64,000 nucleotides of DNA, from positions 1 to 64,000 of the forward strand of contig CACKNV010000006.1 of the NCBI GenBank assembly GCA_902601705.1, given 5' to 3'. The notes under the pieces were generated by a model. The model was not told where the DNA came from. It ran no database searches and saw nothing but the letters and a program-made list of their open reading frames with translations. The position numbers and the translations under genes were made by a program. This document shows, one piece after another, positions 1 through 64,000 of this stretch. The stretch is from an uncultured Pelagibacteraceae bacterium (lineage in GTDB: Bacteria > Pseudomonadota > Alphaproteobacteria > Pelagibacterales > Pelagibacteraceae). Positions within the stretch are counted from its first letter, which is position 1. Every line of letters begins with the position of its first letter.

Positions 1-2
1 AA

Positions 3-116
3 ACAAATCGTATTGATAAAGCAAATGAAAGATTAGAAATTCTTAAAAATTGCAATTGTGATGAATATAAAGAGCTCGAGTTGATTATTAAAAATAAGGG
101 CGTGAAAATCTATTAA
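3..116 (+). CDS. 3' end of an unidentified gene (partial)
   Basis: An open frame enters from the left edge and ends in TAA at 114-116, giving 37 residues with two cysteines (NCNC) and a charged, probably helical tail. Its stop overlaps the stop of the convergent DUF2237 gene by two bases, a tight packing seen throughout this window and a sign that the frame is real. Too little is present to assign a family. Confidence 0.5.
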   Translation, partial: TNRIDKANERLEILKNCNCDEYKELELIIKNKGVKIY

Positions 117-490
117 GATAAGTCTAAAGCAAATTTCTTCAACTTTTCAATCGGTATAAGCTCTAATGTTTTAGCATTAGTTTTTTTTAAGTATACTTGA
201 CAAGCAGCTCCCTCCTCAATAGCTCTAGCGTACCAAGAAGCACACACACACCAAGAGTCACCATCTTTTAAACCTGGAAATCCAAATTCAGGATGAGGTG
301 TAATTAAGTCATTACCAACTTTTTTAGACCATTGTAGAAATTCATCTGTTACTTTCGCACAAACAGTATGTATTCCACGATCATTTTTATCTGTATTGCA
401 ACATCCATCTCTGAACCAACCGGTTAAAGGGTCATTTGAACATGGTTCAAGAGGCTCTCCAAAAACATTTTTTTGAGTTTTTTCACTCAT
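113..490 (-). CDS. DUF2237 family protein
   Basis: A 125-residue protein matching the DUF2237 family: N-terminal NVFGEPLEPCS, then GWFRDGCC, HTVCA and a C-terminal DGDSWCVCASWY block. These cysteine and tryptophan positions are the family signature. The biochemical function is unknown; it is probably cytoplasmic, with no signal peptide or membrane helix. Its start overlaps the stop of the upstream minus-strand oxygenase-like gene by four bases (ATGA-type junction), so the two are likely cotranscribed. Family assignment is from remembered sequence features. Confidence 0.8.
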   Translation of the reverse strand: MSEKTQKNVFGEPLEPCSNDPLTGWFRDGCCNTDKNDRGIHTVCAKVTDEFLQWSKKVGNDLITPHPEFGFPGLKDGDSWCVCASWYARAIEEGAACQVYLKKTNAKTLELIPIEKLKKFALDLS

Positions 491-1095
491 TTGCTAAATA
501 CATTTGCGATTTTTCTATCAATCTCTAAATTAAAAGAAAAAGATCTTCTCTCACCTTTAGTTTTAAATGGATAAGCAGTATGCATCAAATAATGAGGAAA
601 TAATATCATATCACCTACTTTTGGTTGATGATTGAAAATGCATTCACTTAGAAGCATTTTATTTCCATTAATAAAGTCAATTGAGCCATCAATTTGAATA
701 TTTTTTTTATTTTTAGAAATAAATTTAGGAATCTTTAAGTAACCAACTCCTGAAATATGTCCATCATGAAAATGAACAGGATTATATTCGTCATTAAATT
801 GTCGAACTACCCAAAAATTTTTTATTTTAATTTTAGATATTTTTTTCCCTAAACTTTTAAAAATATAAACTTTTACTGCTCTATATAAAATTTTTTCTAG
901 ATTTTTTTTGATAAATATTTTTGGTAGTTGAAATTCTTCTTTTACCTGTCCTACAAGTTTATTTGAATAATCTAATTTTTTTAATAAATTTTTTTTTGAG
1001 ATAATTTTATCAACTTCAATATTTATTTTTTTTATTAAATTTCTCGAAAGTTTAAGACTTGCAATTTTAGGGCCGAAGGGACTTAAAACTTTCAT
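487..1095 (-). CDS. putative 2OG-Fe(II) oxygenase
   Basis: A 202-residue protein. The C-terminal half has the double-stranded beta-helix pattern of the putative 2OG-Fe(II) oxygenase family (TIGR02466-like): NPVHFHDGHISGVGYLKIP, then GDMILFPHYLMHTAYPF and a closing RRSFSFN. The HFHD block supplies the first iron ligands, the LMH block the distal histidine, and the arginine before SFSFN would bind the 2-oxoglutarate carboxylate. The substrate is unknown. The first 90 residues are lysine-rich without recognised motifs. It sits between hisI and the DUF2237 gene, three bases downstream of hisI, so probably one operon. Confidence 0.72.
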   Translation of the reverse strand: MKVLSPFGPKIASLKLSRNLIKKINIEVDKIISKKNLLKKLDYSNKLVGQVKEEFQLPKIFIKKNLEKILYRAVKVYIFKSLGKKISKIKIKNFWVVRQFNDEYNPVHFHDGHISGVGYLKIPKFISKNKKNIQIDGSIDFINGNKMLLSECIFNHQPKVGDMILFPHYLMHTAYPFKTKGERRSFSFNLEIDRKIANVFSK

Positions 1096-1097
1096 AT

Positions 1098-1565
1098 TTA
1101 TAATTTTGTAGGATTAGGCTGACCTTTATAAACTTCTTCAGGATCAAATTTTTTTTTCTTTTCCTTAAAATCTAGCTCAATTTCTTTTGTATTTTTAATT
1201 GGCCCTAAAGGTATTGATCGATAAAAACAAGACTTGTACCCAACATGGCAACTCGCACCATTCCCAATGTCTACCGACATCCATAAAGCATCCTGATCAT
1301 CGTCAATTCTTAAATCTATAACTTTCTGAACAAATCCACTCGTTTTACCTTTATGCCATAAAGCTTTTTTTGATCTGCTCCAATAATGAGCTTCTTTTGT
1401 CTCAATTGTTTTTTTTAAAGCTTCCGCATTCATGTATCCGTGCATCAAAAGTTCTCCTGAACTACTATCTGAAGTAGTCACAGGAATAAGACCATTGCTA
1501 TCAAATTTGGGAGAAAGAAATTTTCCTTCCTCAACTTCAAATACCTTTTCTCTTTTTTTAAACAT
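1098..1565 (-). CDS. hisI: phosphoribosyl-AMP cyclohydrolase
   Basis: Histidine biosynthesis step 3: opens the purine ring of phosphoribosyl-AMP. The 155-residue product has the family's core: GLIPVT, LMHGYMN, HYWSRSK, LWHKGKTSGF, then the metal-binding acidic run DDDQDALW (about residues 88-95) and GASCHVGYKSCF with Cys106 and Cys113 as likely zinc ligands. The frame is open to a TTG at 1607, but the ATG at 1565 begins MFKKREKVFE and is preferred; no strong Shine-Dalgarno precedes either. It is the HisI domain alone, without a fused HisE. It is divergent from folE across about 75 bases. Confidence 0.92.
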   Translation of the reverse strand: MFKKREKVFEVEEGKFLSPKFDSNGLIPVTTSDSSSGELLMHGYMNAEALKKTIETKEAHYWSRSKKALWHKGKTSGFVQKVIDLRIDDDQDALWMSVDIGNGASCHVGYKSCFYRSIPLGPIKNTKEIELDFKEKKKKFDPEEVYKGQPNPTKL

Positions 1566-1639
1566 GACAATAAAATAGTGAAAAAAAGACAAAATAGCAA
1601 TTTGCAATAATTAACCATGTCCTATAGAAACGTCTTAGT

Positions 1640-2248
1640 ATGAAATTAGTAAAAGACATCAATAAAGAGACTTCAAATAAACCTCAAGTCAGTGATAAAG
1701 AGGCTGAGGAGGCGATAAAAAAATTATTAGCCTGGATTGGTGAAGATCCAAGAAGAGAAGGCTTACAAGAGACTCCAAAAAGAGTTGTGAAAGCATTTAA
1801 AGAGTATTTCAAGGGCTATCATCAAAATGCAGAAGAAGATTTATCAAAAACTTTCGGAGACGTTGAAGGTTACGATGATATGGTAATTGAAAAAAATATA
1901 ACTTTAGAAAGTCATTGTGAACATCACATGGCCCCAATAATAGGCGTTGCGCATGTTTCTTACATTCCAAATAAGAAAGTTGTAGGCCTGAGCAAATTGG
2001 CTAGAACAGTTGAAATTTTTTCTAAACGACTGCAAACACAAGAGAGATTGACAATGCAAATAGCAAAAACGCTTATGAGCGCCTTAGACGCTAAGGGTGT
2101 AGCAGTTACAATCGATGCAGCTCATCAGTGCATGACTATGCGAGGAATAAAAAAAGAGAAAGCCACAACTGTTACAAATTATTTTTTAGGTTCTTTCAAA
2201 GAAGATTTAAGTATTCAAAATAGATACCTAAAATATATTGGAAAATAG
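1640..2248 (+). CDS. folE: GTP cyclohydrolase I
   Basis: Converts GTP to 7,8-dihydroneopterin triphosphate, the first step of folate/pterin synthesis. The 202-residue protein has the whole family pattern; the zinc ligands are Cys93 and His96 in ESHCEHHMAP and Cys164 in HQCMTMRG, with the same spacing (71) as the E. coli enzyme. The first 20 residues are a variable lead. The stop codon is directly followed by the ATG of the acuI-like gene, so they are cotranscribed although functionally unrelated. A para-aminobenzoate synthase candidate for the same pathway lies at 17.6 kb. Confidence 0.96.
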   Translation: MKLVKDINKETSNKPQVSDKEAEEAIKKLLAWIGEDPRREGLQETPKRVVKAFKEYFKGYHQNAEEDLSKTFGDVEGYDDMVIEKNITLESHCEHHMAPIIGVAHVSYIPNKKVVGLSKLARTVEIFSKRLQTQERLTMQIAKTLMSALDAKGVAVTIDAAHQCMTMRGIKKEKATTVTNYFLGSFKEDLSIQNRYLKYIGK

Positions 2249-3250
2249 ATGTCTGATAAATTCAAAGCTATTGTTATTGATAATCAAAATGAAAAATTCA
2301 CAAGAGAAATAAAAGAAATAGACAATAGCCAATTAAAAGATGGAAATGTATTAGTCAAAGTTGATTATTCAAGTTTAAACTACAAAGACGCTTTGATCTT
2401 AAATGACGGAGGAAAAATAGTAAGAAAATTTCCTTTTGTTCCAGGAATAGACTTTTCCGGGACTGTAATTGAGAGTCAAGATAATAAATTTACAAAAGAT
2501 GATAAAGTAATTCTTACAGGATTTAGAGTAGGAGAAGCATATTTCGGAGGGTTTTCACAATACGCAAAAGTTGACTCAAATTTTTTGATTAAGATACCAA
2601 AGGAATTAGATACACATAAAGCTATGATGTTAGGTACAGCTGGTTTTACTGCTTTACTTTGTTCGTTTGCTGTAAAAGCAAAAGAGGAATTACTATTAGG
2701 TGAAAAAGTAAAAGATGTTTTAGTTACTGGAGCGACAGGAGGTGTTGGAAGTATTGCAGTTATGATTTTATCAAAAATGGGATATGAGGTACATGCTGTA
2801 ACAGGTAAAAAAGATAAGAACGATTACTTAAAAGATTTAGGTGCAAAAAATATTATTGATAGAAAAGAATTTGAAGGTGAAAGCAAATTGCTAGAAAAAG
2901 GTGTGTGGGATGGAGTAGTAGATACTGTTGGTGGAGCAGCCTTAACAAAAATTTTTGCTCAAACAAAACCTGGAGGAATAGTTGCAGCGTGTGGAAATGC
3001 TGGTGGTATCAAAATTAATACAAATGTTATGCCATTTATTATAAGAGGAGTGAAATTATGGGGAATTGATTCGTCGGGATCATCAATAAAACGAAGAGAA
3101 TTCGTTTGGGGAGAAGCAGCTAAGCTAGTAGATTTTTCAAAAGTTCAAACTTTTACTAAAGAGCTTTCATTTACTGAACTTTTAGAAACTTATCCTAAAC
3201 TTCTTAAAGGAGAGTTTTTTGGAAGAGCTATAGTAAATCCAAATAAATAA
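2249..3250 (+). CDS. acuI: acryloyl-CoA reductase AcuI / YhdH family
   Basis: A 333-residue zinc-free medium-chain dehydrogenase/reductase of the YhdH/AcuI type: GroES-like N-terminus with SSLNYKDAL and FPFVPGIDFSG, nucleotide-binding VLVTGATGGVGS near residue 160, and the family's VWGDxA-like RREFVWGEAAKL. Characterised members reduce acryloyl-CoA to propionyl-CoA with NADPH and protect against acrylate from dimethylsulfoniopropionate breakdown. It starts immediately after folE. The prpB-prpC pair near 62-64 kb could handle propionyl-CoA made here. Assignment to the family is firm; the substrate is inferred. Confidence 0.85.
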   Translation: MSDKFKAIVIDNQNEKFTREIKEIDNSQLKDGNVLVKVDYSSLNYKDALILNDGGKIVRKFPFVPGIDFSGTVIESQDNKFTKDDKVILTGFRVGEAYFGGFSQYAKVDSNFLIKIPKELDTHKAMMLGTAGFTALLCSFAVKAKEELLLGEKVKDVLVTGATGGVGSIAVMILSKMGYEVHAVTGKKDKNDYLKDLGAKNIIDRKEFEGESKLLEKGVWDGVVDTVGGAALTKIFAQTKPGGIVAACGNAGGIKINTNVMPFIIRGVKLWGIDSSGSSIKRREFVWGEAAKLVDFSKVQTFTKELSFTELLETYPKLLKGEFFGRAIVNPNK

Positions 3251-3269
3251 CTTATAATTAACTTTATTT

Positions 3270-4160
3270 ATGGATTGGGATAAATTAAAAATATTTCATA
3301 CTGTTGCAGAGGCATCTAGTTTTACAAAAGCTTCAACTATTTTAAACTTAAGCCAATCCGCTATCAGCCGCCAAATTCAAGCTTTAGAGGGTGATTTAAA
3401 GGTTCAACTTTTTGAACGACATGCCAGAGGTTTAGTACTGACTGAGAATGGTGAATATCTTTATAAATCAGCTCATGAAATTATTTCAAAATTAAAAGAT
3501 GTAGAGTCTAATCTAAGCGGACAAAAAGATAAACTAAATGGAAAACTTACAGTCACAACAGTTGTTAGTTTTGGTACGACTTGGCTTACACCAAGAATTA
3601 AAGAATTTATGGATTTACATCCAGATATTGAAATTGAATTAATATTTGATGATAAAGAACTTGATTTAAGTACCCGAGAAGCAGATGTCGCAATAAGAAT
3701 GAGGAGACCAAAACAATTAAATTTAATTCAAAAAAAATTCGTTGATTTTAATTATCATATTTATGGATCAAATGATTATCTTCAAAAAAATGGATATCCA
3801 AAAACTTTAAAAGACTTAGATAAACATAAATTTATAACTTACGGAAAAGGAGCCCCATCTCCAGTTTATAATCCTGACTGGGTTTTAAAACATGGTGTTA
3901 AAGAAGGAAAAAAAAGAAAGTCGATTATGAAAGTAAATAGCGTTTATGGATTATTATTAGCAGTGCAAAGCGGAGTGGGTTTAGCTGCACTACCAGATTA
4001 CATAGCTCACAATGTGAGCAACATAACAAAAGTTTTACCAGAGGAGGCAGGCAAACCTACAGAAACACATTTTGTTTATCCCGCATCTTTAAAGAGTAAC
4101 GCAAGGCTGATGGCTTTTAGAAACTTTATATTTACAAAGGTAAACGAGTGGAAATTTTAA
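3270..4160 (+). CDS. LysR-family transcriptional regulator
   Basis: A 296-residue regulator with the N-terminal winged helix-turn-helix of the LysR family (residues 3-62: WDKLKIFHTVAEASSFTKAS, LSQSAISRQIQALE, LFER, LTENGEYL) followed by an effector-binding domain of the CrgA-like type (SFGTTWLTPRIKEFM, VAIRM). It lies 19 bases downstream of the acuI-like gene on the same strand and its 3' end overlaps rseP by 13 bases. Such regulators often control adjacent genes, but the effector and target are not visible here. Confidence 0.93.
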   Translation: MDWDKLKIFHTVAEASSFTKASTILNLSQSAISRQIQALEGDLKVQLFERHARGLVLTENGEYLYKSAHEIISKLKDVESNLSGQKDKLNGKLTVTTVVSFGTTWLTPRIKEFMDLHPDIEIELIFDDKELDLSTREADVAIRMRRPKQLNLIQKKFVDFNYHIYGSNDYLQKNGYPKTLKDLDKHKFITYGKGAPSPVYNPDWVLKHGVKEGKKRKSIMKVNSVYGLLLAVQSGVGLAALPDYIAHNVSNITKVLPEEAGKPTETHFVYPASLKSNARLMAFRNFIFTKVNEWKF

Positions 4161-5266
4161 TATCCTTTATAATCCCATTTATAATTCTGCTTACTATTGT
4201 TGTTTTTATACACGAATATGGACATTATTATTTTGCAAAAAAATATGGTGTTGGAGTTACTGATTTTTCCATAGGTTTTGGAAAAGAAATATTTGGTTTT
4301 AATGATAAATCAGGTACCAGATGGAAATTTTGTGCAATACCCCTAGGTGGATATGTTAAATTTTTTGGTGATAGAAATGTTTTTAGCCAAGCTGAGCAAG
4401 AAGAACTTTTAAAAGAGTATAATGAGGAAGATCGAAAAAAGCTTTTCGTTGTAAAACCTCTTTATCAAAGATCTTTAATTGTTGCTGCAGGACCATTTGC
4501 GAACTTTTTACTAGCTATAGTGATTTTTGCTTTTATTTATATGTTTGCGGGTAAGGACTTTACTCCTGCTCAAATTCAAGAGGTTCAATCTGAAAGCCCA
4601 GCTTATGTTGCAGGAATTAAGTCGGGTGACGTAATAAAATCAATTAATAATAGAGAAGTAAAAAGTATTATGGAGGTTTCGACTTTTATAAACGCTTCAT
4701 CTTCAGAAACTATTGATATAGAAGTCTTAAGAAATGGTAATGAACTTACTTTACAAGTAAAGCCAAAATTTATTGAGGGTAAAGACTCATTAGGAAATCA
4801 AATTAATAAGAAAATCATTGGAATTAAAGTTGCACCTTTAAATGAAGAGATTAATAGGCAAAGATTAGGTCCTGCTACTGCATTATATTACGCTGTTAAA
4901 GAAACTTGGTTTGTTATTGAAGCCTCATGGGATTTTGTTATTTCAATGTTTAAAGGGACCGGGGACACCTCTCAATTAGGAGGACCTATAAAAATTGCTA
5001 AAATTACTGGTCAAGTTGCTAAGTTTGGAATTGTCGCTTTTCTCAGTATAATGGCATATATTTCCATAAGCTTAGGATTTATTAATCTTTTTCCAATTCC
5101 AATGTTAGATGGTGGGCATTTAATGTTTTATGCTTTTGAGAAAATTTTAGGCCGTCCCTTAACGCAAAGAACACAGGAAGGTTTTTTCCGAATCGGGTTA
5201 TTTTTGTTACTTTCTCTAATGTTTTTCACAACATTTAATGATCTCAAAGATTTAGGCTTGTTTTAA
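4148..5266 (+). CDS. rseP: site-2 intramembrane zinc protease RseP/MmpA
   Basis: Inner-membrane protease that cuts transmembrane substrates such as anti-sigma factors or signal peptides. The 372-residue protein starts at GTG inside the LysR gene. Helix 1 carries the zinc motif HEYGH (His22, Glu23, His26), a PDZ domain spans roughly residues 140-210 (SPAYVAGIKSGDVI), and the third ligand lies in MLDGGH (residues 319-324). The length is normal for a single-PDZ member. In many proteobacteria the gene sits between dxr and bamA; here it follows a regulator gene and precedes an HU gene. Confidence 0.93.
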   Translation: MEILISFIIPFIILLTIVVFIHEYGHYYFAKKYGVGVTDFSIGFGKEIFGFNDKSGTRWKFCAIPLGGYVKFFGDRNVFSQAEQEELLKEYNEEDRKKLFVVKPLYQRSLIVAAGPFANFLLAIVIFAFIYMFAGKDFTPAQIQEVQSESPAYVAGIKSGDVIKSINNREVKSIMEVSTFINASSSETIDIEVLRNGNELTLQVKPKFIEGKDSLGNQINKKIIGIKVAPLNEEINRQRLGPATALYYAVKETWFVIEASWDFVISMFKGTGDTSQLGGPIKIAKITGQVAKFGIVAFLSIMAYISISLGFINLFPIPMLDGGHLMFYAFEKILGRPLTQRTQEGFFRIGLFLLLSLMFFTTFNDLKDLGLF

Positions 5267-5290
5267 GCCACTTTTATAAGTTAAAAAAGT

Positions 5291-5370
5291 CAATAAAATC
5301 AACACTTTTTGAGCCACAATATATAGTGTTAACATTTACGTGAAACACCAAAAAAACATTGATTTTATTG
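5291..5370. repeat. perfect 12-bp inverted repeat ahead of the HU gene
   Basis: CAATAAAATCAA at 5291-5302 is exactly complementary to TTGATTTTATTG at 5359-5370, 56 bases apart, within the spacer between rseP and the HU gene. It could form a long-range leader helix in the HU messenger or be a two-site operator. Neither arm extends beyond 12 pairs. An interrupted GTGTT/AACAC pair lies between the arms. Confidence 0.5.
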
Positions 5371-5413
5371 GGTTTTTCTGCAGATTATAAAGTAACCAAA
5401 AAAGGGGCATAAA

Positions 5414-5689
5414 ATGAATAAAAAACAACTAGTAGCGAAAATATCGTCAACTTTGGGTCAAAGTAAAGCTGATGCTGAAAGAACTTTTGATTCAATAACG
5501 ACAATTATTTTAGATGCTTTGAAAAATGACGATACTGTTAAAATAGCTGGTTTTGGTACTTATAAAGTAGCAAAGAGAAAAGCTAGAGTAGGAAGAAATC
5601 CTAGAACAGGTGAGTCAATTCAAATCGCTGCATCACAAAAAGTAAAGTTTTTACCTGCTAAAAGCTTAAAAGAAATGTTTAATCGATAG
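5414..5689 (+). CDS. hup: HU-family DNA-binding protein
   Basis: A small nucleoid protein of 91 residues that bends and compacts DNA. It has the complete HU/IHF fold: MNKKQLVAKIS start, the GFGTYKVAKRKARVGRNPRTGE DNA-binding arm around residues 46-68 with the conserved RNPRTG, and VKFLPAKSLKE at the end. A purine-rich ribosome site (AAAGGGG) lies about six bases before the ATG. The gene stands alone between an upstream inverted repeat and a downstream terminator hairpin, so it is probably a highly expressed single-gene transcript. Confidence 0.95.
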   Translation: MNKKQLVAKISSTLGQSKADAERTFDSITTIILDALKNDDTVKIAGFGTYKVAKRKARVGRNPRTGESIQIAASQKVKFLPAKSLKEMFNR

Positions 5690-5697
5690 ACGTTTAA

Positions 5698-5732
5698 TTA
5701 GCCCTTATTTGATAACCTCAAATAAGGGCTAA
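5698..5732 (+). terminator. hairpin terminator after hup
   Basis: A perfect 15-bp stem (5698-5712 with 5718-5732, core TTAGCCCTTATTTGA) around a 5-base loop TAACC, beginning nine bases after the HU stop codon. No clear T-run follows on the plus strand, so it may act as a 3' stabiliser as well as a terminator. Confidence 0.75.
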
Positions 5733-5823
5733 CTACTTGCAAAAACTGCATAGCTAAAATTAAGACATTTCAATACTAATTTAAACATATAAATTCTATA
5801 AGGCCTGCAACAAGGGAGAACTT

Positions 5824-7116
5824 ATGAAAAAATACATTGGTTACTTTTTAGCGGGTACAGCCATTTACTTTGGTTTTGCTGGTTTAGGTTATGCCGAAAC
5901 TACAGTATCTGCAGAAGTACAATACATATTTAATACTATATTATTTTTGATGTCAGGTTTCTTGGTCATGTGGATGGCCGCAGGATTTGCAATGTTAGAG
6001 TCAGGGTTGGTAACATCAAAGTCTGTATCAGCAATCTGTGCAAAAAATATAGGTCTTTATTCAATCGCTGGGGTAATGTTCTGGCTGGTTGGTTATAATT
6101 TAGCTTACGGTATTCCTGAAGGTGGATATATCGGTACATTTACACCGTGGAGTGATGCATCAAAACTTGAGACAGGTTATTCTGATGGATCCGATTGGTT
6201 TTTCCAAATGGTGTTCTGTGCCACTACAATGTCAATCGTTTCGGGAACTTTAGCTGAAAGAATTAAGATCTGGCCATTTTTCTTATTTGCCGCAATTTTA
6301 ACTGGAATTATTTATCCAATTTCAATGGGTTGGCAGTGGGGTGGCGGATGGTTATCTGTTGCTGGTTTCTCTGATTTTGCTGGTTCTACACTAGTACATG
6401 CTGCTGGAGGAGCTGCTGCTTTAGCCGGTGCTATCGTTCTTGGTGCCAGATCAGGCAGATTCTCGAGTAGAGGAGAAGCTAAGCCTATGGCGCCTTTTGC
6501 GGCATCATCTATTCCATTAGCAACCTTAGGAGTATTTATACTTTGGTTAGGTTGGTTTGGATTTAATGGTGGATCACAATTAGCCGCTGGAACACTTGAA
6601 GATGTGTCTTCAGTAGCAACAATTTATATCAATACGAACTTAGCTGCAGGTGGCGGTGTATTAGCTGCTGCAACTGTATCAAGAGTAATTGGTGGTAAAA
6701 CTGACGTAGTAATGATGCTAAACGGCGCGATAGCTGGATTAGTGGGTATTACGGCAGAACCATTAACACCAAGTCCGTTAGCTGCAATCTTCATTGGAGC
6801 GATAGCTGGAGTATTAATGTACTTCTCAACAAAACTATTGTTCAAAATGAAAATTGACGACGTAGTAGGTGCCATACCAGCACACTTAGTAGCTGGAGTA
6901 TGGGGTACATTAGCAGTGCCATTAACAAACGGTGATGTTACTTTCGGAGCACAATTCCTAGGTACAATCTCAGTTGTGGTATTCGTATTCATAGTCTCGT
7001 TTATTGTTTTCCAAATTATTAAAAATACAATTGGATTAAGAATAAGCAAAGAAGCTGAAAGACTAGGAACCGACAAAGCAGAGGTTGGTGTAATAGCTTA
7101 CGGTATCAGAGACTAA
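5824..7116 (+). CDS. amtB: ammonium transporter (first of a tandem pair)
   Basis: An 11-helix inner-membrane ammonium channel of 430 residues with a cleavable signal peptide (cut near GYA-ET, residue 24). The twin pore histidines are His192 (STLVHAAGG) and His354 (IPAHLVAGVWG), and GWQWGGGWL and GWFGFNGGS are conserved pore-lining blocks. The C-terminal tail ISKEAERLGTDKAEVG is the part that contacts PII proteins in this family. AGGGAG precedes the ATG. A close paralogue follows after a terminator. Two genes suggest strong reliance on ammonium uptake. Confidence 0.96.
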   Translation: MKKYIGYFLAGTAIYFGFAGLGYAETTVSAEVQYIFNTILFLMSGFLVMWMAAGFAMLESGLVTSKSVSAICAKNIGLYSIAGVMFWLVGYNLAYGIPEGGYIGTFTPWSDASKLETGYSDGSDWFFQMVFCATTMSIVSGTLAERIKIWPFFLFAAILTGIIYPISMGWQWGGGWLSVAGFSDFAGSTLVHAAGGAAALAGAIVLGARSGRFSSRGEAKPMAPFAASSIPLATLGVFILWLGWFGFNGGSQLAAGTLEDVSSVATIYINTNLAAGGGVLAAATVSRVIGGKTDVVMMLNGAIAGLVGITAEPLTPSPLAAIFIGAIAGVLMYFSTKLLFKMKIDDVVGAIPAHLVAGVWGTLAVPLTNGDVTFGAQFLGTISVVVFVFIVSFIVFQIIKNTIGLRISKEAERLGTDKAEVGVIAYGIRD

Positions 7117-7149
7117 ACTAAATTCCCTCCCTCGTTAGTTGGGAAAATT

Positions 7150-7195
7150 ATAAGGCCTGTTTCGGTCCCCCCGTTCAGGCCTTATTTATTTTTAC
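7150..7195 (+). terminator. rho-independent terminator after the first amt
   Basis: A 10-bp stem ATAAGGCCTG (7150-7159) pairs with CAGGCCTTAT (7176-7185) and is followed by TTATTTTTAC. The left arm's 10-mer also occurs at 5798-5807 in the 5' untranslated region of the same gene. Confidence 0.85.
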
Positions 7196-7270
7196 AAGTC
7201 TCGTATGCATTAAATTCATGATTCAAAACTCTTAAATTTGATATCAAGTCTTCAAAAAAAAGGGGGAAAC

Positions 7271-8560
7271 ATGAAAAAATTAACTTTCATTTTATTAGGT
7301 TGTATTTCGGCTTTATTGATTAGCTCTCAGAGCTACGCAGAAACTACAATGTCTCAAGAGGGACAATATATTTTTAACTCATTAGGATTTTATATAGGTG
7401 GAGTACTAGTTGCTTTCATGGCTGCAGGTTTTTGTATGCTTGAGAGCGGTTTAGTGACCACAAAGAGTGTATCGACAATTGCCGCGAAAAATATAGGTAA
7501 ATTCGCTATATGTTCACTTGTATTTTTCTTAGTAGGTTACAATTTGGCTTACGGTGTGCCAGAAGGTGGTTACATCGGCTCGTTTTCAATTTGGACTGAC
7601 AGTTCTGACGCTGGAACAGGTTATTCAGGTTATTCAGACTGGTTCTTTCAAACAATGTTTGTTTGTGCAACAGCTTCAATTGTGTCAGGAGCAGTAGCTG
7701 AAAGAATTAAGATCTGGCCATTCTTCATTTTTGCAGCAATCATGGCAGGATTAATTTATCCTATTTCTATGGGTTGGCAATGGGGCGGCGGTTGGTTAGC
7801 TAGCGGCGGATTCTCAGATTTTGCTGGATCAACTTTAGTTCATGGATGTGGTGGTGCAGCGGCACTTGCTGGTGTAATAGTTTTAGGTGCTCGAGAAGGA
7901 AGATTTGGTAGAAGGGGTGAAAAGAAATCCATGCAACCTTTCGCAGCTTCAAGTATTCCATTAGTAACTCTTGGAACATTTTTACTATGGTTTGGTTGGT
8001 TTGGATTTAATGGATTTAGCCAATTAGCGATGGGTACTTTTGATGATGTAAATGCGATTTCTAAAATCGCAGTTAACACTCATTTAGCTGGTGCAGCAGG
8101 CACATTCACTGGCGCTGCATTGACGAGATTAATCGGCGGTAAAACAGATATTGTTATGATGTTAAATGGAGCATTGGCAGGTCTCGTTGCTATCACCGCA
8201 GAACCTCTAACACCTGGACCAATTACGGCTATGTTCATTGGATCTGTAGGAGCAATTATAATGTATTTTGGAACTAAAATGTTAGAGAGTTACGGCTTAG
8301 ATGATGTAGTTGGCGCAATTCCAGTTCACATGTTCGCTGGAATATTTGGAACTTTAGTAGTTCCATTAACAAATCCAGATACATCTTTTGGCACTCAATT
8401 TATAGGAACTGCCTCAGTATGTGTCTTTAGCTTTGTTTTATCTTGGGCTACCTTTACTGCTCTTAAATCAACAATTGGATTAAGAATTAGTAAAGCAGCA
8501 GAAAAACTAGGAACAGATAAAGCAGAGGTTGGAGTAACTGCTTATTCAATAAGAGATTAA
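7271..8560 (+). CDS. amtB: ammonium transporter (second of a tandem pair)
   Basis: A 429-residue paralogue of the preceding transporter: signal peptide ending near SYA-ET, matching pore histidines in STLVHGCGG and IPVHMFAGIFG, and a C-terminal ISKAAEKLGTDKAEVG almost identical to the first copy. The ATG at 7271 is preferred over an in-frame TTG at 7238 because AGGGGG lies just upstream of it and a proper signal peptide follows. It has its own spacer and terminator, so the two copies could be expressed separately. Divergence is greatest in the signal peptide and the loop after residue 100. Confidence 0.95.
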   Translation: MKKLTFILLGCISALLISSQSYAETTMSQEGQYIFNSLGFYIGGVLVAFMAAGFCMLESGLVTTKSVSTIAAKNIGKFAICSLVFFLVGYNLAYGVPEGGYIGSFSIWTDSSDAGTGYSGYSDWFFQTMFVCATASIVSGAVAERIKIWPFFIFAAIMAGLIYPISMGWQWGGGWLASGGFSDFAGSTLVHGCGGAAALAGVIVLGAREGRFGRRGEKKSMQPFAASSIPLVTLGTFLLWFGWFGFNGFSQLAMGTFDDVNAISKIAVNTHLAGAAGTFTGAALTRLIGGKTDIVMMLNGALAGLVAITAEPLTPGPITAMFIGSVGAIIMYFGTKMLESYGLDDVVGAIPVHMFAGIFGTLVVPLTNPDTSFGTQFIGTASVCVFSFVLSWATFTALKSTIGLRISKAAEKLGTDKAEVGVTAYSIRD

Positions 8561-8571
8561 TTAAAAAGATT

Positions 8572-8597
8572 AAGGCCCGAGAAATCGGGCCTTTTTA
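8572..8597 (+). terminator. terminator after the second amt, probably bidirectional
   Basis: AAGGCCCGA (8572-8580) and TCGGGCCTT (8585-8593) form a 9-bp stem with a GAAA tetraloop, followed by a T-run on the plus strand and preceded by A-rich sequence. It can therefore also end the convergent minus-strand gene that stops at 8603. Confidence 0.9.
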
Positions 8598-8602
8598 TCG
8601 TT

Positions 8603-9616
8603 TTACACTTTACTTTTTTCCCAAAGTTTTTTTAAGTCGATAAAAGGAGATATCCCGAAAATTGAATTTATATTGGCACAGTGCACTGCTAAAGAAGGCA
8701 TAGGTGATAAACAAGGATATGAATTATAAATATCATGCAAAGGCTTTTCCCAAGGATCAATCCACTCAATACCCATCTTCTCTAAATTTAAATAATTTTC
8801 TTCTATTACTTTTTTACTAGTCATAAAAGTCACCAAACTCTCTGAAACCAATCTCCAATGATATTTTTCACCTAAATAAATTTTCGTTACATCATCTTTT
8901 GCGTATAAATAAGGATAATCAGCCGGAAGTAAAACTAGATCTTTAGAAAAAATAGTACAAAACTTTTCATAAGCGAAAATCATTTCTGTAATCGCATCTT
9001 CAGAATGTAAATAATCATCTTCAACAAAGTAAATAACGTCAGCAGGGTCTTTTTTTGCGACCATCAAAGAGGTATAAAAATTAGCCATATTTGAGAATTT
9101 TGCTTTAGAATAACCTGGTTTTATCTTATCCTTAAAATTTTTTGGATCAATGGACTCAAATTTGTTTTCAATATTTGATTGATTTAAAATTTGTTGAATT
9201 TTATCAATATCTTCTTTTGCAGAATTCGTATCCGTAACTAAAAGATCAAATTTTATATTTTTAAATTGTAAAGATGCTTTGTTTATTGATTTTATTAAGG
9301 ACTTGAGAGTTCTGAAAGTGTATTCATTTTTTTCTTTATCAAATATTCTTCTTTTATTTTGATCCATTATCAGTTCAGAAGTGCAGCTTCTAAGAATAAT
9401 TTTAAGTCTATTAATTTTATTTTTTATGTTTATCTGACCTAAAGGTATAGTGATTGACTTTTTTCCTTGTACACTCAATGTTTCGTTCAAATCTTTATTT
9501 AAAGTGGGAGAGTTAAAATTAGATTGATCTATTATTTCAAAACCAAATAATCTGCATAATTTTATAAAAATTTTTTTTAAAAAATAAGTTTTTCCTGTAT
9601 TTTTAATTTTTTTCAT
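8603..9616 (-). CDS. glycosyltransferase-like protein of unknown specificity
   Basis: A 337-residue protein that I recognise only loosely. Residues 70-130 and 180-215 look like a GT-A nucleotide-diphospho-sugar fold; the stretch VIYFVEDDYLH with acidic residues 199-201 resembles the DxD metal/sugar-nucleotide site. WRLVSESLVTFM and EWIDPWEKPLHDIY are other conserved-looking blocks. The N-terminus is short and basic, with no clear signal or membrane helix. It starts 38 bases from the divergent rhodanese gene. Surface-glycan synthesis is a plausible but unproven role. Confidence 0.5.
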   Translation of the reverse strand: MKKIKNTGKTYFLKKIFIKLCRLFGFEIIDQSNFNSPTLNKDLNETLSVQGKKSITIPLGQINIKNKINRLKIILRSCTSELIMDQNKRRIFDKEKNEYTFRTLKSLIKSINKASLQFKNIKFDLLVTDTNSAKEDIDKIQQILNQSNIENKFESIDPKNFKDKIKPGYSKAKFSNMANFYTSLMVAKKDPADVIYFVEDDYLHSEDAITEMIFAYEKFCTIFSKDLVLLPADYPYLYAKDDVTKIYLGEKYHWRLVSESLVTFMTSKKVIEENYLNLEKMGIEWIDPWEKPLHDIYNSYPCLSPMPSLAVHCANINSIFGISPFIDLKKLWEKSKV

Positions 9617-9654
9617 TATGATTAATTGTATATATTAGTTTATATTCTAGTTCT

Positions 9655-10053
9655 ATGAACATAAAATCATCTCAAAAACTTGTAGAGGATGCACTTAAAA
9701 GCATTGAAACCTTAAAATCTAGCGAGGTAAAAAAACTTACAGAAAACAATGAAATAACACTAATTGATGTAAGAGATATTCGGGAAATTTGGAAAGAGGG
9801 GACAATTGAGAATTCAAAACATATTCCTAGAGGAATGTTAGAATTCTGGCTTGATCCAGAAAGTGCTTATTATCAAGCAAACAAAATTAGCAATGTAAAA
9901 AAAATGGTTTTATTTTGCGCGCTTGGATTAAGATCAGCACTTGCAGCTAAATCATTGACAGACATGGGTTTTAAAAACGTAGCACATGTCGATGGTGGTT
10001 TTGATGCTTTAAAAAAAAGTGGACTTAAGATTGTTACAAAAGAGAGAAAATAA
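9655..10053 (+). CDS. single-domain rhodanese-like sulfurtransferase
   Basis: A 132-residue cytoplasmic protein with a full rhodanese domain: ITLIDVRDIREIWKEGTI with ENSKHIPRG, then the active loop FCALGLRS with Cys88, ending in HVDGGFDALKKSGL. Such proteins carry persulfide sulfur between partners. The first 25 residues are an extra helical segment. The gene is convergent with the DsbA-like isomerase gene, two bases away. The sulfur acceptor is unknown; mnmA in the next operon is one possibility, by inference only. Confidence 0.88.
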   Translation: MNIKSSQKLVEDALKSIETLKSSEVKKLTENNEITLIDVRDIREIWKEGTIENSKHIPRGMLEFWLDPESAYYQANKISNVKKMVLFCALGLRSALAAKSLTDMGFKNVAHVDGGFDALKKSGLKIVTKERK

Positions 10054-10055
10054 TA

Positions 10056-10643
10056 CTATTTGCTAGACTCTTTTAAAACAAATTCAATTCTATCTTGACC
10101 CCAAAAAATTTTATTGTTCACAACAAATGTTGGAGCACCGAATATCCCTTTTTCATATGCATCGCTTGTTTTTTTTCTAAGGGAGTCTTTTATCAATGAA
10201 GAAGTCGATCTAAGTGTAAATGTTTTTGGATTTACATTTATATTTTTTAATACTTTTTGAATGACTATTTCATCATTCATATTTAAACCATCTTGCCAAA
10301 TAGTATTAAAAATTACATCGATATAGTAACTTTTAATATTGTCTTCTTCAGCTACTAGAACTCCACGCATCAAATTCAAGCTTCGAATTGGAAAATATGA
10401 ATTAAATTTAAATCTTACACCATTCCGTTCCGCTATAAGCTTACAATCTCTAATCATATGTCTTGCTTTTGCTGGAATAAATGCAGGTGCTTTAATTCCG
10501 TGTAAGTTATGTAATCCACCAAGAAGTATTGGGTTGTACTTTATTTTAACTCCTTCTTTGTTCTCTATTTTTCTGATTTCTTTATGTGCGAGAAAAGAGT
10601 AAGGACTAATAAAATCAAAATAAAATTCAAAGGGCTTAATCAT
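10056..10643 (-). CDS. DsbA-fold 2-hydroxychromene-2-carboxylate isomerase family protein
   Basis: A 195-residue protein of the DsbA-like/HCCA isomerase family: FYFDFISPYSFLAH at the N-terminus (Ser in place of a CxxC active site), the helical insert with NLMRGVLVAEE, and GIFGAPTFVVNNKIFWGQDRI at the end, which contains the cis-proline of the thioredoxin fold. Members use glutathione to isomerise aromatic-ring breakdown products or act as kappa-class GST relatives. No aromatic-degradation genes surround it. Its 5' end overlaps the Aba4-like gene by eight bases, so they are cotranscribed. Confidence 0.85.
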   Translation of the reverse strand: MIKPFEFYFDFISPYSFLAHKEIRKIENKEGVKIKYNPILLGGLHNLHGIKAPAFIPAKARHMIRDCKLIAERNGVRFKFNSYFPIRSLNLMRGVLVAEEDNIKSYYIDVIFNTIWQDGLNMNDEIVIQKVLKNINVNPKTFTLRSTSSLIKDSLRKKTSDAYEKGIFGAPTFVVNNKIFWGQDRIEFVLKESSK

Positions 10644-11106
10644 TTAAGCTAATTTTTTTAGCAAAGAAAATTCTAAAAAACCAATAAATTACTAATCCAA
10701 TTGGGCCCGTGAAATAAGTTAAAATTAATGAGGGAATAGTTACTATTTTAGGTATAAAATATCGTTTACTATCCCTAACTATCCATGCACCAACAAATAA
10801 ACTGATAGCTAAAAAGTGAAGCCAAAAAATCAATAATAATACTTCATTAGCAAACATAGAATATAGTCCGTCTAATCCGCTGTATAATTCAAAACCATCA
10901 AAAATATTTCCTTCATGATAGATTGTATAAGATAAATAAATATACCCAGTTGCTAAAAGCAGCGGTACAATTACAGACTGACTTAAAAAATTTGTTATTT
11001 GATAATTAGGGAAGAAAATTAATAATAACCAAAAAGGTATTATTCCCCAGTTAGCAATTAAATAAATATTTTCATAAGTTAATAAAGGCAATAAATTATT
11101 TATCAT
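10636..11106 (-). CDS. Aba4-like (DUF4281) membrane protein
   Basis: A 156-residue protein with four predicted membrane helices. The blocks FANEVLLLIFWLHFLAISLFVGAWI, RDSKRY and TYFTGPIGLVIYW match the ABA4-like/DUF4281 family, named after the plant neoxanthin-synthesis protein. The bacterial role is unknown; carotenoid or retinal-related chemistry would fit a SAR11-type organism but nothing in the window shows it. It starts 26 bases from the divergent recX and overlaps the isomerase gene downstream. Confidence 0.78.
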   Translation of the reverse strand: MINNLLPLLTYENIYLIANWGIIPFWLLLIFFPNYQITNFLSQSVIVPLLLATGYIYLSYTIYHEGNIFDGFELYSGLDGLYSMFANEVLLLIFWLHFLAISLFVGAWIVRDSKRYFIPKIVTIPSLILTYFTGPIGLVIYWFFRIFFAKKISLND

Positions 11107-11132
11107 TGAAAATAATATAGTATATTAGTCAA

Positions 11133-11693
11133 ATGAATCCCACAGTTAATAAAAGTGATTTTGAAGATTTAACTACAAATTTAAAAGACCTAGCTTATTC
11201 ATATTTAGAAAAATACAATCCTTCAAAACAACAATTAAAAGTTTATCTACTAAAAAAATATTTGACTAAAATAAAGGGCACAAAGTCAAAAAAAGAAGTT
11301 ACATTGATTATAGACGAAATCATTACAAATCTAGAAAGAAATAAAATTATAAATGATGAAATGTATTCTGACTCTAAAGCCAGGATGTTCTTAAGAAGAG
11401 GTTATTCATTAAACAAAATAAATCAATCATTAAGAAATAAAGGAATAAATGATAAATTTATAAAACAGAGTATAGATAAAATTAAAGAAGATGAGATAGA
11501 GCCTGATTTTGTTTCAGCTCTTAAACTATGCAAAAGAAGAAGAATTGGCCCGATAAGACCAGAGGAAAATAGAGAATTATTTTATAAAAAAGATATGGGA
11601 ATTTTAGCTAGAGGAGGCTTTAGTTTTGAATTATCAAAAAGAGTTTTAGATTTAGAAAAAAATGAGTTTAATAAATTAATCAAAATTATCTGA
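11133..11693 (+). CDS. recX: regulatory protein RecX
   Basis: A 186-residue all-helical protein of the RecX family, which binds RecA filaments and limits recombinase activity. It shows the repeated three-helix units: DLAYSYLEKYNPSKQQLKVYL, then YSDSKARMFLRRGYSLNKINQSLRNKGI, then a C-terminal repeat containing GILARGGFSFELSKRVL. recA is not in the window, so regulation and partner are separated. Its last 18 bases overlap the 3' end of a small membrane-protein frame on the other strand. Confidence 0.85.
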   Translation: MNPTVNKSDFEDLTTNLKDLAYSYLEKYNPSKQQLKVYLLKKYLTKIKGTKSKKEVTLIIDEIITNLERNKIINDEMYSDSKARMFLRRGYSLNKINQSLRNKGINDKFIKQSIDKIKEDEIEPDFVSALKLCKRRRIGPIRPEENRELFYKKDMGILARGGFSFELSKRVLDLEKNEFNKLIKII

Positions 11694-11819
11694 TTTTCTT
11701 TTTTTTTCTTCTTCCACTAAAACATCAAGTTTTCTTTTAAGAGCATTTCTTACTAAAATAAAAAATAAAACACCGAAAAAAGTCACTGATAAAATAATTA
11801 TAGCAATAGTTTTAATCAT
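11676..11819 (-). CDS. 47-aa single-pass membrane protein
   Basis: A short frame, easily missed, running from ATG at 11819 to TAA at 11676. It encodes one hydrophobic helix (about residues 4-23, IAIIILSVTFFGVLFFILV) followed by a highly charged cytoplasmic tail (KRKLDVLVEEEKKRKSDNFD). Its start overlaps the stop of cysQ in the form ATGATTAA, the classic arrangement for translational coupling. Without it the stretch between recX and cysQ would be an unusual 118-base gap for this compact genome. No family is recognised. Confidence 0.65.
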   Translation of the reverse strand: MIKTIAIIILSVTFFGVLFFILVRNALKRKLDVLVEEEKKRKSDNFD

Positions 11820-12591
11820 TTAAATTTTCGGAACGTTTTATTAATAAACTTGGATTTTTATAATCTTCTTTGCCGTATAAAAAAGGTTTTTCATCGAGTG
11901 TCTTAATAATAGCTCCTGCATTTTGAGCTATAGCATGTCCAGCTGCATAGTCCCATTCGTTAGCTCTTTCTCTTGCAGCGTAAATATCATATTCTCCAGT
12001 CGCAATAACGCAAAATTTGTAAGAACTTGCCATTTTGACAATCGAATTAACATTATATTCCTTTAATTTATTTAAAATAAAATCTGATGGTTTTACTACA
12101 CTTGATAGAGCAACAACTTTCCCTTTTGGCTGTTGTTTAGCGCAATTAATTTTTTGTGTTTTTCCATTCTCTATCATGAAACTTTCTCCAGGAGCAAAAG
12201 TATAAAAAAGTCTATTTTTTTTTGGCGCTCCAACTAAACCTAGCACTGGTATTGTATCAATTACTAACGCTGCATTCAAAGTGTATTCATCTTTTCCGGC
12301 AATATATTCTTTTGTTCCATCAATAGGATCAATTAGCCAAAAAATTTTGGCTGAATTTTTAACATTCAAATCAACTGTTTCCTCAGAAATTATTGGAATG
12401 TTAGGCGTAATCTTTTTAATTTTTGATGTAATAAGATCATTAACTATAAGATCACCGTTGCTTACTGGAGATTTATCTTCTTTTATCTCAATTTTAAGCC
12501 CTCTATTAAATAAATCTATAGACTCTCTTCCTGCCAACTTAAAAGTATCTATTAAATTTTCACTTATTGATTTTAGTTCATTTAACTTCAT
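11812..12591 (-). CDS. cysQ: 3'(2'),5'-bisphosphate nucleotidase CysQ
   Basis: A magnesium-dependent phosphatase of the inositol monophosphatase superfamily that removes the 3'-phosphate from PAP/PAPS. The 259-residue protein has the metal sites Glu70-Glu71 (PIISEE) and Asp88/Asp91 in WLIDPIDGTKEY, plus EWDYAAGHAI at the C-terminal metal site. Lithium-sensitive members share these motifs. It overlaps the DUF3553 gene upstream by 14 bases and is translationally coupled to the 47-aa protein downstream. Inositol phosphatase activity is the main alternative; the GTKEY variant favours CysQ. Confidence 0.9.
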   Translation of the reverse strand: MKLNELKSISENLIDTFKLAGRESIDLFNRGLKIEIKEDKSPVSNGDLIVNDLITSKIKKITPNIPIISEETVDLNVKNSAKIFWLIDPIDGTKEYIAGKDEYTLNAALVIDTIPVLGLVGAPKKNRLFYTFAPGESFMIENGKTQKINCAKQQPKGKVVALSSVVKPSDFILNKLKEYNVNSIVKMASSYKFCVIATGEYDIYAARERANEWDYAAGHAIAQNAGAIIKTLDEKPFLYGKEDYKNPSLLIKRSENLND

Positions 12592-12760
12592 TATCTATTT
12601 TTTTTAGATTTATATTTTCTGCATTAATGACTTTTTTTCCACAATTTTCAAAATTGACAGTTACCTTATTACCTACAACGGATTGAACTTGACCAATGCC
12701 CCATTCTTTATTAGCAGGATTTGAGACAAAATCTCCTGGTTCAAAATCAATTAGCATCAT
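12578..12760 (-). CDS. DUF3553 small protein
   Basis: A 60-residue basic protein matching DUF3553: a small SH3/Tudor-like beta barrel with FEPGDFVSNPANKEWGIGQVQSVVGNKVTV and NFENCGKKVI. Comparable barrels occur at the end of UvrD-type helicases, suggesting nucleic-acid or protein contacts, but the free-standing form is uncharacterised. Two consecutive ATGs open the frame; either could be used. It precedes cysQ with a 14-base overlap and is divergent from mnmA across 36 bases. Confidence 0.82.
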   Translation of the reverse strand: MMLIDFEPGDFVSNPANKEWGIGQVQSVVGNKVTVNFENCGKKVINAENINLKKIDNEVK

Positions 12761-12796
12761 GGAAAATTACTCTTTTTTCGATTATACACTTAAATA

Positions 12797-13924
12797 ATGA
12801 ATTCACTAGGAATTAATAAACCAAAAAAAGAAACTAAGGTAGTTGTCGCTATGTCAGGTGGTGTGGACTCATCTGTTGTAGCGGCTCTTATGAAACAAGA
12901 AGGTTATGATGTAACAGGCATAACCCTTAAATTGTACGATGATACAAAACAACTCAAAGAAGGTAGACAATGTTGTGCAGGTCAAGATATATTAGACGCA
13001 AAAAGGGTATCAGAAAAAATTGATATTAATCATAAAATTCTTTTCTATCAAAAAAAATTTAAGTCTGAAGTAATAGAATCATTTATAGATAGTTATGCTG
13101 CTGGAGAAACCCCAATTCCATGTGTTCAATGTAATCAAACAGTTAAATTTAGAGATTTATTTAAATATGCAAAAAATTTAAATGCTGATGCTCTTATAAC
13201 AGGTCATTATGTAAAAAGGGTGCATGAGAACGGTCACGCAAATATGTATCGAGCTAAAGATCAAAACAGAGACCAAAGTTATTTTTTATTTAGCACTACT
13301 CAAGAACAATTAGATTATCTTAGATTTCCATTAGGGGAGATTGATAAATCAGAGACAAGATCTATTGCAGAAAAATTAAATTTAAATGTAGCAACAAAAC
13401 CAGATAGTCAAGATATATGTTTTGTTCCTAATGGTGATTATGCTTCTGTTATAAATAAATTTAGACCTGAGTCATTTCAACCAGGAAAAATAATTAATTT
13501 GAATGGTTCACAAATCGGCAAACACGAGGGAATTATTAATTACACTATTGGTCAGAGAAAAGGAATTAAGATTGCTAGCAATAATCCATTATATGTTGTT
13601 AACATTGATGCTAAAAAAAATACTATTACAGTAGGGAGCAAAGAATGTCTTCAGGTGAAAAAGATAAGATTAAGAGAATTAAATATTTTAGGATCTAAAA
13701 AAGAATTGGACAAAGTGATTAACATTAAAGTTAGATCTACTGGAAGGCTATTAAAGGCTAAAATAAACTTGATAGATAATTTTGCGGACGTAGAAATTTT
13801 AGAGCCAGAAATTGGTATTTCTCCAGGGCAAGCCTGTGTTTTTTATCATAAAGATAGCTTTGGGGATAAGATGTTAGGTGGAGGCTGGATACATAAGACT
13901 TATAATAAAAATTTATCCACCTAA
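12797..13924 (+). CDS. mnmA: tRNA-specific 2-thiouridylase MnmA
   Basis: Thiolates U34 of the glutamate, glutamine and lysine tRNAs. The 375-residue enzyme has the PP-loop [14 protein letters not shown] at residues 16-29 and the two sulfur-relay cysteines in [13 protein letters not shown] and [24 protein letters not shown] and the C-terminal barrel with SPGQACVFY complete the family. The ATG begins 36 bases from the divergent DUF3553 gene. A short structured-RNA gene follows. Confidence 0.96.
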
Positions 13925-13972
13925 TTAACAAACTTTTATACATCTCGTTTAAAGTGATTAATTTTATTTTCA

Positions 13973-13978
13973 TATTAT
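13973..13978 (+). promoter_or_regulatory. possible -10 element for the structured RNA
   Basis: TATTAT at 13973-13978 lies about eight bases ahead of the first helix-forming region of the RNA. A matching -35 is weak (TTAAAG near 13949), so this is only suggestive. Confidence 0.35.
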
Positions 13979-13985
13979 GATTAAA

Positions 13986-14166
13986 TAATCTTAATTAAGA
14001 GGCAACTCTTAACTGGCCATTTAAGGAAAAACCGAGAGGTTCAAGCTTAAAGGGCAGAAAGGTGGACCTAGTAGCGCTAGAATAGTTCATCGGGATGGCT
14101 TGGCGGTAGCGCCTAAAACGACGAGCCAAAACTACTAAATTTCTGGGCGAAAGCCTAGAAATTTAT
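13986..14166 (+). ncRNA. structured non-coding RNA, unassigned
   Basis: About 180 bases with no open frame and clearly higher G+C than the surroundings. Complementary segments give a consistent fold: hairpin 13995-14001/14006-14012 with a GCAA loop; arm 14016-14025/14046-14055 (nine pairs, one mismatch) containing hairpin 14030-14033/14038-14041 with a GAGA loop; closing stem 14069-14074/14132-14137 around stem 14096-14100/14124-14128 and hairpin 14102-14105/14110-14113; and a final 12-bp hairpin 14137-14148/14153-14164 with a GAAA loop. The last stem contains a G-U pair valid only on the plus strand. I do not see the hallmarks of tmRNA, SRP RNA, RNase P, 6S or a known riboswitch. Confidence 0.65.
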
Positions 14167-14864
14167 GTGGTTCTTTTCCAAAGCAACCTAGTTAATAAAT
14201 AAAATAAAATTACCCCAACAAAATAGTTCCATTCTAACGAATGTTTAAATTGAGTATTTCCTTTATCTAAAAGTATAGGCAAGCTAAGTAAAGCAACAAT
14301 TGTTAAAATTGAAACTAACAGTGCTTTTAATATTAAGATTTTTCTATTAATTAAATTTACTAGTTTTTCTTTAATTTTAAAAAAATGATATACAAGAATT
14401 CCTTGAGCTATAAGTTCAAAAATAATGAATAAAAGCAAAACAATTCTTCTCATCAGTTTATAAATCTGAAAATCAAATTTTATACCAAGAAAAATAGAGT
14501 GTATTGCTAAAAAAATAGCTGATAAAATTCCGAAAATTTTAAATTTATAATTAATATTTGTAAATTTAAATTTGTTGACTAGATTATTATTTGCATTCCA
14601 ATAATAATAAAGGGTTATTGCTGTAATGATCATCGCTGGTTTAAAAATTAGAAATTGGGGAAACGTTCTAGATGCTCTGCTTATTGATAAACTGCCGTCT
14701 AAATATGGTATTGAATAAGCTGACCTTCCGAGCTGATCCACTGCGAAAAAAGTACCTTCAAAAATTTCATAATTTTGAGAGATAAACAAACATAAATTTA
14801 TTGCTATCAATGGAATAAAAAATATCCATAAACTCAACTTTCGAATTTGAGTTATTTCATTCAT
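14163..14864 (-). CDS. polytopic membrane protein of unknown function
   Basis: A 233-residue integral membrane protein with about six hydrophobic helices (near residues 11-28, 72-88, 107-125, 138-160, 178-200 and 214-228). Between helices 1 and 2 is a periplasmic-type loop with DQLGRSAYSIPYLDGSLSISRASRTFPQFLIF. The helix count and loop position vaguely recall Frag1/DRAM/Sfk1-type proteins, but I cannot assign a family. It lies 14 bases downstream of a 27-aa basic peptide gene and ends inside the last hairpin of the structured RNA. Confidence 0.7.
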   Translation of the reverse strand: MNEITQIRKLSLWIFFIPLIAINLCLFISQNYEIFEGTFFAVDQLGRSAYSIPYLDGSLSISRASRTFPQFLIFKPAMIITAITLYYYWNANNNLVNKFKFTNINYKFKIFGILSAIFLAIHSIFLGIKFDFQIYKLMRRIVLLLFIIFELIAQGILVYHFFKIKEKLVNLINRKILILKALLVSILTIVALLSLPILLDKGNTQFKHSLEWNYFVGVILFYLLTRLLWKRTT

Positions 14865-14878
14865 AAATATTTAATTGA

Positions 14879-14962
14879 TTATTTTTTTTTATTTCTTTTT
14901 CTCGCTCTTCTTTTTTTTGAGCCAATTTTTCTTCTGCCACGGTGCTTTTTTGGATAACCCAT
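14879..14962 (-). CDS. 27-aa highly basic microprotein, ribosomal-protein-like
   Basis: ATG at 14962 to TAA at 14879 encodes a peptide in which 17 of 27 residues are Lys, Arg or His (KKHRGRRKIGSKKRRARKR core). An excellent ribosome site, AAGGAGG, sits seven bases ahead, one of the best in the window. Composition and length resemble the tiniest ribosomal proteins: bTHX (GxxxKKxRRGKI pattern) or the AURKAIP1/COX24-type bS22. I cannot decide between these and a novel family. The next gene on the strand starts 14 bases downstream. Confidence 0.7.
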   Translation of the reverse strand: MGYPKKHRGRRKIGSKKRRARKRNKKK

Positions 14963-15029
14963 ATTTTTGCCTCCTTTTTTTATATCTTAATCAGTAAAGT
15001 ACTATATAAAAGTCAGATATACTTATTTT

Positions 15030-16226
15030 ATGAAAAAGTCTATAAGCACATTCTTAAAACACCCCACTAAAGACAGCACTAATAGGTCTGCCAATCCTCC
15101 GGTGACTAGAGCCTCAACTATTTTATTCAATTCAGTTCAAGAAATGTATCAACATGAATTGAAAATTAAAAAACATAAAAAAGTGTCACATTATACTTAT
15201 GGAAGATACGGGAGTACGACGACAATAGAGCTCGAAAATATTTTAAAAGAATTAGAACAGGCTTATCACGTTTTTTTGACAGGAACTGGTTTTGGAGGAA
15301 TAGCTTTGGCTTTAATGTCTCTCTGCAGGCCAGGAGATGAAATTTTGGTTTCTGATAATGTATATGGTCCAACAAAAGAAATATCTCAAGAGTTGCTTAG
15401 AGAATTCAATGTAAGTGCAAAATTTTATAATCCAGATTCATTTGAAGACCTAAAAAAAAAAATATCAACAAAAACAAAAATGATATTAGTTGAAAATCCT
15501 GGAAGCAATACTTTTGAATTTCAAGATTTATCAAAAATCACTCAGCTAGCAAAAAGAAAAAAAATTTTTACACTTTTAGATAATACTTGGGGAACTCCGC
15601 TTTATTTAAAGCCATTAAAAATTGGTTTTGACATGTCTTTTTGTTCAGCTACAAAATATTTTTCAGGCCATTCGGATGCTATGGGCGGTTCTCTGGCTGT
15701 AAATAAAAAAGTTTTTAAAAAGATTATGTTTTTTTATAAATTATCTGGCTATAGAATGTCAGCCGATGAGGCTTATTTAATCATAAGAGGTTTAAGAACT
15801 TTAGACACAAGATTAAAACAACATAGTGAGAATACAAAAGTTATAATTAATTTTTTAAAAAGACAAAAAAAGATAAAAGAAATACTTTACCCTCACAATC
15901 CTTCCTCTAAAAATTATAAACTTTGGAAAAAATATTACTCTGGTGCAACTGGCTTACTCTCAATTGTTATTAAAAGCAAAAAAAAATCTTCTGTAATACA
16001 ATTTGTAAATTCTTTAAAATTATTTGGTATAGGATATAGCTGGGGAGGTTTCGAAAGTTTAGCTATACTTCAAGAATTAAAAAATAATAAAAAGGATGAA
16101 TATTTGAAAGGACGTCAATTTTACCGATTTAACTATGATGAATTTATTGTGAGATTGCACATTGGATTAGAGGATCCAAAAGATTTAATTAACGATCTTA
16201 AAAAAGGATTAAAAAAAATTAAGTAA
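15030..16226 (+). CDS. metC: cystathionine beta-lyase (Cys/Met metabolism PLP enzyme)
   Basis: A 398-residue pyridoxal-phosphate enzyme of the trans-sulfuration family. The cofactor lysine is Lys209 in SFCSATKYFSGHSD, Asp184 in LLDNTWGTP contacts the pyridine nitrogen, and SHYTYGRYGSTTT is the family's N-terminal phosphate-binding tyrosine region. C-terminal SWGGFESL is typical of MetC, which splits cystathionine to homocysteine, pyruvate and ammonia. Methionine gamma-lyase or O-acylhomoserine thiolyase are alternatives. No SAM-type riboswitch fits in the 67-base spacer ahead. The stop overlaps the MFS start by one base. Confidence 0.85.
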   Translation: MKKSISTFLKHPTKDSTNRSANPPVTRASTILFNSVQEMYQHELKIKKHKKVSHYTYGRYGSTTTIELENILKELEQAYHVFLTGTGFGGIALALMSLCRPGDEILVSDNVYGPTKEISQELLREFNVSAKFYNPDSFEDLKKKISTKTKMILVENPGSNTFEFQDLSKITQLAKRKKIFTLLDNTWGTPLYLKPLKIGFDMSFCSATKYFSGHSDAMGGSLAVNKKVFKKIMFFYKLSGYRMSADEAYLIIRGLRTLDTRLKQHSENTKVIINFLKRQKKIKEILYPHNPSSKNYKLWKKYYSGATGLLSIVIKSKKKSSVIQFVNSLKLFGIGYSWGGFESLAILQELKNNKKDEYLKGRQFYRFNYDEFIVRLHIGLEDPKDLINDLKKGLKKIK

Positions 16227-17449
16227 TGAAAAATTTTTTTCCGAATAAAACCGCACTGTATGCTTTAACAGCTGCATGTTTAGTTGTTTGTGCAACTATG
16301 GGAGTAAGACAAACATTCGGACTTTACTCAAGTGATTTTGAGACAAGTGGGGGAACGTCAAATACAGAATTTGGATTAGCGATTGCAGTTCACGCAATCT
16401 TTTGGGGAATTTTTACCCCAATATTTGGTAGAATTTCAGACAGACTGGGCGGTTATGTTGTAATCGTTCCGGCTTTAATTTTCTACTCGATATCAATGAT
16501 GTTAATGGGAAATAACTTCATTTCAGGTGTGTGGCTACAAATTAATTTAGGTCTACTTGTTGGTTTGGGTTTAGCAGGCGCTGCTGGGACTATTCTTACC
16601 CCAATGATTTCAAAACATTTTCCAAATGAAAATAGAAGTAAAGCAGCAGGTATTGTTACAGCTTGCGGAGGTTTAGGAATGTTTATTTTTCCTATTCTGG
16701 CAAATATTTTTAAAAACATTTCTACTTGGCAAATGTCTTTTATAATTTTTTCGATTATTTTATTTTTAATGTGTATACCCGGGTTTTTTGTTAAACTTCC
16801 TAAAAATCAAGCATCAAATCTAAATACTAATATTGACAATCGAAGCCTAAAAGAAGTTTTAAAAGAATCCTTTGCGCATAAAGGATTTAGATTATTAGTT
16901 TTAGGTTTTTTTGTTTGCGGTTTTCAAATTACTTTAATAGCAACTCATGTCCCAAGATATGTTCAAGATAAAGGGCTAGCTGATTGGACAGGAATGGCTA
17001 TTCTAGCATTAATTGGTTTTTTCAATATTGTTGGAACTTTAGTTATGGGTTATTTAGGAGATAAATATAGTAAAAAGATACTTTTAAGTGGGCTTTATTT
17101 TTTAAGAGGTATAACTTTAATTCTATTTATTTTTTTACCAGCTACAAATTTGTCTGCTGTGTTGTTCGGCACATCTTTTGGATTATTATGGCTCGCTACT
17201 GTACCAGCTACTAACGGTATCGTTGCTCAAATTTTTGGAACAAAAAATTTATCTCTTCTATTTGGTATAGTATTCCTAAATCATCAATTCGGATCATTTT
17301 TGGGAGCTTACTTAGGAGGTTATTTTTATGATCAATTTGGAACTTTTGATTATGCTTGGTATTTAGCTATAGTCTTATCATTTATTGCTACAGCTCTTCA
17401 CCTTCCGATAGACGAAAAGCCCTTGGCAACTGTGGATAAAACTATCTAA
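16226..17449 (+). CDS. major facilitator superfamily transporter
   Basis: A 407-residue, 12-helix transporter. The loop 2-3 motif appears as GRISDRLGGYVVI and its second-half counterpart as GYLGDKYSKKILL. The family resembles the monocarboxylate/oxalate-formate antiporter group (conserved GVRQTFGLYSSDFE in helix 1). It is coupled to the metC-like gene with a TAATG junction, so a sulfur compound or organic-acid substrate is possible but inferred. Its final codons contain a DnaA-box-like 9-mer. Confidence 0.85.
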   Translation: MKNFFPNKTALYALTAACLVVCATMGVRQTFGLYSSDFETSGGTSNTEFGLAIAVHAIFWGIFTPIFGRISDRLGGYVVIVPALIFYSISMMLMGNNFISGVWLQINLGLLVGLGLAGAAGTILTPMISKHFPNENRSKAAGIVTACGGLGMFIFPILANIFKNISTWQMSFIIFSIILFLMCIPGFFVKLPKNQASNLNTNIDNRSLKEVLKESFAHKGFRLLVLGFFVCGFQITLIATHVPRYVQDKGLADWTGMAILALIGFFNIVGTLVMGYLGDKYSKKILLSGLYFLRGITLILFIFLPATNLSAVLFGTSFGLLWLATVPATNGIVAQIFGTKNLSLLFGIVFLNHQFGSFLGAYLGGYFYDQFGTFDYAWYLAIVLSFIATALHLPIDEKPLATVDKTI

Positions 17450-17531
17450 GGTTGTAAATTGAGTCCCTAAGTGAATCAAAAGTGAATCAAAACGTGAACA
17501 TTTTTTAATTACAACTCAAAATTGTGGATAA
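17431..17531. promoter_or_regulatory. two DnaA-box 9-mers flanking tandem GTGAATCAAAA repeats
   Basis: TGTGGATAA, the complement of the consensus DnaA box TTATCCACA, occurs exactly at 17431-17439 and again at 17523-17531. Between them an 11-base unit AGTGAATCAAA is perfectly repeated at 17470-17480 and 17481-17491, followed by a third GTGAA at 17494. A strongly AT-rich stretch follows to 17588. This could be a replication-associated or DnaA-regulated site, or coincidence in an AT-rich genome. Confidence 0.4.
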
Positions 17532-17588
17532 TTTTTTTATTTAATCATTTAAATTTTTTTTATAATCTTAATCTAACAAAGGAGAAAT

Positions 17589-18257
17589 ATGTTTTCATCA
17601 GTTCTAGGAGAAAAGTTAGACAAACACCACTTACTCAAACACCCGTTTTATCAAATTTACTGGAATGAGGGTAAATTGAATAGAGAAATTATTAAAGATT
17701 ATGCTGAACAATATTACCAGCACGTTAAAGCGTTTCCAAGATACATAAGTGCAACTCACTCTATTTGTGAAGACATAGAGAAAAGAAGGATTCTTCTAGA
17801 AAATTTACAAGATGAGGAAAACAAAGATGGTGATCACCCTAAACTTTGGAAAAATTTTGCAAAAGCTTTGGGAGCTGATGATAATAAAATAGAAAACACA
17901 AAACTTGATTGGTTTACAAAGGATATGATTGATAATTTTTTCGCTCAAGCGAGAAAATCTTATGCTGAAGGCCTTGCATCTTTATATACTTATGAAAGAC
18001 AAATACCTGAAATAGCGGAAACTAAAATTCAAGGGTTAAAAAAATTTTATGGAGTAAGATCTAAAGAAGGTCTTGAATTTTTTGAAGCGCATAAATCTGC
18101 AGACGTTATACATAGAGCAGAATGTGAAAAACTTTTGGACGGACTTTCTGAAGAGGAACAAAAGAAGGCTGAAAACGCTTCATTGTTAACTGCTAGATAT
18201 CTATGGAATTTCTTAAGCGGAATGGTTTCTAAGCACAAACTACAACAAGCAGCATAG
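17589..18257 (+). CDS. CADD-type heme-oxygenase-fold protein, candidate para-aminobenzoate synthase
   Basis: A 222-residue helical protein of the CADD/TenA-PqqC fold. Compared from memory with chlamydial CADD, all metal ligands are conserved at identical spacing: Glu76, His83, Glu136, His168, Asp172 and His175. The self-sacrificed tyrosine of CADD corresponds to Tyr21 (HPFYQIYW) and its essential lysine to Lys146 (AETKIQGL). CADD-type enzymes build para-aminobenzoate for folate from their own tyrosine side chain, consuming the protein. AAAGGAG precedes the ATG. folE at 1.6 kb supports a folate link; a TenA-like oxidase is the alternative. Confidence 0.78.
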   Translation: MFSSVLGEKLDKHHLLKHPFYQIYWNEGKLNREIIKDYAEQYYQHVKAFPRYISATHSICEDIEKRRILLENLQDEENKDGDHPKLWKNFAKALGADDNKIENTKLDWFTKDMIDNFFAQARKSYAEGLASLYTYERQIPEIAETKIQGLKKFYGVRSKEGLEFFEAHKSADVIHRAECEKLLDGLSEEEQKKAENASLLTARYLWNFLSGMVSKHKLQQAA

Positions 18258-18300
18258 TTAACAAAGTCAAGATTGACAATTAAGTTCAAGAGGAATACCT

Positions 18301-18333
18301 ATGAACTATAAATGGAAATATATCTTCCTATAG
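18301..18333 (+). other. possible 10-codon leader ORF overlapping a TauE/SafE start
   Basis: ATG at 18301 opens a ten-codon frame (MNYKWKYIFL, stop at 18331-18333) that spans the ATG of the transporter at 18312 in another frame. AGAGGA lies at the right distance for 18301 and too far for 18312, so ribosomes may load on the leader and reinitiate. Confidence 0.3.
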
Positions 18334-19400
18334 TTCAAATTCACATAGATATAATCACAATTTTATTTATTAGTTTTGCAGTCGGAGTTCTTTCAGGTTT
18401 ATTTGGTGTCGGCGGAGGGTTTTTAATGACACCATTTTTAATATTTTTAGGGATACCACCAGTTTATGCAGTTCCAAATGAAATAAACAATATATTAGCA
18501 ACTTCAGTATCTGGATCAATGACACACTGGTTTAAAAAAACTTTAGACTACAAAATGGGCTTGATGATAATTATTGGTGGAGTTGTGGGAACTATTTTAG
18601 GAATTATTTCTTTTACTTTTTTTAAAGAAACTGGGAAGTTGAGTTTGATTATTTCGTTATCATATATGTATCTTCTTGCGATTATCGGTACATTGATGCT
18701 TATTGAGGGTGCTAAAGAAATCGATAGGGCTAGAAAAAAATTAATTTTAAAACAAAAATTACACACACACTATTGGATACATGGCTTACCTTTTAAACTT
18801 CGATTTCCAAAATCAAGACTTTATGAGAGTGCTTTTACGCCAATCTTACTTGGTGTTATAGTAGGTTTTGTTGCAGCATTAATAGGAGTGGGAGGAGCTT
18901 TTTTGATGGTGCCTGCAATGATTTATTTAATAGGTATGCCAGTAAAATTTATACCTGGAACATCTTTATTTGTTACAGTTTTTATAAGTGCACTAGTAAC
19001 TATATTACACGCATTTAATTATGGCTCTATAGATTTAATTTTAGTAATAATTTTAGTAATAGGTTCTATTATTGGAGTACAGGTTGGTCAGAAAGTCGGG
19101 CAATATTTAGATAGCTCACATTTAAAAACTTTATTTGCAATGTTGTTATGTACAGTTGCTATAGCTATTGCATATGATACATTTTTTTATGAGGGGGTAA
19201 GGCAATTCAAAGATGCTGAAATAGTTAACTTTGAAAACCTAAACTTTTTTTCTAGATTTATCTCAAAGTTATCTGAAAATAATCCCCTTCTTTATGGATC
19301 AATGGCAATACTTTTAGCTATTTTACTAGGAATAATAGGTGCGGGTGGCAGACAATTATTGAGTAAATATAGACACTTTTTCTTAATTAAAAAAAATTAA
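18312..19400 (+). CDS. TauE/SafE family transporter (362 aa)
   Basis: An integral membrane protein with two TauE/SafE half repeats, each starting with the glycine-rich signature: GLFGVGGGFLMTPFLIFLGI near residue 30 and AALIGVGGAFLMVPAMIYLI near residue 190. The family exports sulfite, sulfoacetate or related anions, though many members are uncharacterised. It is longer than usual, with a linker between the halves and extra C-terminal helices. The first in-frame ATG (18312) follows an in-frame stop directly, so no earlier start exists. It converges, with a four-base overlap, on a second family member. Confidence 0.88.
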   Translation: MEIYLPIVQIHIDIITILFISFAVGVLSGLFGVGGGFLMTPFLIFLGIPPVYAVPNEINNILATSVSGSMTHWFKKTLDYKMGLMIIIGGVVGTILGIISFTFFKETGKLSLIISLSYMYLLAIIGTLMLIEGAKEIDRARKKLILKQKLHTHYWIHGLPFKLRFPKSRLYESAFTPILLGVIVGFVAALIGVGGAFLMVPAMIYLIGMPVKFIPGTSLFVTVFISALVTILHAFNYGSIDLILVIILVIGSIIGVQVGQKVGQYLDSSHLKTLFAMLLCTVAIAIAYDTFFYEGVRQFKDAEIVNFENLNFFSRFISKLSENNPLLYGSMAILLAILLGIIGAGGRQLLSKYRHFFLIKKN

Positions 19401-20146
19401 ATTAAAGCTCTAATAAATCCAAAAATTGAGACTAAAATCAAAAAGTAAAGCACATACTTTTTATAATTTTCCTTTGAACTTCCAGTAAATAGTTTTGTAC
19501 CAATTGAAACACCAAATGGAACAATTAAAATTAAAGGTATAGTTCTATAAATCATAGTATAATTTAAAATATCGTTAAAATAAGCAAGAATTAGTGCATA
19601 TAAATCTGTGAAAAAAAATAGAGCTGCTAAAGATGCCCTAATCACTGCTGGTTCAGCTGCAATTATTAAAAAATATAGTGCAATCGGCAATCCAGCCAAA
19701 GTACCAAATCCATTTACTGTTCCGGCTGTTGCTCCGACAAAAAATTTGGAAATATTGTGATTTAATTTTTCGTTTTTATATCCACGTAATAATAAAAAAG
19801 CAAAAATAAGTACAGTTATCGAAATTATTAAATGAGTTACTTTTGGCTCCAATACAGAAAGAAGGCGTACACCAAATGGAGTTCCAATTGATACCCCTAC
19901 AAGTAAATAAAAAACGAATTTCCAATTAATTTTTTTCCATATACTTGGTATCATAAAAAAACTTGCTATTATTTCTAACAATAAGATTATTGGTACAATT
20001 TCTTTTGGTGGTAAAATAAAAGATAACAATGAAACACTTGATGCGGAAAAACCAAAGCCGCTAAAACCCCTAACAGTCGATGCAAATAATATAATTCCAC
20101 AAAAAAACAAGAACTCTAAAAATGATAAATCTATCGTTGTTAACAT
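19397..20146 (-). CDS. TauE/SafE family transporter (249 aa)
   Basis: A 249-residue membrane protein with about eight helices and the TauE/SafE features: STVRGFSGFGFSASSVSLLSF at the N-terminus and GTVNGFGTLAGLPIALYFL in the second half, a degenerate version of the GxGGG repeats. It is the compact form, distinct from the 362-residue member that converges on it. It lies four bases downstream of the M23 peptidase gene on the same strand. The substrate is unknown. Confidence 0.85.
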   Translation of the reverse strand: MLTTIDLSFLEFLFFCGIILFASTVRGFSGFGFSASSVSLLSFILPPKEIVPIILLLEIIASFFMIPSIWKKINWKFVFYLLVGVSIGTPFGVRLLSVLEPKVTHLIISITVLIFAFLLLRGYKNEKLNHNISKFFVGATAGTVNGFGTLAGLPIALYFLIIAAEPAVIRASLAALFFFTDLYALILAYFNDILNYTMIYRTIPLILIVPFGVSIGTKLFTGSSKENYKKYVLYFLILVSIFGFIRALI

Positions 20147-20150
20147 ATAA

Positions 20151-20939
20151 TTAATTTAAAATTGTCATCGGATCTAATTTAATTTCAAACCAATTTAAGC
20201 GAATATCTAGATGGGGTCCTGTAGCTCTACCACTTTGACCAAGAGTACCAACAATCTGTCCCTTTTTAACTTTTTGTCCTTTTTTAACATTTATATCTTT
20301 CATGTGCATGTACAAGGTGCTTATACCATGACCGTGGTCAAAAATAACAGTACCTCCAGTGAAATACATGTCATTTTCTACTAAAGTTACTACTCCATCC
20401 ATCATTGATTTTACTGGAGTACCCTCTGGAGCATGAAAATCAATACCATAGTGAGGACGTCTTGGTTTACCATTAAGAATTCTTTGACTGCCATAAACAC
20501 CTGTAATGATGTATTTATCAATTGGATAAATAAACTTATCTTTAAAAAATACCATTTTGCTATTAATTGCTCTGGCTTTTCCAATTAATTTGTTGTCCCT
20601 TTTTATTCTGTCAAATACTTCAGGTGGAGGAGTCACTTGTTTTGGAGGAAGTCCATCAATTCTTTGTATTTTATACTTTCTTTTAAAAACCTTTTTTTCA
20701 ATTAATTTAGTTTCTTTTTTGTTTTTTATTTTAATTAAGACATTGTTTTTTCTATCTCTATCTAATCCAAAAGCAAAATATCCATCATTTGAAACTCTTA
20801 CTTTTCTATCATCAATAAAAACTTTTGAGTTAGGATCTGTTTTACCTAATATAAAGGAACCTTGTTTAAAATCCCCTATAAACTCAACTGCATGAGAAAT
20901 ATTAAATATTAATAAAAAAAATATTATAAATTTAATCAT
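20151..20939 (-). CDS. secreted M23 family metallopeptidase
   Basis: A 262-residue exported peptidase: signal peptide residues 1-17 (ending SHA), a small beta domain, then a LytM/M23 domain from about residue 140. Zinc ligands are His163 and Asp167 (HYGIDFHAPEGT); His212 (LYMHM) and His243 (GPHLD) are the catalytic pair. The third ligand, usually the second His of HxH, is Asp245 here (HLDIRLNW), a variant I believe is common in one proteobacterial subfamily. It likely trims peptidoglycan crosslinks. It overlaps the TerC-like gene upstream by four bases. Confidence 0.85.
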   Translation of the reverse strand: MIKFIIFFLLIFNISHAVEFIGDFKQGSFILGKTDPNSKVFIDDRKVRVSNDGYFAFGLDRDRKNNVLIKIKNKKETKLIEKKVFKRKYKIQRIDGLPPKQVTPPPEVFDRIKRDNKLIGKARAINSKMVFFKDKFIYPIDKYIITGVYGSQRILNGKPRRPHYGIDFHAPEGTPVKSMMDGVVTLVENDMYFTGGTVIFDHGHGISTLYMHMKDINVKKGQKVKKGQIVGTLGQSGRATGPHLDIRLNWFEIKLDPMTILN

Positions 20940-21508
20940 AATAAAATTCGTAAATCTTCATATATCAATTGAACAGCTACAAAAAGAATTGCAATTAATC
21001 CAACCCAACTAATCCAATAATATTTTTTTATAAGTTTTGCAGTATAATTAGCTGCGAAAGCCATTAATAATATTGATAGACCTAAGCCAAAAGCAAGAAG
21101 AATATAATGATCTCCAGCTGCACCAGCTACACCTAAAACGTTGTCTAAACTCATTGTTACATCTGCAAGAATTACTGTAAAAATTGCTTTTTTAAGATTT
21201 GAGTTGTCAACTTCGATATTTTTTTCTTCAATTTTATTCTGAATTACATCTCTGTAAAGTTTGTAGCAGATATAAAGTAATAAAATTCCTCCAATTAACC
21301 TTAAACCTGAGATTTGTAATAAATAAGCTGTAATAAAAGTAAAAAGAATTCTCAAAACAACGGCCCCACCAATGCCCCAGAAAATTATTTTCTTTCTATT
21401 TGAATCTTCGAATTTTGAAGCAACCATACCAATAATAATTGCGTTATCTCCTGCTAAGACCAAGTCAATAAGGATGATTTCTATCAATATAATTAGTTGC
21501 TCTGTCAT
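20936..21508 (-). CDS. TerC/YjbE family membrane protein
   Basis: A 190-residue protein with six to seven membrane helices. The signature acidic helix DLVLAGDNAIIIGMVAS and its second-half counterpart DVTMSLDNVLGVAGAAGDHY are diagnostic of TerC/YjbE; these paired aspartates probably bind a divalent metal such as manganese or calcium. Members are linked to metal efflux during protein export in other bacteria. It is the first gene of a three-gene minus-strand run (terC-like, M23 peptidase, TauE/SafE) and is divergent from the enoyl-CoA hydratase gene. Confidence 0.88.
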   Translation of the reverse strand: MTEQLIILIEIILIDLVLAGDNAIIIGMVASKFEDSNRKKIIFWGIGGAVVLRILFTFITAYLLQISGLRLIGGILLLYICYKLYRDVIQNKIEEKNIEVDNSNLKKAIFTVILADVTMSLDNVLGVAGAAGDHYILLAFGLGLSILLMAFAANYTAKLIKKYYWISWVGLIAILFVAVQLIYEDLRILL

Positions 21509-21533
21509 AATGAAATTTATATCTTATTAATTG

Positions 21534-22292
21534 ATGAACTATAAAAATATTAAAGTAGAAAAGCGAGAAAATTACGCAATTATCGAAATTGCTAACAATA
21601 AAAATAATAGTTTAGATCAAAAAACGCTTAATGAAATTGGTGATGCAACTAAAAATTTGAATAAATCAAAAGAAATTAAATGCATTGGTTTAATTGGAGG
21701 TCCAAAGTTTTTTTCTCCTGGAGCCGATATCAAAGAACTTGAAAAACTTGACTCAAAAAAAGCAAAAAAACAAAAACTTTTTTCTAAAGTTGATGATTTA
21801 CAAAAAATCGATATTCCAATTATCTCATTCGTCGAGGGCTATGCATTGGGAGGTGGTTTTGAGCTTGCTCTCTCATGTGATTTAATCATTGCAGGCTCCG
21901 AAGCAAAATTTGGTTTGCCTGAAATCAATTTAGGATTAATTCCAGGTATTGGTGGTACACAAAAAACAAAAAAATTTACTTCAAATCAAAATGTAAAATA
22001 TTTAGCAATGTCAGGAGAAATTATTGATGCTGAAACTGCAATGAGGTATGGGATTGTTTCACAAATTATTCCTAAAGAAAATTTTAAAGAATTTACTTTA
22101 AACTTTTTAAATACAATCTCTTCAAAGCCAAAGAAATCACTTCAAGTTATTAAATATTTAGTCAATTCAGAAGATAATTTAAAAAAATCTTTAATAAAAG
22201 AGAGACAAGAGTTTTATAAATTGCTTGATAGTGAAAATAAAAAAATTGGAATTAAAAGTTTTCTTAACAAAACAAAGCCTAATTGGAAATAA
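21534..22292 (+). CDS. enoyl-CoA hydratase/isomerase family protein
   Basis: A 252-residue crotonase-fold enzyme. The oxyanion hole is formed by FFSPGADIKEL and VEGYALGGGFELALSCD, and the catalytic glutamate region is FGLPEINLGLIPGIGGTQ, with both acidic positions present as in true hydratases. The ATG at 21534 is chosen over the preceding TTG. It probably hydrates enoyl-CoA in fatty-acid or amino-acid breakdown. No adjacent beta-oxidation genes are seen. It stands alone between the divergent terC-like operon and the small-gene operon downstream. Confidence 0.88.
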   Translation: MNYKNIKVEKRENYAIIEIANNKNNSLDQKTLNEIGDATKNLNKSKEIKCIGLIGGPKFFSPGADIKELEKLDSKKAKKQKLFSKVDDLQKIDIPIISFVEGYALGGGFELALSCDLIIAGSEAKFGLPEINLGLIPGIGGTQKTKKFTSNQNVKYLAMSGEIIDAETAMRYGIVSQIIPKENFKEFTLNFLNTISSKPKKSLQVIKYLVNSEDNLKKSLIKERQEFYKLLDSENKKIGIKSFLNKTKPNWK

Positions 22293-22378
22293 ATCATCTT
22301 CAAGTTGTAGACAATTTGCATACCTGTAATTAAATTTTAACATAGTTAAAATATTGTAAATTTAATTAAGATTTGCTT

Positions 22379-22762
22379 ATGAAATTTAAATTTATTTTAA
22401 TTGTAACTCTATTATTTATGGGCTCAGCGATAGCTGCAGGACATATAACGAAAGCTCAAAAAGAAAAAACAATAGAGTGCCTAGGACACTATAGTGCTAC
22501 AGCCGTGTTGCCCGCAGAAACTATTGAAGTTAAAAATATGGAATTAGCTTTAGCTTCAGTAAAAGTTATAAGGGAGTATCTTGCATCTGAAGGCGTAAAA
22601 GATGATGAAATGAATAAAGGTATGAATATTTATGTAGATAAAGTTTACGGCAAGCCTTTTAATAAATCTAAAAATACTGAGTGTAATAAATTTATATATA
22701 AGCAAATTAAAGGTTCAGAGGAAAAAATTGAGAAATTATCCAGAACAATTTATGCAGGATAG
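22379..22762 (+). CDS. small secreted two-cysteine protein
   Basis: A 127-residue exported protein: signal peptide of about 20 residues ending MGSAIAAG, then a largely helical mature part with two cysteines (TIECLGHY and NTECNKF) that could form a disulfide. No family recognised. ATG at 22379 is preferred to the in-frame TTG at 22373. It is the first gene of a tightly packed seven-gene operon, two bases ahead of a DUF1330 gene. The 86-base spacer before it holds no promoter I can call with confidence. Confidence 0.72.
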   Translation: MKFKFILIVTLLFMGSAIAAGHITKAQKEKTIECLGHYSATAVLPAETIEVKNMELALASVKVIREYLASEGVKDDEMNKGMNIYVDKVYGKPFNKSKNTECNKFIYKQIKGSEEKIEKLSRTIYAG

Positions 22763-22764
22763 AC

Positions 22765-23052
22765 ATGAGTGGATACGTGATAGCTAATATAGACGTTAAA
22801 AATCCTGAAGCTTATAAGGAATACGTTGGTAAGGTGTTACCGACTGTTCAAAAATTCGGAGGTGAATACCTTGTACGTGCCGGCGAGTACAAAGTTATAG
22901 ATGGTGAGTGGAAATACCCTAGAACAGTAGTAATTAAATTTCCAACTTATGAAAAAGCTTTAGAGTGGTATGACTCTGAGGAATATAAACCGGTAAAACC
23001 AATTCGATTAGCAAATTCAGTTGCTAATGGAATAATAATTAAAGGAATTTAA
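22765..23052 (+). CDS. DUF1330 family protein
   Basis: A 95-residue dimeric alpha/beta-barrel protein of the DUF1330 family: MSGYVIANIDVKNPEAYKEY at the start, FGGEYLVRAGEY in the middle, and FPTYEKALEWYDSEEYKPVKPIR at the end. Related folds bind small aromatic or heme-like ligands or act as monooxygenases, but no function is established for this family. Second gene of the small-protein operon, just after the secreted protein's stop. Confidence 0.88.
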   Translation: MSGYVIANIDVKNPEAYKEYVGKVLPTVQKFGGEYLVRAGEYKVIDGEWKYPRTVVIKFPTYEKALEWYDSEEYKPVKPIRLANSVANGIIIKGI

Positions 23053-23067
23053 ATAAAAGGAAAAAAA

Positions 23068-23358
23068 ATGGAAAAAGAAATGTTAGTACATCTTAAATTT
23101 AAAGAGGGCAAATTAGAAACTTTTACTAGCTGGATGCAATCAGATGAAGGTATGGGCGTTAGAAAGAGTGTTGCTTACCCAGAAAAAACCGTCGGGGCTA
23201 TGATTCCTGATAAAAGTGGAATGTTATTTAAAGTTAATGTTCATAACGAAGCTGGGATGAAAGAGTTTGTAACTGGGAACAATCCTACAGCTAAAGCGAT
23301 TTATGCAGAATGTGTAGATAGTGCTCAGTTATATGAGCTATCAAAAATAAATCTATAA
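23068..23358 (+). CDS. small unknown protein, possible ferredoxin-like fold
   Basis: A 96-residue soluble protein (MLVHLKFKEGKLETFTSWMQ, SGMLFKVNVHNEAGMKEFV). The beta-alpha-beta pattern, ligand-sized length and position among DUF1330, monooxygenase-like and GYD genes suggest a ferredoxin-like or dimeric alpha/beta-barrel protein. I recognise no family motif. AAAGGAAAA precedes the ATG. Third gene of the operon. Confidence 0.65.
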   Translation: MEKEMLVHLKFKEGKLETFTSWMQSDEGMGVRKSVAYPEKTVGAMIPDKSGMLFKVNVHNEAGMKEFVTGNNPTAKAIYAECVDSAQLYELSKINL

Positions 23359-23368
23359 AGGAGGAAAA

Positions 23369-23656
23369 ATGAAAAACTATATGGTAACGCATACTTTTAA
23401 GTCTGCCGAAATGAAAAAAAAATTTACTGATACAGTGGCCTCTATGAAAATGGAGGACATTGTTAAGAGCATGAAAAGTGACAATGCAGCTTGTCAAATG
23501 ACTTGGAACACGCCAGGAGATACAATGGAAATGTATTGTTGGTGGAAAGGAAAAGATGAGCAAGCAATTATTAATCAACTAGGTCAAATGAATGATTTTT
23601 TTACTCCTCATAAGTTTGTTGAGTGCACAGATCAAGTCATGGACTATAACGCATAG
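23369..23656 (+). CDS. small unknown protein, possible ferredoxin-like fold
   Basis: A 95-residue soluble protein rich in methionine (ten or more) with three cysteines (AACQMTW, MYCWWKG, VECTDQ) and paired tryptophans. Its size and strand/helix pattern match the preceding gene and the other barrels in the operon, but no family is recognised. Methionine, cysteine and tryptophan clustering could point to metal, heme or oxidant sensing; that is inference. A strong AAGGAGG site precedes the ATG. Fourth gene of the operon. Confidence 0.65.
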   Translation: MKNYMVTHTFKSAEMKKKFTDTVASMKMEDIVKSMKSDNAACQMTWNTPGDTMEMYCWWKGKDEQAIINQLGQMNDFFTPHKFVECTDQVMDYNA

Positions 23657-23663
23657 GATATTT

Positions 23664-24080
23664 ATGATCGATAAATTTGGAAACGCATTTTATTTAATAA
23701 TTTACTTAGCACATTTTATTATAGTTGGTAGCTACGCTTACCAATTAGTTTTTGATACTAAAAAATTTCTAAAGGGTAGAGGAGTTGATAAAACTGCTAC
23801 CTTGATTACGAGATTTGCAGGCTCATTCATGATTGCTACTGTTTTAATGGCAATATATATCGCTTTTATTAGATCAGGCGGTGTAGAGGCTACTTGGGCT
23901 TTCTTTAACTTAGTTTTTATAATGAATGTTTCGATATTAGTTGTAAATTTTTATACATTAAAGATTGATAAAACAGGTTTAACTAAAAAAACTAGAAACG
24001 ATGGAATATATGCTCCACTCGTTCTTGTTATTATCAGCGCTATTCTTTGTTACGGTTTAGCAGATAAAATTTACGTTTAA
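23664..24080 (+). CDS. four-helix membrane protein of unknown function
   Basis: A 138-residue integral membrane protein with four hydrophobic helices (near residues 6-25, 45-66, 74-94 and 112-133) and basic loops (KKFLKGRGVDKT, KKTRNDG). The ATG at 23664 follows the previous stop by seven bases and gives a sensible start; the longer frame from 23592 overlaps the upstream gene. The four-helix layout recalls small cytochrome-b or DoxX-like bundles, but I see no conserved histidine pair. Fifth gene of the operon and its only membrane component. Confidence 0.68.
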   Translation: MIDKFGNAFYLIIYLAHFIIVGSYAYQLVFDTKKFLKGRGVDKTATLITRFAGSFMIATVLMAIYIAFIRSGGVEATWAFFNLVFIMNVSILVVNFYTLKIDKTGLTKKTRNDGIYAPLVLVIISAILCYGLADKIYV

Positions 24081-24088
24081 GGAGTAAA

Positions 24089-24382
24089 ATGGCAAAGTTT
24101 ATGAATATTGTTAGATGCAAAGTAAAATCATCTAGCAGAGAAGAATATTTAAAAAAAATTGATGAGCGGCCAAAGTTCGACGGTCAAATTTCAGCAAAGT
24201 ACGTTGAAACTAAACCAAACGAATTTTTTATGATTGGTGAATGGAATTCTGAAGATGATATTGCTAAAGCAAGACCGAAAATGATTGAATTTTTGGATTC
24301 GCTCAGGCACACTTTAGAAGAACTGTCATCAGATTTAGGAGTAACTGATCCTCATTCTGGTACAGTTGTAATCGAGAAATAG
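24089..24382 (+). CDS. antibiotic-biosynthesis-monooxygenase-like small protein
   Basis: A 97-residue protein resembling the ABM-type dimeric alpha/beta barrel: FMNIVRCKVKSSSREEYLKKI, central FFMIGEWNSEDDIAKARPKM and FLDSLRHTLEEL. The layout strand, helix, paired strands, helix is that of the fold; catalytic residues are not defined for this group. GGAGTAAA precedes the ATG. Sixth gene of the operon. Confidence 0.68.
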   Translation: MAKFMNIVRCKVKSSSREEYLKKIDERPKFDGQISAKYVETKPNEFFMIGEWNSEDDIAKARPKMIEFLDSLRHTLEELSSDLGVTDPHSGTVVIEK

Positions 24383-24395
24383 GAAAGGGGTAACA

Positions 24396-24719
24396 ATGGC
24401 AAAATTTTATACACTTGGATGTTACACAGCCAAAGGTCTTGGGGGATTTGTAAGCAATCCGTCTACAGACAGAAAAGCTGCTACATCTGCACTTGCTGCT
24501 TCTGTAGGAGCTAAAGTAACTCAATACTCAGGCCTAAGAGGAAAATATGATTTTATGGCAGTGATTGAAGGAACTTTTGAACAAGCTGCTGCAGCTGCAA
24601 TGGTTGCTGTTTCTAGTGGTGCTGTTTCAGATTTTACAATTTTAGAAGATGTAGATCTAAATGAGATAGCTAAAACTGCTCAGAAAATGGCTTCATCATA
24701 CAAAGAGCCAGGAAAATAA
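24396..24719 (+). CDS. GYD-domain protein
   Basis: A 107-residue protein of the GYD family: YTLGCYTAKGLGGFV, AATSALAASVGAKVTQYSGLRGKYDFMAVIEG and FEQAAAAAMVAVSSGAVSDFTILED. The family has a ferredoxin-like fold and unknown function. AAAGGGG precedes the ATG. It is the last gene of the operon; the next gene is convergent with no spacing, and no terminator hairpin is evident between them. Confidence 0.85.
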   Translation: MAKFYTLGCYTAKGLGGFVSNPSTDRKAATSALAASVGAKVTQYSGLRGKYDFMAVIEGTFEQAAAAAMVAVSSGAVSDFTILEDVDLNEIAKTAQKMASSYKEPGK

Positions 24720-25427
24720 TTATTTTCTGTAGCTAATACATTTTAAGGTATCAGTGAATTTTATTTGATTTTTATATTTAGATTTTATTTCACTGATACC
24801 AAATTTTATTTCTTTATTAGTCATATTTAATAAGCAAGAAATGTATCTTTCTCTGATCATTCTCACGTATTTTTGTTTAGAGATATTTACTTTAAAATTG
24901 AAGTTTGTATAGCTTATTCTTTTTAAGTTTTTTTTTATTATCTTAAATAAAACTTCGTCTCTTTTTAAACTTTTTTCTAAATTTTTTCTCATTTTTTTAA
25001 AACAAGGTATCTTATTATTTTTTGTTTTTAGAGAAAAAATTAATATTTTACCTTTGGTGTTTAATCTTTGTTTAGCAAGATTTAGAAGATGATTTAAATT
25101 TGTTTTTGAAAAAAAATGAATAGTTTGTTTAATTAAGATTAGATCGTATTTCTCTTGTTTATTTAAATATTTTAAAGCATCTACTCTCTTAAATATAATA
25201 TTTTTTTTAACACCCTTATTCCCAAAAATATCAATTCCAATGGGTTTATTTTTAAATTTATATTTCTGTTGAAGGGCGCTAATAATATTTGCTCTTCCAC
25301 ACCCAATGTCCAATATTTTTGAATTTTTATTTAAATTACTTTTTTTTTTAAGAAATTTATTAAACTGAGAGATATACGATTTAGATGATAACCAGGTTTT
25401 ATTATCCCAGTTTCTAAGTTTTTTCAT
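24720..25427 (-). CDS. class I SAM-dependent methyltransferase
   Basis: A 235-residue protein with the Rossmann methyltransferase motifs: ILDIGCGRANII (motif I, about residues 39-50), IGIDIFG (motif II), FKRVDALKYL and DLILIKQTIHFF (motif IV). The second half is very lysine-rich and unrecognised. The substrate is unknown. It begins one base after the serine hydrolase stop on the same strand, forming a run with the hydrolase and the phosphate acyltransferase. Confidence 0.82.
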   Translation of the reverse strand: MKKLRNWDNKTWLSSKSYISQFNKFLKKKSNLNKNSKILDIGCGRANIISALQQKYKFKNKPIGIDIFGNKGVKKNIIFKRVDALKYLNKQEKYDLILIKQTIHFFSKTNLNHLLNLAKQRLNTKGKILIFSLKTKNNKIPCFKKMRKNLEKSLKRDEVLFKIIKKNLKRISYTNFNFKVNISKQKYVRMIRERYISCLLNMTNKEIKFGISEIKSKYKNQIKFTDTLKCISYRK

Positions 25428-26603
25428 TTAGTTATTTCTAACAGGTTTATAAAAAAGATCTGGTTCTAATTGTAAATAAACAAGACTATACCAATCATAA
25501 TGAGCGTCAGTGGAATGTACAGTAATAATTTTGTTCTTATCAAAATCAATTACTACTTGTTGACCAGCAAACCCATCCATCATTAGTATTGGCCTCTCTT
25601 TAATTCCAATAGGATCAAAGTGAAACTGACCTCCATAACTTTGTGTTGCAGCATGATTACCGATAAACTTACTATATTTATCTTTTTTCTTATCAACTCT
25701 ATTCTCGTAGATTGTTTTTAAGTATTTACCAACACAAGTATCATTTTTCCAATGATCCATTATTAGTTTAGCTATTCTTAAATAGTCATGCCTTTGTGCA
25801 TAAAAAGAATATCTACCGTATTCTCCTTTTTTTCTGTTACTGAATTTGTGTTTTTCCAAAGATTTTCCAAAATAAACACTTTTTTCTACCTTTGCGTCCT
25901 CAACAAATATCTTATGTAGTAATTTTTCCCAATCATCATCAGTTTTATAAATAACATAATTCATAATTACATTAGTAGTCATGGCACTATAGTTGTAATG
26001 ATTGCCAGGGTCATAACCAGTTTTACCTTCAAAGTATCTTTTCAATACAGTTTTGATAGGTGTTGAATTAACATTAGTTCCTTTACCGTTAATTCTGTTA
26101 TCTTTCCTATAAAATCTTTGGCCAATAATGGGTTCATCACCTGCTTGCATGTTTAGTAAGTTTAATAACTTTTGATCTTTATATAAAGTATTGGCAACAG
26201 TTGGGTATTCTATTTTATCAAAAATAGAATTAATATAACCATCACATACAGCATAACCAGTAACAAGGCTTACTAAACTTTTCCCTACAGAATGTGAAGG
26301 ATAGTAACCTCCTCTGTATTTACTTTTTCTATTTTGATCTACTAAAATTTTATTATTTTCAAATAAGATATAACTTACTAAGCCTGTTTTTTTATCTTTA
26401 AGTTGTTCATCTACTTTTTTAGATAAATCGTTATTTTGTAAATTTATATCAAAATTGTAGGTGTCATTTTTCTTATCACCTATTTTATATTTGTGCATAC
26501 AATCAAAACAGTATTTTTCATTGGCGTGATGAGCTAATAAAAGTGAATAACTTGAATTTAACAAAAGTATGCTTAGAATTGTTTTTGATAAAAGTCTTTT
26601 CAT
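25428..26603 (-). CDS. exported serine hydrolase of the beta-lactamase/class C family
   Basis: A 391-residue exported protein with a signal peptide ending LLLAHHA. The nucleophile motif SxxK is SVGK (Ser105, Lys108), the second motif is YSA within HYNYSAMTTN, and the C-terminal part has SYGGQFHFDP followed by MMDGFAGQQVVIDF, as in PF00144-type hydrolases. Cysteines in YCFDCMHKY just after the signal could bind metal or form a disulfide. The natural substrate (peptidoglycan peptides, esters) is unknown. Its start shares one base with the upstream acyltransferase stop. Confidence 0.85.
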   Translation of the reverse strand: MKRLLSKTILSILLLNSSYSLLLAHHANEKYCFDCMHKYKIGDKKNDTYNFDINLQNNDLSKKVDEQLKDKKTGLVSYILFENNKILVDQNRKSKYRGGYYPSHSVGKSLVSLVTGYAVCDGYINSIFDKIEYPTVANTLYKDQKLLNLLNMQAGDEPIIGQRFYRKDNRINGKGTNVNSTPIKTVLKRYFEGKTGYDPGNHYNYSAMTTNVIMNYVIYKTDDDWEKLLHKIFVEDAKVEKSVYFGKSLEKHKFSNRKKGEYGRYSFYAQRHDYLRIAKLIMDHWKNDTCVGKYLKTIYENRVDKKKDKYSKFIGNHAATQSYGGQFHFDPIGIKERPILMMDGFAGQQVVIDFDKNKIITVHSTDAHYDWYSLVYLQLEPDLFYKPVRNN

Positions 26604-27511
26604 TAAAGCGCAACAACAGCAGCAGCCATGGAAGCAAGTCTTGCTTGAGTATCATCAGCTCTACTTGTAATTACAACAGGAATTTTTCCACCAACTACAA
26701 CACCAGCTGCACAAGCTCCCATAAAAAAAATCATCATTTTTACTAAGGCATTTCCAGTTTCTACGTTTGGAACCAACAGAATATCAGTTTTACCAGCAAC
26801 CGCATTTTTGATCCCTTTAATTTGAGCAGCTTTTTCAGAAACTGAATTATCGAATGCCATTGGCCCAAATACTTCTGCATTCAAACCTTCTTCGTTTGCT
26901 CTTTTGGTAAGTTCGTTTGCTTCTAGAGAACTAGGCATACTATCTAAAACCTCTTCAGTTGCTGATAGCACTGATACTTTAGGTTTTTCAATTCCTATTC
27001 TATTCGCAAAATCAATTGCGTTTTTTAATATATGCAATTTAGTTTCTAATTTGGGCAATACATTTAATGCTCCATCAGTAATGATAAATGGTTTATCATT
27101 TTTTTCTAAAGTCATATGCCAGATATGACTAAGTCTTTTTTTTCCTATTAAATTCAAATCTCTTTTTAAAACTGCTTTCATGAGTACATCTGTATGAATA
27201 TACCCTTTAACAATTATTTTTACTTTATCTTCACTTGCAAGTTTTGCTGCAATTGGTGCAGTGTTATTTTCATTTGGTTCATGAATTAATTCATATTTAG
27301 AAATATCCCAGTCCAATTGCTTAGCATTGTTTTCAATAACTGACTTATCACCTATAAACACTGGTATAATTAAATTTGCATCTACAGCTTGTTTTGCTGA
27401 CTCAATTGAAACAGGCTTAACCGCGTTTACTATCACGGCTTTTGCCGGTCCTTTCGTTTTAGCTAATTTAAGTAAATTATCAGGACAAATAATATTTTTT
27501 TTACTTAGCAT
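26603..27511 (-). CDS. phosphate acetyl/butyryltransferase family protein
   Basis: A 302-residue protein of the phosphate acyltransferase (PTA/PTB) family: VKPVSIESAKQAVDANLIIPVFIGD at the N-terminus, FIITDGALNVLPKLETKL, GPMAFDNSVS and the C-terminal PNVETGNALVKMMIFFMGACAAGVVVGGKIPVVITSRAD. It exchanges CoA and phosphate on an acyl group, linking acetyl- or butyryl-CoA with acyl-phosphate. The short form lacks the DRTGG domain of long Pta. No acetate kinase or Xsc is adjacent. It heads the run with the hydrolase and methyltransferase. Confidence 0.85.
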   Translation of the reverse strand: MLSKKNIICPDNLLKLAKTKGPAKAVIVNAVKPVSIESAKQAVDANLIIPVFIGDKSVIENNAKQLDWDISKYELIHEPNENNTAPIAAKLASEDKVKIIVKGYIHTDVLMKAVLKRDLNLIGKKRLSHIWHMTLEKNDKPFIITDGALNVLPKLETKLHILKNAIDFANRIGIEKPKVSVLSATEEVLDSMPSSLEANELTKRANEEGLNAEVFGPMAFDNSVSEKAAQIKGIKNAVAGKTDILLVPNVETGNALVKMMIFFMGACAAGVVVGGKIPVVITSRADDTQARLASMAAAVVAL

Positions 27512-27669
27512 TTAATTTTTCCATTTCTCTTAAAATTTTAGTAGGAATAGATTTATCTTTATTTAAATTCTTTTATACGACATTTTCAACTAAGCCAACT
27601 CCTGAATTATTTTAATTTTATCATAATATTTAGATAGCATTCAAAAAATTACTTTGCTATAACTTAATC

Positions 27670-29007
27670 GTGAGTACATCATTTCAGAACAAAATACCTA
27701 ATTCTTTAAATGAACATTGGATGCCGTTTTCATCTAATAAAGATTTTAAGAAAAATCCTCGTATTATTGTAAAGGCTGAAGGCATTTACCTAAAAACTCA
27801 TGATGGAAATACTTTGATTGATGGGAGTTCCGGGTTGTATTGTAATCCTTTGGGTCATGGCCGAAAAGAAATTATTGAAGCAATTAAAAATCAACTAGAA
27901 AACTTAGATTACACCATGCCCTTTCAACAAGGTTATGGGGGCTCATTTGAATTAGCAACTATGATTGCTCAAAAAACTCCAGAGGATTTAAATAGAATAT
28001 TTTATACAATTTGTGGATCTACTGCTGTAGAGACAGCAATTAAGATTGTAGTGGCTTATTTTAGATCCATAGGACAAAATAATAGATTTAAATTTGTGGG
28101 AAGAGATAGAGGTTATCATGGTATGAATATTGGAGCTTTAACAGTAGGTGGTATTCCAAATAATTCAAAAGAATTTAAAAATATTTTAATGCCGGGTGTA
28201 GAGCATATGAGACATACTTTTTTACCTGAACATAAGTTTGTTAAAGGGCAACCAAATACAGGATCTGAACTAGCAGATGATTTAGAAGTAATTGCTAAAA
28301 AATTAGGCGGTGAAAATATAGCTGCATGTATTGTTGAACCTATTGCAGGTTCTACTGGTACTTTAATCCCTCCTAAAGATTATTTACAAAAGTTAAGAAA
28401 AATTTGCGACAATCACGGTATACTTTTAATTTTTGATGAAGTTGTCACCGGTTGGGGAAGGACAGGGTCAGCATTTGCAGCTCAAGAATTTGGTGTGACA
28501 CCTGATATTATAACAATGGCGAAAGCTACAACAAATGGGATCGTACCTATGGGAGTGGTAGCAGTAAGAGAAAAAATTTATCAGTCAGTTATGGATGCTT
28601 CCCCTGATGGAGCTGTTGAATTATTTCATGGATATACCTATTCTGGAATTCCTGTAGCTGTATCAGCAGCCATTGCTGTTCAAAAAATATTTGAAAAAGA
28701 AGATATTTTTAACAGAGTAAAACAAATCTCAAAGTACTTTGAGGATGGATTACACTCTCTTAAAGATCTTAATTGTATTGAAAGTATTCGTAATTATGGA
28801 TTGTTAGGAGGCATTGATATTAAAATGAGAGATAAGCCAGGTAAAGCAGGATTTAATGTTTATAAGAAATGTTACGATGCAGGAGTAAACATAAAACCAA
28901 CCGGAGATGCGCTTATAATTGCACCTCCATTTGTTTGTGAAAAGAGGGACATAGATGAGATTATTGAAAAAATGCGTTTAGGTATTTCTAACCATATTAA
29001 ATCATAA
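27670..29007 (+). CDS. class III omega-amino acid-pyruvate aminotransferase
   Basis: A 445-residue PLP transaminase. Lys285 in IITMAKATTNG binds the cofactor; Asp256 in LLIFDEVVTGWGRTG contacts its ring nitrogen; HWMPFSSNKDFKKNPR and DGSSGLYCNPLGHGR are typical of the beta-alanine/taurine-pyruvate group. It probably uses beta-alanine, gamma-aminobutyrate, taurine or a polyamine-derived amine with pyruvate. The start is GTG at 27670, preceded by a TATAAC-like element only a dozen bases away, so the message may be nearly leaderless. The phosphate acyltransferase is divergent, 158 bases away. Confidence 0.87.
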   Translation: MSTSFQNKIPNSLNEHWMPFSSNKDFKKNPRIIVKAEGIYLKTHDGNTLIDGSSGLYCNPLGHGRKEIIEAIKNQLENLDYTMPFQQGYGGSFELATMIAQKTPEDLNRIFYTICGSTAVETAIKIVVAYFRSIGQNNRFKFVGRDRGYHGMNIGALTVGGIPNNSKEFKNILMPGVEHMRHTFLPEHKFVKGQPNTGSELADDLEVIAKKLGGENIAACIVEPIAGSTGTLIPPKDYLQKLRKICDNHGILLIFDEVVTGWGRTGSAFAAQEFGVTPDIITMAKATTNGIVPMGVVAVREKIYQSVMDASPDGAVELFHGYTYSGIPVAVSAAIAVQKIFEKEDIFNRVKQISKYFEDGLHSLKDLNCIESIRNYGLLGGIDIKMRDKPGKAGFNVYKKCYDAGVNIKPTGDALIIAPPFVCEKRDIDEIIEKMRLGISNHIKS

Positions 29008-29102
29008 GTTGAGAATTATTCATTTTGGGTAAAATTTTTTATCAAACCCATTTTGATCCTTACAAACATTTAAAAATCCGCTTAGTATGCTTTAATAAGT
29101 TC

Positions 29103-29288
29103 ATGAGTAAACAATTAAATTTTCACAGCAGTCATTCTGAGATTAACAATTCTCAAAGTAAAGTTAAAGTTACAGACTTACTATCAAGAATGAATGCAGA
29201 GAAAAAAATTGAAAAAAAACGAAATTTAGCTTTGGGCGTAGCAGCAGTTTCTGCTGTAACTGTTTTCGGTATAATTCTAACCATTTAG
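29103..29288 (+). CDS. small single-pass membrane protein
   Basis: A 61-residue protein: polar N-terminal half (SSHSEINNSQSKVKVTDLLSRM), charged EKKIEKKR, and one C-terminal helix LALGVAAVSAVTVFGIILTI. The topology is that of a tail-anchored protein. The ATG at 29103 is preferred to a TTG at 29025 because the extra residues look unlike protein sequence. No family recognised. It lies between the aminotransferase and the tRNA gene. Confidence 0.6.
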   Translation: MSKQLNFHSSHSEINNSQSKVKVTDLLSRMNAEKKIEKKRNLALGVAAVSAVTVFGIILTI

Positions 29289-29364
29289 TTCACTATTTTT
29301 AGCAATTTATAGCATTAACTAACTAATGATTTAGTTAATTAAATATATTATAACCAACGCAAAT

Positions 29365-29441
29365 GGCGAGGTAGCTCAGTTGGTTAGAGCACAGGACTCA
29401 TAAGCCTGGGGTCGGCGGTTCGAATCCGCCCCTCGCTACCA
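29365..29441 (+). tRNA. tRNA-Met (CAU), elongator type
   Basis: A 77-base cloverleaf with encoded CCA: acceptor GGCGAGG/CCTCGCT, D-arm GCTC...GAGC, anticodon loop CTCATAA, variable GGGTC, T-arm GGCGG-TTCGAAT-CCGCC, and discriminator A. Anticodon CAU with a G1-U72 pair. Initiator features (three GC pairs next to the anticodon, unpaired C1-A72) are absent. Position 31-39 of the anticodon stem is A-G instead of a Watson-Crick pair. A lysidine-modified tRNA-Ile2 cannot be excluded by eye. Confidence 0.95.
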
Positions 29442-29455
29442 ACAATAAAATTAAT

Positions 29456-29986
29456 TTATAAGTATTTTACAGTTCTTTTAAATTGTTCAAAAGTCATCAA
29501 TAACTGATCTTTTTTAGACACAATAATTTTGGAAGGTAATTTTAATTTCAAGCTTTTATCATTGTAAATGATGCCACTTTCAAATTTTGGATTATAGTAG
29601 TTGTCTAACTTATAATAAATAATATTTTCTCTCTCGTAACTGTAATAAGCATGAGCAAAGCCAGCAGGTATATAAAGACCTAAAGCATTTTTTTTTGACA
29701 AAACTATACTAAAAATTTTACCAAAAGTTTTTGATTTTTTCCTTAAATCTATGACGATATCTAAAATTTTACCCTTAACTACATTGACATATTTTGACTG
29801 TTTATTTTTAGTTTGAAAATGAAAACCTCTAAATACATTTTTCTTTGATGTTGTACAATATTCAAAAATGAACTTTTTTTTTAATGCTTTATTACTAAAT
29901 GTTTCTCTTAAATTTCCCCTTTTATCAGTATTATTTTTTTGTTTTATAATAAGCAAACCCTGAAATTTAGTTTTTTTTATAATCAT
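29456..29986 (-). CDS. rfbC: dTDP-4-dehydrorhamnose 3,5-epimerase
   Basis: A 176-residue cupin enzyme of dTDP-L-rhamnose synthesis. It has DKRGNLRETF at the start, the catalytic histidine in FRGFHFQTKN, the conserved VVKGKILDIVIDLRKKSKTFGK and LYIPAGFAHAYYS with the second histidine region, and YNPKFESGIIYND. It is last of four overlapping genes (rfbB-A-D-C order), sharing its first base with the reductase-like gene's last. Very high A+T and Lys content compared with its surroundings. Confidence 0.9.
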   Translation of the reverse strand: MIIKKTKFQGLLIIKQKNNTDKRGNLRETFSNKALKKKFIFEYCTTSKKNVFRGFHFQTKNKQSKYVNVVKGKILDIVIDLRKKSKTFGKIFSIVLSKKNALGLYIPAGFAHAYYSYERENIIYYKLDNYYNPKFESGIIYNDKSLKLKLPSKIIVSKKDQLLMTFEQFKRTVKYL

Positions 29987-30675
29987 TATTTTAGAATTTT
30001 TTTTAATTTTCTTAAACTCATATCGGCTCTAAAAGGAAATTCACCTTTCGAATAAATTCTTTTAATTTTTTTATTTGATTTTTTGGCAAATTGATACACG
30101 GTTTGGTTGGGACCACCAACGTTAATAATTCCTTTTTTACCAATTAATTTCAAAATTATTTTTGCCGCATCTTCTTGATAAATAAAGTTTGTTTTTACGT
30201 TAGCATATGCTTTTTTATGAATAAAAGGTTTTTCAGTCATACACAATCTTACAATCAAAGAATTTTTATACATTTGGACTGCACACTCTCCACCTAATTT
30301 AGACCATGAGTAATTGTTCCAGGGTTTTAAAGCATCTTCTTCATTATAATTTCCTTTAGTACCCGGGTAAACATAACTTGTAGATAAATAAATTAATTTA
30401 ACCCCTTTTTTTGAAGACTCTTTAACAAGATTACATGTTCCGATAATGTTTAAATCTATACTTTTTGATATATTTTTTTCATGAATTTTCATAGGTCTCG
30501 ATAATCCAGCTAAATGCAGTATATGTGTGGGTTTAAATCTTTTTAAATTTTTTTGAATAGAAGCCTGCGAAAGAATATTCAATTGAATTTTATTTCTAAA
30601 AATAAGTTTATTATCTAATTTTTGAAGAATTTTACCAAATCTTCCGTCTGATCCTGTAACAATAATTCTAGGCAT
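29986..30675 (-). CDS. rfbD: dTDP-4-dehydrorhamnose reductase-like SDR
   Basis: A 229-residue extended short-chain dehydrogenase: nucleotide site IIVTGSDGRFGKIL, LHLAGLSRPM, YLSTSYVYPGTKGNYNEED and the catalytic YxxxK as YSWSKLGGE. Its place between rfbA and rfbC, with overlaps on both sides, fits RfbD, the last step of dTDP-rhamnose synthesis. It is about 60 residues shorter than standard RfbD and the C-terminal substrate domain is reduced, so another deoxysugar reductase or epimerase is possible. Confidence 0.75.
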   Translation of the reverse strand: MPRIIVTGSDGRFGKILQKLDNKLIFRNKIQLNILSQASIQKNLKRFKPTHILHLAGLSRPMKIHEKNISKSIDLNIIGTCNLVKESSKKGVKLIYLSTSYVYPGTKGNYNEEDALKPWNNYSWSKLGGECAVQMYKNSLIVRLCMTEKPFIHKKAYANVKTNFIYQEDAAKIILKLIGKKGIINVGGPNQTVYQFAKKSNKKIKRIYSKGEFPFRADMSLRKLKKILK

Positions 30676-31540
30676 TAATTAACGATTTTAGATATTTAGA
30701 ATAATTACAATTTCCATAAAAATTTATTGCGTTTTTTAAATCATTCTTACTGATCCAATTATTTTTAAATGCTATTTCTTCTAAACAAGCAATTTTGAGT
30801 CCCTGTCTATTTTCAATTGTAGAAATAAAATTTGAAGCGTCATAAAAATTATTCACGTTTCCAGTATCCAGCCAAGTACCACCTCTACCAATAAATTCAG
30901 CTTTTAATTTATTTTTTTTCCTATAAAGATTTAGCAAGTCTACAATTTCTAATTCTCCTCTTTTAGATGGCCTTAGTTTTTTAGTAAATTTTATGACATC
31001 ATTATCAAAAAAATATAAACCTGTTACAGCTAAATTTGAATTTGTTTTTTTTGGTTTTTCGACAAGACTCAACACTTTATGATTTTTATTTAAGGTAGCA
31101 ACTCCATAGAGGCTAGGAGTTTTGACTGGGTGGACCATAATTTTTGCGCCAGATTTAAGATTAATATTTTTTTTTAAAATCTTGGTAAGACTTTGACCAT
31201 AAAAAAAATTATCTCCAAGAATTAACGAAACGCTATCTTTGCCAATAAATTTTTCTCCGATTGTAAAGGCTTGTGGTAGTCCTCCTGGACGAGTCTGTTC
31301 TTTATACTCAATTGATAATCCAAGGTTGTTGTTTTCAGGCAAAACTTTCTTGAACTGGTTTAATTGACCTTTGTTAACAATTATAAGTATTTTTTTTATT
31401 CCAGCTAACATTAAAACCGATAAAGGATAAAAAATTAATGGCTTATCATATAAAGGCAGAAGCTGTTTATTTACTGCTTTTGTAAGAGGGCTCATTCTAG
31501 TGCCTTTTCCTCCAGCAAGTATAATTCCTTTTTTTATCAA
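30668..31540 (-). CDS. rfbA: glucose-1-phosphate thymidylyltransferase
   Basis: A 290-residue nucleotidyltransferase making dTDP-glucose. It opens with GIILAGGKGTRMSPLTKAVNKQLLPLYDKP, continues with the catalytic region LILGDNFFYGQSL (Asp for metal), GVATLNKNHKVLSLVEKP and GGTWLDTGN, all typical of RfbA/RmlA. The length is normal. It overlaps rfbB by four bases and the reductase-like gene by eight. Confidence 0.95.
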   Translation of the reverse strand: MIKKGIILAGGKGTRMSPLTKAVNKQLLPLYDKPLIFYPLSVLMLAGIKKILIIVNKGQLNQFKKVLPENNNLGLSIEYKEQTRPGGLPQAFTIGEKFIGKDSVSLILGDNFFYGQSLTKILKKNINLKSGAKIMVHPVKTPSLYGVATLNKNHKVLSLVEKPKKTNSNLAVTGLYFFDNDVIKFTKKLRPSKRGELEIVDLLNLYRKKNKLKAEFIGRGGTWLDTGNVNNFYDASNFISTIENRQGLKIACLEEIAFKNNWISKNDLKNAINFYGNCNYSKYLKSLINA

Positions 31541-32562
31541 ACTTTTAACCCCAATCTTTTTTCGTAATTTCGTTTTGAAATGCTTTTTATGAAATTTCTA
31601 TTATTTAAATACCACCTTATCGTTTCTCTCAAACCGTCCTCAAATTTTATTTTTGGCTTCCAATTTAGATATTTATAAATTTTTTTACTATTTAAAGCAT
31701 AATTAACATCATGACCGGGTCTATCTTTTATAAATTTTATTTTACTTTTTTTTTCGATTTTAATTTTCATATTTTTAAAAATTTTTAATATTTTTTTTAC
31801 TAAATCAATGTTTTGTAAGTTTACAGCAGAACCCACATTGTAACTTTCACCAATTTTACCTTTTAAATATAGCCTGAATAAGGCCTCGCAATGGTCTTCT
31901 ACGTGTATCCATTCTCTTGAATTTTTACCTTTTGCATATAGAGGTAATTCTTTACCAGTCAAAATATTTGATATTATTTTAGGGATTAATTTTTCAGGAA
32001 ATTGAAATGGTCCGTAATTATTACAACAGTTAGATATAACAGCTTTTAATTTATAAGTTCTTACATAAGATTTTACTAGATGATCAGCGCTTGCTTTAGA
32101 AGCAGAGTAAGGTGAACTAGGTTCATATTTATAGTTTTCATCTGATCTAAAACCTTTCTTTAAGTCACCATAAACCTCATCTGTTGAAATATGTATTAGT
32201 TTTGGATTTATACCAATCTTTTTTAAGTATCTTAAAGCTTCTAAAAAATTAAATGTACCATTAATATTTGTTTGTATAAAATTATCTGGCCCGTCGATAG
32301 ATCTATCTACATGTGTTTCAGCTGCTAAATTGAAAATTGCTTTTGGCTTAAATTTTTTTATTATTTTGATGATTTTTTTTTTATCTATAATATCCACTTT
32401 TATTAATTTATAATTTTTTTTGTTTCGCAGATTATTTTTAAGACTATTTGATGCATATGTTAGTTTATCTAAATTGATTACAAAAAAATTTTTTCTTATG
32501 AGGAAGTTGACTAAATTACTACCAATAAAGCCTGACCCACCTGTTACGATGATTTTTTTCAT
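31537..32562 (-). CDS. rfbB: dTDP-glucose 4,6-dehydratase
   Basis: A 341-residue extended SDR: VTGGSGFIGSNLVNFL at the NAD site, NLAAETHVDRSIDGP, the catalytic triad in ISTDEVYGDL and YSASKASADHLV, and NCCNNYGPFQFPEKLIP, all signatures of RfbB/RmlB. It turns dTDP-glucose into dTDP-4-keto-6-deoxyglucose, the branch point for rhamnose. First gene of the minus-strand rhamnose operon; 75 bases separate it from the divergent glycosyltransferase. Confidence 0.95.
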   Translation of the reverse strand: MKKIIVTGGSGFIGSNLVNFLIRKNFFVINLDKLTYASNSLKNNLRNKKNYKLIKVDIIDKKKIIKIIKKFKPKAIFNLAAETHVDRSIDGPDNFIQTNINGTFNFLEALRYLKKIGINPKLIHISTDEVYGDLKKGFRSDENYKYEPSSPYSASKASADHLVKSYVRTYKLKAVISNCCNNYGPFQFPEKLIPKIISNILTGKELPLYAKGKNSREWIHVEDHCEALFRLYLKGKIGESYNVGSAVNLQNIDLVKKILKIFKNMKIKIEKKSKIKFIKDRPGHDVNYALNSKKIYKYLNWKPKIKFEDGLRETIRWYLNNRNFIKSISKRNYEKRLGLKV

Positions 32563-32637
32563 TTAATTTAAGAGTTATTAGCCCAATGTGTTAAATTAGT
32601 AAAAGAATTATCATTTAAAATCAAATATTATTATTTA

Positions 32638-33471
32638 ATGGAATCAAAAGAACTAACCATTGTAATTGTTACATATAAAAGTAAAACAAGGATACAAAAT
32701 TGTTTGAGGTCAATTCCTGAAGAAATACCGGTAATAGTGGTTGAAAATTCAAATGATGAAAATTTTAAAAATAACATAGAAAACAATTTTAAAAATGTTA
32801 AATGTGTTCTTACTGGAGCCAATAAAGGTTATTCAGTAGCTAATAATATAGGACTGGATTTAGTAGAGACAAAATACTCTTTAGTTTTAAATCCTGACAC
32901 AGTATTAGATAAAGAAGCGATTAAAAATTTTTTTATTTCTTCCAAAAAAAACAAAGACTTTTGGTTAATAGGTCCGGGAAATGATCAAGCCATATCACTG
33001 AATTTTGAGGAAAATAATATTCAAGAAGTAAATAATTTAAAAGGATTTGCTATTTTTATAAACATGTCGATGTTTAAAAATAAATTTTTTGATGAAAACT
33101 TCTTTCTTTTTTTTGAGGAAATAGATCTCTGCACAAGAGTAAAAAAAAACGAAGGAAAAATTTTTTTAGATAAAAATATTTTTATAAAACATGAAGGTGC
33201 AAGTTCAGTAAAACTTAATAGTAATTTTGAATTGGAAAAAAACCGTAATTGGCATTGGATGTGGTCAACTGTTTACTATCATAAAAAATATAAAGGGATT
33301 TTCATAGCTTCTTTGATAATTTCCCCAAAATTACTGTCAGCTTTAATTAAATATCTTTTTTATTTATTATTTTTTAATAAAAAAAAAAGAGATATTTATT
33401 TATGCAGATTAAGTGGCATTTTCAATTCAATGATTGGAAAAAAATCTTGGTATAGGCCACCATTAGATTGA
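32638..33471 (+). CDS. family 2 glycosyltransferase, probable rhamnosyltransferase
   Basis: A 277-residue GT-A enzyme: LTIVIVTYKSKTRIQNCLRSI, ANKGYSVANNIGLDL, the DxD-equivalent VLNPDTVLD and FFLFFEEIDLCTRVKKN. The combination NPDT and EEIDLC is typical of the WbbL/rhamnosyltransferase branch, which fits the dTDP-rhamnose operon on the opposite strand. A hydrophobic C-terminal segment (IIASLIISPKLLSALIKYLFYLLFF region) could attach it to the membrane. The acceptor glycan is unknown. Confidence 0.85.
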   Translation: MESKELTIVIVTYKSKTRIQNCLRSIPEEIPVIVVENSNDENFKNNIENNFKNVKCVLTGANKGYSVANNIGLDLVETKYSLVLNPDTVLDKEAIKNFFISSKKNKDFWLIGPGNDQAISLNFEENNIQEVNNLKGFAIFINMSMFKNKFFDENFFLFFEEIDLCTRVKKNEGKIFLDKNIFIKHEGASSVKLNSNFELEKNRNWHWMWSTVYYHKKYKGIFIASLIISPKLLSALIKYLFYLLFFNKKKRDIYLCRLSGIFNSMIGKKSWYRPPLD

Positions 33472-33501
33472 TTTTTTAATTTTAAAAATATAAAAAATCT
33501 T

Positions 33502-34389
33502 ATGCCTAAAAAAAATAAAATAATTGTTACTGGTGGAGCAGGATTTGTAGGCACAAATTTAATTAAATTTTTTTTAAATAAAACTAATTTTAAAATTATA
33601 AGTATTGATAATTATTCTTCTGGAAAGAAATCCAATCATTTAAGTAATTCTAGAGTAAAATATATAAATGGGGAAACAGTAAATATTTCAAAATTGATTA
33701 AAAACCCAAAACAAATTAAATCTGTTTTTCATTTTGGTGAATTTGCAAGAATTTATCAAAGTTTTATAAAAATGAATGAGTGTATAGATTCAAATACAGT
33801 CGGTTCTAATGCTATTTTTAATTTTTGTTTAAAAAATAAAATTAAATTAATTTATTCTGCTACATCTGCTTCTTTAGGTAATCGTGGGAATGATAAAAAT
33901 CTGTCACCTTATGCTTTTTCAAAATCAAAAAATTTAGAATTATTAGAAAATTTAAAAAAATGGTTTAATTTTAAATATGAGGTTATTTATTTTTATAACG
34001 TTTATGGTCCTAATCAAATTTGTAGGGGTGAAATGTCTACAGTTATTGGAATTTTTGAGGATCATTATAAAAGAGGTAAACCTTTACCTGTAGTAAAACC
34101 GGGGACTCAATCTAGAAGATTTACTCATATAAATGATACTATTGAAATTTGTTATTTAGCCTGGAAAAAAAATCTATGTAGACACTACAGTATAGCTAAT
34201 AGAAAATCTTATACTCTTCTTGAGGTTGCCAAAATGTTTAATTCAAAAGTAAAATTTTTACCAAAACGATTAGGTGAAAGATACGCTTCTGCACTTACAA
34301 ATAAAAATTTATCTAATAAAATGTATAAATTTTTTGGTAAAACACAATTAAAAGATTATATAAAAGATTTCATTACAAACCATAACTAG
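33502..34389 (+). CDS. NAD-dependent sugar epimerase/dehydratase
   Basis: A 295-residue extended SDR with IIVTGGAGFVGTNLIKFF at the NAD site, SIDNYSSGKK, VFHFGEFARI, a Ser-rich active strand IYSATSAS and the catalytic YAFSK, then NVYGPNQI and RRFTHINDT. This resembles UDP-glucose 4-epimerases and their relatives that act on nucleotide sugars. Specificity cannot be read from sequence. It follows the glycosyltransferase by 30 bases and converges on apt with a four-base overlap. Confidence 0.85.
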   Translation: MPKKNKIIVTGGAGFVGTNLIKFFLNKTNFKIISIDNYSSGKKSNHLSNSRVKYINGETVNISKLIKNPKQIKSVFHFGEFARIYQSFIKMNECIDSNTVGSNAIFNFCLKNKIKLIYSATSASLGNRGNDKNLSPYAFSKSKNLELLENLKKWFNFKYEVIYFYNVYGPNQICRGEMSTVIGIFEDHYKRGKPLPVVKPGTQSRRFTHINDTIEICYLAWKKNLCRHYSIANRKSYTLLEVAKMFNSKVKFLPKRLGERYASALTNKNLSNKMYKFFGKTQLKDYIKDFITNHN

Positions 34390-34925
34390 TGGCCAGGAAA
34401 TTCAATCAAACTTTCTGTTTTATAACCTTTATCTCTCAACATATTGTTTCCAGGTAAATCAAAAAGATTAATAACAAAAATAAATCCAGCAACTTTACCG
34501 CCAGAAATTTCAACTATTTTTGCTGCTGCTTCAGCTGTTCCACCAGTAGCAATTAAATCATCAATGATTAAAATTTTTTCTCCTTTTTCTATTGAGTCTT
34601 TATGAACCTCAATAGTTGCTTTTCCGTATTCTAACTCAAAATCAACGGAATGCACCTCTGCTGGAAGTTTATTTGCTTTTCTTAATAATATGAAAGGTTT
34701 TTCTAATTGGTAAGAAACAGTCGATGCAAAAACAAAACCTCTCGATTCTATTGCAGCAACTTTGTCAAATTCTATTTTTTTTGCTAATTTAATTATCATA
34801 TCATTTGTGTACTTAAAGGCCTTGGCATCTTTTATTAAAGTTGTAATATCTCTAAACAGGATTCCCTTTTTAGGATAATCAGGTATTGACCTAATATGTT
34901 TTTTTAAATCCATAATTTGCTTCAA
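34386..34925 (-). CDS. apt: adenine phosphoribosyltransferase
   Basis: A 179-residue phosphoribosyltransferase: KHIRSIPDYPKKGILFRDITTL at the N-terminus, ESRGFVFAS, RKANKLPAEV, and the PRPP loop ILIIDDLIATGGTAEAA. It recycles adenine to AMP. Divergent from mtnP by only 28 bases, and MtnP releases adenine, so the pair fits one salvage route and may share a control region. Confidence 0.96.
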   Translation of the reverse strand: MKQIMDLKKHIRSIPDYPKKGILFRDITTLIKDAKAFKYTNDMIIKLAKKIEFDKVAAIESRGFVFASTVSYQLEKPFILLRKANKLPAEVHSVDFELEYGKATIEVHKDSIEKGEKILIIDDLIATGGTAEAAAKIVEISGGKVAGFIFVINLFDLPGNNMLRDKGYKTESLIEFPGH

Positions 34926-34953
34926 GTTCTAACAAAAAAGCTTTAATAATTAA

Positions 34954-35835
34954 ATGATGAAAAAAAGAAAGCTCGGGATAATTGGAGGTAGTGGACTTTA
35001 TAAAATGGATGGTTTTGAAAAAACCAAATGGAAAAAAATTAATACTCCGTGGGGTAAACCTTCAGATGAGGTTCTTTTAGCCAGCATAGGAAAAGAGGAA
35101 ATCTGTTTTATTCCAAGACATTCACGGGGCCATAAAATAAACCCCACAAATATAAATTTTAGAGCAAATATAGATGCGATGAAACAGTTTGGGGTTACTG
35201 ATATAATTTCAGTTTCAGCTGTTGGATCATTAAAAGAAAACTTAGAGCCAGGAAAATTTGTTATTGTTGATCAATTTATTGATCGTACATTTTCAAGAAT
35301 AAAAACATTTTTTGATGACGAGATCGTAGCCCATGTTTCAATGGCAAAACCAATAAGTTCTGGACTTGCCGATTGTTGTGAAGCAGCATTAAAGAAATTA
35401 AGTATAAGCCACCAGGTTGGAGGAACTTATGTAGTTATGGAAGGTCCTCAATTTTCTACTTTAGCAGAGTCAAATTTATACAGATCTTGGGGAGCAGATG
35501 TAATTGGCATGACCAATATGCCTGAAGCTAAATTAGCAAGAGAGGCTGAAATAAGATATTGCACTGTTGCAATGGTTACTGACTATGATTGTTGGCATCC
35601 TGATCATGACGAGGTAGATGTGAATATGGTAATTCAAACGTTAGTGAAAAATGCAGCTAATGCACAAAATATGATTAAAGAAATCATAAAAACTTTTAAA
35701 AAACACTCTGTGGATAAAGATCCAACCAATAATTGTTTAGATGTTGCAATTATAACAGACCCAAAATCAAGAACGAAAAAGACAATAAAGAAATTAAAAA
35801 ATATTGCTGGAAGAGTTTTAAATATAAAAAAATAA
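34954..35835 (+). CDS. mtnP: S-methyl-5'-thioadenosine phosphorylase
   Basis: A 293-residue purine nucleoside phosphorylase: LGIIGGSGLYKMDGF, PRHSRGHKINPTNINFRANI, the substrate loop VVMEGPQFSTLAES, GMTNMPEAKLAREAEI and VTDYDCWHPDHDEV. It splits methylthioadenosine into adenine and 5-methylthioribose-1-phosphate. The methionine in EGPQFST/GMTNMPE context favours MTA over other nucleosides. Heads a five-gene run with the tautomerase, mtnA, aldolase and speD-speE fusion genes. Confidence 0.93.
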   Translation: MMKKRKLGIIGGSGLYKMDGFEKTKWKKINTPWGKPSDEVLLASIGKEEICFIPRHSRGHKINPTNINFRANIDAMKQFGVTDIISVSAVGSLKENLEPGKFVIVDQFIDRTFSRIKTFFDDEIVAHVSMAKPISSGLADCCEAALKKLSISHQVGGTYVVMEGPQFSTLAESNLYRSWGADVIGMTNMPEAKLAREAEIRYCTVAMVTDYDCWHPDHDEVDVNMVIQTLVKNAANAQNMIKEIIKTFKKHSVDKDPTNNCLDVAIITDPKSRTKKTIKKLKNIAGRVLNIKK

Positions 35836-35841
35836 TCTATA

Positions 35842-36288
35842 ATGCCAACATATACGGTAAAATATTCTAATTTTAATCTCTCGCAAAAACAGAAAAATTC
35901 AATAGCCGATGACATTTCAAACACTCATAGTAAGTATACAGGAGCAAATACTTTTTTTGCTCAAGTCATATTTCAAAAAAATGAAAAAAATGCACATTTC
36001 ATGGGTGGTAAATTAGTAAAAACTAAAGAGATTTTCTTAAATGGGCAGATAAGAGCCGGACGAACACTAAAAGTTAAAAAAAAATTAATCTTAGGCTTAA
36101 GAAAAATTTTAATTAAAAATACAAAATTGCGTAGTGATTTTGTTTGGGTGTATTTAGAAGATTTATTACCAGATCAAATGATTGAGTATGGAGAAGTTTT
36201 ACCAAAGTCGGGAAAAGAAAAAAAATGGTTCAATTCGCTAAAACCAAATTTGAAAAAAAGATTAAAAAAGTTGGAAAAAAGAAAATGA
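35842..36288 (+). CDS. tautomerase-superfamily protein (cis-CaaD type)
   Basis: A 148-residue protein beginning MPTYTVKY, so that Pro becomes the N-terminal catalytic base after Met removal, as in tautomerases. The length, about twice that of 4-oxalocrotonate tautomerase, and features TFFAQVIFQ and VWVYLEDLLPDQMIEYGEVLP match the cis-3-chloroacrylic acid dehalogenase/Tautomerase_3 group. Its TGA overlaps the mtnA ATG (ATGA) and it follows mtnP by six bases, so it is embedded in the MTA operon. A role on a methylthio-sugar intermediate is inferred. Confidence 0.8.
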   Translation: MPTYTVKYSNFNLSQKQKNSIADDISNTHSKYTGANTFFAQVIFQKNEKNAHFMGGKLVKTKEIFLNGQIRAGRTLKVKKKLILGLRKILIKNTKLRSDFVWVYLEDLLPDQMIEYGEVLPKSGKEKKWFNSLKPNLKKRLKKLEKRK

Positions 36289-37355
36289 AAATAGAGGGAA
36301 AATCTTACAAAACAATCTGGTTTGAAAAAAACCTTGTAAAAATCATAGATCAAACAAAACTTCCTCATAAGTTTATTGTTAAAGATTTAAAAACTGTAAA
36401 AGATGCAATTAATGCTATTAAAACCATGGAAGTAAGAGGTGCGCCACTAATTGGCGCAACTGCTGCTTATGGTTTAGTTTTATCCATAATTGAAAAAAAT
36501 GATTTATCTTTTCTTAAGAGGTCTAGCGAAGAATTAATTTTAGCAAGACCAACTGCAATTAATCTTAAATGGTCAGTAGATAGAATGATGAAAAAGCTAT
36601 CTGGAGTAAACGATAAGGATATCTTAAAAAAAGCTCTTGATGAGGCGAAGGCGATTACAAAAGAGGATGAAAAATTTTGTAAAAATATTGGTTTAAATGG
36701 TCTCAAGATTATTGAAGAGATTGCAAATAAAAAAAAAGATACGGTTAATATTTTAACCCATTGTAACGCGGGATGGTTAGCAACCATAGACTGGGGAACA
36801 GCTACCTCACCAATTTATCATGCACATCAAAAAGGAATTAAGGTACATGTTTGGGTCGATGAGACAAGACCACGAAATCAAGGAGCTAACTTAACTTCAT
36901 ATGAATTAAATGAGGAAGGAATATCAAACACTGTAATTACAGATAACACTGGAGGTATACTGATGCAAAGAGGAAAAGTGGATATGTGTATCGTGGGGAC
37001 TGACAGAACTTTGTCTAATGGTGACGTTTGTAATAAAATCGGAACTTATCTTAAAGCTCTATCAGCAAAAGATAATAATGTTCCATTTTATGTTGCCTTA
37101 CCAAGCTCAACAATAGACTGGAGCATCAAAGATCACAAACTAATTCCTATTGAGGAAAGAAATTCGGAGGAGCTATCTCACATTGAAGGAGTAGATGAGA
37201 ATAATGAAATTAAAAAGATAAGAATTTACCCACAAAAAAGTAGGTCTTTAAATCTAGCCTTTGATGTTACACCTGCTAAACTAGTTACAGGTTTAATCAC
37301 AGAAAAAGGAATTTGCGAGGCTTCAGAAAAAGGTTTGAAAGGTTTGTTTAAGTGA
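36285..37355 (+). CDS. mtnA: S-methyl-5-thioribose-1-phosphate isomerase
   Basis: A 356-residue isomerase converting methylthioribose-1-phosphate to methylthioribulose-1-phosphate. Family motifs: MEVRGAPLIGATAAYG, NLKWSVDRM, the catalytic cysteine in LTHCNAGWLA, DETRPRNQGANLTSYEL and the catalytic aspartate in VGTDRTLSNGDVCNKIGTY. The ATG at 36285, overlapping the tautomerase stop, is preferred to the frame's earlier TTG-type extension because it follows the ATGA coupling pattern. The GTG of the aldolase overlaps its stop. Confidence 0.95.
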   Translation: MKIEGKSYKTIWFEKNLVKIIDQTKLPHKFIVKDLKTVKDAINAIKTMEVRGAPLIGATAAYGLVLSIIEKNDLSFLKRSSEELILARPTAINLKWSVDRMMKKLSGVNDKDILKKALDEAKAITKEDEKFCKNIGLNGLKIIEEIANKKKDTVNILTHCNAGWLATIDWGTATSPIYHAHQKGIKVHVWVDETRPRNQGANLTSYELNEEGISNTVITDNTGGILMQRGKVDMCIVGTDRTLSNGDVCNKIGTYLKALSAKDNNVPFYVALPSSTIDWSIKDHKLIPIEERNSEELSHIEGVDENNEIKKIRIYPQKSRSLNLAFDVTPAKLVTGLITEKGICEASEKGLKGLFK

Positions 37356-37996
37356 GTAAATTAAAAGCTGAAGTAATAAAATATTCCAAAAAATTAAATA
37401 TAACTAATTTATCCGCCTTAAGATCAGGAAATATTTCTGTAAGAGCTAAAGAAAAAGGAATTGATGGTTTTTATATAACTCCATCGGGAAGAGAATACGG
37501 CTCTTTAAAACCCTTAGATATTGTTTTTGTCTCTCTTAAAGGTGCTTATGATAAAAAAAAGGGTAAACCTTCCTCAGAATGGAGATTTCATCAAGATATT
37601 TATGTGAATAAAAAAGAAGCCAAAGCAATAGTCCATGCTCACTCCACTTGTGCAACGGCTGTTTCAACTCATCAAAAAAACATTCCAGCATTTCACTATA
37701 TGGTTGCAGTAGCTGGAGGAGAAGATATTAAGTGCAGTAAATATGCAACTTTTGGAACAAAAAATCTCTCAAGAAATATTATCAAAGCATTAAAAAATAG
37801 ATCAGCATGTTTGATTGCTAATCACGGTCAGGTTGCTTTTGGAGAAAATTTAAAAAAAACTTTTGAGCTTGCTCAAGAGATCGAAAATATTTGCCATCAA
37901 TATATAAATGCCCTAAGAATTGGAATACCTAAGATTCTTTCAAAAAAAGAAATGAAAATAGTCTTAGGTAAATTTAAAAATTATAAAAGGGGATAG
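37352..37996 (+). CDS. FucA-like class II aldolase, probable methylthioribulose-1-phosphate aldolase
   Basis: A 214-residue zinc aldolase. Zinc ligands His95, His97 and His158 (IVHAHST, IANHGQVAFG) and catalytic Glu76 (PSSEWRFH) are present. Blocks PSSEWRFH, YATFGTKNLS and ALKNRSA match L-fuculose-phosphate aldolase rather than the related dehydratase MtnB. Next to mtnP and mtnA this points to the DHAP-shunt aldolase that splits methylthioribulose-1-phosphate into DHAP and methylthioacetaldehyde, as known from Rhodospirillum rubrum and some E. coli. GTG start in a GTGA overlap with mtnA. Confidence 0.85.
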   Translation: MSKLKAEVIKYSKKLNITNLSALRSGNISVRAKEKGIDGFYITPSGREYGSLKPLDIVFVSLKGAYDKKKGKPSSEWRFHQDIYVNKKEAKAIVHAHSTCATAVSTHQKNIPAFHYMVAVAGGEDIKCSKYATFGTKNLSRNIIKALKNRSACLIANHGQVAFGENLKKTFELAQEIENICHQYINALRIGIPKILSKKEMKIVLGKFKNYKRG

Positions 37997-38002
37997 TTTT
38001 TA

Positions 38003-39043
38003 ATGATCAAAGTTGGTGAGCACATTACCATCGATTTTCTTGGTGTAAAAAAAGATTATTCGCCAGAATTTTATGAAAAAGTAATTTATAAAATTGCTAA
38101 AGCTGCAAAAGTTGAGATATTAAATGTAGCCTCCCACAAGTTTGAGCCACAAGGTTTTACATTAGTAGCTCTCCTAGCAGAGAGTCATTTCAGCTTTCAC
38201 ACTTTCCCTGAGAAAGGCGTTATCAGCTTTGATTTTTTTACTTGCGGAAAAGTAAACCCTAAAGTTGCTTTAAAAATTCTTCGAAATGAAATTGATCATA
38301 AAAGAATCGTAACAAATGCTTTTGATAGAAGCAGTATTGGTCTTTATGACGATATTTACAGCACTCCTGGTCAAAAGAAATTTTATGTTGTTAAAGATGT
38401 TTTAGAAAAATTCACTTCTAAGGTAGGGCAGTTTGTAGAAGTCATGGACTTAGAAGAATTTGGTAATGCTTTATTTATTGATCATGAAATTCAAGTAGCA
38501 GAAAAAGATGAAAAAATTTACAGTTCAAATTTTTTTAAATCGAGCTATGATTTAAGTAAAAAAAATAACAATGTTGCTATAATTGGAGGCGGAGATGGTG
38601 GTGTGGCTCGTGCCTGTTTAGAAAATAACTCAAATTATATTGATTGGTTTGAACTTGATCCTGAAATTGTAGATGCATGCTACCGTCACCTACCAAAAGT
38701 TTGCTCTAAAGTTAAAAAAAGCAATAAAATAAAAACTTTTTGGGGTGATGCTTTTAAAAGCATAAAAGAAATAGAAGATTCTAAATACGATAAAATTTTT
38801 GTTGATTTAAATGACGATCAATATTGTATTGATCTTGCCAGAAAGAATATGAAAGGTTTAAAAAGAATTCTTAAAAAGGGTGGAGTGATTACCGCTCAAG
38901 TTGGAAGTTATGATAAAAAACCAAAACAAGTAGATAATTGGTGTAAAGTTTTGTCTAAAAGCTTTGGAAACGTTAAATTATCAGGCGCTTACATCCCAAG
39001 TTTTGACTGTAACTGGAATTTTGCTTCATCTATAATGAGGTAA
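38003..39043 (+). CDS. fused S-adenosylmethionine decarboxylase-spermidine synthase
   Basis: A 346-residue two-domain enzyme. Residues 1-125 are a prokaryotic SpeD: self-cleavage between Glu60 and Ser61 in AESHFSFHTFPE, with His66 and Cys81 at the catalytic spacing of T. maritima SpeD. Residues 140-346 are a SpeE-type aminopropyltransferase with LFIDHEIQVAEKDEKIY, nucleotide site AIIGGGDGGV, ELDPE and Asp268 in FVDLNDD. One chain thus decarboxylates SAM and transfers its aminopropyl group, releasing methylthioadenosine, the substrate of the preceding genes. The Nit-type gene's ATG overlaps its stop. Confidence 0.9.
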   Translation: MIKVGEHITIDFLGVKKDYSPEFYEKVIYKIAKAAKVEILNVASHKFEPQGFTLVALLAESHFSFHTFPEKGVISFDFFTCGKVNPKVALKILRNEIDHKRIVTNAFDRSSIGLYDDIYSTPGQKKFYVVKDVLEKFTSKVGQFVEVMDLEEFGNALFIDHEIQVAEKDEKIYSSNFFKSSYDLSKKNNNVAIIGGGDGGVARACLENNSNYIDWFELDPEIVDACYRHLPKVCSKVKKSNKIKTFWGDAFKSIKEIEDSKYDKIFVDLNDDQYCIDLARKNMKGLKRILKKGGVITAQVGSYDKKPKQVDNWCKVLSKSFGNVKLSGAYIPSFDCNWNFASSIMR

Positions 39044-39840
39044 TGTTTCGAATTTCTTGTATTCAACTAAGGTCTAATAATAATATCTTACATAATTTAA
39101 AAAAAACAGAGAAGTTTATTATCAAAGCTTTAAAACAAAAAACTGACTTTATTTTAACACCAGAAGTTTCATCTTTATTTTCTTTAAATAAAAAACAATT
39201 ATTAAAAACATGTAAACCAATGAATGAGGATAAATATCTTTTTGGGGTAAAACAATTGGCAGAAAAATACAAAAAATGGATTTTAATTGGTTCACTAATT
39301 ACTAAAATTAATAAAAAAAAATTAGTTAACAGATCTGTGCTTATTGATAAAACTGGCAAGATAAGAGCATATTACGACAAAATTCATATGTATGATGTAG
39401 TTTTAAGCAAGCGAGAAAAATACTTTGAGTCAAAAACCTTTAGTGCAGGAAAAAAAATAAAATCTTTTAATCTCCCTTGGGGGAAACTTGGTTTGTCCAT
39501 TTGTTATGATTTAAGATTTCCTAATATGTTTAGAAAACTATCAAAAGCTGGATGTGATTATATCTCCATTCCCTCAGCATTTACGGAGACAACTGGAAAA
39601 AGACATTGGCATTCTTTATTAAAAGCAAGAGCAATTGAAAATTTCTGTTATATTTTTGCTCCAGCTCAAGGAGGCACTCATTATAATGGTAGAAAAACTT
39701 TTGGTCACACTATGATAATTTCCCCCGATGGAAAAATATTAAAGGAACTTAAAAAATCTGAGGGAGTTATAACTGTTTCAATTGATCCAAAGCTTCCGAA
39801 AAAATTAAGATCAATAATTCCTAGCTTAAAGTCAGACTAA
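39043..39840 (+). CDS. carbon-nitrogen hydrolase, Nit1-like
   Basis: A 265-residue nitrilase-superfamily amidase. The Glu-Lys-Cys triad is in LTPEVSSLF, YDKIHMYDV and LSICYDLRFP; the C-terminal region APAQGGTHYNGRKTFGHTMIISPDG matches the Nit1/deaminated-glutathione amidase branch. It removes an amide from a keto-acid-type metabolite such as deaminated glutathione or 2-oxoglutaramate. Cotranscribed with the speD-speE fusion through a TAATG junction. An omega-amidase role in methionine salvage is an alternative. Confidence 0.85.
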   Translation: MFRISCIQLRSNNNILHNLKKTEKFIIKALKQKTDFILTPEVSSLFSLNKKQLLKTCKPMNEDKYLFGVKQLAEKYKKWILIGSLITKINKKKLVNRSVLIDKTGKIRAYYDKIHMYDVVLSKREKYFESKTFSAGKKIKSFNLPWGKLGLSICYDLRFPNMFRKLSKAGCDYISIPSAFTETTGKRHWHSLLKARAIENFCYIFAPAQGGTHYNGRKTFGHTMIISPDGKILKELKKSEGVITVSIDPKLPKKLRSIIPSLKSD

Positions 39841-39841
39841 T

Positions 39842-40237
39842 TTATTCGTAGGATTTTACTTCTTTAATATTTGAGCCGAGTAAAGTGTTGATCGTTAATT
39901 TAATTTTTGCTCTTTTGTCATTAAATTTATAAACATTTCTAGCTTGCTCAATAAATTTTTCACCAAAATCTTTATTTTTTTCTGCAGCTCTTTTCCCATC
40001 TTCAATGTCCCATAGTTTAAGATTTATATTTTTTAAATCATTGATGTATTTTGAAATACTGGATTGGTTAGGAATATATTTATTTACTGCTTCTTTTAAG
40101 GATAAAAGTTCTTTTTCAATATCATTTAATTTCTCTTTATTAGATATCTTAGACTTTTTTATTTCTAAAATTGTAATTTTATCAAACAATTCTCCAGCTG
40201 AAATTTCTGCCAATATTTTGTCCATTTTACTACCCAT
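39842..40237 (-). CDS. DUF6165 family protein
   Basis: A 131-residue helical protein. ISAGELFDKITILEIKKSKI, followed by LKEAVNKYIP and KLWDIEDGKRAAEKNKDFGEKFIE, matches DUF6165, often found near glycan-synthesis genes. Function unknown; probably cytoplasmic and coiled. Here it is divergent from a family 9 glycosyltransferase by 46 bases, consistent with that association. Confidence 0.78.
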   Translation of the reverse strand: MGSKMDKILAEISAGELFDKITILEIKKSKISNKEKLNDIEKELLSLKEAVNKYIPNQSSISKYINDLKNINLKLWDIEDGKRAAEKNKDFGEKFIEQARNVYKFNDKRAKIKLTINTLLGSNIKEVKSYE

Positions 40238-40283
40238 ATTAATATTTGACTATATCACTCTTTAAATATACTCGGAATTAATA

Positions 40284-41216
40284 ATGTCAAATATATTAAT
40301 TATTAAACATGGTTCATTAGGGGATTTAATCCAAGCTAATGGTGCAATTAAAGATATAAAAAAATTTTATCCAAATAGAAAAGTTTTTTTACTTACAACC
40401 CAACCTTATTCAATTTTTATGTCTGAGTGTCCATATTTAGATGGAGTATTAATTGATAAAAGACTACCTAGATGGAATTTATTTTATTTAAATAATTTAA
40501 AAAGAACTTTAGCAAAATATGATTTTTCAAAAGTATTTGATTTACAAAATTCTAGTCGAACTAAGTTTTACAAAAGATTTATAATCAAGGGTGTTGAATG
40601 GTCTTCAACAGAAACAGCCTTAGAACCAGGTCAAAAAAAAAAGGATTTTGACAAAGATCCTGTCTTAGACAGAATAGAAATTCAACTTAAAAAAAGTGGA
40701 TTAGAAACCCAGTTTACTAAAAATATTGATTTAAGCTGGGCAGTTGAAAATACTTCACATTTAGTTAAAAAATATACAAACAGAGAATATATTCTTTTAT
40801 TTCCTTTCTGCTCCTCAAAGCTTAAAAATAAAAAATGGCCTTACTACAAAGAGCTTATTCAAAAATTAAAACAGGAATTCAAAAATAAGTACTCAGTGCT
40901 TCTTGCTCCAGGTCCAAATGAAATTGAAGAAGCAAATGAATTAAATGCTAAAGTTGTTTTAGAGAATAACGAACATGTAACACTAAAAACTTTAGTATCT
41001 TTAATAAATAGTGCAAAACTTATTATCGCAAACGATACAGGCCCAGCACATATAGCTTCACATCTTGATAAAAAGGGATTAGCTTTATTCGGAAGTCATA
41101 CGTCAGCAAAAAAAGTGAGTATCGAAAACTTTAATTTTAAAGCTATCTCAGTTAAAAATTTAAATGATTTAGATGTTAATACTGTCCTTAAAGAAGCGAA
41201 AGCTAAATTAGACTAA
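40284..41216 (+). CDS. family 9 glycosyltransferase (heptosyltransferase-like)
   Basis: A 310-residue GT-B enzyme: ILIIKHGSLGDLIQANGAIKDI at the N-terminus and, in the C-terminal nucleotide domain, LLFPFCSSKLKNKKWP and the signature IIANDTGPAHIASHL followed by ALFGSHTS. This is the heptosyltransferase pattern used in lipopolysaccharide core assembly. The sugar and acceptor are unknown. It converges on a GT4-type gene with 14 bases of overlap. Confidence 0.9.
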   Translation: MSNILIIKHGSLGDLIQANGAIKDIKKFYPNRKVFLLTTQPYSIFMSECPYLDGVLIDKRLPRWNLFYLNNLKRTLAKYDFSKVFDLQNSSRTKFYKRFIIKGVEWSSTETALEPGQKKKDFDKDPVLDRIEIQLKKSGLETQFTKNIDLSWAVENTSHLVKKYTNREYILLFPFCSSKLKNKKWPYYKELIQKLKQEFKNKYSVLLAPGPNEIEEANELNAKVVLENNEHVTLKTLVSLINSAKLIIANDTGPAHIASHLDKKGLALFGSHTSAKKVSIENFNFKAISVKNLNDLDVNTVLKEAKAKLD

Positions 41217-42288
41217 TATATTCTTTTATAATTTTTTCCCAACTAAATTTTTTTGAAAATTCTAAAGCATTAGATCCCAACTCTAAATAGTGATCATTAG
41301 CTAGAATTTTTAACAAAGTATCGTAAATTGCATTTAAATCATTTCCATTACATAGATAACCAGTTTGACCACTTTTAATAGCATCACCTTCTCCACCATA
41401 AATTCCACCAATTGACGGTTTACCATATGAGGCTGCCTCAATATAAGTAATGCCAAATCCCTCTACAGATTTTTTATAAATTACTGAAGGCATAACAAAT
41501 ATATTTGACTGTTCTAATAAAGCTACTTTTTCCTGTTCGGTAGATTTAAATATAAATTCAACACTCTTTTCTAATCCAAGTGTTTTTCTAAGTCTTAAAA
41601 GATTATTTCCTTCATCACCATCACCTATTGAGACGTATTTAAGGGTTGGGTATTTTGGAAGAAGATTCTTAACTGTCATCATTACATTGTGATGACTTTT
41701 TCTTCCATCTAATCTTGAAATAGTAATTAATTTTGGTGAAGCATTTCCATATATTTTTTTTGCAAATTCCTTAGCTTCATCATTTATAGGAATAGGGTAA
41801 TTGCAACCTGGATTGATTACAGTAACATTTTTAACACCCAACTTCATTGCAAATTCTTTTGTAAATTTTGAATTAGCTATAACGTGGTCTGCCTTAGCCA
41901 AGGCAGTTAAAACTCTTTTATTTAATGACGATCCAACTGGATGGTTAATTTCCTTTGAGTGAATCAAGCAAAATGACTTAGTTCTATTCAATAAATTTTT
42001 TTCAATATTTTCAATACTTTTCCAATGATCAAAAAAAGAGGCTCTTACCTCGTTAGATGTTAAAAATTCCTTTACTAGGTTTGCTTTTCTATATTTACGA
42101 AAAATTTTTAAACCTGACACTCTTTGTATATTTAATTTTGAATTTTGATCGTAATTTTTATCTCCGTCATGAGTTTCCGCAAAAACTTTTACTGGACCAT
42201 GATTTAACAATGCATTAGACAGACCCTCCATGAGGTTTTGCATACCGCCGGTTTCGGGAGGGAAATTTCTTGTGACAACTAAAAACAT
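41203..42288 (-). CDS. family 4 glycosyltransferase
   Basis: A 361-residue GT-B enzyme: NFPPETGGMQNLMEGLS near the start, ITISRLDGRKSHHNVM in the donor domain, YVSIGDGDEGNNL, and the acidic EGFGITYIEAASYGKPSIGG motif that binds the sugar-nucleotide. This is the retaining GT4 pattern. The product is probably a surface glycan. It overlaps the redoxin gene's stop by one base on the same strand. Confidence 0.9.
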   Translation of the reverse strand: MFLVVTRNFPPETGGMQNLMEGLSNALLNHGPVKVFAETHDGDKNYDQNSKLNIQRVSGLKIFRKYRKANLVKEFLTSNEVRASFFDHWKSIENIEKNLLNRTKSFCLIHSKEINHPVGSSLNKRVLTALAKADHVIANSKFTKEFAMKLGVKNVTVINPGCNYPIPINDEAKEFAKKIYGNASPKLITISRLDGRKSHHNVMMTVKNLLPKYPTLKYVSIGDGDEGNNLLRLRKTLGLEKSVEFIFKSTEQEKVALLEQSNIFVMPSVIYKKSVEGFGITYIEAASYGKPSIGGIYGGEGDAIKSGQTGYLCNGNDLNAIYDTLLKILANDHYLELGSNALEFSKKFSWEKIIKEYISLI

Positions 42289-42845
42289 TAATTAAACCAC
42301 TTAATGTTACATCCCATACTAGGAATTTGCTCTTTTGGACCGACTTGTGTTTCAGAAATCATTTTCATCGCTACTTTTAAATCACTATCTCCAACAGAAA
42401 CAGGTTTCAAATCTTTAAGTTCCCTAAACCTTCCTCGGTACTGAAGCTTTAATTCCTTATTGTATCCAAAGAAATCAGGTGTACAAACTGCACCGTACTT
42501 TTTTGCAATCTCTTGTGTTTCATCTATTAAATAATTTATCTCTCCAAAATTATTTGTTTTTGCAAATTTAATCATATTATCGAAAGAGTCCTCAGGATAA
42601 TTTTTAGTATCATTAGACATTATTGCAACAGTGTTAATTCCATCTTTTTTTAATTCGTTACAATCCTTAGCTAAGTCACGAATAATAGCTTTTACATAAG
42701 GACAGTGATTACATATGAACATAATAAGTGTAGCTTTTTCACCTTTAACATCGTTAAGGGAGATTATTTTATTTTCTATTGATTTTAGTTTGAAATGCTC
42801 AGCTTTTTTTCCAAAATCGCATATTGGTGTCTTTGTTAAAGCCAT
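42288..42845 (-). CDS. thioredoxin-fold peroxiredoxin-like protein
   Basis: A 185-residue AhpC/TSA-type protein with a CxxC-style site in FICNHCPYVKAIIRDLA, NTVAIMSNDTKNYPEDSFD and GAVCTPDFFGYNKELKLQYRG. The CNHC-PY pattern is typical of the thioredoxin family annotated as redoxins or thiol-disulfide reductases; the substrate is unknown. No signal peptide. It starts 41 bases from the divergent carbonic-anhydrase-like gene and is cotranscribed with the glycosyltransferase. Confidence 0.85.
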   Translation of the reverse strand: MALTKTPICDFGKKAEHFKLKSIENKIISLNDVKGEKATLIMFICNHCPYVKAIIRDLAKDCNELKKDGINTVAIMSNDTKNYPEDSFDNMIKFAKTNNFGEINYLIDETQEIAKKYGAVCTPDFFGYNKELKLQYRGRFRELKDLKPVSVGDSDLKVAMKMISETQVGPKEQIPSMGCNIKWFN

Positions 42846-42886
42846 AATATATTATAAGATAATTAATAATACATTACAGCAAATTT

Positions 42887-43390
42887 ATGATTTACGATGT
42901 TAACGGTCACACTCCAAAAATGGATCCAGACAGCTGGGTAGCTTCTAATGCAATTATCATTGGCAGAGTAGAATTAAAAAAAAATTCCAATATTTGGTTC
43001 AATGCAACTTTAAGAGGTGATTTAGAACCAATTATTATAGGTGAAGGTTCGAATATTCAAGATGGTAGCGTAATACATACAGATCCAGGTTGTCCAACAA
43101 TCGTAGGAAAAGGAGTTACAGTTGGGCATATGGTAATGCTTCACGGATGTGAAATTTCAGATGATTGTATCATAGGAATAGGTTCAACTATTTTAAACAA
43201 AGCTAAGATCGGAAAAAACTGTATCATCGGAGCAAACTCACTAGTCACAGAAAATAAAGTTATTCCAGACAGATCACTTGTCTTAGGAAGCCCTGGTAAA
43301 GTGGTTAGACAAGTTACTGACGAAGAAATAGAACACATTAAAGAAAACGCTAGAGATTATGTTGAAAATTTTAAAAAGTATAAAAAATAG
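42887..43390 (+). CDS. gamma-class carbonic anhydrase family protein
   Basis: A 167-residue left-handed beta-helix protein of the YrdA/PaaY/gamma-carbonic anhydrase type. Hexapeptide repeats run through GRVELKKNSNIWFNATLRGD to GANSLVTENKVIP; zinc ligands are the histidines in SVIHTDPG and VGHMVMLHGCEI. It may hydrate CO2 or have another metal role; many members show little activity. Its final 32 bases overlap the next gene. Confidence 0.9.
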   Translation: MIYDVNGHTPKMDPDSWVASNAIIIGRVELKKNSNIWFNATLRGDLEPIIIGEGSNIQDGSVIHTDPGCPTIVGKGVTVGHMVMLHGCEISDDCIIGIGSTILNKAKIGKNCIIGANSLVTENKVIPDRSLVLGSPGKVVRQVTDEEIEHIKENARDYVENFKKYKK

Positions 43391-44159
43391 TTTATTAATT
43401 TTAATTTTTCTTACAATAAATGTTGAAGCAAAAAATAGTAAAGATGTTTCTAACATTAAAGTTCAAATAAAAAGTATATCTCATAAACAAAAATATTCTT
43501 TGCAATTAGTAAATAGTAAAGACGGGCACCCTGTAAGATCTGGTAATAAATCTTGGAGATTCGAAGTAAGAGAAGGAGATTGTGGTGAAGATAAAAAATA
43601 TAGCGATTGTAAATCTAATAGACAAAGAACTGAATTACAAACAGTAGAATATCAAAAAAGAAATAAAGAATATTGGTATTCAGCCTCTATTTATCTTCCA
43701 GAAGACTATATATCTGTAGCTCCTGTTAGGACAGTTTTCACACAAATTTACGAAAAGGGTTGGAAACCTATTTTAATGATTACGGATAGAAGCAGTGAAT
43801 GGCTTGAAATTGGTAGAATGTGGAGCGGTGAATACGTTGAAATGAAAAAAGGAATAAAAATTAATGACATGAAAGGTAAATGGACTGATATTTTAATTAA
43901 TGTTCGTTACACAAGAAAGGAAGATGGCTTTATGAAAGTATGGATCAATAATAAATTAATATTAGATTCATTAAATATTAAAACATTTACTCCATATACA
44001 AATAAAGGTGCTAAGATAGAATGGGGAATCTATCAAACTGGGGTAAGCGACTGGAAGAGAAAACACGGAGATAAACCTTATCCAAACATGGTGGTTTATT
44101 TTGATGAAGTTAATCAAGGAAACTCAAAAGAAAAAGTCATAAAAAATTTAAGGAACTAA
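43359..44159 (+). CDS. secreted polysaccharide-lyase-like protein (heparin lyase I fold)
   Basis: A 266-residue exported protein with a signal peptide of about 24 residues (SLLILIFLTINVEA). The mature part has a jelly-roll pattern similar to heparin lyase I/PL-type families: SWRFEVREGDCG, RQRTELQT, YWYSASIYLPEDY, GKWTDILINVRYTRKEDGFMKVWINNKLI and YFDEVNQGNS. Two cysteines could bond. The family cuts uronic-acid glycans, but the substrate is not predictable. ATG at 43359 overlaps the carbonic-anhydrase gene by 32 bases. Confidence 0.75.
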   Translation: MLKILKSIKNSLLILIFLTINVEAKNSKDVSNIKVQIKSISHKQKYSLQLVNSKDGHPVRSGNKSWRFEVREGDCGEDKKYSDCKSNRQRTELQTVEYQKRNKEYWYSASIYLPEDYISVAPVRTVFTQIYEKGWKPILMITDRSSEWLEIGRMWSGEYVEMKKGIKINDMKGKWTDILINVRYTRKEDGFMKVWINNKLILDSLNIKTFTPYTNKGAKIEWGIYQTGVSDWKRKHGDKPYPNMVVYFDEVNQGNSKEKVIKNLRN

Positions 44160-44756
44160 CCAGTTCTTTTTATTATTTTCTAAATCAAAAAAAGCTCTAC
44201 GATGTCCTTTAGCAGCTAAATATAACCATTCGATACTTTTGACTTTGCATCTAATGACACAGAAGTTTTTATATCCTTCTTCGCTTTCTTCTTTTGTGTA
44301 ATCAAAGTTATCAAATTTATTGTCTAGACCTGATGTTGGTCTATCTGACTCAGTTCCTGGTCCATTCGTAACAAGATAGCATTTTCTACTAATATGACCT
44401 GTTTTGTCCCAAGACTCTTTTGTAACATCATCATTAAAATGAACTTTACATATTGTTTTGAGTCTGAGCTGAATTTTTTCTTGTTTACCGTAAAACAAGA
44501 TTGAACAATTTGGATTTTTTTGAATTTTTTCGATTTTCGATGATCTAATGTCACTATGATACTGAACAAAGCTATTTTTTTGATCAGCTTTTCTTAATAC
44601 AACAACTCTTCCATCTAAATCTTTATCATTACCACAAATAAATACAGGCGTTCTAAATTCAGAAGAGCGATCAGTTACTGCATTAATTAAAAGATCCCAA
44701 ATCTTTTTTTCAATCTCTTTGAAATCTTCGTAGTAACTTACAACTTCTTGTGACAC
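44148..44756 (-). CDS. pyridoxamine 5'-phosphate oxidase-like flavoprotein
   Basis: A 202-residue FMN-binding split-barrel protein: FRTPVFICGNDKDLDGRVVVLRKAD, VQYHSDIRSSKIEKIQKNPNC and EWLYLAAKGHRRAFFDL. This matches the PNPOx-like putative family rather than true PdxH, which has a fuller active site. The role is unknown. Convergent with the polysaccharide-lyase-like gene, and adjacent to (zero-base gap) the hydroxyisobutyrate-type dehydrogenase. Confidence 0.78.
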   Translation of the reverse strand: MSQEVVSYYEDFKEIEKKIWDLLINAVTDRSSEFRTPVFICGNDKDLDGRVVVLRKADQKNSFVQYHSDIRSSKIEKIQKNPNCSILFYGKQEKIQLRLKTICKVHFNDDVTKESWDKTGHISRKCYLVTNGPGTESDRPTSGLDNKFDNFDYTKEESEEGYKNFCVIRCKVKSIEWLYLAAKGHRRAFFDLENNKKNWLVP

Positions 44757-45626
44757 TTATTTTCTAAATCTTTTAATTAAGCTTGAAGTATCCCATCTTT
44801 GACCACCCATTTTTTGTACTTCAGCGTAATATTCATCAATTACTTTTGTGATAGGTAAGGGTGAATTATTTTTCTTAGCTTCATCCATAGCAATTTTTAG
44901 ATCTTTTCTCATCCAATCAACAGCAAAACCATAATCAAACTTATCTTCAATCATTGTTTTATGTCTATTTTCCATCTGCCAGGATTGAGCGGCTCCTTTT
45001 GAAATAACCTCAATAACATCATGCATATTTAAACCTGCATTCATTCCAAAATTTATTGCTTCAGATAGTCCTTGCACAAGCCCTGCAATACAAATCTGAT
45101 TAACCATCTTAGTTAATTGACCGCTTCCAGATGGCCCAAGTAATTTTATTTTTTTACTATAACAATCAATAACTGGTTCTGCTTTTTTAAATGGACCTTC
45201 ATCTCCTCCAACCATTACAGTTAAAATTCCACCTTCAGCTCCAGCTTGTCCACCCGAAATAGGAGCATCTAAGAAATCAAAATTTTTTGCTTTTGCTTCT
45301 TTATATAACTCTCTAGCAATATTGGCTGAGGCAGTAGTATTATCTATGTAGATTGAACCTTTTTTTGCAGTCTTAAACAGTCCTTTGTCACCTAAAGTAA
45401 CTTCTCTTAAATCATTATCATTTCCAACACATGTAAAAATAAAGTCACTATCTTTAGCAGCATCCATCGGAGTATCAGCAACACTACCTTTATATTCCTT
45501 TGCCCACTTTTCAGCTTTAGCTTTAGTACGATTATAAACGGTTACATTGTGACCAGCTTTTGATATATAACCAGCCATGGGATAACCCATTACACCTAAA
45601 CCTATGAAAGAAACTTTACAACTCAT
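44757..45626 (-). CDS. 3-hydroxyisobutyrate dehydrogenase family oxidoreductase
   Basis: A 289-residue beta-hydroxyacid dehydrogenase: NAD(P) site VSFIGLGVMGYPMAGYI, substrate loop FLDAPISGGQAGAEGGILTVMVGG, and the catalytic lysine in GQLTKMVNQI. Candidate substrates are 3-hydroxyisobutyrate, tartronate semialdehyde or 6-phosphogluconate-type acids; the sequence does not decide. Shares a junction with the PNPOx-like gene downstream. Confidence 0.9.
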   Translation of the reverse strand: MSCKVSFIGLGVMGYPMAGYISKAGHNVTVYNRTKAKAEKWAKEYKGSVADTPMDAAKDSDFIFTCVGNDNDLREVTLGDKGLFKTAKKGSIYIDNTTASANIARELYKEAKAKNFDFLDAPISGGQAGAEGGILTVMVGGDEGPFKKAEPVIDCYSKKIKLLGPSGSGQLTKMVNQICIAGLVQGLSEAINFGMNAGLNMHDVIEVISKGAAQSWQMENRHKTMIEDKFDYGFAVDWMRKDLKIAMDEAKKNNSPLPITKVIDEYYAEVQKMGGQRWDTSSLIKRFRK

Positions 45627-45628
45627 TA

Positions 45629-46846
45629 ATGATTAACCTCACGTTAAATAAAAAAGTAATTATATTTGGATTCATATTTACATTTTTTTCTAGTTTTGGA
45701 CAGAGCTTTTTTTTGGGATTGTTTAACGCACCGATAAGAAATGAACTTGGTATTTCTCATGGTCAATTTGGAAGCATCTATGCAAGCGCGACTATTTTTT
45801 CAAGTTTGCTTCTTATTTGGGTTGGAAAAAAAATAGATGATTATAGAATTTTAAATTATTCATTATTTGTAGTTATATTATTATTTGCTTCTTCATTATT
45901 TTTTTCATTTATAAATAGTATTTACCTTTTAGCGATTGGAATATTCTTAATGAGATTTTCTGGACAAGGTTTAATGAGTCATACTTCCACTACAACCATT
46001 TCAAGATTTTTTGAGAGATCTAGAGGAAAGGCTTTAAGTACAATTTGGTTTGGTTTATCTACAGCAGAATTTATTTTACCTGTCCTGATAACTTATTTTT
46101 TCCTTATTTACTCTTGGAGAACCGTCTGGCAAGGAATTGCAATACTAATAATTCTATTTTTACCTTTTGTAATTTTAAATACAATTAAATCGATAAAACT
46201 AGAATCAAGAGAAGCAGATCCTAATCCTGGTAATAAAAAACTAAAAATTAAAAGTTGGAGAAGAGGAGATGTTTTAAGAGATTATAGATTTTATATTGTA
46301 TCTTTGAACATGCTTGCGATGCCTTGGATCGCGACAGGTGTTTTTGTTTATCAATCTTTTATTTCTGACTCAAAAATGTGGGCTATTTATACAATACCTA
46401 AAGCATTTATGGTTTATTCAATAACATCGATAGCTACACTATTTGTTTCAGGTTTTTTGGTAGATAAATTTACAGGAAGAAAACTTATTTTGTATATGAA
46501 TATGCCCTTATTGTTTGCCATGTTTACTTTATTTTATTTTAATCATGAAATATTTGCTTATATTTTTCTTGGATTAATTGGAGTATCTAACGGCTTAGCG
46601 AATATACTGGGATCTTCCACTTGGGCGGAAATATATGGAGTAAAATATATTGGAAGTATTAAAGCTCTAACAACCGCGTTTATGGTTTTTTCAACTGCCT
46701 TCGGTACAGCAGTTTTTGGCTTATTGATTGATAAAGGTTTTACTATAGAAAATATAGCTTTCTTGGGAGCTACTTACGTCGTTATTTCATTAGCTTTATT
46801 AATTATAATCAGAAAAACTATAGAACCTGTAAGGTTGCCAAATTAA
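45629..46846 (+). CDS. major facilitator superfamily transporter
   Basis: A 405-residue, 12-helix protein. Helix 1 reads TFFSSFGQSFFLGLFNAPIR, and the loop 2-3 motif is weak (GKKIDDYRIL). The second-half loop is GFLVDKFTGRKLILYM. The substrate is unknown. It starts three bases from the divergent dehydrogenase gene, so promoters must lie inside the coding ends. Confidence 0.82.
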   Translation: MINLTLNKKVIIFGFIFTFFSSFGQSFFLGLFNAPIRNELGISHGQFGSIYASATIFSSLLLIWVGKKIDDYRILNYSLFVVILLFASSLFFSFINSIYLLAIGIFLMRFSGQGLMSHTSTTTISRFFERSRGKALSTIWFGLSTAEFILPVLITYFFLIYSWRTVWQGIAILIILFLPFVILNTIKSIKLESREADPNPGNKKLKIKSWRRGDVLRDYRFYIVSLNMLAMPWIATGVFVYQSFISDSKMWAIYTIPKAFMVYSITSIATLFVSGFLVDKFTGRKLILYMNMPLLFAMFTLFYFNHEIFAYIFLGLIGVSNGLANILGSSTWAEIYGVKYIGSIKALTTAFMVFSTAFGTAVFGLLIDKGFTIENIAFLGATYVVISLALLIIIRKTIEPVRLPN

Positions 46847-46886
46847 GCTTGATTTATTAAACCTAATTGAATAAATAACAATCACC

Positions 46887-47387
46887 ATGGCAAGAATTAC
46901 CGTAGAAGACTGCTTAGAAAAAGTTGATAATCAATATGATTTAGTGCTTTTAGCAAAAGAGAGAACAGTTCAATTAAATGCTGGATCTCCAATGCTTGTT
47001 GAAGAGGATAATGACAAGAGAACAATTATCTCATTAAGAGAAATTGGTGATGGAAAAATTGATGTTAAAGAAGTGGAGGCGAGCGCCATTAAAAGACTTA
47101 GAAAAGAGCCAGACGAAATTGAGCAACAAGAAGAAACAGAAGAGGAGACTAATGATGATTTTGAAAATTTATATAAAGGTCAAGTCTCTAAAAGCGGTGT
47201 AGCAATCCTTCCATCAAAAAGAACAAGAAGAATCCCAGAAGTAAAGAAACCTAGTTTAGCTGATGAAGCATTATCAGAATTAAAAGCTGAACAGCCTGAA
47301 ATTAAAGAAGAAAACTTAGATACTGAAGAAGCTCCACTTGAATTGAGTGAAGAAGCTCCCGTAGAAGAAGAAAACAAATCAGAGTAA
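46887..47387 (+). CDS. rpoZ: RNA polymerase omega subunit with acidic C-terminal tail
   Basis: A 166-residue omega subunit. Residues 1-75 are the conserved core (MARITVEDCLEKVDNQYDLVLLAKERTVQL, KRTIISLREIGDGKI). The rest is an unusual extension: an acidic, Glu-rich stretch (IEQQEETEEETNDDFEN), a short basic segment LPSKRTRRIPEVKKPS, and an acidic tail (EEAPLELSEEAPVEEE). E. coli omega is about 91 residues. It precedes dusA by four bases. Confidence 0.92.
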   Translation: MARITVEDCLEKVDNQYDLVLLAKERTVQLNAGSPMLVEEDNDKRTIISLREIGDGKIDVKEVEASAIKRLRKEPDEIEQQEETEEETNDDFENLYKGQVSKSGVAILPSKRTRRIPEVKKPSLADEALSELKAEQPEIKEENLDTEEAPLELSEEAPVEEENKSE

Positions 47388-47390
47388 ATC

Positions 47391-48374
47391 ATGAAAAAAA
47401 CTGTTTCAGTTGCACCAATGATGGACTGCACTGATAAACACGAAATATTTTTTTTAAGTCTTATCAGTAAAAATATTCATTTATATTCTGAAATGATTGT
47501 AGCTAATGCAATCATAAGAGGGGATAGAGATAAATTATTATCTTTCAAAAAAATTTCTAATCCTGTTACTTTACAAGTTGGAGGTTCAAATCCTGACGAA
47601 CTTGCAGAAGCTTGTAAAATTTCAGAAGATTATGGATATAAAGAAATTAATTTGAATTTAGGTTGCCCTAGTAAAAAAGTTCAAAAAAATAAATTTGGTG
47701 CGTGTTTAATGCAAGAACCAGATCTTGTAGCTAAATGTATTGAAGCGATGTCTAAAGCTACAAAGCTACCAGTAACAATTAAAACAAGAATTGGTTATAA
47801 TGATGTTGAAAATTTTGAGTTTTTAAAATCTTTTATTCAAGCAACTAAAGATGCAGGATCAAAAAAATTTATTATCCATGCAAGAAAAGCTTTACTAAAA
47901 AAATTAAGCCCAAAAGAAAATTTAAATATTCCACCTCTTAAATATGAATTTATTTATCAATTAAAAGAACATTTTAAAAATGATGAAATAATTATTAATG
48001 GCGGAATTAAAACTACAGCAGATATTAAAAATCATTTATTAAAAGTTGATGGCACTATGATTGGTAGAGCCATTTATCATTCACCATATTTTTTAGCTGA
48101 AATTGAAAGAGATATTTTCAACAATAACAATGTTCCTACAAGAAGTGATGTTATGGAAAAATTAATTCCATACATTCAAGAAGAAACCTCAAAAGGTGTA
48201 CAATTAAATCATATAATGAGACACACTGTTGGATTATTTCACGGACAAAACGGTTCTAGAACATGGAAACAATATCTTTCTAAAAATATGTGCATCAGAG
48301 ATGCTGATCTACAAAAAGTAAATCATATAATGGACCAGGTTAGAAAAACAAATCCTGTATCTTTAGAAAGATAA
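47391..48374 (+). CDS. dusA: tRNA-dihydrouridine synthase A
   Basis: A 327-residue FMN enzyme reducing uridines in the tRNA D-loop. Motifs: SVAPMMDCTDKH, TLQVGGSNPDELAEA, the catalytic cysteine in NLNLGCPSKKVQKNKFGACLM, and IIINGGIKTTADI with GTMIGRAIYH for phosphate binding. HTVGLFHGQNGSRTWKQYL at the end is typical of DusA. It follows rpoZ and overlaps none; the TauE/SafE gene begins three bases later. Confidence 0.95.
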   Translation: MKKTVSVAPMMDCTDKHEIFFLSLISKNIHLYSEMIVANAIIRGDRDKLLSFKKISNPVTLQVGGSNPDELAEACKISEDYGYKEINLNLGCPSKKVQKNKFGACLMQEPDLVAKCIEAMSKATKLPVTIKTRIGYNDVENFEFLKSFIQATKDAGSKKFIIHARKALLKKLSPKENLNIPPLKYEFIYQLKEHFKNDEIIINGGIKTTADIKNHLLKVDGTMIGRAIYHSPYFLAEIERDIFNNNNVPTRSDVMEKLIPYIQEETSKGVQLNHIMRHTVGLFHGQNGSRTWKQYLSKNMCIRDADLQKVNHIMDQVRKTNPVSLER

Positions 48375-48376
48375 TT

Positions 48377-49207
48377 TTGGATATTCTTTTTCAATCAGAT
48401 ATTCTTTTTTTAATTTTAATAATGGTAATAACAGCGATCCCCGCAGGATTTGCTGCTGGTTTATTTGGTATAGGGGGAGGGCTAATCACTGTACCAATCT
48501 TATTTTATATATTTGGTGCAGCTGGAATTGATCCAGAGTATTTAATGCACTTAGCGGTAGGGACTTCATTTGGAATAATAATTCCAACATCTATTGTTTC
48601 AGTTTTAACTCACTATCAGCATAACGCAGTCGATTTTGGTGTAGTTAAAGGTTACGGAGTATTTGTAATTATTGGAGTAATACTTGGAACTATTCTAGCT
48701 GCTGGTTTAAAAACTAAACCTTTAATATTATTTTTTACTATCATTGTTTATATTCTCGCTTTTTATTTATTATTTATAAAAGAGAAAGAGTCTGATCTTT
48801 CAATTGAGATGGGCTTACCTGCTAAAATAATCTCAGGAATCATTACAGGTTTCGTCTCTGCTCCTATGGGTATAGGTGGAGCAGTAATGAACGTTCCAAT
48901 TTTAAAGTTTTTTGGTTATCCAATTAATAAAGCAATAGGAAGTGCGGCAGCAATTGGTTTTATAATAGCTTTGTTTGGTACTATTGGTTTTCTTCTTTCA
49001 GGTAATTATTTGAATGCTAATTTACCTTTAAGTATTGGATTTCTTAATATTCCAGCATTTTTAATTTTTTTTCCAATAACAGCATTTATGGCAAGACTAG
49101 GAGCAAAAGCTAGTCATAGAATTAATAAAAAAAAGATGACGAAATATTTTGGACTGTTTTTAATCGTTATTGGAACAAAATTTTTATACGAGTATTTTAA
49201 TCTTTAA
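48377..49207 (+). CDS. TauE/SafE family transporter (276 aa)
   Basis: A third TauE/SafE protein with repeats GFAAGLFGIGGGLITVPILFYIF and GFVSAPMGIGGAVMNVPILKFFG and about eight helices. The TTG at 48377 follows the dusA stop by two bases; an ATG at 48422 is the alternative start but would remove part of the first helix lead. Substrate unknown. It converges on the phosphomannomutase gene with a four-base overlap. Confidence 0.85.
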   Translation: MDILFQSDILFLILIMVITAIPAGFAAGLFGIGGGLITVPILFYIFGAAGIDPEYLMHLAVGTSFGIIIPTSIVSVLTHYQHNAVDFGVVKGYGVFVIIGVILGTILAAGLKTKPLILFFTIIVYILAFYLLFIKEKESDLSIEMGLPAKIISGIITGFVSAPMGIGGAVMNVPILKFFGYPINKAIGSAAAIGFIIALFGTIGFLLSGNYLNANLPLSIGFLNIPAFLIFFPITAFMARLGAKASHRINKKKMTKYFGLFLIVIGTKFLYEYFNL

Positions 49208-50646
49208 ATTTTTTGATCGTATTCACCTATTTTTCCAGTTCCTTGTAATAATTTATCTATGAAGTCAAAAATATTTTTCTTTCTCTCGTTTGAAGTGGGG
49301 CTTTCAGTAACTACGACGAGAGAGGGTTTATTTGATGAAGCTCTAATTAAGCCCCAAGATCCGTCTGATAAAGAAAATCTTACTCCATTTACAGTCAAAA
49401 CTTCCGTGATTGATTGATTGTCTATTTTAATATTCTGCTTTTTTAAATCTTCCACTTTCTTTATCATTTCATTTACCACTTTATACTTCTCTTCATCCTT
49501 ACAGAATGGAGCCATAGTTGGAGATTGATATGTTTTGGGTAGCTCGTTAATGATTTCACTCATTTTCTTTTTTTGATTAGTTAATAAATGACAAACTTGT
49601 ATTGCTGAGTTTATTCCATCATCATATCCATACCCTAAAGGTTGATTAAAAAAGAAATGACCACTTTTTTCAAAACCTGCTAAAGCCTTTTCTAGATTAA
49701 CCTTTCTTTTAATATGTGAGTGTCCAGTCTTCCAATAAATTGTCTCACAATTATTTTCCAAAAGAACTTTATCTTTAGCGTAAAGACCTGTTGATTTTAC
49801 ATCTACAACAAATTTTGAGTTTTTATGTTTAGATGCCAAGTTTCTGGCAATTAATAATCCTATTTTATCAGAGTATATTTCATTTCCCTTATCATCAATT
49901 ACTCCACACCTATCACCATCACCATCAAAACCAAATCCAACATCAGCATTGTTATCTTTTACTGCTTTTGCTATTGCATTAAGCATTTCTAGATCTTCAG
50001 GATTAGGGTTATATTTTGGAAAAGACCAGTCTAGATTACAATCTAATTCTATTACCTCACAACCAATACCTTTTAAAATTTCTGGAGCAAAAACTCCCGC
50101 TGTTCCATTTCCACAAGCAACAACTGCTCTAATTTTCTTACTTATTTTATTTTTTTCTATTAAATCTTTAGAGTAAATCTTCTTAAAATTATCTATTTTC
50201 TTTATTGAACCTTTTCCATTAACAAATTTTTTATTTAAGGTGATATCTTTTAATTCACTCATTTCTTCAGGCGCATGAGTTAACCCTTTTTTGATACCCA
50301 TTTTTACTCCAGTCCAACCATTTTCATTATGACTAGCAGTAACCATCGCTATGGCATCAGAGTTTAAATTGAATTGCGAAAAGTAAACAGTAGGTGATAA
50401 TGATAAGCCTATATCTTCAACATTACAGCCAGTTGAGGTTAAGCCATTAGTTAATGCTTTCTTAATATCCTCACTGTAAGACCTGTAATCATGACCAACA
50501 ATCACTCTTGGATTTGTTTTATTCGTATGTTTGATTATTTGAGATCCTAATCCTTTTCCTAAATCAGTGATTCCATCTAAATCGATGTCTTTTTCATAAA
50601 GCCATCTAGCGTCATACTCTCTAAAACCGTTTGGATTGATTTTCAT
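49204..50646 (-). CDS. phosphomannomutase/phosphoglucomutase
   Basis: A 480-residue alpha-D-phosphohexomutase. The phosphoserine site is VTASHNENGWTGVKMG, metal binding DGDGDRCGVID, sugar specificity GFEKSGHFFF, and phosphate binding SSNKPSLVVVTE near the end. The GFEKSG loop is typical of dual PMM/PGM enzymes supplying mannose- or glucose-1-phosphate for glycans and nucleotide sugars such as the dTDP-glucose used in this window. Confidence 0.9.
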   Translation of the reverse strand: MKINPNGFREYDARWLYEKDIDLDGITDLGKGLGSQIIKHTNKTNPRVIVGHDYRSYSEDIKKALTNGLTSTGCNVEDIGLSLSPTVYFSQFNLNSDAIAMVTASHNENGWTGVKMGIKKGLTHAPEEMSELKDITLNKKFVNGKGSIKKIDNFKKIYSKDLIEKNKISKKIRAVVACGNGTAGVFAPEILKGIGCEVIELDCNLDWSFPKYNPNPEDLEMLNAIAKAVKDNNADVGFGFDGDGDRCGVIDDKGNEIYSDKIGLLIARNLASKHKNSKFVVDVKSTGLYAKDKVLLENNCETIYWKTGHSHIKRKVNLEKALAGFEKSGHFFFNQPLGYGYDDGINSAIQVCHLLTNQKKKMSEIINELPKTYQSPTMAPFCKDEEKYKVVNEMIKKVEDLKKQNIKIDNQSITEVLTVNGVRFSLSDGSWGLIRASSNKPSLVVVTESPTSNERKKNIFDFIDKLLQGTGKIGEYDQKI

Positions 50647-50709
50647 GAACTATAAATACTAAAGAATAAGGGCTTTTGTTATTAAATGTTTATTAACAAA
50701 ACTTTCCAC

Positions 50710-50738
50710 TTGCAAAATTATTTAAATGTTCTTATAAT
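50710..50738 (+). promoter_or_regulatory. promoter of the nrdAB operon
   Basis: TTGCAA at 50710-50715 and a perfect TATAAT at 50733-50738 are separated by 17 bases, giving a strong sigma-70-type promoter about 95 bases ahead of nrdA. Confidence 0.6.
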
Positions 50739-50758
50739 GTTCTATTGATTTAGATGTT

Positions 50759-50800
50759 ATATAGTATATTAACTATATTGTAACACAACATATAGTTGTT
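50759..50800. promoter_or_regulatory. two AT-rich inverted repeats, NrdR-box-like
   Basis: ATATAGT-N6-ACTATAT occupies 50759-50778, and ACAACATATAGTTGT occupies 50785-50799. Both resemble the palindromic boxes that the NrdR repressor binds ahead of ribonucleotide reductase genes, but their centres are about 23.5 bases apart rather than the usual 31-32. They lie just downstream of the predicted start of transcription. Confidence 0.45.
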
Positions 50801-50832
50801 TTGTTAATAAATCGAAGTAAATAAGTAAAAAT

Positions 50833-52782
50833 ATGAATAAAAACGTATCATTGGCAATAGAGAAAGCTGTCGGCAGTATAAGCCAGAAGCACCAAAATGA
50901 CCAAAGAAATAATGGTCCTAAAAAACCGGACTTATTCTCTTTATCAGGTGAGACAGAACTATTTCAGAATGAGAGAGGCATTACAATTAAGATCGATAGA
51001 TCTAAAGATGATAATTTAACCGATTTTGGAAAAGCCACTCTTAAAGACAGATACCTCGGTCAGAACGAGAGTTTCCAAGATTTATTTGCAAGAGTGGCGA
51101 GTGTATACGCAGACGACAACTTACATGCACAAAGAATTTATAACTACATAAGTAACTTATGGTTCATGCCCGCTACACCAGTTTTATCAAATGGTGGAAC
51201 TGAAAGAGGTTTACCAATCTCATGTTTTTTAAATGAAGCTAACGACAGTTTAGAAGGTATCACAAATCTTTGGGAAGAAAATGTTTGGCTTGCAGCAAGA
51301 GGTGGAGGTATCGGAAGTTATTGGGGTAATCTAAGATCTATTGGTGAAAAGATTGGTAAAGTTGGAAAAACATCAGGGATTATTCCATTTATTAAGGTTA
51401 TGGATTCTTTAACTTTGGCTATTAGTCAAGGTTCTTTAAGGAGAGGTTCAGCAGCATGCTATTTACAAATTGACCATCCTGAGATTGAAGAGTTTATTGA
51501 AATGAGAAGACCTACAGGCGGAGACGTAAACAGAAGATCACTTAACTTACATCACGGAGTATTAGTCACAGATGAATTTATGAGAGCTGTAGAAACAGGA
51601 GGTCAGTGGGCATTAAGAAGTCCTTACGATGGTACAGTTCAATCTACAATACCAGCAAGAAATTTATGGATTAGATTATTAACTGCAAGAATTGAGACTG
51701 GTGAGCCTTACATTGTTTATATTGATACAGTCAACAGACAAATTCCTCAGCATCACAAACTTGCTGGTTTAAAGGTTAAAACATCTAATCTTTGTAGTGA
51801 GATTACATTACCAACAGGAATTGACAATGAGGGAAATCAGAGGACAGCCGTCTGCTGCTTGTCATCATTAAACTTAGACACTTATGATGAGTGGAAAGAT
51901 GATCCGCAATTTGTTGAAGACGTAATGAGATTTTTAGATAATGTTATGACCGACTTTATAAATAGAGCTCCTGATGAATTTGCCCACGCAAAATACTCAG
52001 CAATGAGAGAAAGAAGTGTAGGACTTGGAGTTATGGGATTACACTCATATTTCCAGCAAAAAAATATTCCTTTTGGATCAGTAATGAGCAAAGTTTGGAA
52101 TAAAAAAATATTTAAAAATATTCAGGAAAAAGTTGATGAAGCATCAAAGACATTAGCTGACGAAAGAGGATCATGTCCTGATGCAGCAGAATATGGAATG
52201 AAGGAGAGATTTTCAAACAAAACTGCAATAGCACCAACAGCTTCCATATCAATCATTTGTGGCGGGTCTTCTCCAGGAATAGAGCCCATTGCTGCTAACA
52301 GCTACACTCACAAAACACTTTCAGGTTCATTTAACGTTAGAAATAAATATTTAAAGAAGATACTTCAAAAATATAACAAGGATACCGATGAAGTTTGGTC
52401 AACAATAACAACTAATCAAGGATCCGTATCACATTTAAATTTCTTAACAGCAAACGAAAAAGATACTTTTAAGACTGCTTTTGAAATCGATCAAAGATGG
52501 ATCGTTGAGTTAGGTGCAGATAGAACACCTCACATTTCACAAGCACAGTCAGTAAATATCTTTGTTCCAGCAGATATACACAAAAAAGCACTTCACGAAA
52601 TTCATTTTCAAGCATGGAAAAAAGGTCTTAAAAGCCTTTATTACTGTAGATCCAAATCAATCCAGAGAGCTGAAAATGTAAATAACGGATCTTCAACAGA
52701 TGTGACAAAAAATGTTTACTCTGGAAAACAAGAATCAAATAATGAAAGCAATAACTATGAGGAGTGTCTATCATGTCAGTAG
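50833..52782 (+). CDS. nrdA: ribonucleotide reductase alpha subunit (class I)
   Basis: A 649-residue catalytic subunit. The active-site cysteines are in GLPISCFLNEAN and TSNLCSEITLPTG; FAMRE-like YSAMRERSVGLGVMGL, PTASISIICGGSSPGIEP, the radical-transfer tyrosines in KSLYYCRS and the C-terminal redox pair CLSCQ complete the enzyme. The usual N-terminal ATP-cone (about 90 residues with a VxKRDG motif) is not visible, so dATP feedback may be missing. It overlaps nrdB by ten bases. Confidence 0.93.
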   Translation: MNKNVSLAIEKAVGSISQKHQNDQRNNGPKKPDLFSLSGETELFQNERGITIKIDRSKDDNLTDFGKATLKDRYLGQNESFQDLFARVASVYADDNLHAQRIYNYISNLWFMPATPVLSNGGTERGLPISCFLNEANDSLEGITNLWEENVWLAARGGGIGSYWGNLRSIGEKIGKVGKTSGIIPFIKVMDSLTLAISQGSLRRGSAACYLQIDHPEIEEFIEMRRPTGGDVNRRSLNLHHGVLVTDEFMRAVETGGQWALRSPYDGTVQSTIPARNLWIRLLTARIETGEPYIVYIDTVNRQIPQHHKLAGLKVKTSNLCSEITLPTGIDNEGNQRTAVCCLSSLNLDTYDEWKDDPQFVEDVMRFLDNVMTDFINRAPDEFAHAKYSAMRERSVGLGVMGLHSYFQQKNIPFGSVMSKVWNKKIFKNIQEKVDEASKTLADERGSCPDAAEYGMKERFSNKTAIAPTASISIICGGSSPGIEPIAANSYTHKTLSGSFNVRNKYLKKILQKYNKDTDEVWSTITTNQGSVSHLNFLTANEKDTFKTAFEIDQRWIVELGADRTPHISQAQSVNIFVPADIHKKALHEIHFQAWKKGLKSLYYCRSKSIQRAENVNNGSSTDVTKNVYSGKQESNNESNNYEECLSCQ

Positions 52783-53780
52783 CAGAAAAAACTAAACCAA
52801 CAATAATTCAGCCTAATAAAATGGGCTTATTAGTAGAAAACCCAGTTTATAAACCATTTAGATATCCATGGTGTTATGACGCCTGGTTAACTCAACAAAG
52901 AATTCATTGGCTACCGGAAGAAGTGCCACTAGGAGACGATGTAAGAGATTGGCAAAAAAATTTATCAGTTGAAGAAAAAAATCTTTTAACTCATATCTTT
53001 AGATTTTTTACCCAAGCAGACGTTGAAGTAAATAACTGTTACTTAAGGCACTACACAACAGTTTTTAAACCAACAGAAGTTTTAATGATGATGACGGCAT
53101 TCGCCGCAATGGAAACTGTTCACATTGCTGCTTACTCTCATTTGTTAGATACTATAGGGATGCCAGAAACAGAATATTCAGCATTCTTACAGTATAAAGA
53201 AATGAAAGATAAATACGATTACATGCAAGGTTTTGATGTTAAGTCAAAACACAACATAGCGATGACAATGGCTGTATTTTCTGCCTTCACGGAAGGTTTA
53301 CAATTGTTTGCTAGTTTCGCAATATTATTAAACTTCCCTAGATTTAATAAAATGAAAGGGATGGGCCAAATAGTAACGTGGTCAGTTAGAGATGAAACTT
53401 TGCACTGTAATTCTATGATTAGACTCTTTAGAGATTTCATTAAAGAAGAACCACAAATTTGGAATGATAAATTAAAAAATGAAATTTATGAAGCATGCAA
53501 AACAATCGTTCACCACGAAGATGCATTCATTGATCTTGCTTTTCAAATGGGTCCAATGCAAGGTTTAACAGCTGAAGAAGTTAAACAGTACATTAGATTT
53601 ATTGGTAACAGAAGATTAGAGCAATTAGGTTTAAATCCTATCTACGACGTAAAGAAAAATCCATTAACGTGGTTGGACACTATGCTTAACGGAGTAGAGC
53701 ACATGAACTTTTTTGAAGGTAGAGCTACAGAATACTCTAAAGCTTCTACAAAAGGTACATGGGGCGAGGTTTTTGCTTAA
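52773..53780 (+). CDS. nrdB: ribonucleotide reductase beta subunit (class I)
   Basis: A 335-residue di-iron radical subunit. Metal ligands are recognisable in FTQADVEVNN, AMETVHIAAYSH (Glu and His), TEGLQLF (Glu) and RDETLHC (Glu and His). The tyrosine four residues after the METVH histidine is at the position of E. coli Tyr122, so a normal tyrosyl radical is expected. The ATG at 52773 is chosen because GAGGAG precedes it; the GTG at 52764 is the alternative. It is coupled to nrdA. Confidence 0.93.
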   Translation: MSVAEKTKPTIIQPNKMGLLVENPVYKPFRYPWCYDAWLTQQRIHWLPEEVPLGDDVRDWQKNLSVEEKNLLTHIFRFFTQADVEVNNCYLRHYTTVFKPTEVLMMMTAFAAMETVHIAAYSHLLDTIGMPETEYSAFLQYKEMKDKYDYMQGFDVKSKHNIAMTMAVFSAFTEGLQLFASFAILLNFPRFNKMKGMGQIVTWSVRDETLHCNSMIRLFRDFIKEEPQIWNDKLKNEIYEACKTIVHHEDAFIDLAFQMGPMQGLTAEEVKQYIRFIGNRRLEQLGLNPIYDVKKNPLTWLDTMLNGVEHMNFFEGRATEYSKASTKGTWGEVFA

Positions 53781-53783
53781 AGA

Positions 53784-54506
53784 TTATTTTTCCCAATCAA
53801 ATTTTGGAAAAGTATCAAATACTTGAAGTACTTTATCGGACCATTGATTGCAAATTTTTTTGTAATCTTCATCTGAGGTATTTAAACATTTAAGGTAAGA
53901 TAATTTCTTCTGATCTTTTTTATATACCGCAATATCTATTGGTGGGCCGACTGTTAAATCACTTTTGAGCGTGGAGTCCATAGATATTAACGCACACCTA
54001 GATGCATCTCCTATTGAAACATTAGGAGTTATAACTCTGTCGAGTATGGGCTTACCATACTTTACTTCACCAATTACCAAATAAGGTTTACTATCTGCTG
54101 GCCTAATATAATTTCCTTGAGGATAAACTAAGTACAATTCTAAATCTTGACCTTTTATTTGCCCTCCAATAATAAATGTAGCTCCTAAAACAAGGCTGTC
54201 AGTGTTCACTCCGTCTGGAGATGAATGTTTAATCGTAAGTTTTCCAACATATGAAGCTATTTGTTCAAAATCTTTACATTTATTAAGGTTTAAAGCAGAA
54301 TTTTCTTTAATATCTTTTTCAATAGACTTAAAAACTGCCTGAGATGTTGCCAAATTTCCTGAAGTAACAATCACAACTGTTCTGTCACCTACATCATAAG
54401 TAAGCATTTTAGAATAAATGTTTACATTATCTAAACCCGCGTTTGTTCTAGAGTCAGATGCCAAGACAACGCCTTCATTAGTCTTAATACCAATACAATA
54501 TGTCAT
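53784..54506 (-). CDS. Anbu, bacterial proteasome homologue
   Basis: A 240-residue protein of the 20S proteasome-beta superfamily, Anbu branch (COG3484). Removal of Met exposes Thr in MTYCIGIKTNEGVVLASDSRTNAG, the proposed N-terminal nucleophile; TVVIVTSGNLATSQAV and NVSIGDASRCALISMDSTLKSDLTVGPP are further family blocks. Anbu forms helical or ring assemblies with weak peptidase activity and unknown substrates. It is divergent from its usual ATP-grasp partner over 105 bases, but the alpha-E (DUF403) and transglutaminase-like genes normally in this locus are absent. Confidence 0.9.
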   Translation of the reverse strand: MTYCIGIKTNEGVVLASDSRTNAGLDNVNIYSKMLTYDVGDRTVVIVTSGNLATSQAVFKSIEKDIKENSALNLNKCKDFEQIASYVGKLTIKHSSPDGVNTDSLVLGATFIIGGQIKGQDLELYLVYPQGNYIRPADSKPYLVIGEVKYGKPILDRVITPNVSIGDASRCALISMDSTLKSDLTVGPPIDIAVYKKDQKKLSYLKCLNTSDEDYKKICNQWSDKVLQVFDTFPKFDWEK

Positions 54507-54611
54507 GGTGAATTCTTATTTAAAAAACAGTAAATATTCAATTCTTAATTATCATAGCTATTATCGAATTTGTGCATTTGATTAAACTACTAAACTATAA
54601 AGAATTATCGG

Positions 54612-56054
54612 ATGGTTAATTTGTGGAAAAAATACGACTCTAAAAAAACTTATGATGAGTATCTAAACTCTGACCATAAGTTACGTAGGCAAGCTGTAAT
54701 TATCTCTCACATTTTAGAGAGACATGGCATCAAAAAATTAAACGAAATTGAAAAGAACTGTGCAAGTACAATAAATGCTAGGGGAATAAATTTCCGAGTT
54801 TATTCTTCAGGAAAAAAACTCCAAGAAAAAAAATGGCCTCTAGACATCATTCCAAGAATCATCTTAAAGAAAGATTGGGCTAAAGTTTCAAAGGGATTAC
54901 TTCAAAGAGTAAAGGCCCTTAATCTTTTTATAGACGATGTTTATAACGATAGAAAAATTTTTAAAGATAATATTATTCCTGAAGAATTGGTTTTCAATTC
55001 ACCATTTTATTTAAGAGAATGTTATGGTTTCTCACCAAAATATAAAGCTTGGTCCAATATTTCAGGAATTGATTTAATAAGAAATATCAATGGTGAGTTC
55101 ATGGTTCTTGAGGATAATTTAAGAGTTCCTTCAGGAGTTTCTTATATGCTTGAAAATCGAATGGTGATGAGAGATGTTTTTCCAGAATTATTTACAAAGT
55201 ATAAAGTTGCTTCAGTTCATCAATATCCAAATAAATTATATCACTGCATGCTTGAATGTGTCCCTAGAAAAACAAGAAACCCACATATGTGTGTGCTAAC
55301 ACCTGGAAGATATAACTCGGCTTATTTCGAACATAGATTTTTAGCTGAACAAATGGGGATCGCTCTTGTAGAGGGAAAAGATTTATTCGTTGAAAAAGAC
55401 TTTGTTTATATGAAAACTGTAACAGGTCCTATGAAAGTTGATTGTATTTATAGAAGAATTGATGACAACTTCTTAGATCCAAAAGTTTTTTATAAACATT
55501 CTTTACTAGGAGTACCCGGTTTATTTAAATGTTGGCGTAAAGGTAATGTTGGTATTGTAAATGCACCAGGAACAGGAATAGCAGATGATAAAGCTATATA
55601 TTCATATGTTGATAAAATGATTAAATTTTATTTAGATGAGGAACCAAAACTAAAACAGGTCCAAACTTTTTTGTGTAGAAAAAAAATTCATAAAGATCAT
55701 GTTATCGAAAATATTTCAAAACTAGTCGTTAAACCTACAAATGGATCGGGCGGTAATGGAATATTGATTGGTCCTAAAGCCTCAAAGGAAGAGAGAGAAA
55801 ATATGATTGATAAAATTAAATCTAAGCCAAGTGATTATATTGCTCAACCATTAGAAATTTTATCTACAACGCCAACAATATCTGAAGAAGGAATTGAACC
55901 AAGACATTTAGATCTTAGACCATTTGTCTTAACTGGTAAAAAATCTTGGGTTACAACAGGTGGACTTACTAGAGTAGCTCTTAAAAAAGGAAGCACTATC
56001 GTGAATAGTTCTCAAGGTGGTGGCTCTAAAGATACTTTAGTTATTGAAAGATAA
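54612..56054 (+). CDS. circularly permuted ATP-grasp type 2 protein
   Basis: A 480-residue protein of the DUF404/DUF407 group (COG2308). Recognisable segments: FNSPFYLRECYGFSPKYKAW, GEFMVLEDNLRVPSGVSYMLENR, CVLTPGRYNSAYFEHRFLAEQMG, VDCIYRRIDDNFLDP, GIVNAPGTGIADDKAIYSYV and VKPTNGSGGNGILIGP, the last resembling the ATP loop. Such proteins likely ligate an amino acid or peptide to an amine. It is the standard partner of Anbu, here on the opposite strand, and possibly makes the substrate or tag Anbu handles (inference). Confidence 0.9.
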   Translation: MVNLWKKYDSKKTYDEYLNSDHKLRRQAVIISHILERHGIKKLNEIEKNCASTINARGINFRVYSSGKKLQEKKWPLDIIPRIILKKDWAKVSKGLLQRVKALNLFIDDVYNDRKIFKDNIIPEELVFNSPFYLRECYGFSPKYKAWSNISGIDLIRNINGEFMVLEDNLRVPSGVSYMLENRMVMRDVFPELFTKYKVASVHQYPNKLYHCMLECVPRKTRNPHMCVLTPGRYNSAYFEHRFLAEQMGIALVEGKDLFVEKDFVYMKTVTGPMKVDCIYRRIDDNFLDPKVFYKHSLLGVPGLFKCWRKGNVGIVNAPGTGIADDKAIYSYVDKMIKFYLDEEPKLKQVQTFLCRKKIHKDHVIENISKLVVKPTNGSGGNGILIGPKASKEERENMIDKIKSKPSDYIAQPLEILSTTPTISEEGIEPRHLDLRPFVLTGKKSWVTTGGLTRVALKKGSTIVNSSQGGGSKDTLVIER

Positions 56055-56059
56055 ATTTC

Positions 56060-57070
56060 CTAACAACCTTTAAATGAAGCGTACATACTCTGTAAAAGTT
56101 CTGAGTACATACCTTTGCCTTTATCTAAAGTGGCACCAAGAGGATCTAAAACACCAGTTTTAATTTTAGTGTCTTTTGCTATAGATTTTATAATAGCCGG
56201 GTTGAATTGAGGTTCTGAAAAAAGACAATTTACTTTCTCATGTTCTATTACCTCTCTTATTTCAGATAATTGTTCTGCCCCTGGTAAAACATCTGGATTT
56301 ACTGTCAAAGCTCCTAAAACCTTAATACCAAATCTATTTTCAAAATATTGGTAAGCATCATGGAAAACTACAAACCTTAGATTTCCTTTAAGATCTCTTT
56401 TAATATTTTTTGTTAAGTTATCTAATTCTGACTGAGCTTTTTTAGAATTAGCTTTATATTTAGAGCTATTATCTGGATCTAATTTAACTAATTGTTTTTC
56501 AATTTCTTTAATAATCACTTTAGCATTCATTGGATCTAACCAAACATGTGGATCGTGTTCACCGTGAGCATGTCCCTCATGCCCGTGATCATCATGCTTA
56601 GCTTTTTTATGACCATGATCGTCATGTTTTTTCTCCTTGTGTCCATGTCCGTGATCGTCATGTTTCTTTTCTTTATGACCGTGTCCATGATCATCATGAC
56701 CTTCAAATATATTTTTTTCTCTGAACTTAAGTTTTTTAATTCCACTCAAATCCATTATTTCTACATTCACCGCTTTTTTAGCGATTGTATTTAATGGTTT
56801 TTCTAAGAATGCCTCTAAATCTTCACCAACCCAAATAATTAAATCAGCTTTTTCAATCATTTTTGCGTGCGAAGGTTTTAGGTTAAATCCATGTGGTGAA
56901 TTAAAACCGTCTACTATAAGATCTGGCTTTCCTACGCCATCCATGACGTAGCTAGCGAGAGAGTGTATTGGTTTAATAGATGTTACCACCTTTACACCAG
57001 CATTTGCTGATGTTTTTAATCCGATAATTAAAAAGAAAGTAATTGTAAGCTTTAAAATTTTGTTTATCAT
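56060..57070 (-). CDS. znuA: zinc ABC transporter substrate-binding protein with His-rich loop
   Basis: A 336-residue periplasmic protein with a signal peptide (FFLIIGLKTSANA). Zinc ligands: His in IKPIHSLA, NSPHGFNLKPSH and VVFHDAYQYF, plus HDPHVWLDPMNAK. Between them, about residues 118-175, lies a loop of repeated HDDHGHGHKEKK units, about thirty His and Asp residues, which is the flexible zinc-scavenging loop of ZnuA. ATG at 57070 is preferred over the frame's start at 57103, which lies inside the operator. Divergent from znuC. Confidence 0.94.
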   Translation of the reverse strand: MINKILKLTITFFLIIGLKTSANAGVKVVTSIKPIHSLASYVMDGVGKPDLIVDGFNSPHGFNLKPSHAKMIEKADLIIWVGEDLEAFLEKPLNTIAKKAVNVEIMDLSGIKKLKFREKNIFEGHDDHGHGHKEKKHDDHGHGHKEKKHDDHGHKKAKHDDHGHEGHAHGEHDPHVWLDPMNAKVIIKEIEKQLVKLDPDNSSKYKANSKKAQSELDNLTKNIKRDLKGNLRFVVFHDAYQYFENRFGIKVLGALTVNPDVLPGAEQLSEIREVIEHEKVNCLFSEPQFNPAIIKSIAKDTKIKTGVLDPLGATLDKGKGMYSELLQSMYASFKGC

Positions 57071-57102
57071 TGTTATAATATAACGTTTGTTATAATATAA
57101 CA
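57071..57102. promoter_or_regulatory. tandem palindromic Zur-type operator
   Basis: TGTTATAATATAAC at 57071-57084 is repeated exactly at 57088-57101, a 17-base period. Each unit is a near-perfect palindrome (GTTATA/TATAAC) typical of Fur-family Zur boxes. The pair fills the space between znuA and znuC, so one operator pair can repress both directions when zinc is plentiful. The first copy abuts the znuA ATG. Confidence 0.8.
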
Positions 57103-57123
57103 CTTTTTAAGTCAAGATTTAGA

Positions 57124-57876
57124 ATGAGTAAAAATAATAAAAAAACTCTAGTTAAAGTTGAAAAGGCTGGATTAAAGATCAATGGTAAATCTTTAGTAGA
57201 TGGAGTTTCTTTCGAGGTTCGACAGGGTGAGATTGTTACATTGATAGGTCCTAATGGATCTGGAAAATCTACTACAGCTAAAATTGCATTAGGTATTCAC
57301 AATAATATCGAAGGTGTTGCGAAAAAATTTACTGATAAAATTGGTTACGTTCCTCAAAAAATATCAATCGATTGGACTTTACCAATAAGAGTTATTGATT
57401 TTATGTTTCTAACTAACGATTTAAATAACGAACAAATTAATGTTGCATTAAATCTGACAGGAGTAGAACATTTAAAGCAAAAAAATGTAAGCGATCTTTC
57501 AGGTGGCGAATTTCAAAGAGTTTTAATTGCAAGAGCAATTGCTAAAAAGCCTGAATTTTTAGTATTAGATGAACCAGTTCAAGGGGTAGATTTTAAAGGT
57601 GAAATAGCTATTTACGAATTAATTAAAAAAATTTCAGAAGAGTTTAATTGTGGAATACTCTTAATCTCTCATGATTTACACATGGTAATGTCAGCTACTG
57701 ATTACGTAATTTGTCTCAATGGACATGTTTGTTGTTCTGGAAAACCCCATGTTGTTGCACAAGATAATAGATATAAAGAATTATTCGGAGATCGTGCATC
57801 TAAAGTTCTTACTTTATATGAACACAAGCACGATCACACTCACTCTCAAGATGGAACGATTAATCGTAAACAATAG
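57124..57876 (+). CDS. znuC: zinc ABC transporter ATP-binding protein
   Basis: A 250-residue ABC ATPase: Walker A LIGPNGSGKSTTAK, signature LSGGEFQRVLIARAI, Walker B FLVLDEPVQGVD, and switch histidine ILLISHDLHMVM. The C-terminal end is unusually His-rich (LYEHKHDHTHSQDG), suggesting a cytoplasmic zinc-binding tail. It is followed two bases later by the permease gene. Transcribed from the shared Zur-type operator region. Confidence 0.94.
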   Translation: MSKNNKKTLVKVEKAGLKINGKSLVDGVSFEVRQGEIVTLIGPNGSGKSTTAKIALGIHNNIEGVAKKFTDKIGYVPQKISIDWTLPIRVIDFMFLTNDLNNEQINVALNLTGVEHLKQKNVSDLSGGEFQRVLIARAIAKKPEFLVLDEPVQGVDFKGEIAIYELIKKISEEFNCGILLISHDLHMVMSATDYVICLNGHVCCSGKPHVVAQDNRYKELFGDRASKVLTLYEHKHDHTHSQDGTINRKQ

Positions 57877-57878
57877 CA

Positions 57879-58682
57879 ATGTTAAATGATTTTTTTATAA
57901 GAGCTTTAATTGCAGGAATTGGTATAGCCTTAGTGACTGGACCATGCGGATGTTTTATCATTTGGAGAAGATTTTCTTTCTTCGCAGGAACTTTAGCACA
58001 CTCAGCACTATTGGGAGTTACTATGGCAGTCTTTTTTGAGATTAATATTGCTTTTGCAGTTTTTTTAATATCTGCATCTTTAGCAATCATTCTTTTACAA
58101 TTACAAAAAAAAACAAAATTACCCAATGATGCTTTATTAGGTTTACTTGCACATGCATCCCTAGCTGTTGGTTTAGTAATCTTGGGATTTCTTAGCTCAA
58201 TAAGATTTGATATTATGGGTTTATTATTTGGAGATATACTTGCTGTAAATCAAATAGACTTGATGTTTATTTGGATAGGCGGGGCGTTGATTCTCATTAT
58301 ATTAAAAATTATTTGGAAACCTCTATTTGCTTCAACCGTAAATTATGAATTGGCAGAGGCTGAGGGCATGAAACCGGATAGAGCAAATGCGATATTTACA
58401 ATTCTGATGGCTGCAATAATAGCAATTTCGATAAAAATTGTAGGGCTTCTTTTAATTACCGGGATGTTAATTATACCCGCAGCAATGGCTAGAAATATTT
58501 CTAACAACCCTCAACAAATGGTTTTCCTATCAGTTGTTGGCGGACTATTATCTGTAGTGATAGGATTGTTTTCATCTTTAGAATTTAATACTCCATCTGG
58601 ACCTTCAATTATAACCGCAGCTTTAATACTTTTTTGTTTTTCACTTATTAAGTTTAAAAAATATTCTGAATTGAAAAAATAA
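57879..58682 (+). CDS. znuB: zinc ABC transporter permease
   Basis: A 267-residue membrane protein with about eight helices, family ABC-3: GPCGCFIIWRRFSFFAGTLAHSALLGV at the start, ASLAVGLVILGFLSSIRFDIMGLLFGDILAV, then VGLLLITGMLIIPAAMARNIS and TPSGPSIITAALILF. It forms the channel of the ZnuABC importer. Follows znuC by two bases; the zur gene starts about 22 bases after its stop. Confidence 0.94.
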   Translation: MLNDFFIRALIAGIGIALVTGPCGCFIIWRRFSFFAGTLAHSALLGVTMAVFFEINIAFAVFLISASLAIILLQLQKKTKLPNDALLGLLAHASLAVGLVILGFLSSIRFDIMGLLFGDILAVNQIDLMFIWIGGALILIILKIIWKPLFASTVNYELAEAEGMKPDRANAIFTILMAAIIAISIKIVGLLLITGMLIIPAAMARNISNNPQQMVFLSVVGGLLSVVIGLFSSLEFNTPSGPSIITAALILFCFSLIKFKKYSELKK

Positions 58683-58704
58683 TGTTTAATTGGTAAATTA
58701 TATA

Positions 58705-59097
58705 ATGGCACAAGCACAAACACTTTCTAGAAATCAACAAATTGTCTTAAATATTATTGAAAAAGCAAAGGGGCCTTTAAAAGCTTACTCAATACTTTTT
58801 AATGTACAAAAAAAAGGAATTAACGCTCCTCAACAAATTTACCGAGCTTTAGATAAGTTGATTGAAATGGGCAAAATTCATAAAATAGAAAGCAAAAATG
58901 CTTTTGTTGCATGCAGGAGTTCAGATTGTGAAATTTCTAAAGCAACTGCGTTTTCGATTTGTGAAAGTTGTGAAATGGTAGATGAAATCAGTGATACAAA
59001 ACTTTCAAAATATTTATCTAGTTTTAACCATAAAAAAGGAATGAAATTTAAAAGATTTAATTTAGAATTTTTCGGACTGTGCAAAAAGTGCAAATAA
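58705..59097 (+). CDS. zur: Fur-family regulator, probable Zur
   Basis: A 130-residue winged-helix repressor: NQQIVLNIIEKAKGPLKAYSILFNV and PQQIYRALDKLIEMGKIHKI form the DNA-binding half; CRSSDCEISK, SICESCEMVD and GLCKKCK supply cysteines for structural zinc. Its position after znuCB and the Zur-type operator upstream make Zur the best choice over Fur or PerR. ATG at 58705 is chosen over TTG at 58690. Shorter than E. coli Zur by about 40 residues. Confidence 0.85.
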   Translation: MAQAQTLSRNQQIVLNIIEKAKGPLKAYSILFNVQKKGINAPQQIYRALDKLIEMGKIHKIESKNAFVACRSSDCEISKATAFSICESCEMVDEISDTKLSKYLSSFNHKKGMKFKRFNLEFFGLCKKCK

Positions 59098-59219
59098 AAA
59101 ACAAAATAAGCTAATATCAAATATTCTTAAGCATATCTTCCATAATTCACTTTTTAGTTGAACTACGGTTACATTTAAAATTCATACGTGTTACAAAAAA
59201 TTAAGATTTAGGAGGACAT

Positions 59220-60161
59220 ATGAAATATATAAAATATCTAGTATCAATAATTACCGCTTTGTCTATTAGTAGTGTCGTATCTGCTAATGAGATCAAAATG
59301 GGTAAGGCTGATTGGGACACAGGCTATTTCCAAGCTGAAATCTACAAGGCAGCTTTAGAGAAGATGGGCTACAAAGTTTCTGGTCCAACTGTGATGAAAC
59401 CACAAGTATTTTATGTGGCTGCAACCGCTGGAGATGTTGACCTTTGGGTTAATGGTTGGTTCGGAACACATGATGGTTATATCGCTGAGTCAAAAGGTAA
59501 AGTAAAACCAGTGGGTTATGTAATGAAGGGTGGAGGAGCTCAAGGTTACTTAATCGATAAAAAATCTGCAGATAAATTTGGTATCAAAAGTGTAATGGAT
59601 ATCAAAAAACACGCTAAAGAGTTTGACTCTAATGGCGATGGAAAAGCAGACATGGTTGCTTGCCCTCCAGGCTGGGGTTGCGAAAAAGTAATCTCAAAAC
59701 ATTTTGAAGAGCTTGGATTAGGTGATTTTATCAATCCAGTAAAAGCAGACTACTCAGCTTCAATGGCAGATGCAGTGTCTAAATACAAAAATGGAAAATC
59801 AATTCTATTTTATACATGGACACCAAACTGGACTGTTGGTGCTTTAAAACTTGGTAAAGATGTAGTTTGGATTGAGGTGCCTTACAGTGCGACTAAGCCA
59901 ACTAAAATCGCAAATGCTACAAAATCTAAAGTTAATTTAGGTTTTGGCGCTGATGATATAAGACCTGCAGCTAATGTAGATTTTCTTAAAGCAAATCCAA
60001 AAGTAGAAAAGATGTTAAAAAAAGCTTCTATTCCTCTTGGAGATATTGCAGCTCAGAACTTGAAGATGAATAAGGGTGAGAAAAGCGAAAAAGCTATTAA
60101 GAAACATGCAGCTGAATGGATTAAAGCTAATCAAAGCACATTTGATAGTTGGATCAAGTAA
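59220..60161 (+). CDS. proX: glycine betaine/proline ABC substrate-binding protein
   Basis: A 313-residue periplasmic protein with a signal peptide ending VVSANE. Quaternary-amine binding-family features: MGKADWDTGYFQAEIYKAALEKMGY, VDLWVNGWFGTHD, GDGKADMVACPPGWGCEKVI and LFYTWTPNWTVGALKLG, with multiple tryptophans that would box a betaine cation. A strong AGGAGG precedes the ATG. It is followed 18 bases later by the permease; the ATPase that normally completes the transporter is not in this window. Confidence 0.92.
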   Translation: MKYIKYLVSIITALSISSVVSANEIKMGKADWDTGYFQAEIYKAALEKMGYKVSGPTVMKPQVFYVAATAGDVDLWVNGWFGTHDGYIAESKGKVKPVGYVMKGGGAQGYLIDKKSADKFGIKSVMDIKKHAKEFDSNGDGKADMVACPPGWGCEKVISKHFEELGLGDFINPVKADYSASMADAVSKYKNGKSILFYTWTPNWTVGALKLGKDVVWIEVPYSATKPTKIANATKSKVNLGFGADDIRPAANVDFLKANPKVEKMLKKASIPLGDIAAQNLKMNKGEKSEKAIKKHAAEWIKANQSTFDSWIK

Positions 60162-60179
60162 GGGTTCAGGTTAATTTTA

Positions 60180-61031
60180 ATGAGTTTAAAATTAGCCCCA
60201 TCAGATTACGAAATATACATTCCATTAGGTGAATGGATTGAAGGAAATATTAAAGAGTGGCTATTTGAACAACGGCCACTCTTTAAAAAAATCTCAGCCC
60301 CAATTGATACTGTTCTAAATAGCCTAGATTCACTTTTTAACTTTATTCCTTTTCCAATAATACTTTTGATATTTGTAATTTTTGCTTACAGAACAAATGG
60401 AATTAAATTCGCAATATTTTCTTTTTTAAGTTTACTTTTTATTGATCTTGTTGACCTATGGTCAGAAAGCATGACCACGCTTGCAATGATTTTTACTGCT
60501 GTTTTATTTTGTATGTTAATAGGAATTCCTCTTGGCATCATTGCTTCAAGAAGCAATACTTTTGAAATTATTTTACGCCCAATACTTGATATAATGCAAA
60601 CGATACCAAGTTTCGTTTATTTAATACCAGTTGTTATGCTTTTTGGAGTTGGTTTGACTCCTGGAGTAGTCGCTACAATAATATTTGCCTTACCACCAAT
60701 TATTCGATTAACAAATTTGGGTATTAGGCAAGTCGGTAAAGGTTTTAAAGAGGCAGGATCAAGTCTAGGACTTACAAAATTTTTAATATTAATTAAAATT
60801 GAAATACCTTTGTCTTTAAAAACTATAATGGCAGGAGTTAATCAAACTTTGATGCTTGCATTGTCGATGGTAGTTATTGCAGCTCTTATAGGAGCCGGAG
60901 GACTAGGTTTAACTGTATATATCGCCCTGGGAAGACTTGATGTAGGCTCAGCAGTTATTGGTGGAACGGGGATTGTTATTTTAGCAATTATTTTAGATAG
61001 AATTACGCAAAAAATAATTAAATCACACTAA
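60180..61031 (+). CDS. proW: glycine betaine/proline ABC permease
   Basis: A 283-residue permease of the ProW type with seven or so helices: an N-terminal cytoplasmic stretch, MTTLAMIFTAVLFCMLIGIPLGII, PILDIMQTIPSFVYLIPVVMLFG and the coupling motif KEAGSSLGLTKFLILIKIEIPLSLKTIMAGVNQ. Partner of the preceding binding protein. Its end overlaps the 3' end of the homocysteine methyltransferase gene on the other strand by nine bases, so no ATPase gene can follow directly. Confidence 0.92.
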   Translation: MSLKLAPSDYEIYIPLGEWIEGNIKEWLFEQRPLFKKISAPIDTVLNSLDSLFNFIPFPIILLIFVIFAYRTNGIKFAIFSFLSLLFIDLVDLWSESMTTLAMIFTAVLFCMLIGIPLGIIASRSNTFEIILRPILDIMQTIPSFVYLIPVVMLFGVGLTPGVVATIIFALPPIIRLTNLGIRQVGKGFKEAGSSLGLTKFLILIKIEIPLSLKTIMAGVNQTLMLALSMVVIAALIGAGGLGLTVYIALGRLDVGSAVIGGTGIVILAIILDRITQKIIKSH

Positions 61032-61931
61032 AGATTTTAATTTTTTAATATGTTTTGGAGTAATTTCACAACAACCTCCAATAATTTTAGCTCCTTTGTT
61101 CTTTAATTTTTTACAAATTTCAAGAAACTTTTTAGGAGTAAGATCTTTTCTTTTTCCAAGTTGAACTTTAGGATTGTTCGAGTCGGGCTTCCAACCTGGC
61201 GGAATGTGTTCAAAAGCATTAATTTTAAATCCAAATGGAACTTTAAGTTTTTTTGCATCTTTCATCACTTCATTTAAATCTTCAAATGAAACACAAGAGG
61301 CCATAATTCCAATAGGATTATATTTTTGAACTTTTTTTGCAACAGTTATAAATTTTTCACCTGAGGGTAATAACCCTTTGCTCCTAATGTGGATACCGAC
61401 TAAAATTTTTTTCTTATATTCTTTAATTGCACTCAACCCTAATGAACACTCTTTCCAGCTACTCATTACATCTAAATAAAAGAAATCAACATATGGATTG
61501 AGATATTTTGCTTGGGATTTAAAACTTTCTTTAATAAAGTTAAGATCTTTTCCAAGATCAGCAAAATAAGTAAAATTTTGAGGTGGCAGACTTCCAGCAA
61601 TCAAAACTTTTTTCTTGGAGATAACTACAGCCCTTTTTGCAAGTTTTCCTGCTAGTACGTTCAGATTTTTATATTCTTTTACTAAACCATTTTCGATGAG
61701 CCTTCTTTTTCTGCTACCAAAACTATTCGTTACTATAATTTCTGCTCCGGCTTTAATGAAGTCTAGATGAGTTTTGACAACTATTTTATGGTATTTCTTT
61801 TTATACAATGCTGAGGCCCCCCACAAAGTTCCATGAGGTTTCACACCTCGGTTTAGAAGCTCCTGGCCCATACCCCCATCTAAAATTCTAGTTTGTTGAA
61901 AAAAATTATTATCCAGAAATTTCAATTCCAA
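61023..61931 (-). CDS. homocysteine S-methyltransferase family protein
   Basis: A 302-residue zinc methyltransferase: ILDGGMGQELLNRGV at the N-terminus, IIVTNSFGSRKRRLIENG, the first zinc cysteine in GIMASCVSFEDL, and the paired cysteines in IIGGCCEITPKHI. This is the BHMT/Mmt family, methylating homocysteine from betaine, S-methylmethionine or a similar donor. The nearby betaine-type transporter supports betaine as donor (inference). No SAM riboswitch lies ahead, since its start overlaps the small membrane protein gene by 23 bases. Confidence 0.87.
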   Translation of the reverse strand: MELKFLDNNFFQQTRILDGGMGQELLNRGVKPHGTLWGASALYKKKYHKIVVKTHLDFIKAGAEIIVTNSFGSRKRRLIENGLVKEYKNLNVLAGKLAKRAVVISKKKVLIAGSLPPQNFTYFADLGKDLNFIKESFKSQAKYLNPYVDFFYLDVMSSWKECSLGLSAIKEYKKKILVGIHIRSKGLLPSGEKFITVAKKVQKYNPIGIMASCVSFEDLNEVMKDAKKLKVPFGFKINAFEHIPPGWKPDSNNPKVQLGKRKDLTPKKFLEICKKLKNKGAKIIGGCCEITPKHIKKLKSLV

Positions 61932-62094
61932 AAAAAGTAGATATAAAAACTATGATTGCAAAAATAGCAAACCACATAAACCATTGAGATGCCACTTTGA
62001 CCAAGGAACCTTTATCAATACCTTTCCAAGGCATAAAAGTGTATGTAGCAAGTGTAACTAAGATTAAAAACAAAAGTAAATTAGTTAAAGTCAT
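61909..62094 (-). CDS. 61-aa two-helix membrane protein
   Basis: A 61-residue protein with two hydrophobic helices (LTNLLLFLILVTLATYTFM and WFMWFAIFAIIVFISTFFGI) and a short polar loop GIDKGSLVKVASQ. No family recognised. It follows prpC directly (no gap) and overlaps the methyltransferase start by 23 bases, so it is part of a prpB-prpC-small protein-methyltransferase run. Confidence 0.72.
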   Translation of the reverse strand: MTLTNLLLFLILVTLATYTFMPWKGIDKGSLVKVASQWFMWFAIFAIIVFISTFFGIEISG

Positions 62095-63219
62095 TTATCT
62101 TTGATTCAACAACATTACTTCTCTTACTTCAGCGCCTCTATATTTGGATAAAGGTCTAATTAGTTTGTTAGAAGCATGTTGTTCCATGATGTGTGCTGAC
62201 CAACCAGTTATTCGCGACATCACGAAAATTGGTGTATAAAAATCAATATCTATTCCCATCATGTAATAAGTTGGACCACAAGGGAAATCCACATTAGGAT
62301 ATATTTTCTTTTTATCTACCATAACCTTTTCTAAAATTTCATAAATTCTTGTATATTTTTCTTTTTTTAAAAGCTTAGCCACTTTGAACATATAATGTTT
62401 CATCGTAGGGACTCTAGAGTCTCCTGTCCTATAAACTCTGTGACCAAATCCCATTACAACTTTCTTTTTATCTAATGCGTTTTCAATCCAAGCTTTAGCT
62501 TTTTCTGGTTTTCCTATTTCTTTCATCATATGCATTACAGCTTCATTTGCCCCACCATGTAATGGACCTTTTAGGGAAGCTATGGCTCCAGTGATAGCAC
62601 CGTGTAAATCTGATAAGCTTGATGTAATTGTTCTAGCAGTAAAAGTTGAGACGTTAAAACTATGCTCAGCATATAAAATTAATGAGATATCAAATGCTCT
62701 GACTATTTCTTTATCTGGCACTTTATTAAACATCATTTTAAAGAAATTTTCTGAGAAAGATAAATTTTTACTTGGGGAGATTATACTTTTACCTTTTCTT
62801 GCTCTAAAATACGCAGCAACTGCAGTAGGAGTTTTTGCAAAAATTCTCATTGCTTTTCTCATGTTTGCTTTAGGAGAATTATCTTTGGTATCTTTATCTT
62901 CTAATGCCATCAAACTTACACAAGTTCTAATAACATCCATAGGATGAGCATTTTTTGGCATCTTTTTAATATCGTTTAATATTTGTTTTGAAAGTTTTCT
63001 CTCAGATCTTTCTTGTTTTATAAATTTTTTTAGCTGGTTTTTATTTGGAAGTTCACCATTAAGAACAAGATATGCAACTTCCTCGAAATCACATTTATCA
63101 CAAAGTTCTTGAACTGTATAACCTCTGTATGTAAGTGCGCTTAACTCAGGAACTACGTGCGAAATCGTCGTTTCATCAACAACTATACCAAGCAATCCTT
63201 TTTTAATTTCTTCACTCAT
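62095..63219 (-). CDS. prpC: 2-methylcitrate synthase
   Basis: A 374-residue citrate-synthase-fold enzyme. Catalytic residues are in GPLHGGANEAVM (His), GFGHRVYRTGDSR (His) and the Asp of PNVDFPCGPTYYMMGI. LTYRGYTVQELCDKCDFEEVAYLVLNGELP is the small-synthase N-terminus. The length and neighbourhood with PrpB favour methylcitrate over citrate synthase. It condenses propionyl-CoA with oxaloacetate. The start shares one base with the prpB stop. Confidence 0.9.
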   Translation of the reverse strand: MSEEIKKGLLGIVVDETTISHVVPELSALTYRGYTVQELCDKCDFEEVAYLVLNGELPNKNQLKKFIKQERSERKLSKQILNDIKKMPKNAHPMDVIRTCVSLMALEDKDTKDNSPKANMRKAMRIFAKTPTAVAAYFRARKGKSIISPSKNLSFSENFFKMMFNKVPDKEIVRAFDISLILYAEHSFNVSTFTARTITSSLSDLHGAITGAIASLKGPLHGGANEAVMHMMKEIGKPEKAKAWIENALDKKKVVMGFGHRVYRTGDSRVPTMKHYMFKVAKLLKKEKYTRIYEILEKVMVDKKKIYPNVDFPCGPTYYMMGIDIDFYTPIFVMSRITGWSAHIMEQHASNKLIRPLSKYRGAEVREVMLLNQR

Positions 63220-64000
63220 TATTCATGTCCCTCTGTTGAAAAATCAGTAATTTTTTTATCTGGGGTATTGTATTTCTCATATTCTACTAACTCGTACAAC
63301 CTTTTTCTAGTCTGCATTTTGTCAATAATATTGTTTTGATGACCATCATTAAATATAGATTTTAAACCTATTTCTACATTTTGCATTGCAAGACGTTGCG
63401 TGCTCACAGGATAAATTACAAGGTTATAACCTAAATTTTCTAATTGTTTTTTATCTAACAACTTAGATTTTCCAAACTCAGTCATGTTAGCTAGCAAGTA
63501 CCCTTTAGCTGCTTTTCTAACTTTTTCAAATTCACTTTCATCTTTCATGGCTTCAGGAAAAATCATATCAGCTCCAGCATCTTCATAAGCTTTAATCCTC
63601 TCTAAAGTTTTATCTAATCCTTCAACGGAATTAGCATCTGTTCTAGCTATAATTAAAAAATTTTTATCTTTTCTTGCTTTAACAGATTCTTGAATTTTTT
63701 TTATCATTTCTTCTTTAGAAACAAGTTCTTTATTATCTAAATGGCCACATCTTTTTTCAGCTATTTGATCTTCTAAATGACATCCAGCTAAACCTTTGTT
63801 TTCAAAAATCTCAATTGTTTTTTTACAATTTCCAAATCCAGTATCTATATCGACTATTGTCGGTAGATCAGTAACTCTCGCTATTTGATTGCTTCTATAA
63901 CTTACTTGCTCTAAAGTTGTTAAGCCAATATCAGGTAAACCTAGATCGTTTGACATAACTCCACCTGAAACATAAACACCATCAAAACCTATTTCGGCAA
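63219..64000 (-). CDS. prpB: 2-methylisocitrate lyase (5' end outside the window)
   Basis: The C-terminal 260 residues of an isocitrate lyase/PEP mutase family enzyme; the frame is open to the window edge (GFDGVYVSGGVM lies before the first internal Met). GLPDIGLTTLEQVSY, DIDTGFGN, the active-site EKRCGHLDNKELVS with its cysteine, and ARTDANSVEGLD are the PrpB signature. It splits methylisocitrate to pyruvate and succinate. The true start is beyond 64000, so the ATG at 63956 is internal. Confidence 0.92.
   Translation of the reverse strand, partial: AEIGFDGVYVSGGVMSNDLGLPDIGLTTLEQVSYRSNQIARVTDLPTIVDIDTGFGNCKKTIEIFENKGLAGCHLEDQIAEKRCGHLDNKELVSKEEMIKKIQESVKARKDKNFLIIARTDANSVEGLDKTLERIKAYEDAGADMIFPEAMKDESEFEKVRKAAKGYLLANMTEFGKSKLLDKKQLENLGYNLVIYPVSTQRLAMQNVEIGLKSIFNDGHQNNIIDKMQTRKRLYELVEYEKYNTPDKKITDFSTEGHE

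Follow-up and report, generated by a model that had tools for sequence, protein, structure and literature searches.

Two self-sacrificing para-aminobenzoate (pABA) synthases, one from an obligate intracellular pathogen and one from a nitrifier, are described as characterised (PMC11965152). The first is CADD of Chlamydia trachomatis (CT610; structures 1rcw and 8va9), which sits in a folate gene cluster, carries Tyr141 and Tyr170 beside its metals and is considered an Mn/Fe enzyme; a further part in the death of host cells has been proposed for it. The second is NePabS of the free-living Nitrosomonas europaea (NE1434; 9pj4), which has Phe148 and Phe177 at these positions and prefers Fe/Fe, its F148Y variant showing similar activity with Fe/Fe and with Mn/Fe. 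The same source assigns the roles of the sacrificed tyrosine, the amino-donor lysine and the essential Tyr41 of NePabS, proposes a mechanism, and names Wolbachia, Rickettsia, Chloroflexi, Sphingomonas and Nitrosomonas as holders of the family (PMC11965152). A folate gene context of CADD was described for Chlamydia and Wolbachia (PMC1971073). In Rickettsia, another reduced alphaproteobacterial lineage, the family member (frC, or fol_rel_CADD, TIGR04305) was discussed as a possible pABA path, its locus being reported as degraded in almost all rickettsiae (PMC5615194). PqqC and BesC have the fold superfamily in common with these enzymes. In the open-licence PMC literature no paper among the matches listed dealt with CADD or with its exchange for pab genes in SAR11, and term look-ups in PMC2395257, PMC13108848, PMC2217521 and PMC3160333 yielded nothing on either subject. 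The family and its reaction are already known, and it is the genomic setting in SAR11 that is unusually informative.

A member of this family is encoded in an uncultured Pelagibacteraceae bacterium, within the first 64,000 nucleotides of contig CACKNV010000006.1 (assembly GCA_902601705.1), a stretch called the window here. The nearest named relatives, at 97% identity, are uncultured Pelagibacteraceae (SAR11), and the genome measures 1.08 Mb at 94.85% completeness. The open reading frame is intact (Table 1), and its G+C content of 33.2% is similar to that of its neighbours (MFS 33.0%, TauE 30.3%; window 30.6%). A promoter and terminator scan was uninformative, with 4 promoter-like sites against 4.4 expected and 0 terminators. 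Elsewhere in the window, at 22765-24719, small ORFs of 95, 96, 95, 97 and 107 aa follow one another, with a 162-aa membrane-like ORF among them; by eye, the small ORFs resemble short proteins of ferredoxin-like fold (Dabb/monooxygenase-type).

Table 1. Features of the window at and around the CADD-type gene.
Feature	Position	Strand	Basis or remark
CADD-type (TIGR04305) self-sacrificing pABA synthase, predicted	17589..18257	+	ATG at 17589, stop codon ends at 18257; 222 aa; family scores, alignments
AGGAG Shine-Dalgarno-like sequence	17580..17584	+	4 nt upstream of ATG
Codon of Tyr21, predicted sacrificed tyrosine	17649..17651	+	alignments
Codon of Tyr24, extra residue of the window's clade	17658..17660	+	alignments, CADD trees
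Codon of Lys146, predicted amino donor	18024..18026	+	alignments
MFS transporter, upstream flank of exchange site	16226..17449	+	
TauE/SafE family permease, downstream flank	18312..19400	+	aprM-aprB-aprA missing at window locus
Cystathionine beta-lyase-like PLP enzyme (CBL)	15030..16226	+	upstream of MFS; best model TIGR01324, below cut-off
RecX (+) / inositol-phosphatase-like (-) / MnmA (+) block	11133..13924	mixed	landmark of compared SAR11 loci; gene names presumed, given by recognition

By NCBIfam profile search the protein scored 300.6 bits on TIGR04305 (fol_rel_CADD, described there as 'CADD family putative folate metabolism protein'; cut-off 200), and with an E value of 5.5e-90 the match is not due to chance. 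Near full-length PDB alignments were obtained with CADD (1rcw, E 1.6e-44; 8va9, E 3.9e-44) and with NePabS (9pj4, E 6.2e-43). A Pfam 'Death' match (E 0.022, below cut-off) was set aside. An AlphaFold2 model, for which close relatives were aligned in 34 rows, reached a mean pLDDT of 53.3, too poor for use. No virus-borne CADD copies were found in viral-contig and phage collections. A further TIGR04305 match, weak at 38.3 bits and located at G157:C1:107051-107596 in a genome of genus g148, is possibly a divergent paralogue of the heme-oxygenase fold.

The Pfam matches of the protein, Haem_oxygenas_2 (PF14518) and TENA_THI-4 (PF03070), are fold families that it has in common with PqqC and BesC, and weak matches to the models of both enzymes were obtained, so an enzyme of that kind acting on another, free substrate has to be weighed. 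This is highly improbable: the PqqC and BesC scores (49.1 and 24.6 bits) lie far below the respective cut-offs of 240 and 500, whereas TIGR04305 is exceeded by 100 bits; the gene occupies the slot in which a sister genus keeps pabB-pabA-pabC, as described below; and the residues consumed by the characterised enzymes never vary within the family and are found in none of the 24 sub-threshold homologues examined.

These residues were read from the PDB alignments. Tyr21 aligns with Tyr27 of CADD and Tyr25 of NePabS, Lys146 with Lys152 and Lys159, and Tyr38 with Tyr41 of NePabS, whose Trp99 has its equivalent in Trp87. Starting from what we take to be the ligand numbers of CADD, the same alignments map the six dimetal ligands (three His, three carboxylates) to Glu76, His83, Glu136, His168, Asp172 and His175. 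Tyr21, Tyr38, Lys146 and all six ligands stay the same in 115 of 115 rows of the family alignment, which is made up of the window gene twice, the best 80 of 233 contig loci, 30 SAR11 genome loci and 3 members from other alphaproteobacterial families, some of the rows being near-identical species. The negative control consisted of sub-threshold homologues, 24 of which were recovered from the 25 loci kept from a class scan (all but L102); Tyr at position 21 and Lys at position 146 were each found in 0 of the 24, all six ligands were kept in 6 and a single ligand in 17. The Tyr/Lys pair therefore marks the family and not the fold. The initial annotation had placed the ligands, Tyr21 and Lys146 at positions and spacings matching those of CADD: the positions stand, and the spacing is not the same throughout, owing to the extra Tyr24 after Tyr21. 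It had also made its assignment depend on the conservation of the Tyr and Lys in orthologues, which proved invariant in every row, and its proposal of a CADD-type pABA synthase is supported by the TIGR04305 score together with the conserved catalytic residues as the highly probable identity of the protein.

Two features set the SAR11 protein apart from the characterised enzymes. One extra residue, Tyr24, which neither CADD nor NePabS has, separates Tyr21 from the conserved Trp; it occurs in 86 of the 115 rows, all 86 with intact catalytic residues. In the CADD tree the extra-residue rows formed one clade (13 rows, support 100/99) in a run that had absurd outgroup branches, and with columns 22-24 omitted they again formed one clade (12 rows, 97/96); Tyr24 is therefore a derived feature that marks part of the window's genus. 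The aromatics beside the metals are Tyr135 and Phe164 in 115 of 115 rows, as opposed to the Tyr/Tyr of CADD and the Phe/Phe of NePabS. Because NePabS F148Y has the same Tyr/Phe pair and works with both metal combinations, the SAR11 enzyme is predicted to tolerate Fe/Fe or Mn/Fe. For metal choice and mechanism, this pair and the additional residue by the sacrificed tyrosine offer direct handles.

The pABA options of the window's own genome were then read from profile matches. The pabB model has a single match, TrpE, which scores 561.6 bits on TIGR00564 against a cut-off of 517.7; the pabC model likewise has one, IlvE, with 438.5 bits on NF005726 against a cut-off of 396. The TrpG/PabA model has four matches, of which only the best, at 213.9 bits and directly after TrpE, is among the matches listed (down to ~123 bits). 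The initial annotation had suggested looking for pabABC in this genome: the pabB, pabC and TrpG/PabA model searches found no such set, only TrpE, IlvE and, among the TrpG/PabA matches listed, the one adjoining TrpE. At 94.85% completeness a missing operon is not strictly proven for this genome, and the near-complete relatives G092, G161, G181 and G157 agree that it is missing. FolP (dihydropteroate synthase, DHPS) is present at 283.2 bits (cut-off 162.6); since it is present and neither PabB nor PabC was found, the CADD gene is the only recognisable pABA source found in the genome. An unrecognised chorismate route, with TrpE-TrpG serving as aminodeoxychorismate synthase and IlvE as lyase, could be drawn from the proteins present, which are homologous to PabB/PabA and PabC, and one paper reports a PabC-type enzyme with two functions (PMC8105722). 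Such a route is extremely unlikely, as the sister genus has TrpE/TrpG too and yet keeps a separate pabB-pabA-pabC where CADD is absent.

A survey of 148 Pelagibacteraceae genomes, each at least 80% complete, separated the two pathways. Both occurred together in 0 genomes, CADD without pab in 76, a putative PabB-like enzyme beyond TrpE without CADD in 50, and neither in 22; CADD was above cut-off in 76 and FolP in 142 of the 148. The pabB model was above cut-off in 0 of 148, and the pabC model gave matches in 143, again 0 of them above cut-off; since this model matches IlvE, operon context was used in its place. PabB was counted either as a second match (46 genomes, with second-match positions for at least 21) or as a sole match other than TrpE (G160, G259, G261 and G283, each confirmed by reading the operon). 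The genomes with PabB are 49 of the 54 of genus g147 plus G160 of g151. Of the other five g147 genomes, four show nothing closely matching the CBL landmark, so the locus is probably missing from their assemblies, and the contig of G271 ends at MFS. The Fisher p value for exclusion between CADD and PabB, 2e-22, ignores shared ancestry and overstates the exclusion, because there were few independent switches. In a broader sample from the class, 153 genomes in all, pabB was above cut-off in 0 of the 5 genomes with CADD above cut-off, versus 38 of the 148 others. G209, with CADD and a sole weak pabB match, was considered as a counter-example and rejected, the match being a contig-cut TrpE (80% identity to the TrpE of the window's genome, 33% to PabB of G155). 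In G166 (g148, 96% complete) neither CADD nor PabB was found, which makes it a candidate pABA or folate auxotroph or else reflects an assembly gap.

The 22 genomes with neither pathway would also be in keeping with a former pABA synthase that has lost its activity, pABA or folate being imported instead. SAR11 bacteria are, to our knowledge, without other vitamin pathways, and the extra residue adjoining Tyr21 in the window's clade, which both characterised enzymes are without, points the same way. Against this, nine of the 22 have another account: seven are probably limited by assembly, having no close CBL match or a contig ending at MFS (G170, G188, G198, G237, G239, G271 and G295), and two contain partial CADD matches (G176 and G236); for the remaining 13 there is no such account. 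The gene is moreover under purifying selection (pN/pS has a median of 0.083 across 78 of 80 relatives, 20 of them with saturated dS), and the extra-residue rows are no exception to the conservation of the catalytic residues. Loss of activity is accordingly very unlikely. The SAR11 gene, intact and under selection, differs in this from the degraded Rickettsia locus.

A genetic argument for a pABA synthase comes from the chromosomal site. Locus reading, which labels only genes of a reference set, gave 80 loci of the window's kind: MFS-CADD-TauE in 40, MFS-CADD-AprM in 38, and MFS-CADD followed by nothing labelled in 2. In the window TauE/SafE comes directly after CADD (18258-18311 between them), with the apr genes missing, as in 40 of the 80 loci of the genus. 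The pab loci of g147 that were read, six chosen and three read to confirm sole matches, have the order pabB-pabA-pabC-HIT-aprM-aprB-aprA in 9 of 9; MFS adjoins pabB, with CBL before MFS, in 8, and the contig of the ninth ends inside pabB. Two further genomes can be laid side by side: G154 (g146) reads MFS-135aa-124aa-CADD-aprM-aprB-aprA-u116-TauE, and contig 62 of G160 (g151) reads MFS-135aa-124aa-pabB-pabA-pabC-aprM-aprB-aprA-u116-TauE, the small 135-aa and 124-aa genes common to both being 70% and 86% identical. Since the pab operon and CADD share their flanks, one gene stands where a sister has three, and the two are found, in different genera, at one chromosomal site. Such an exchange speaks well, on genetic grounds, for equivalence of function; together with the exclusion it is stronger evidence than the coordinates of the initial annotation provide.

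Other CADD genes stand elsewhere. In g2, g148 and g152 CADD is flanked by HU and serC-serA-serB and precedes RecX by a few genes (L163, L164, L165, L175 and L176). The window and G155 (g147) have the RseP-HU neighbourhood, with no CADD in it. In G127, from another alphaproteobacterial family, locus L171 (4008-7153) contains a FolK-FolP fusion, a DHFR-like gene, CADD and a TIGR04132 folate glutamate ligase, CADD lying between the DHFR-like gene, which follows folKP, and the ligase gene, a setting like the one known for Chlamydia and Wolbachia (PMC1971073). No folate genes were found among the CADD neighbours examined in G113 and G109. The SAR11 gene has another neighbourhood than that of NePabS and, unlike chlamydial CADD, does not sit in a folate gene cluster.

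The g147 operon itself is very likely a pABA operon, judging from its domains (chorismate_bind, GATase and Aminotran_4 in Pfam), from a gene order that fits one, and from profile scores of which one is above cut-off. In G155, PabA exceeds its cut-off (trpG_papA, 122.6 bits against 121.05), the best model of PabB is PabB-clade2, below cut-off (250.5 bits against 408.55), and the best models of PabC are aminodeoxychorismate lyases, at 41.0 bits and less, below cut-off. The motif of E. coli PabB is PIKGT; PIAGT was found in 7 of 7 PabB sequences examined, as in the TrpE of the window's genome. Where TrpE has PAGT, PabB of G155 has PGGS, which is a PabB-like form, and the g147 genomes have TrpE-TrpG as well, elsewhere. 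In L160, from the single-contig g147 genome G204, PabB shows a change of frame N-terminally with 4 stops (~5400-6560), from decay or sequencing error. The genus g147 may, as a guess, be Pelagibacter in the strict sense.

As to the direction of the exchange, the species tree (FtsH, FolP, GlmM and PurA, by a quick method, with outgroup long-branch and composition warnings) nests the pab genus g147 among CADD-bearing genera, which favours CADD as the ancestral state. No firm direction is claimed, because G160, whose assembly has 8% contamination, also carries the operon and the CADD tree is indecisive, a single clade of the relocated CADDs being neither shown nor rejected (p-AU 0.22). The identities of CBL, MFS and apr genes are mosaic between genera (L169, L168, L250 and L251); compared with the g147-like contig L251, for instance, CBL of G242 is 79% and MFS of G158 78% identical. 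This mosaic, though not a formal test, suggests recombination at the exchange site. Taken jointly, a tentative reading, to which we give somewhat less than an even chance, is that the pABA step in SAR11 may be an exchangeable cassette, in which CADD and the pab operon would be alternative alleles of the MFS-apr site, exchanged from lineage to lineage through recombination within the flanks that they share, with the operon in g147 and in the partly contaminated g151 assembly and CADD in their sisters.

Whatever the history of the site, it is highly probable, from family, residues and gene context, that the gene encodes a pABA synthase of the CADD/NePabS type which acts in SAR11 as a functional substitute for the pabB-pabA-pabC operon. 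By homology, and following the mechanism proposed for CADD and NePabS (PMC11965152), the protein would be a dimetal oxygenase of heme-oxygenase fold that activates O2 at its two metals, with the oxidising equivalent travelling along aromatic residues to Tyr21 as a radical transfer. The side chain of Tyr21 would be cleaved off, leaving glycine behind, and the released side chain oxidised to the carboxylate (benzoate), while Lys146 would supply the amino group; as both residues would be consumed, at most one pABA could be made per protein. DHPS of the same genome would use this pABA for folate. The host-cell-death role of CADD is not to be expected in free-living SAR11.

Conserved and intact in much of Pelagibacteraceae, the gene would place this chemistry among the core reactions of a lineage abundant in the ocean, and make it more than a curiosity. 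The trade-off that it implies is one gene and no need of chorismate, set against a need of O2 and metals. If the pABA step is indeed an exchangeable cassette, an abundant ocean lineage would spend one protein molecule per pABA, and the Tyr/Phe pair would permit whichever of Fe or Mn is available. The question raised is when one protein per pABA pays, compared with keeping three genes.
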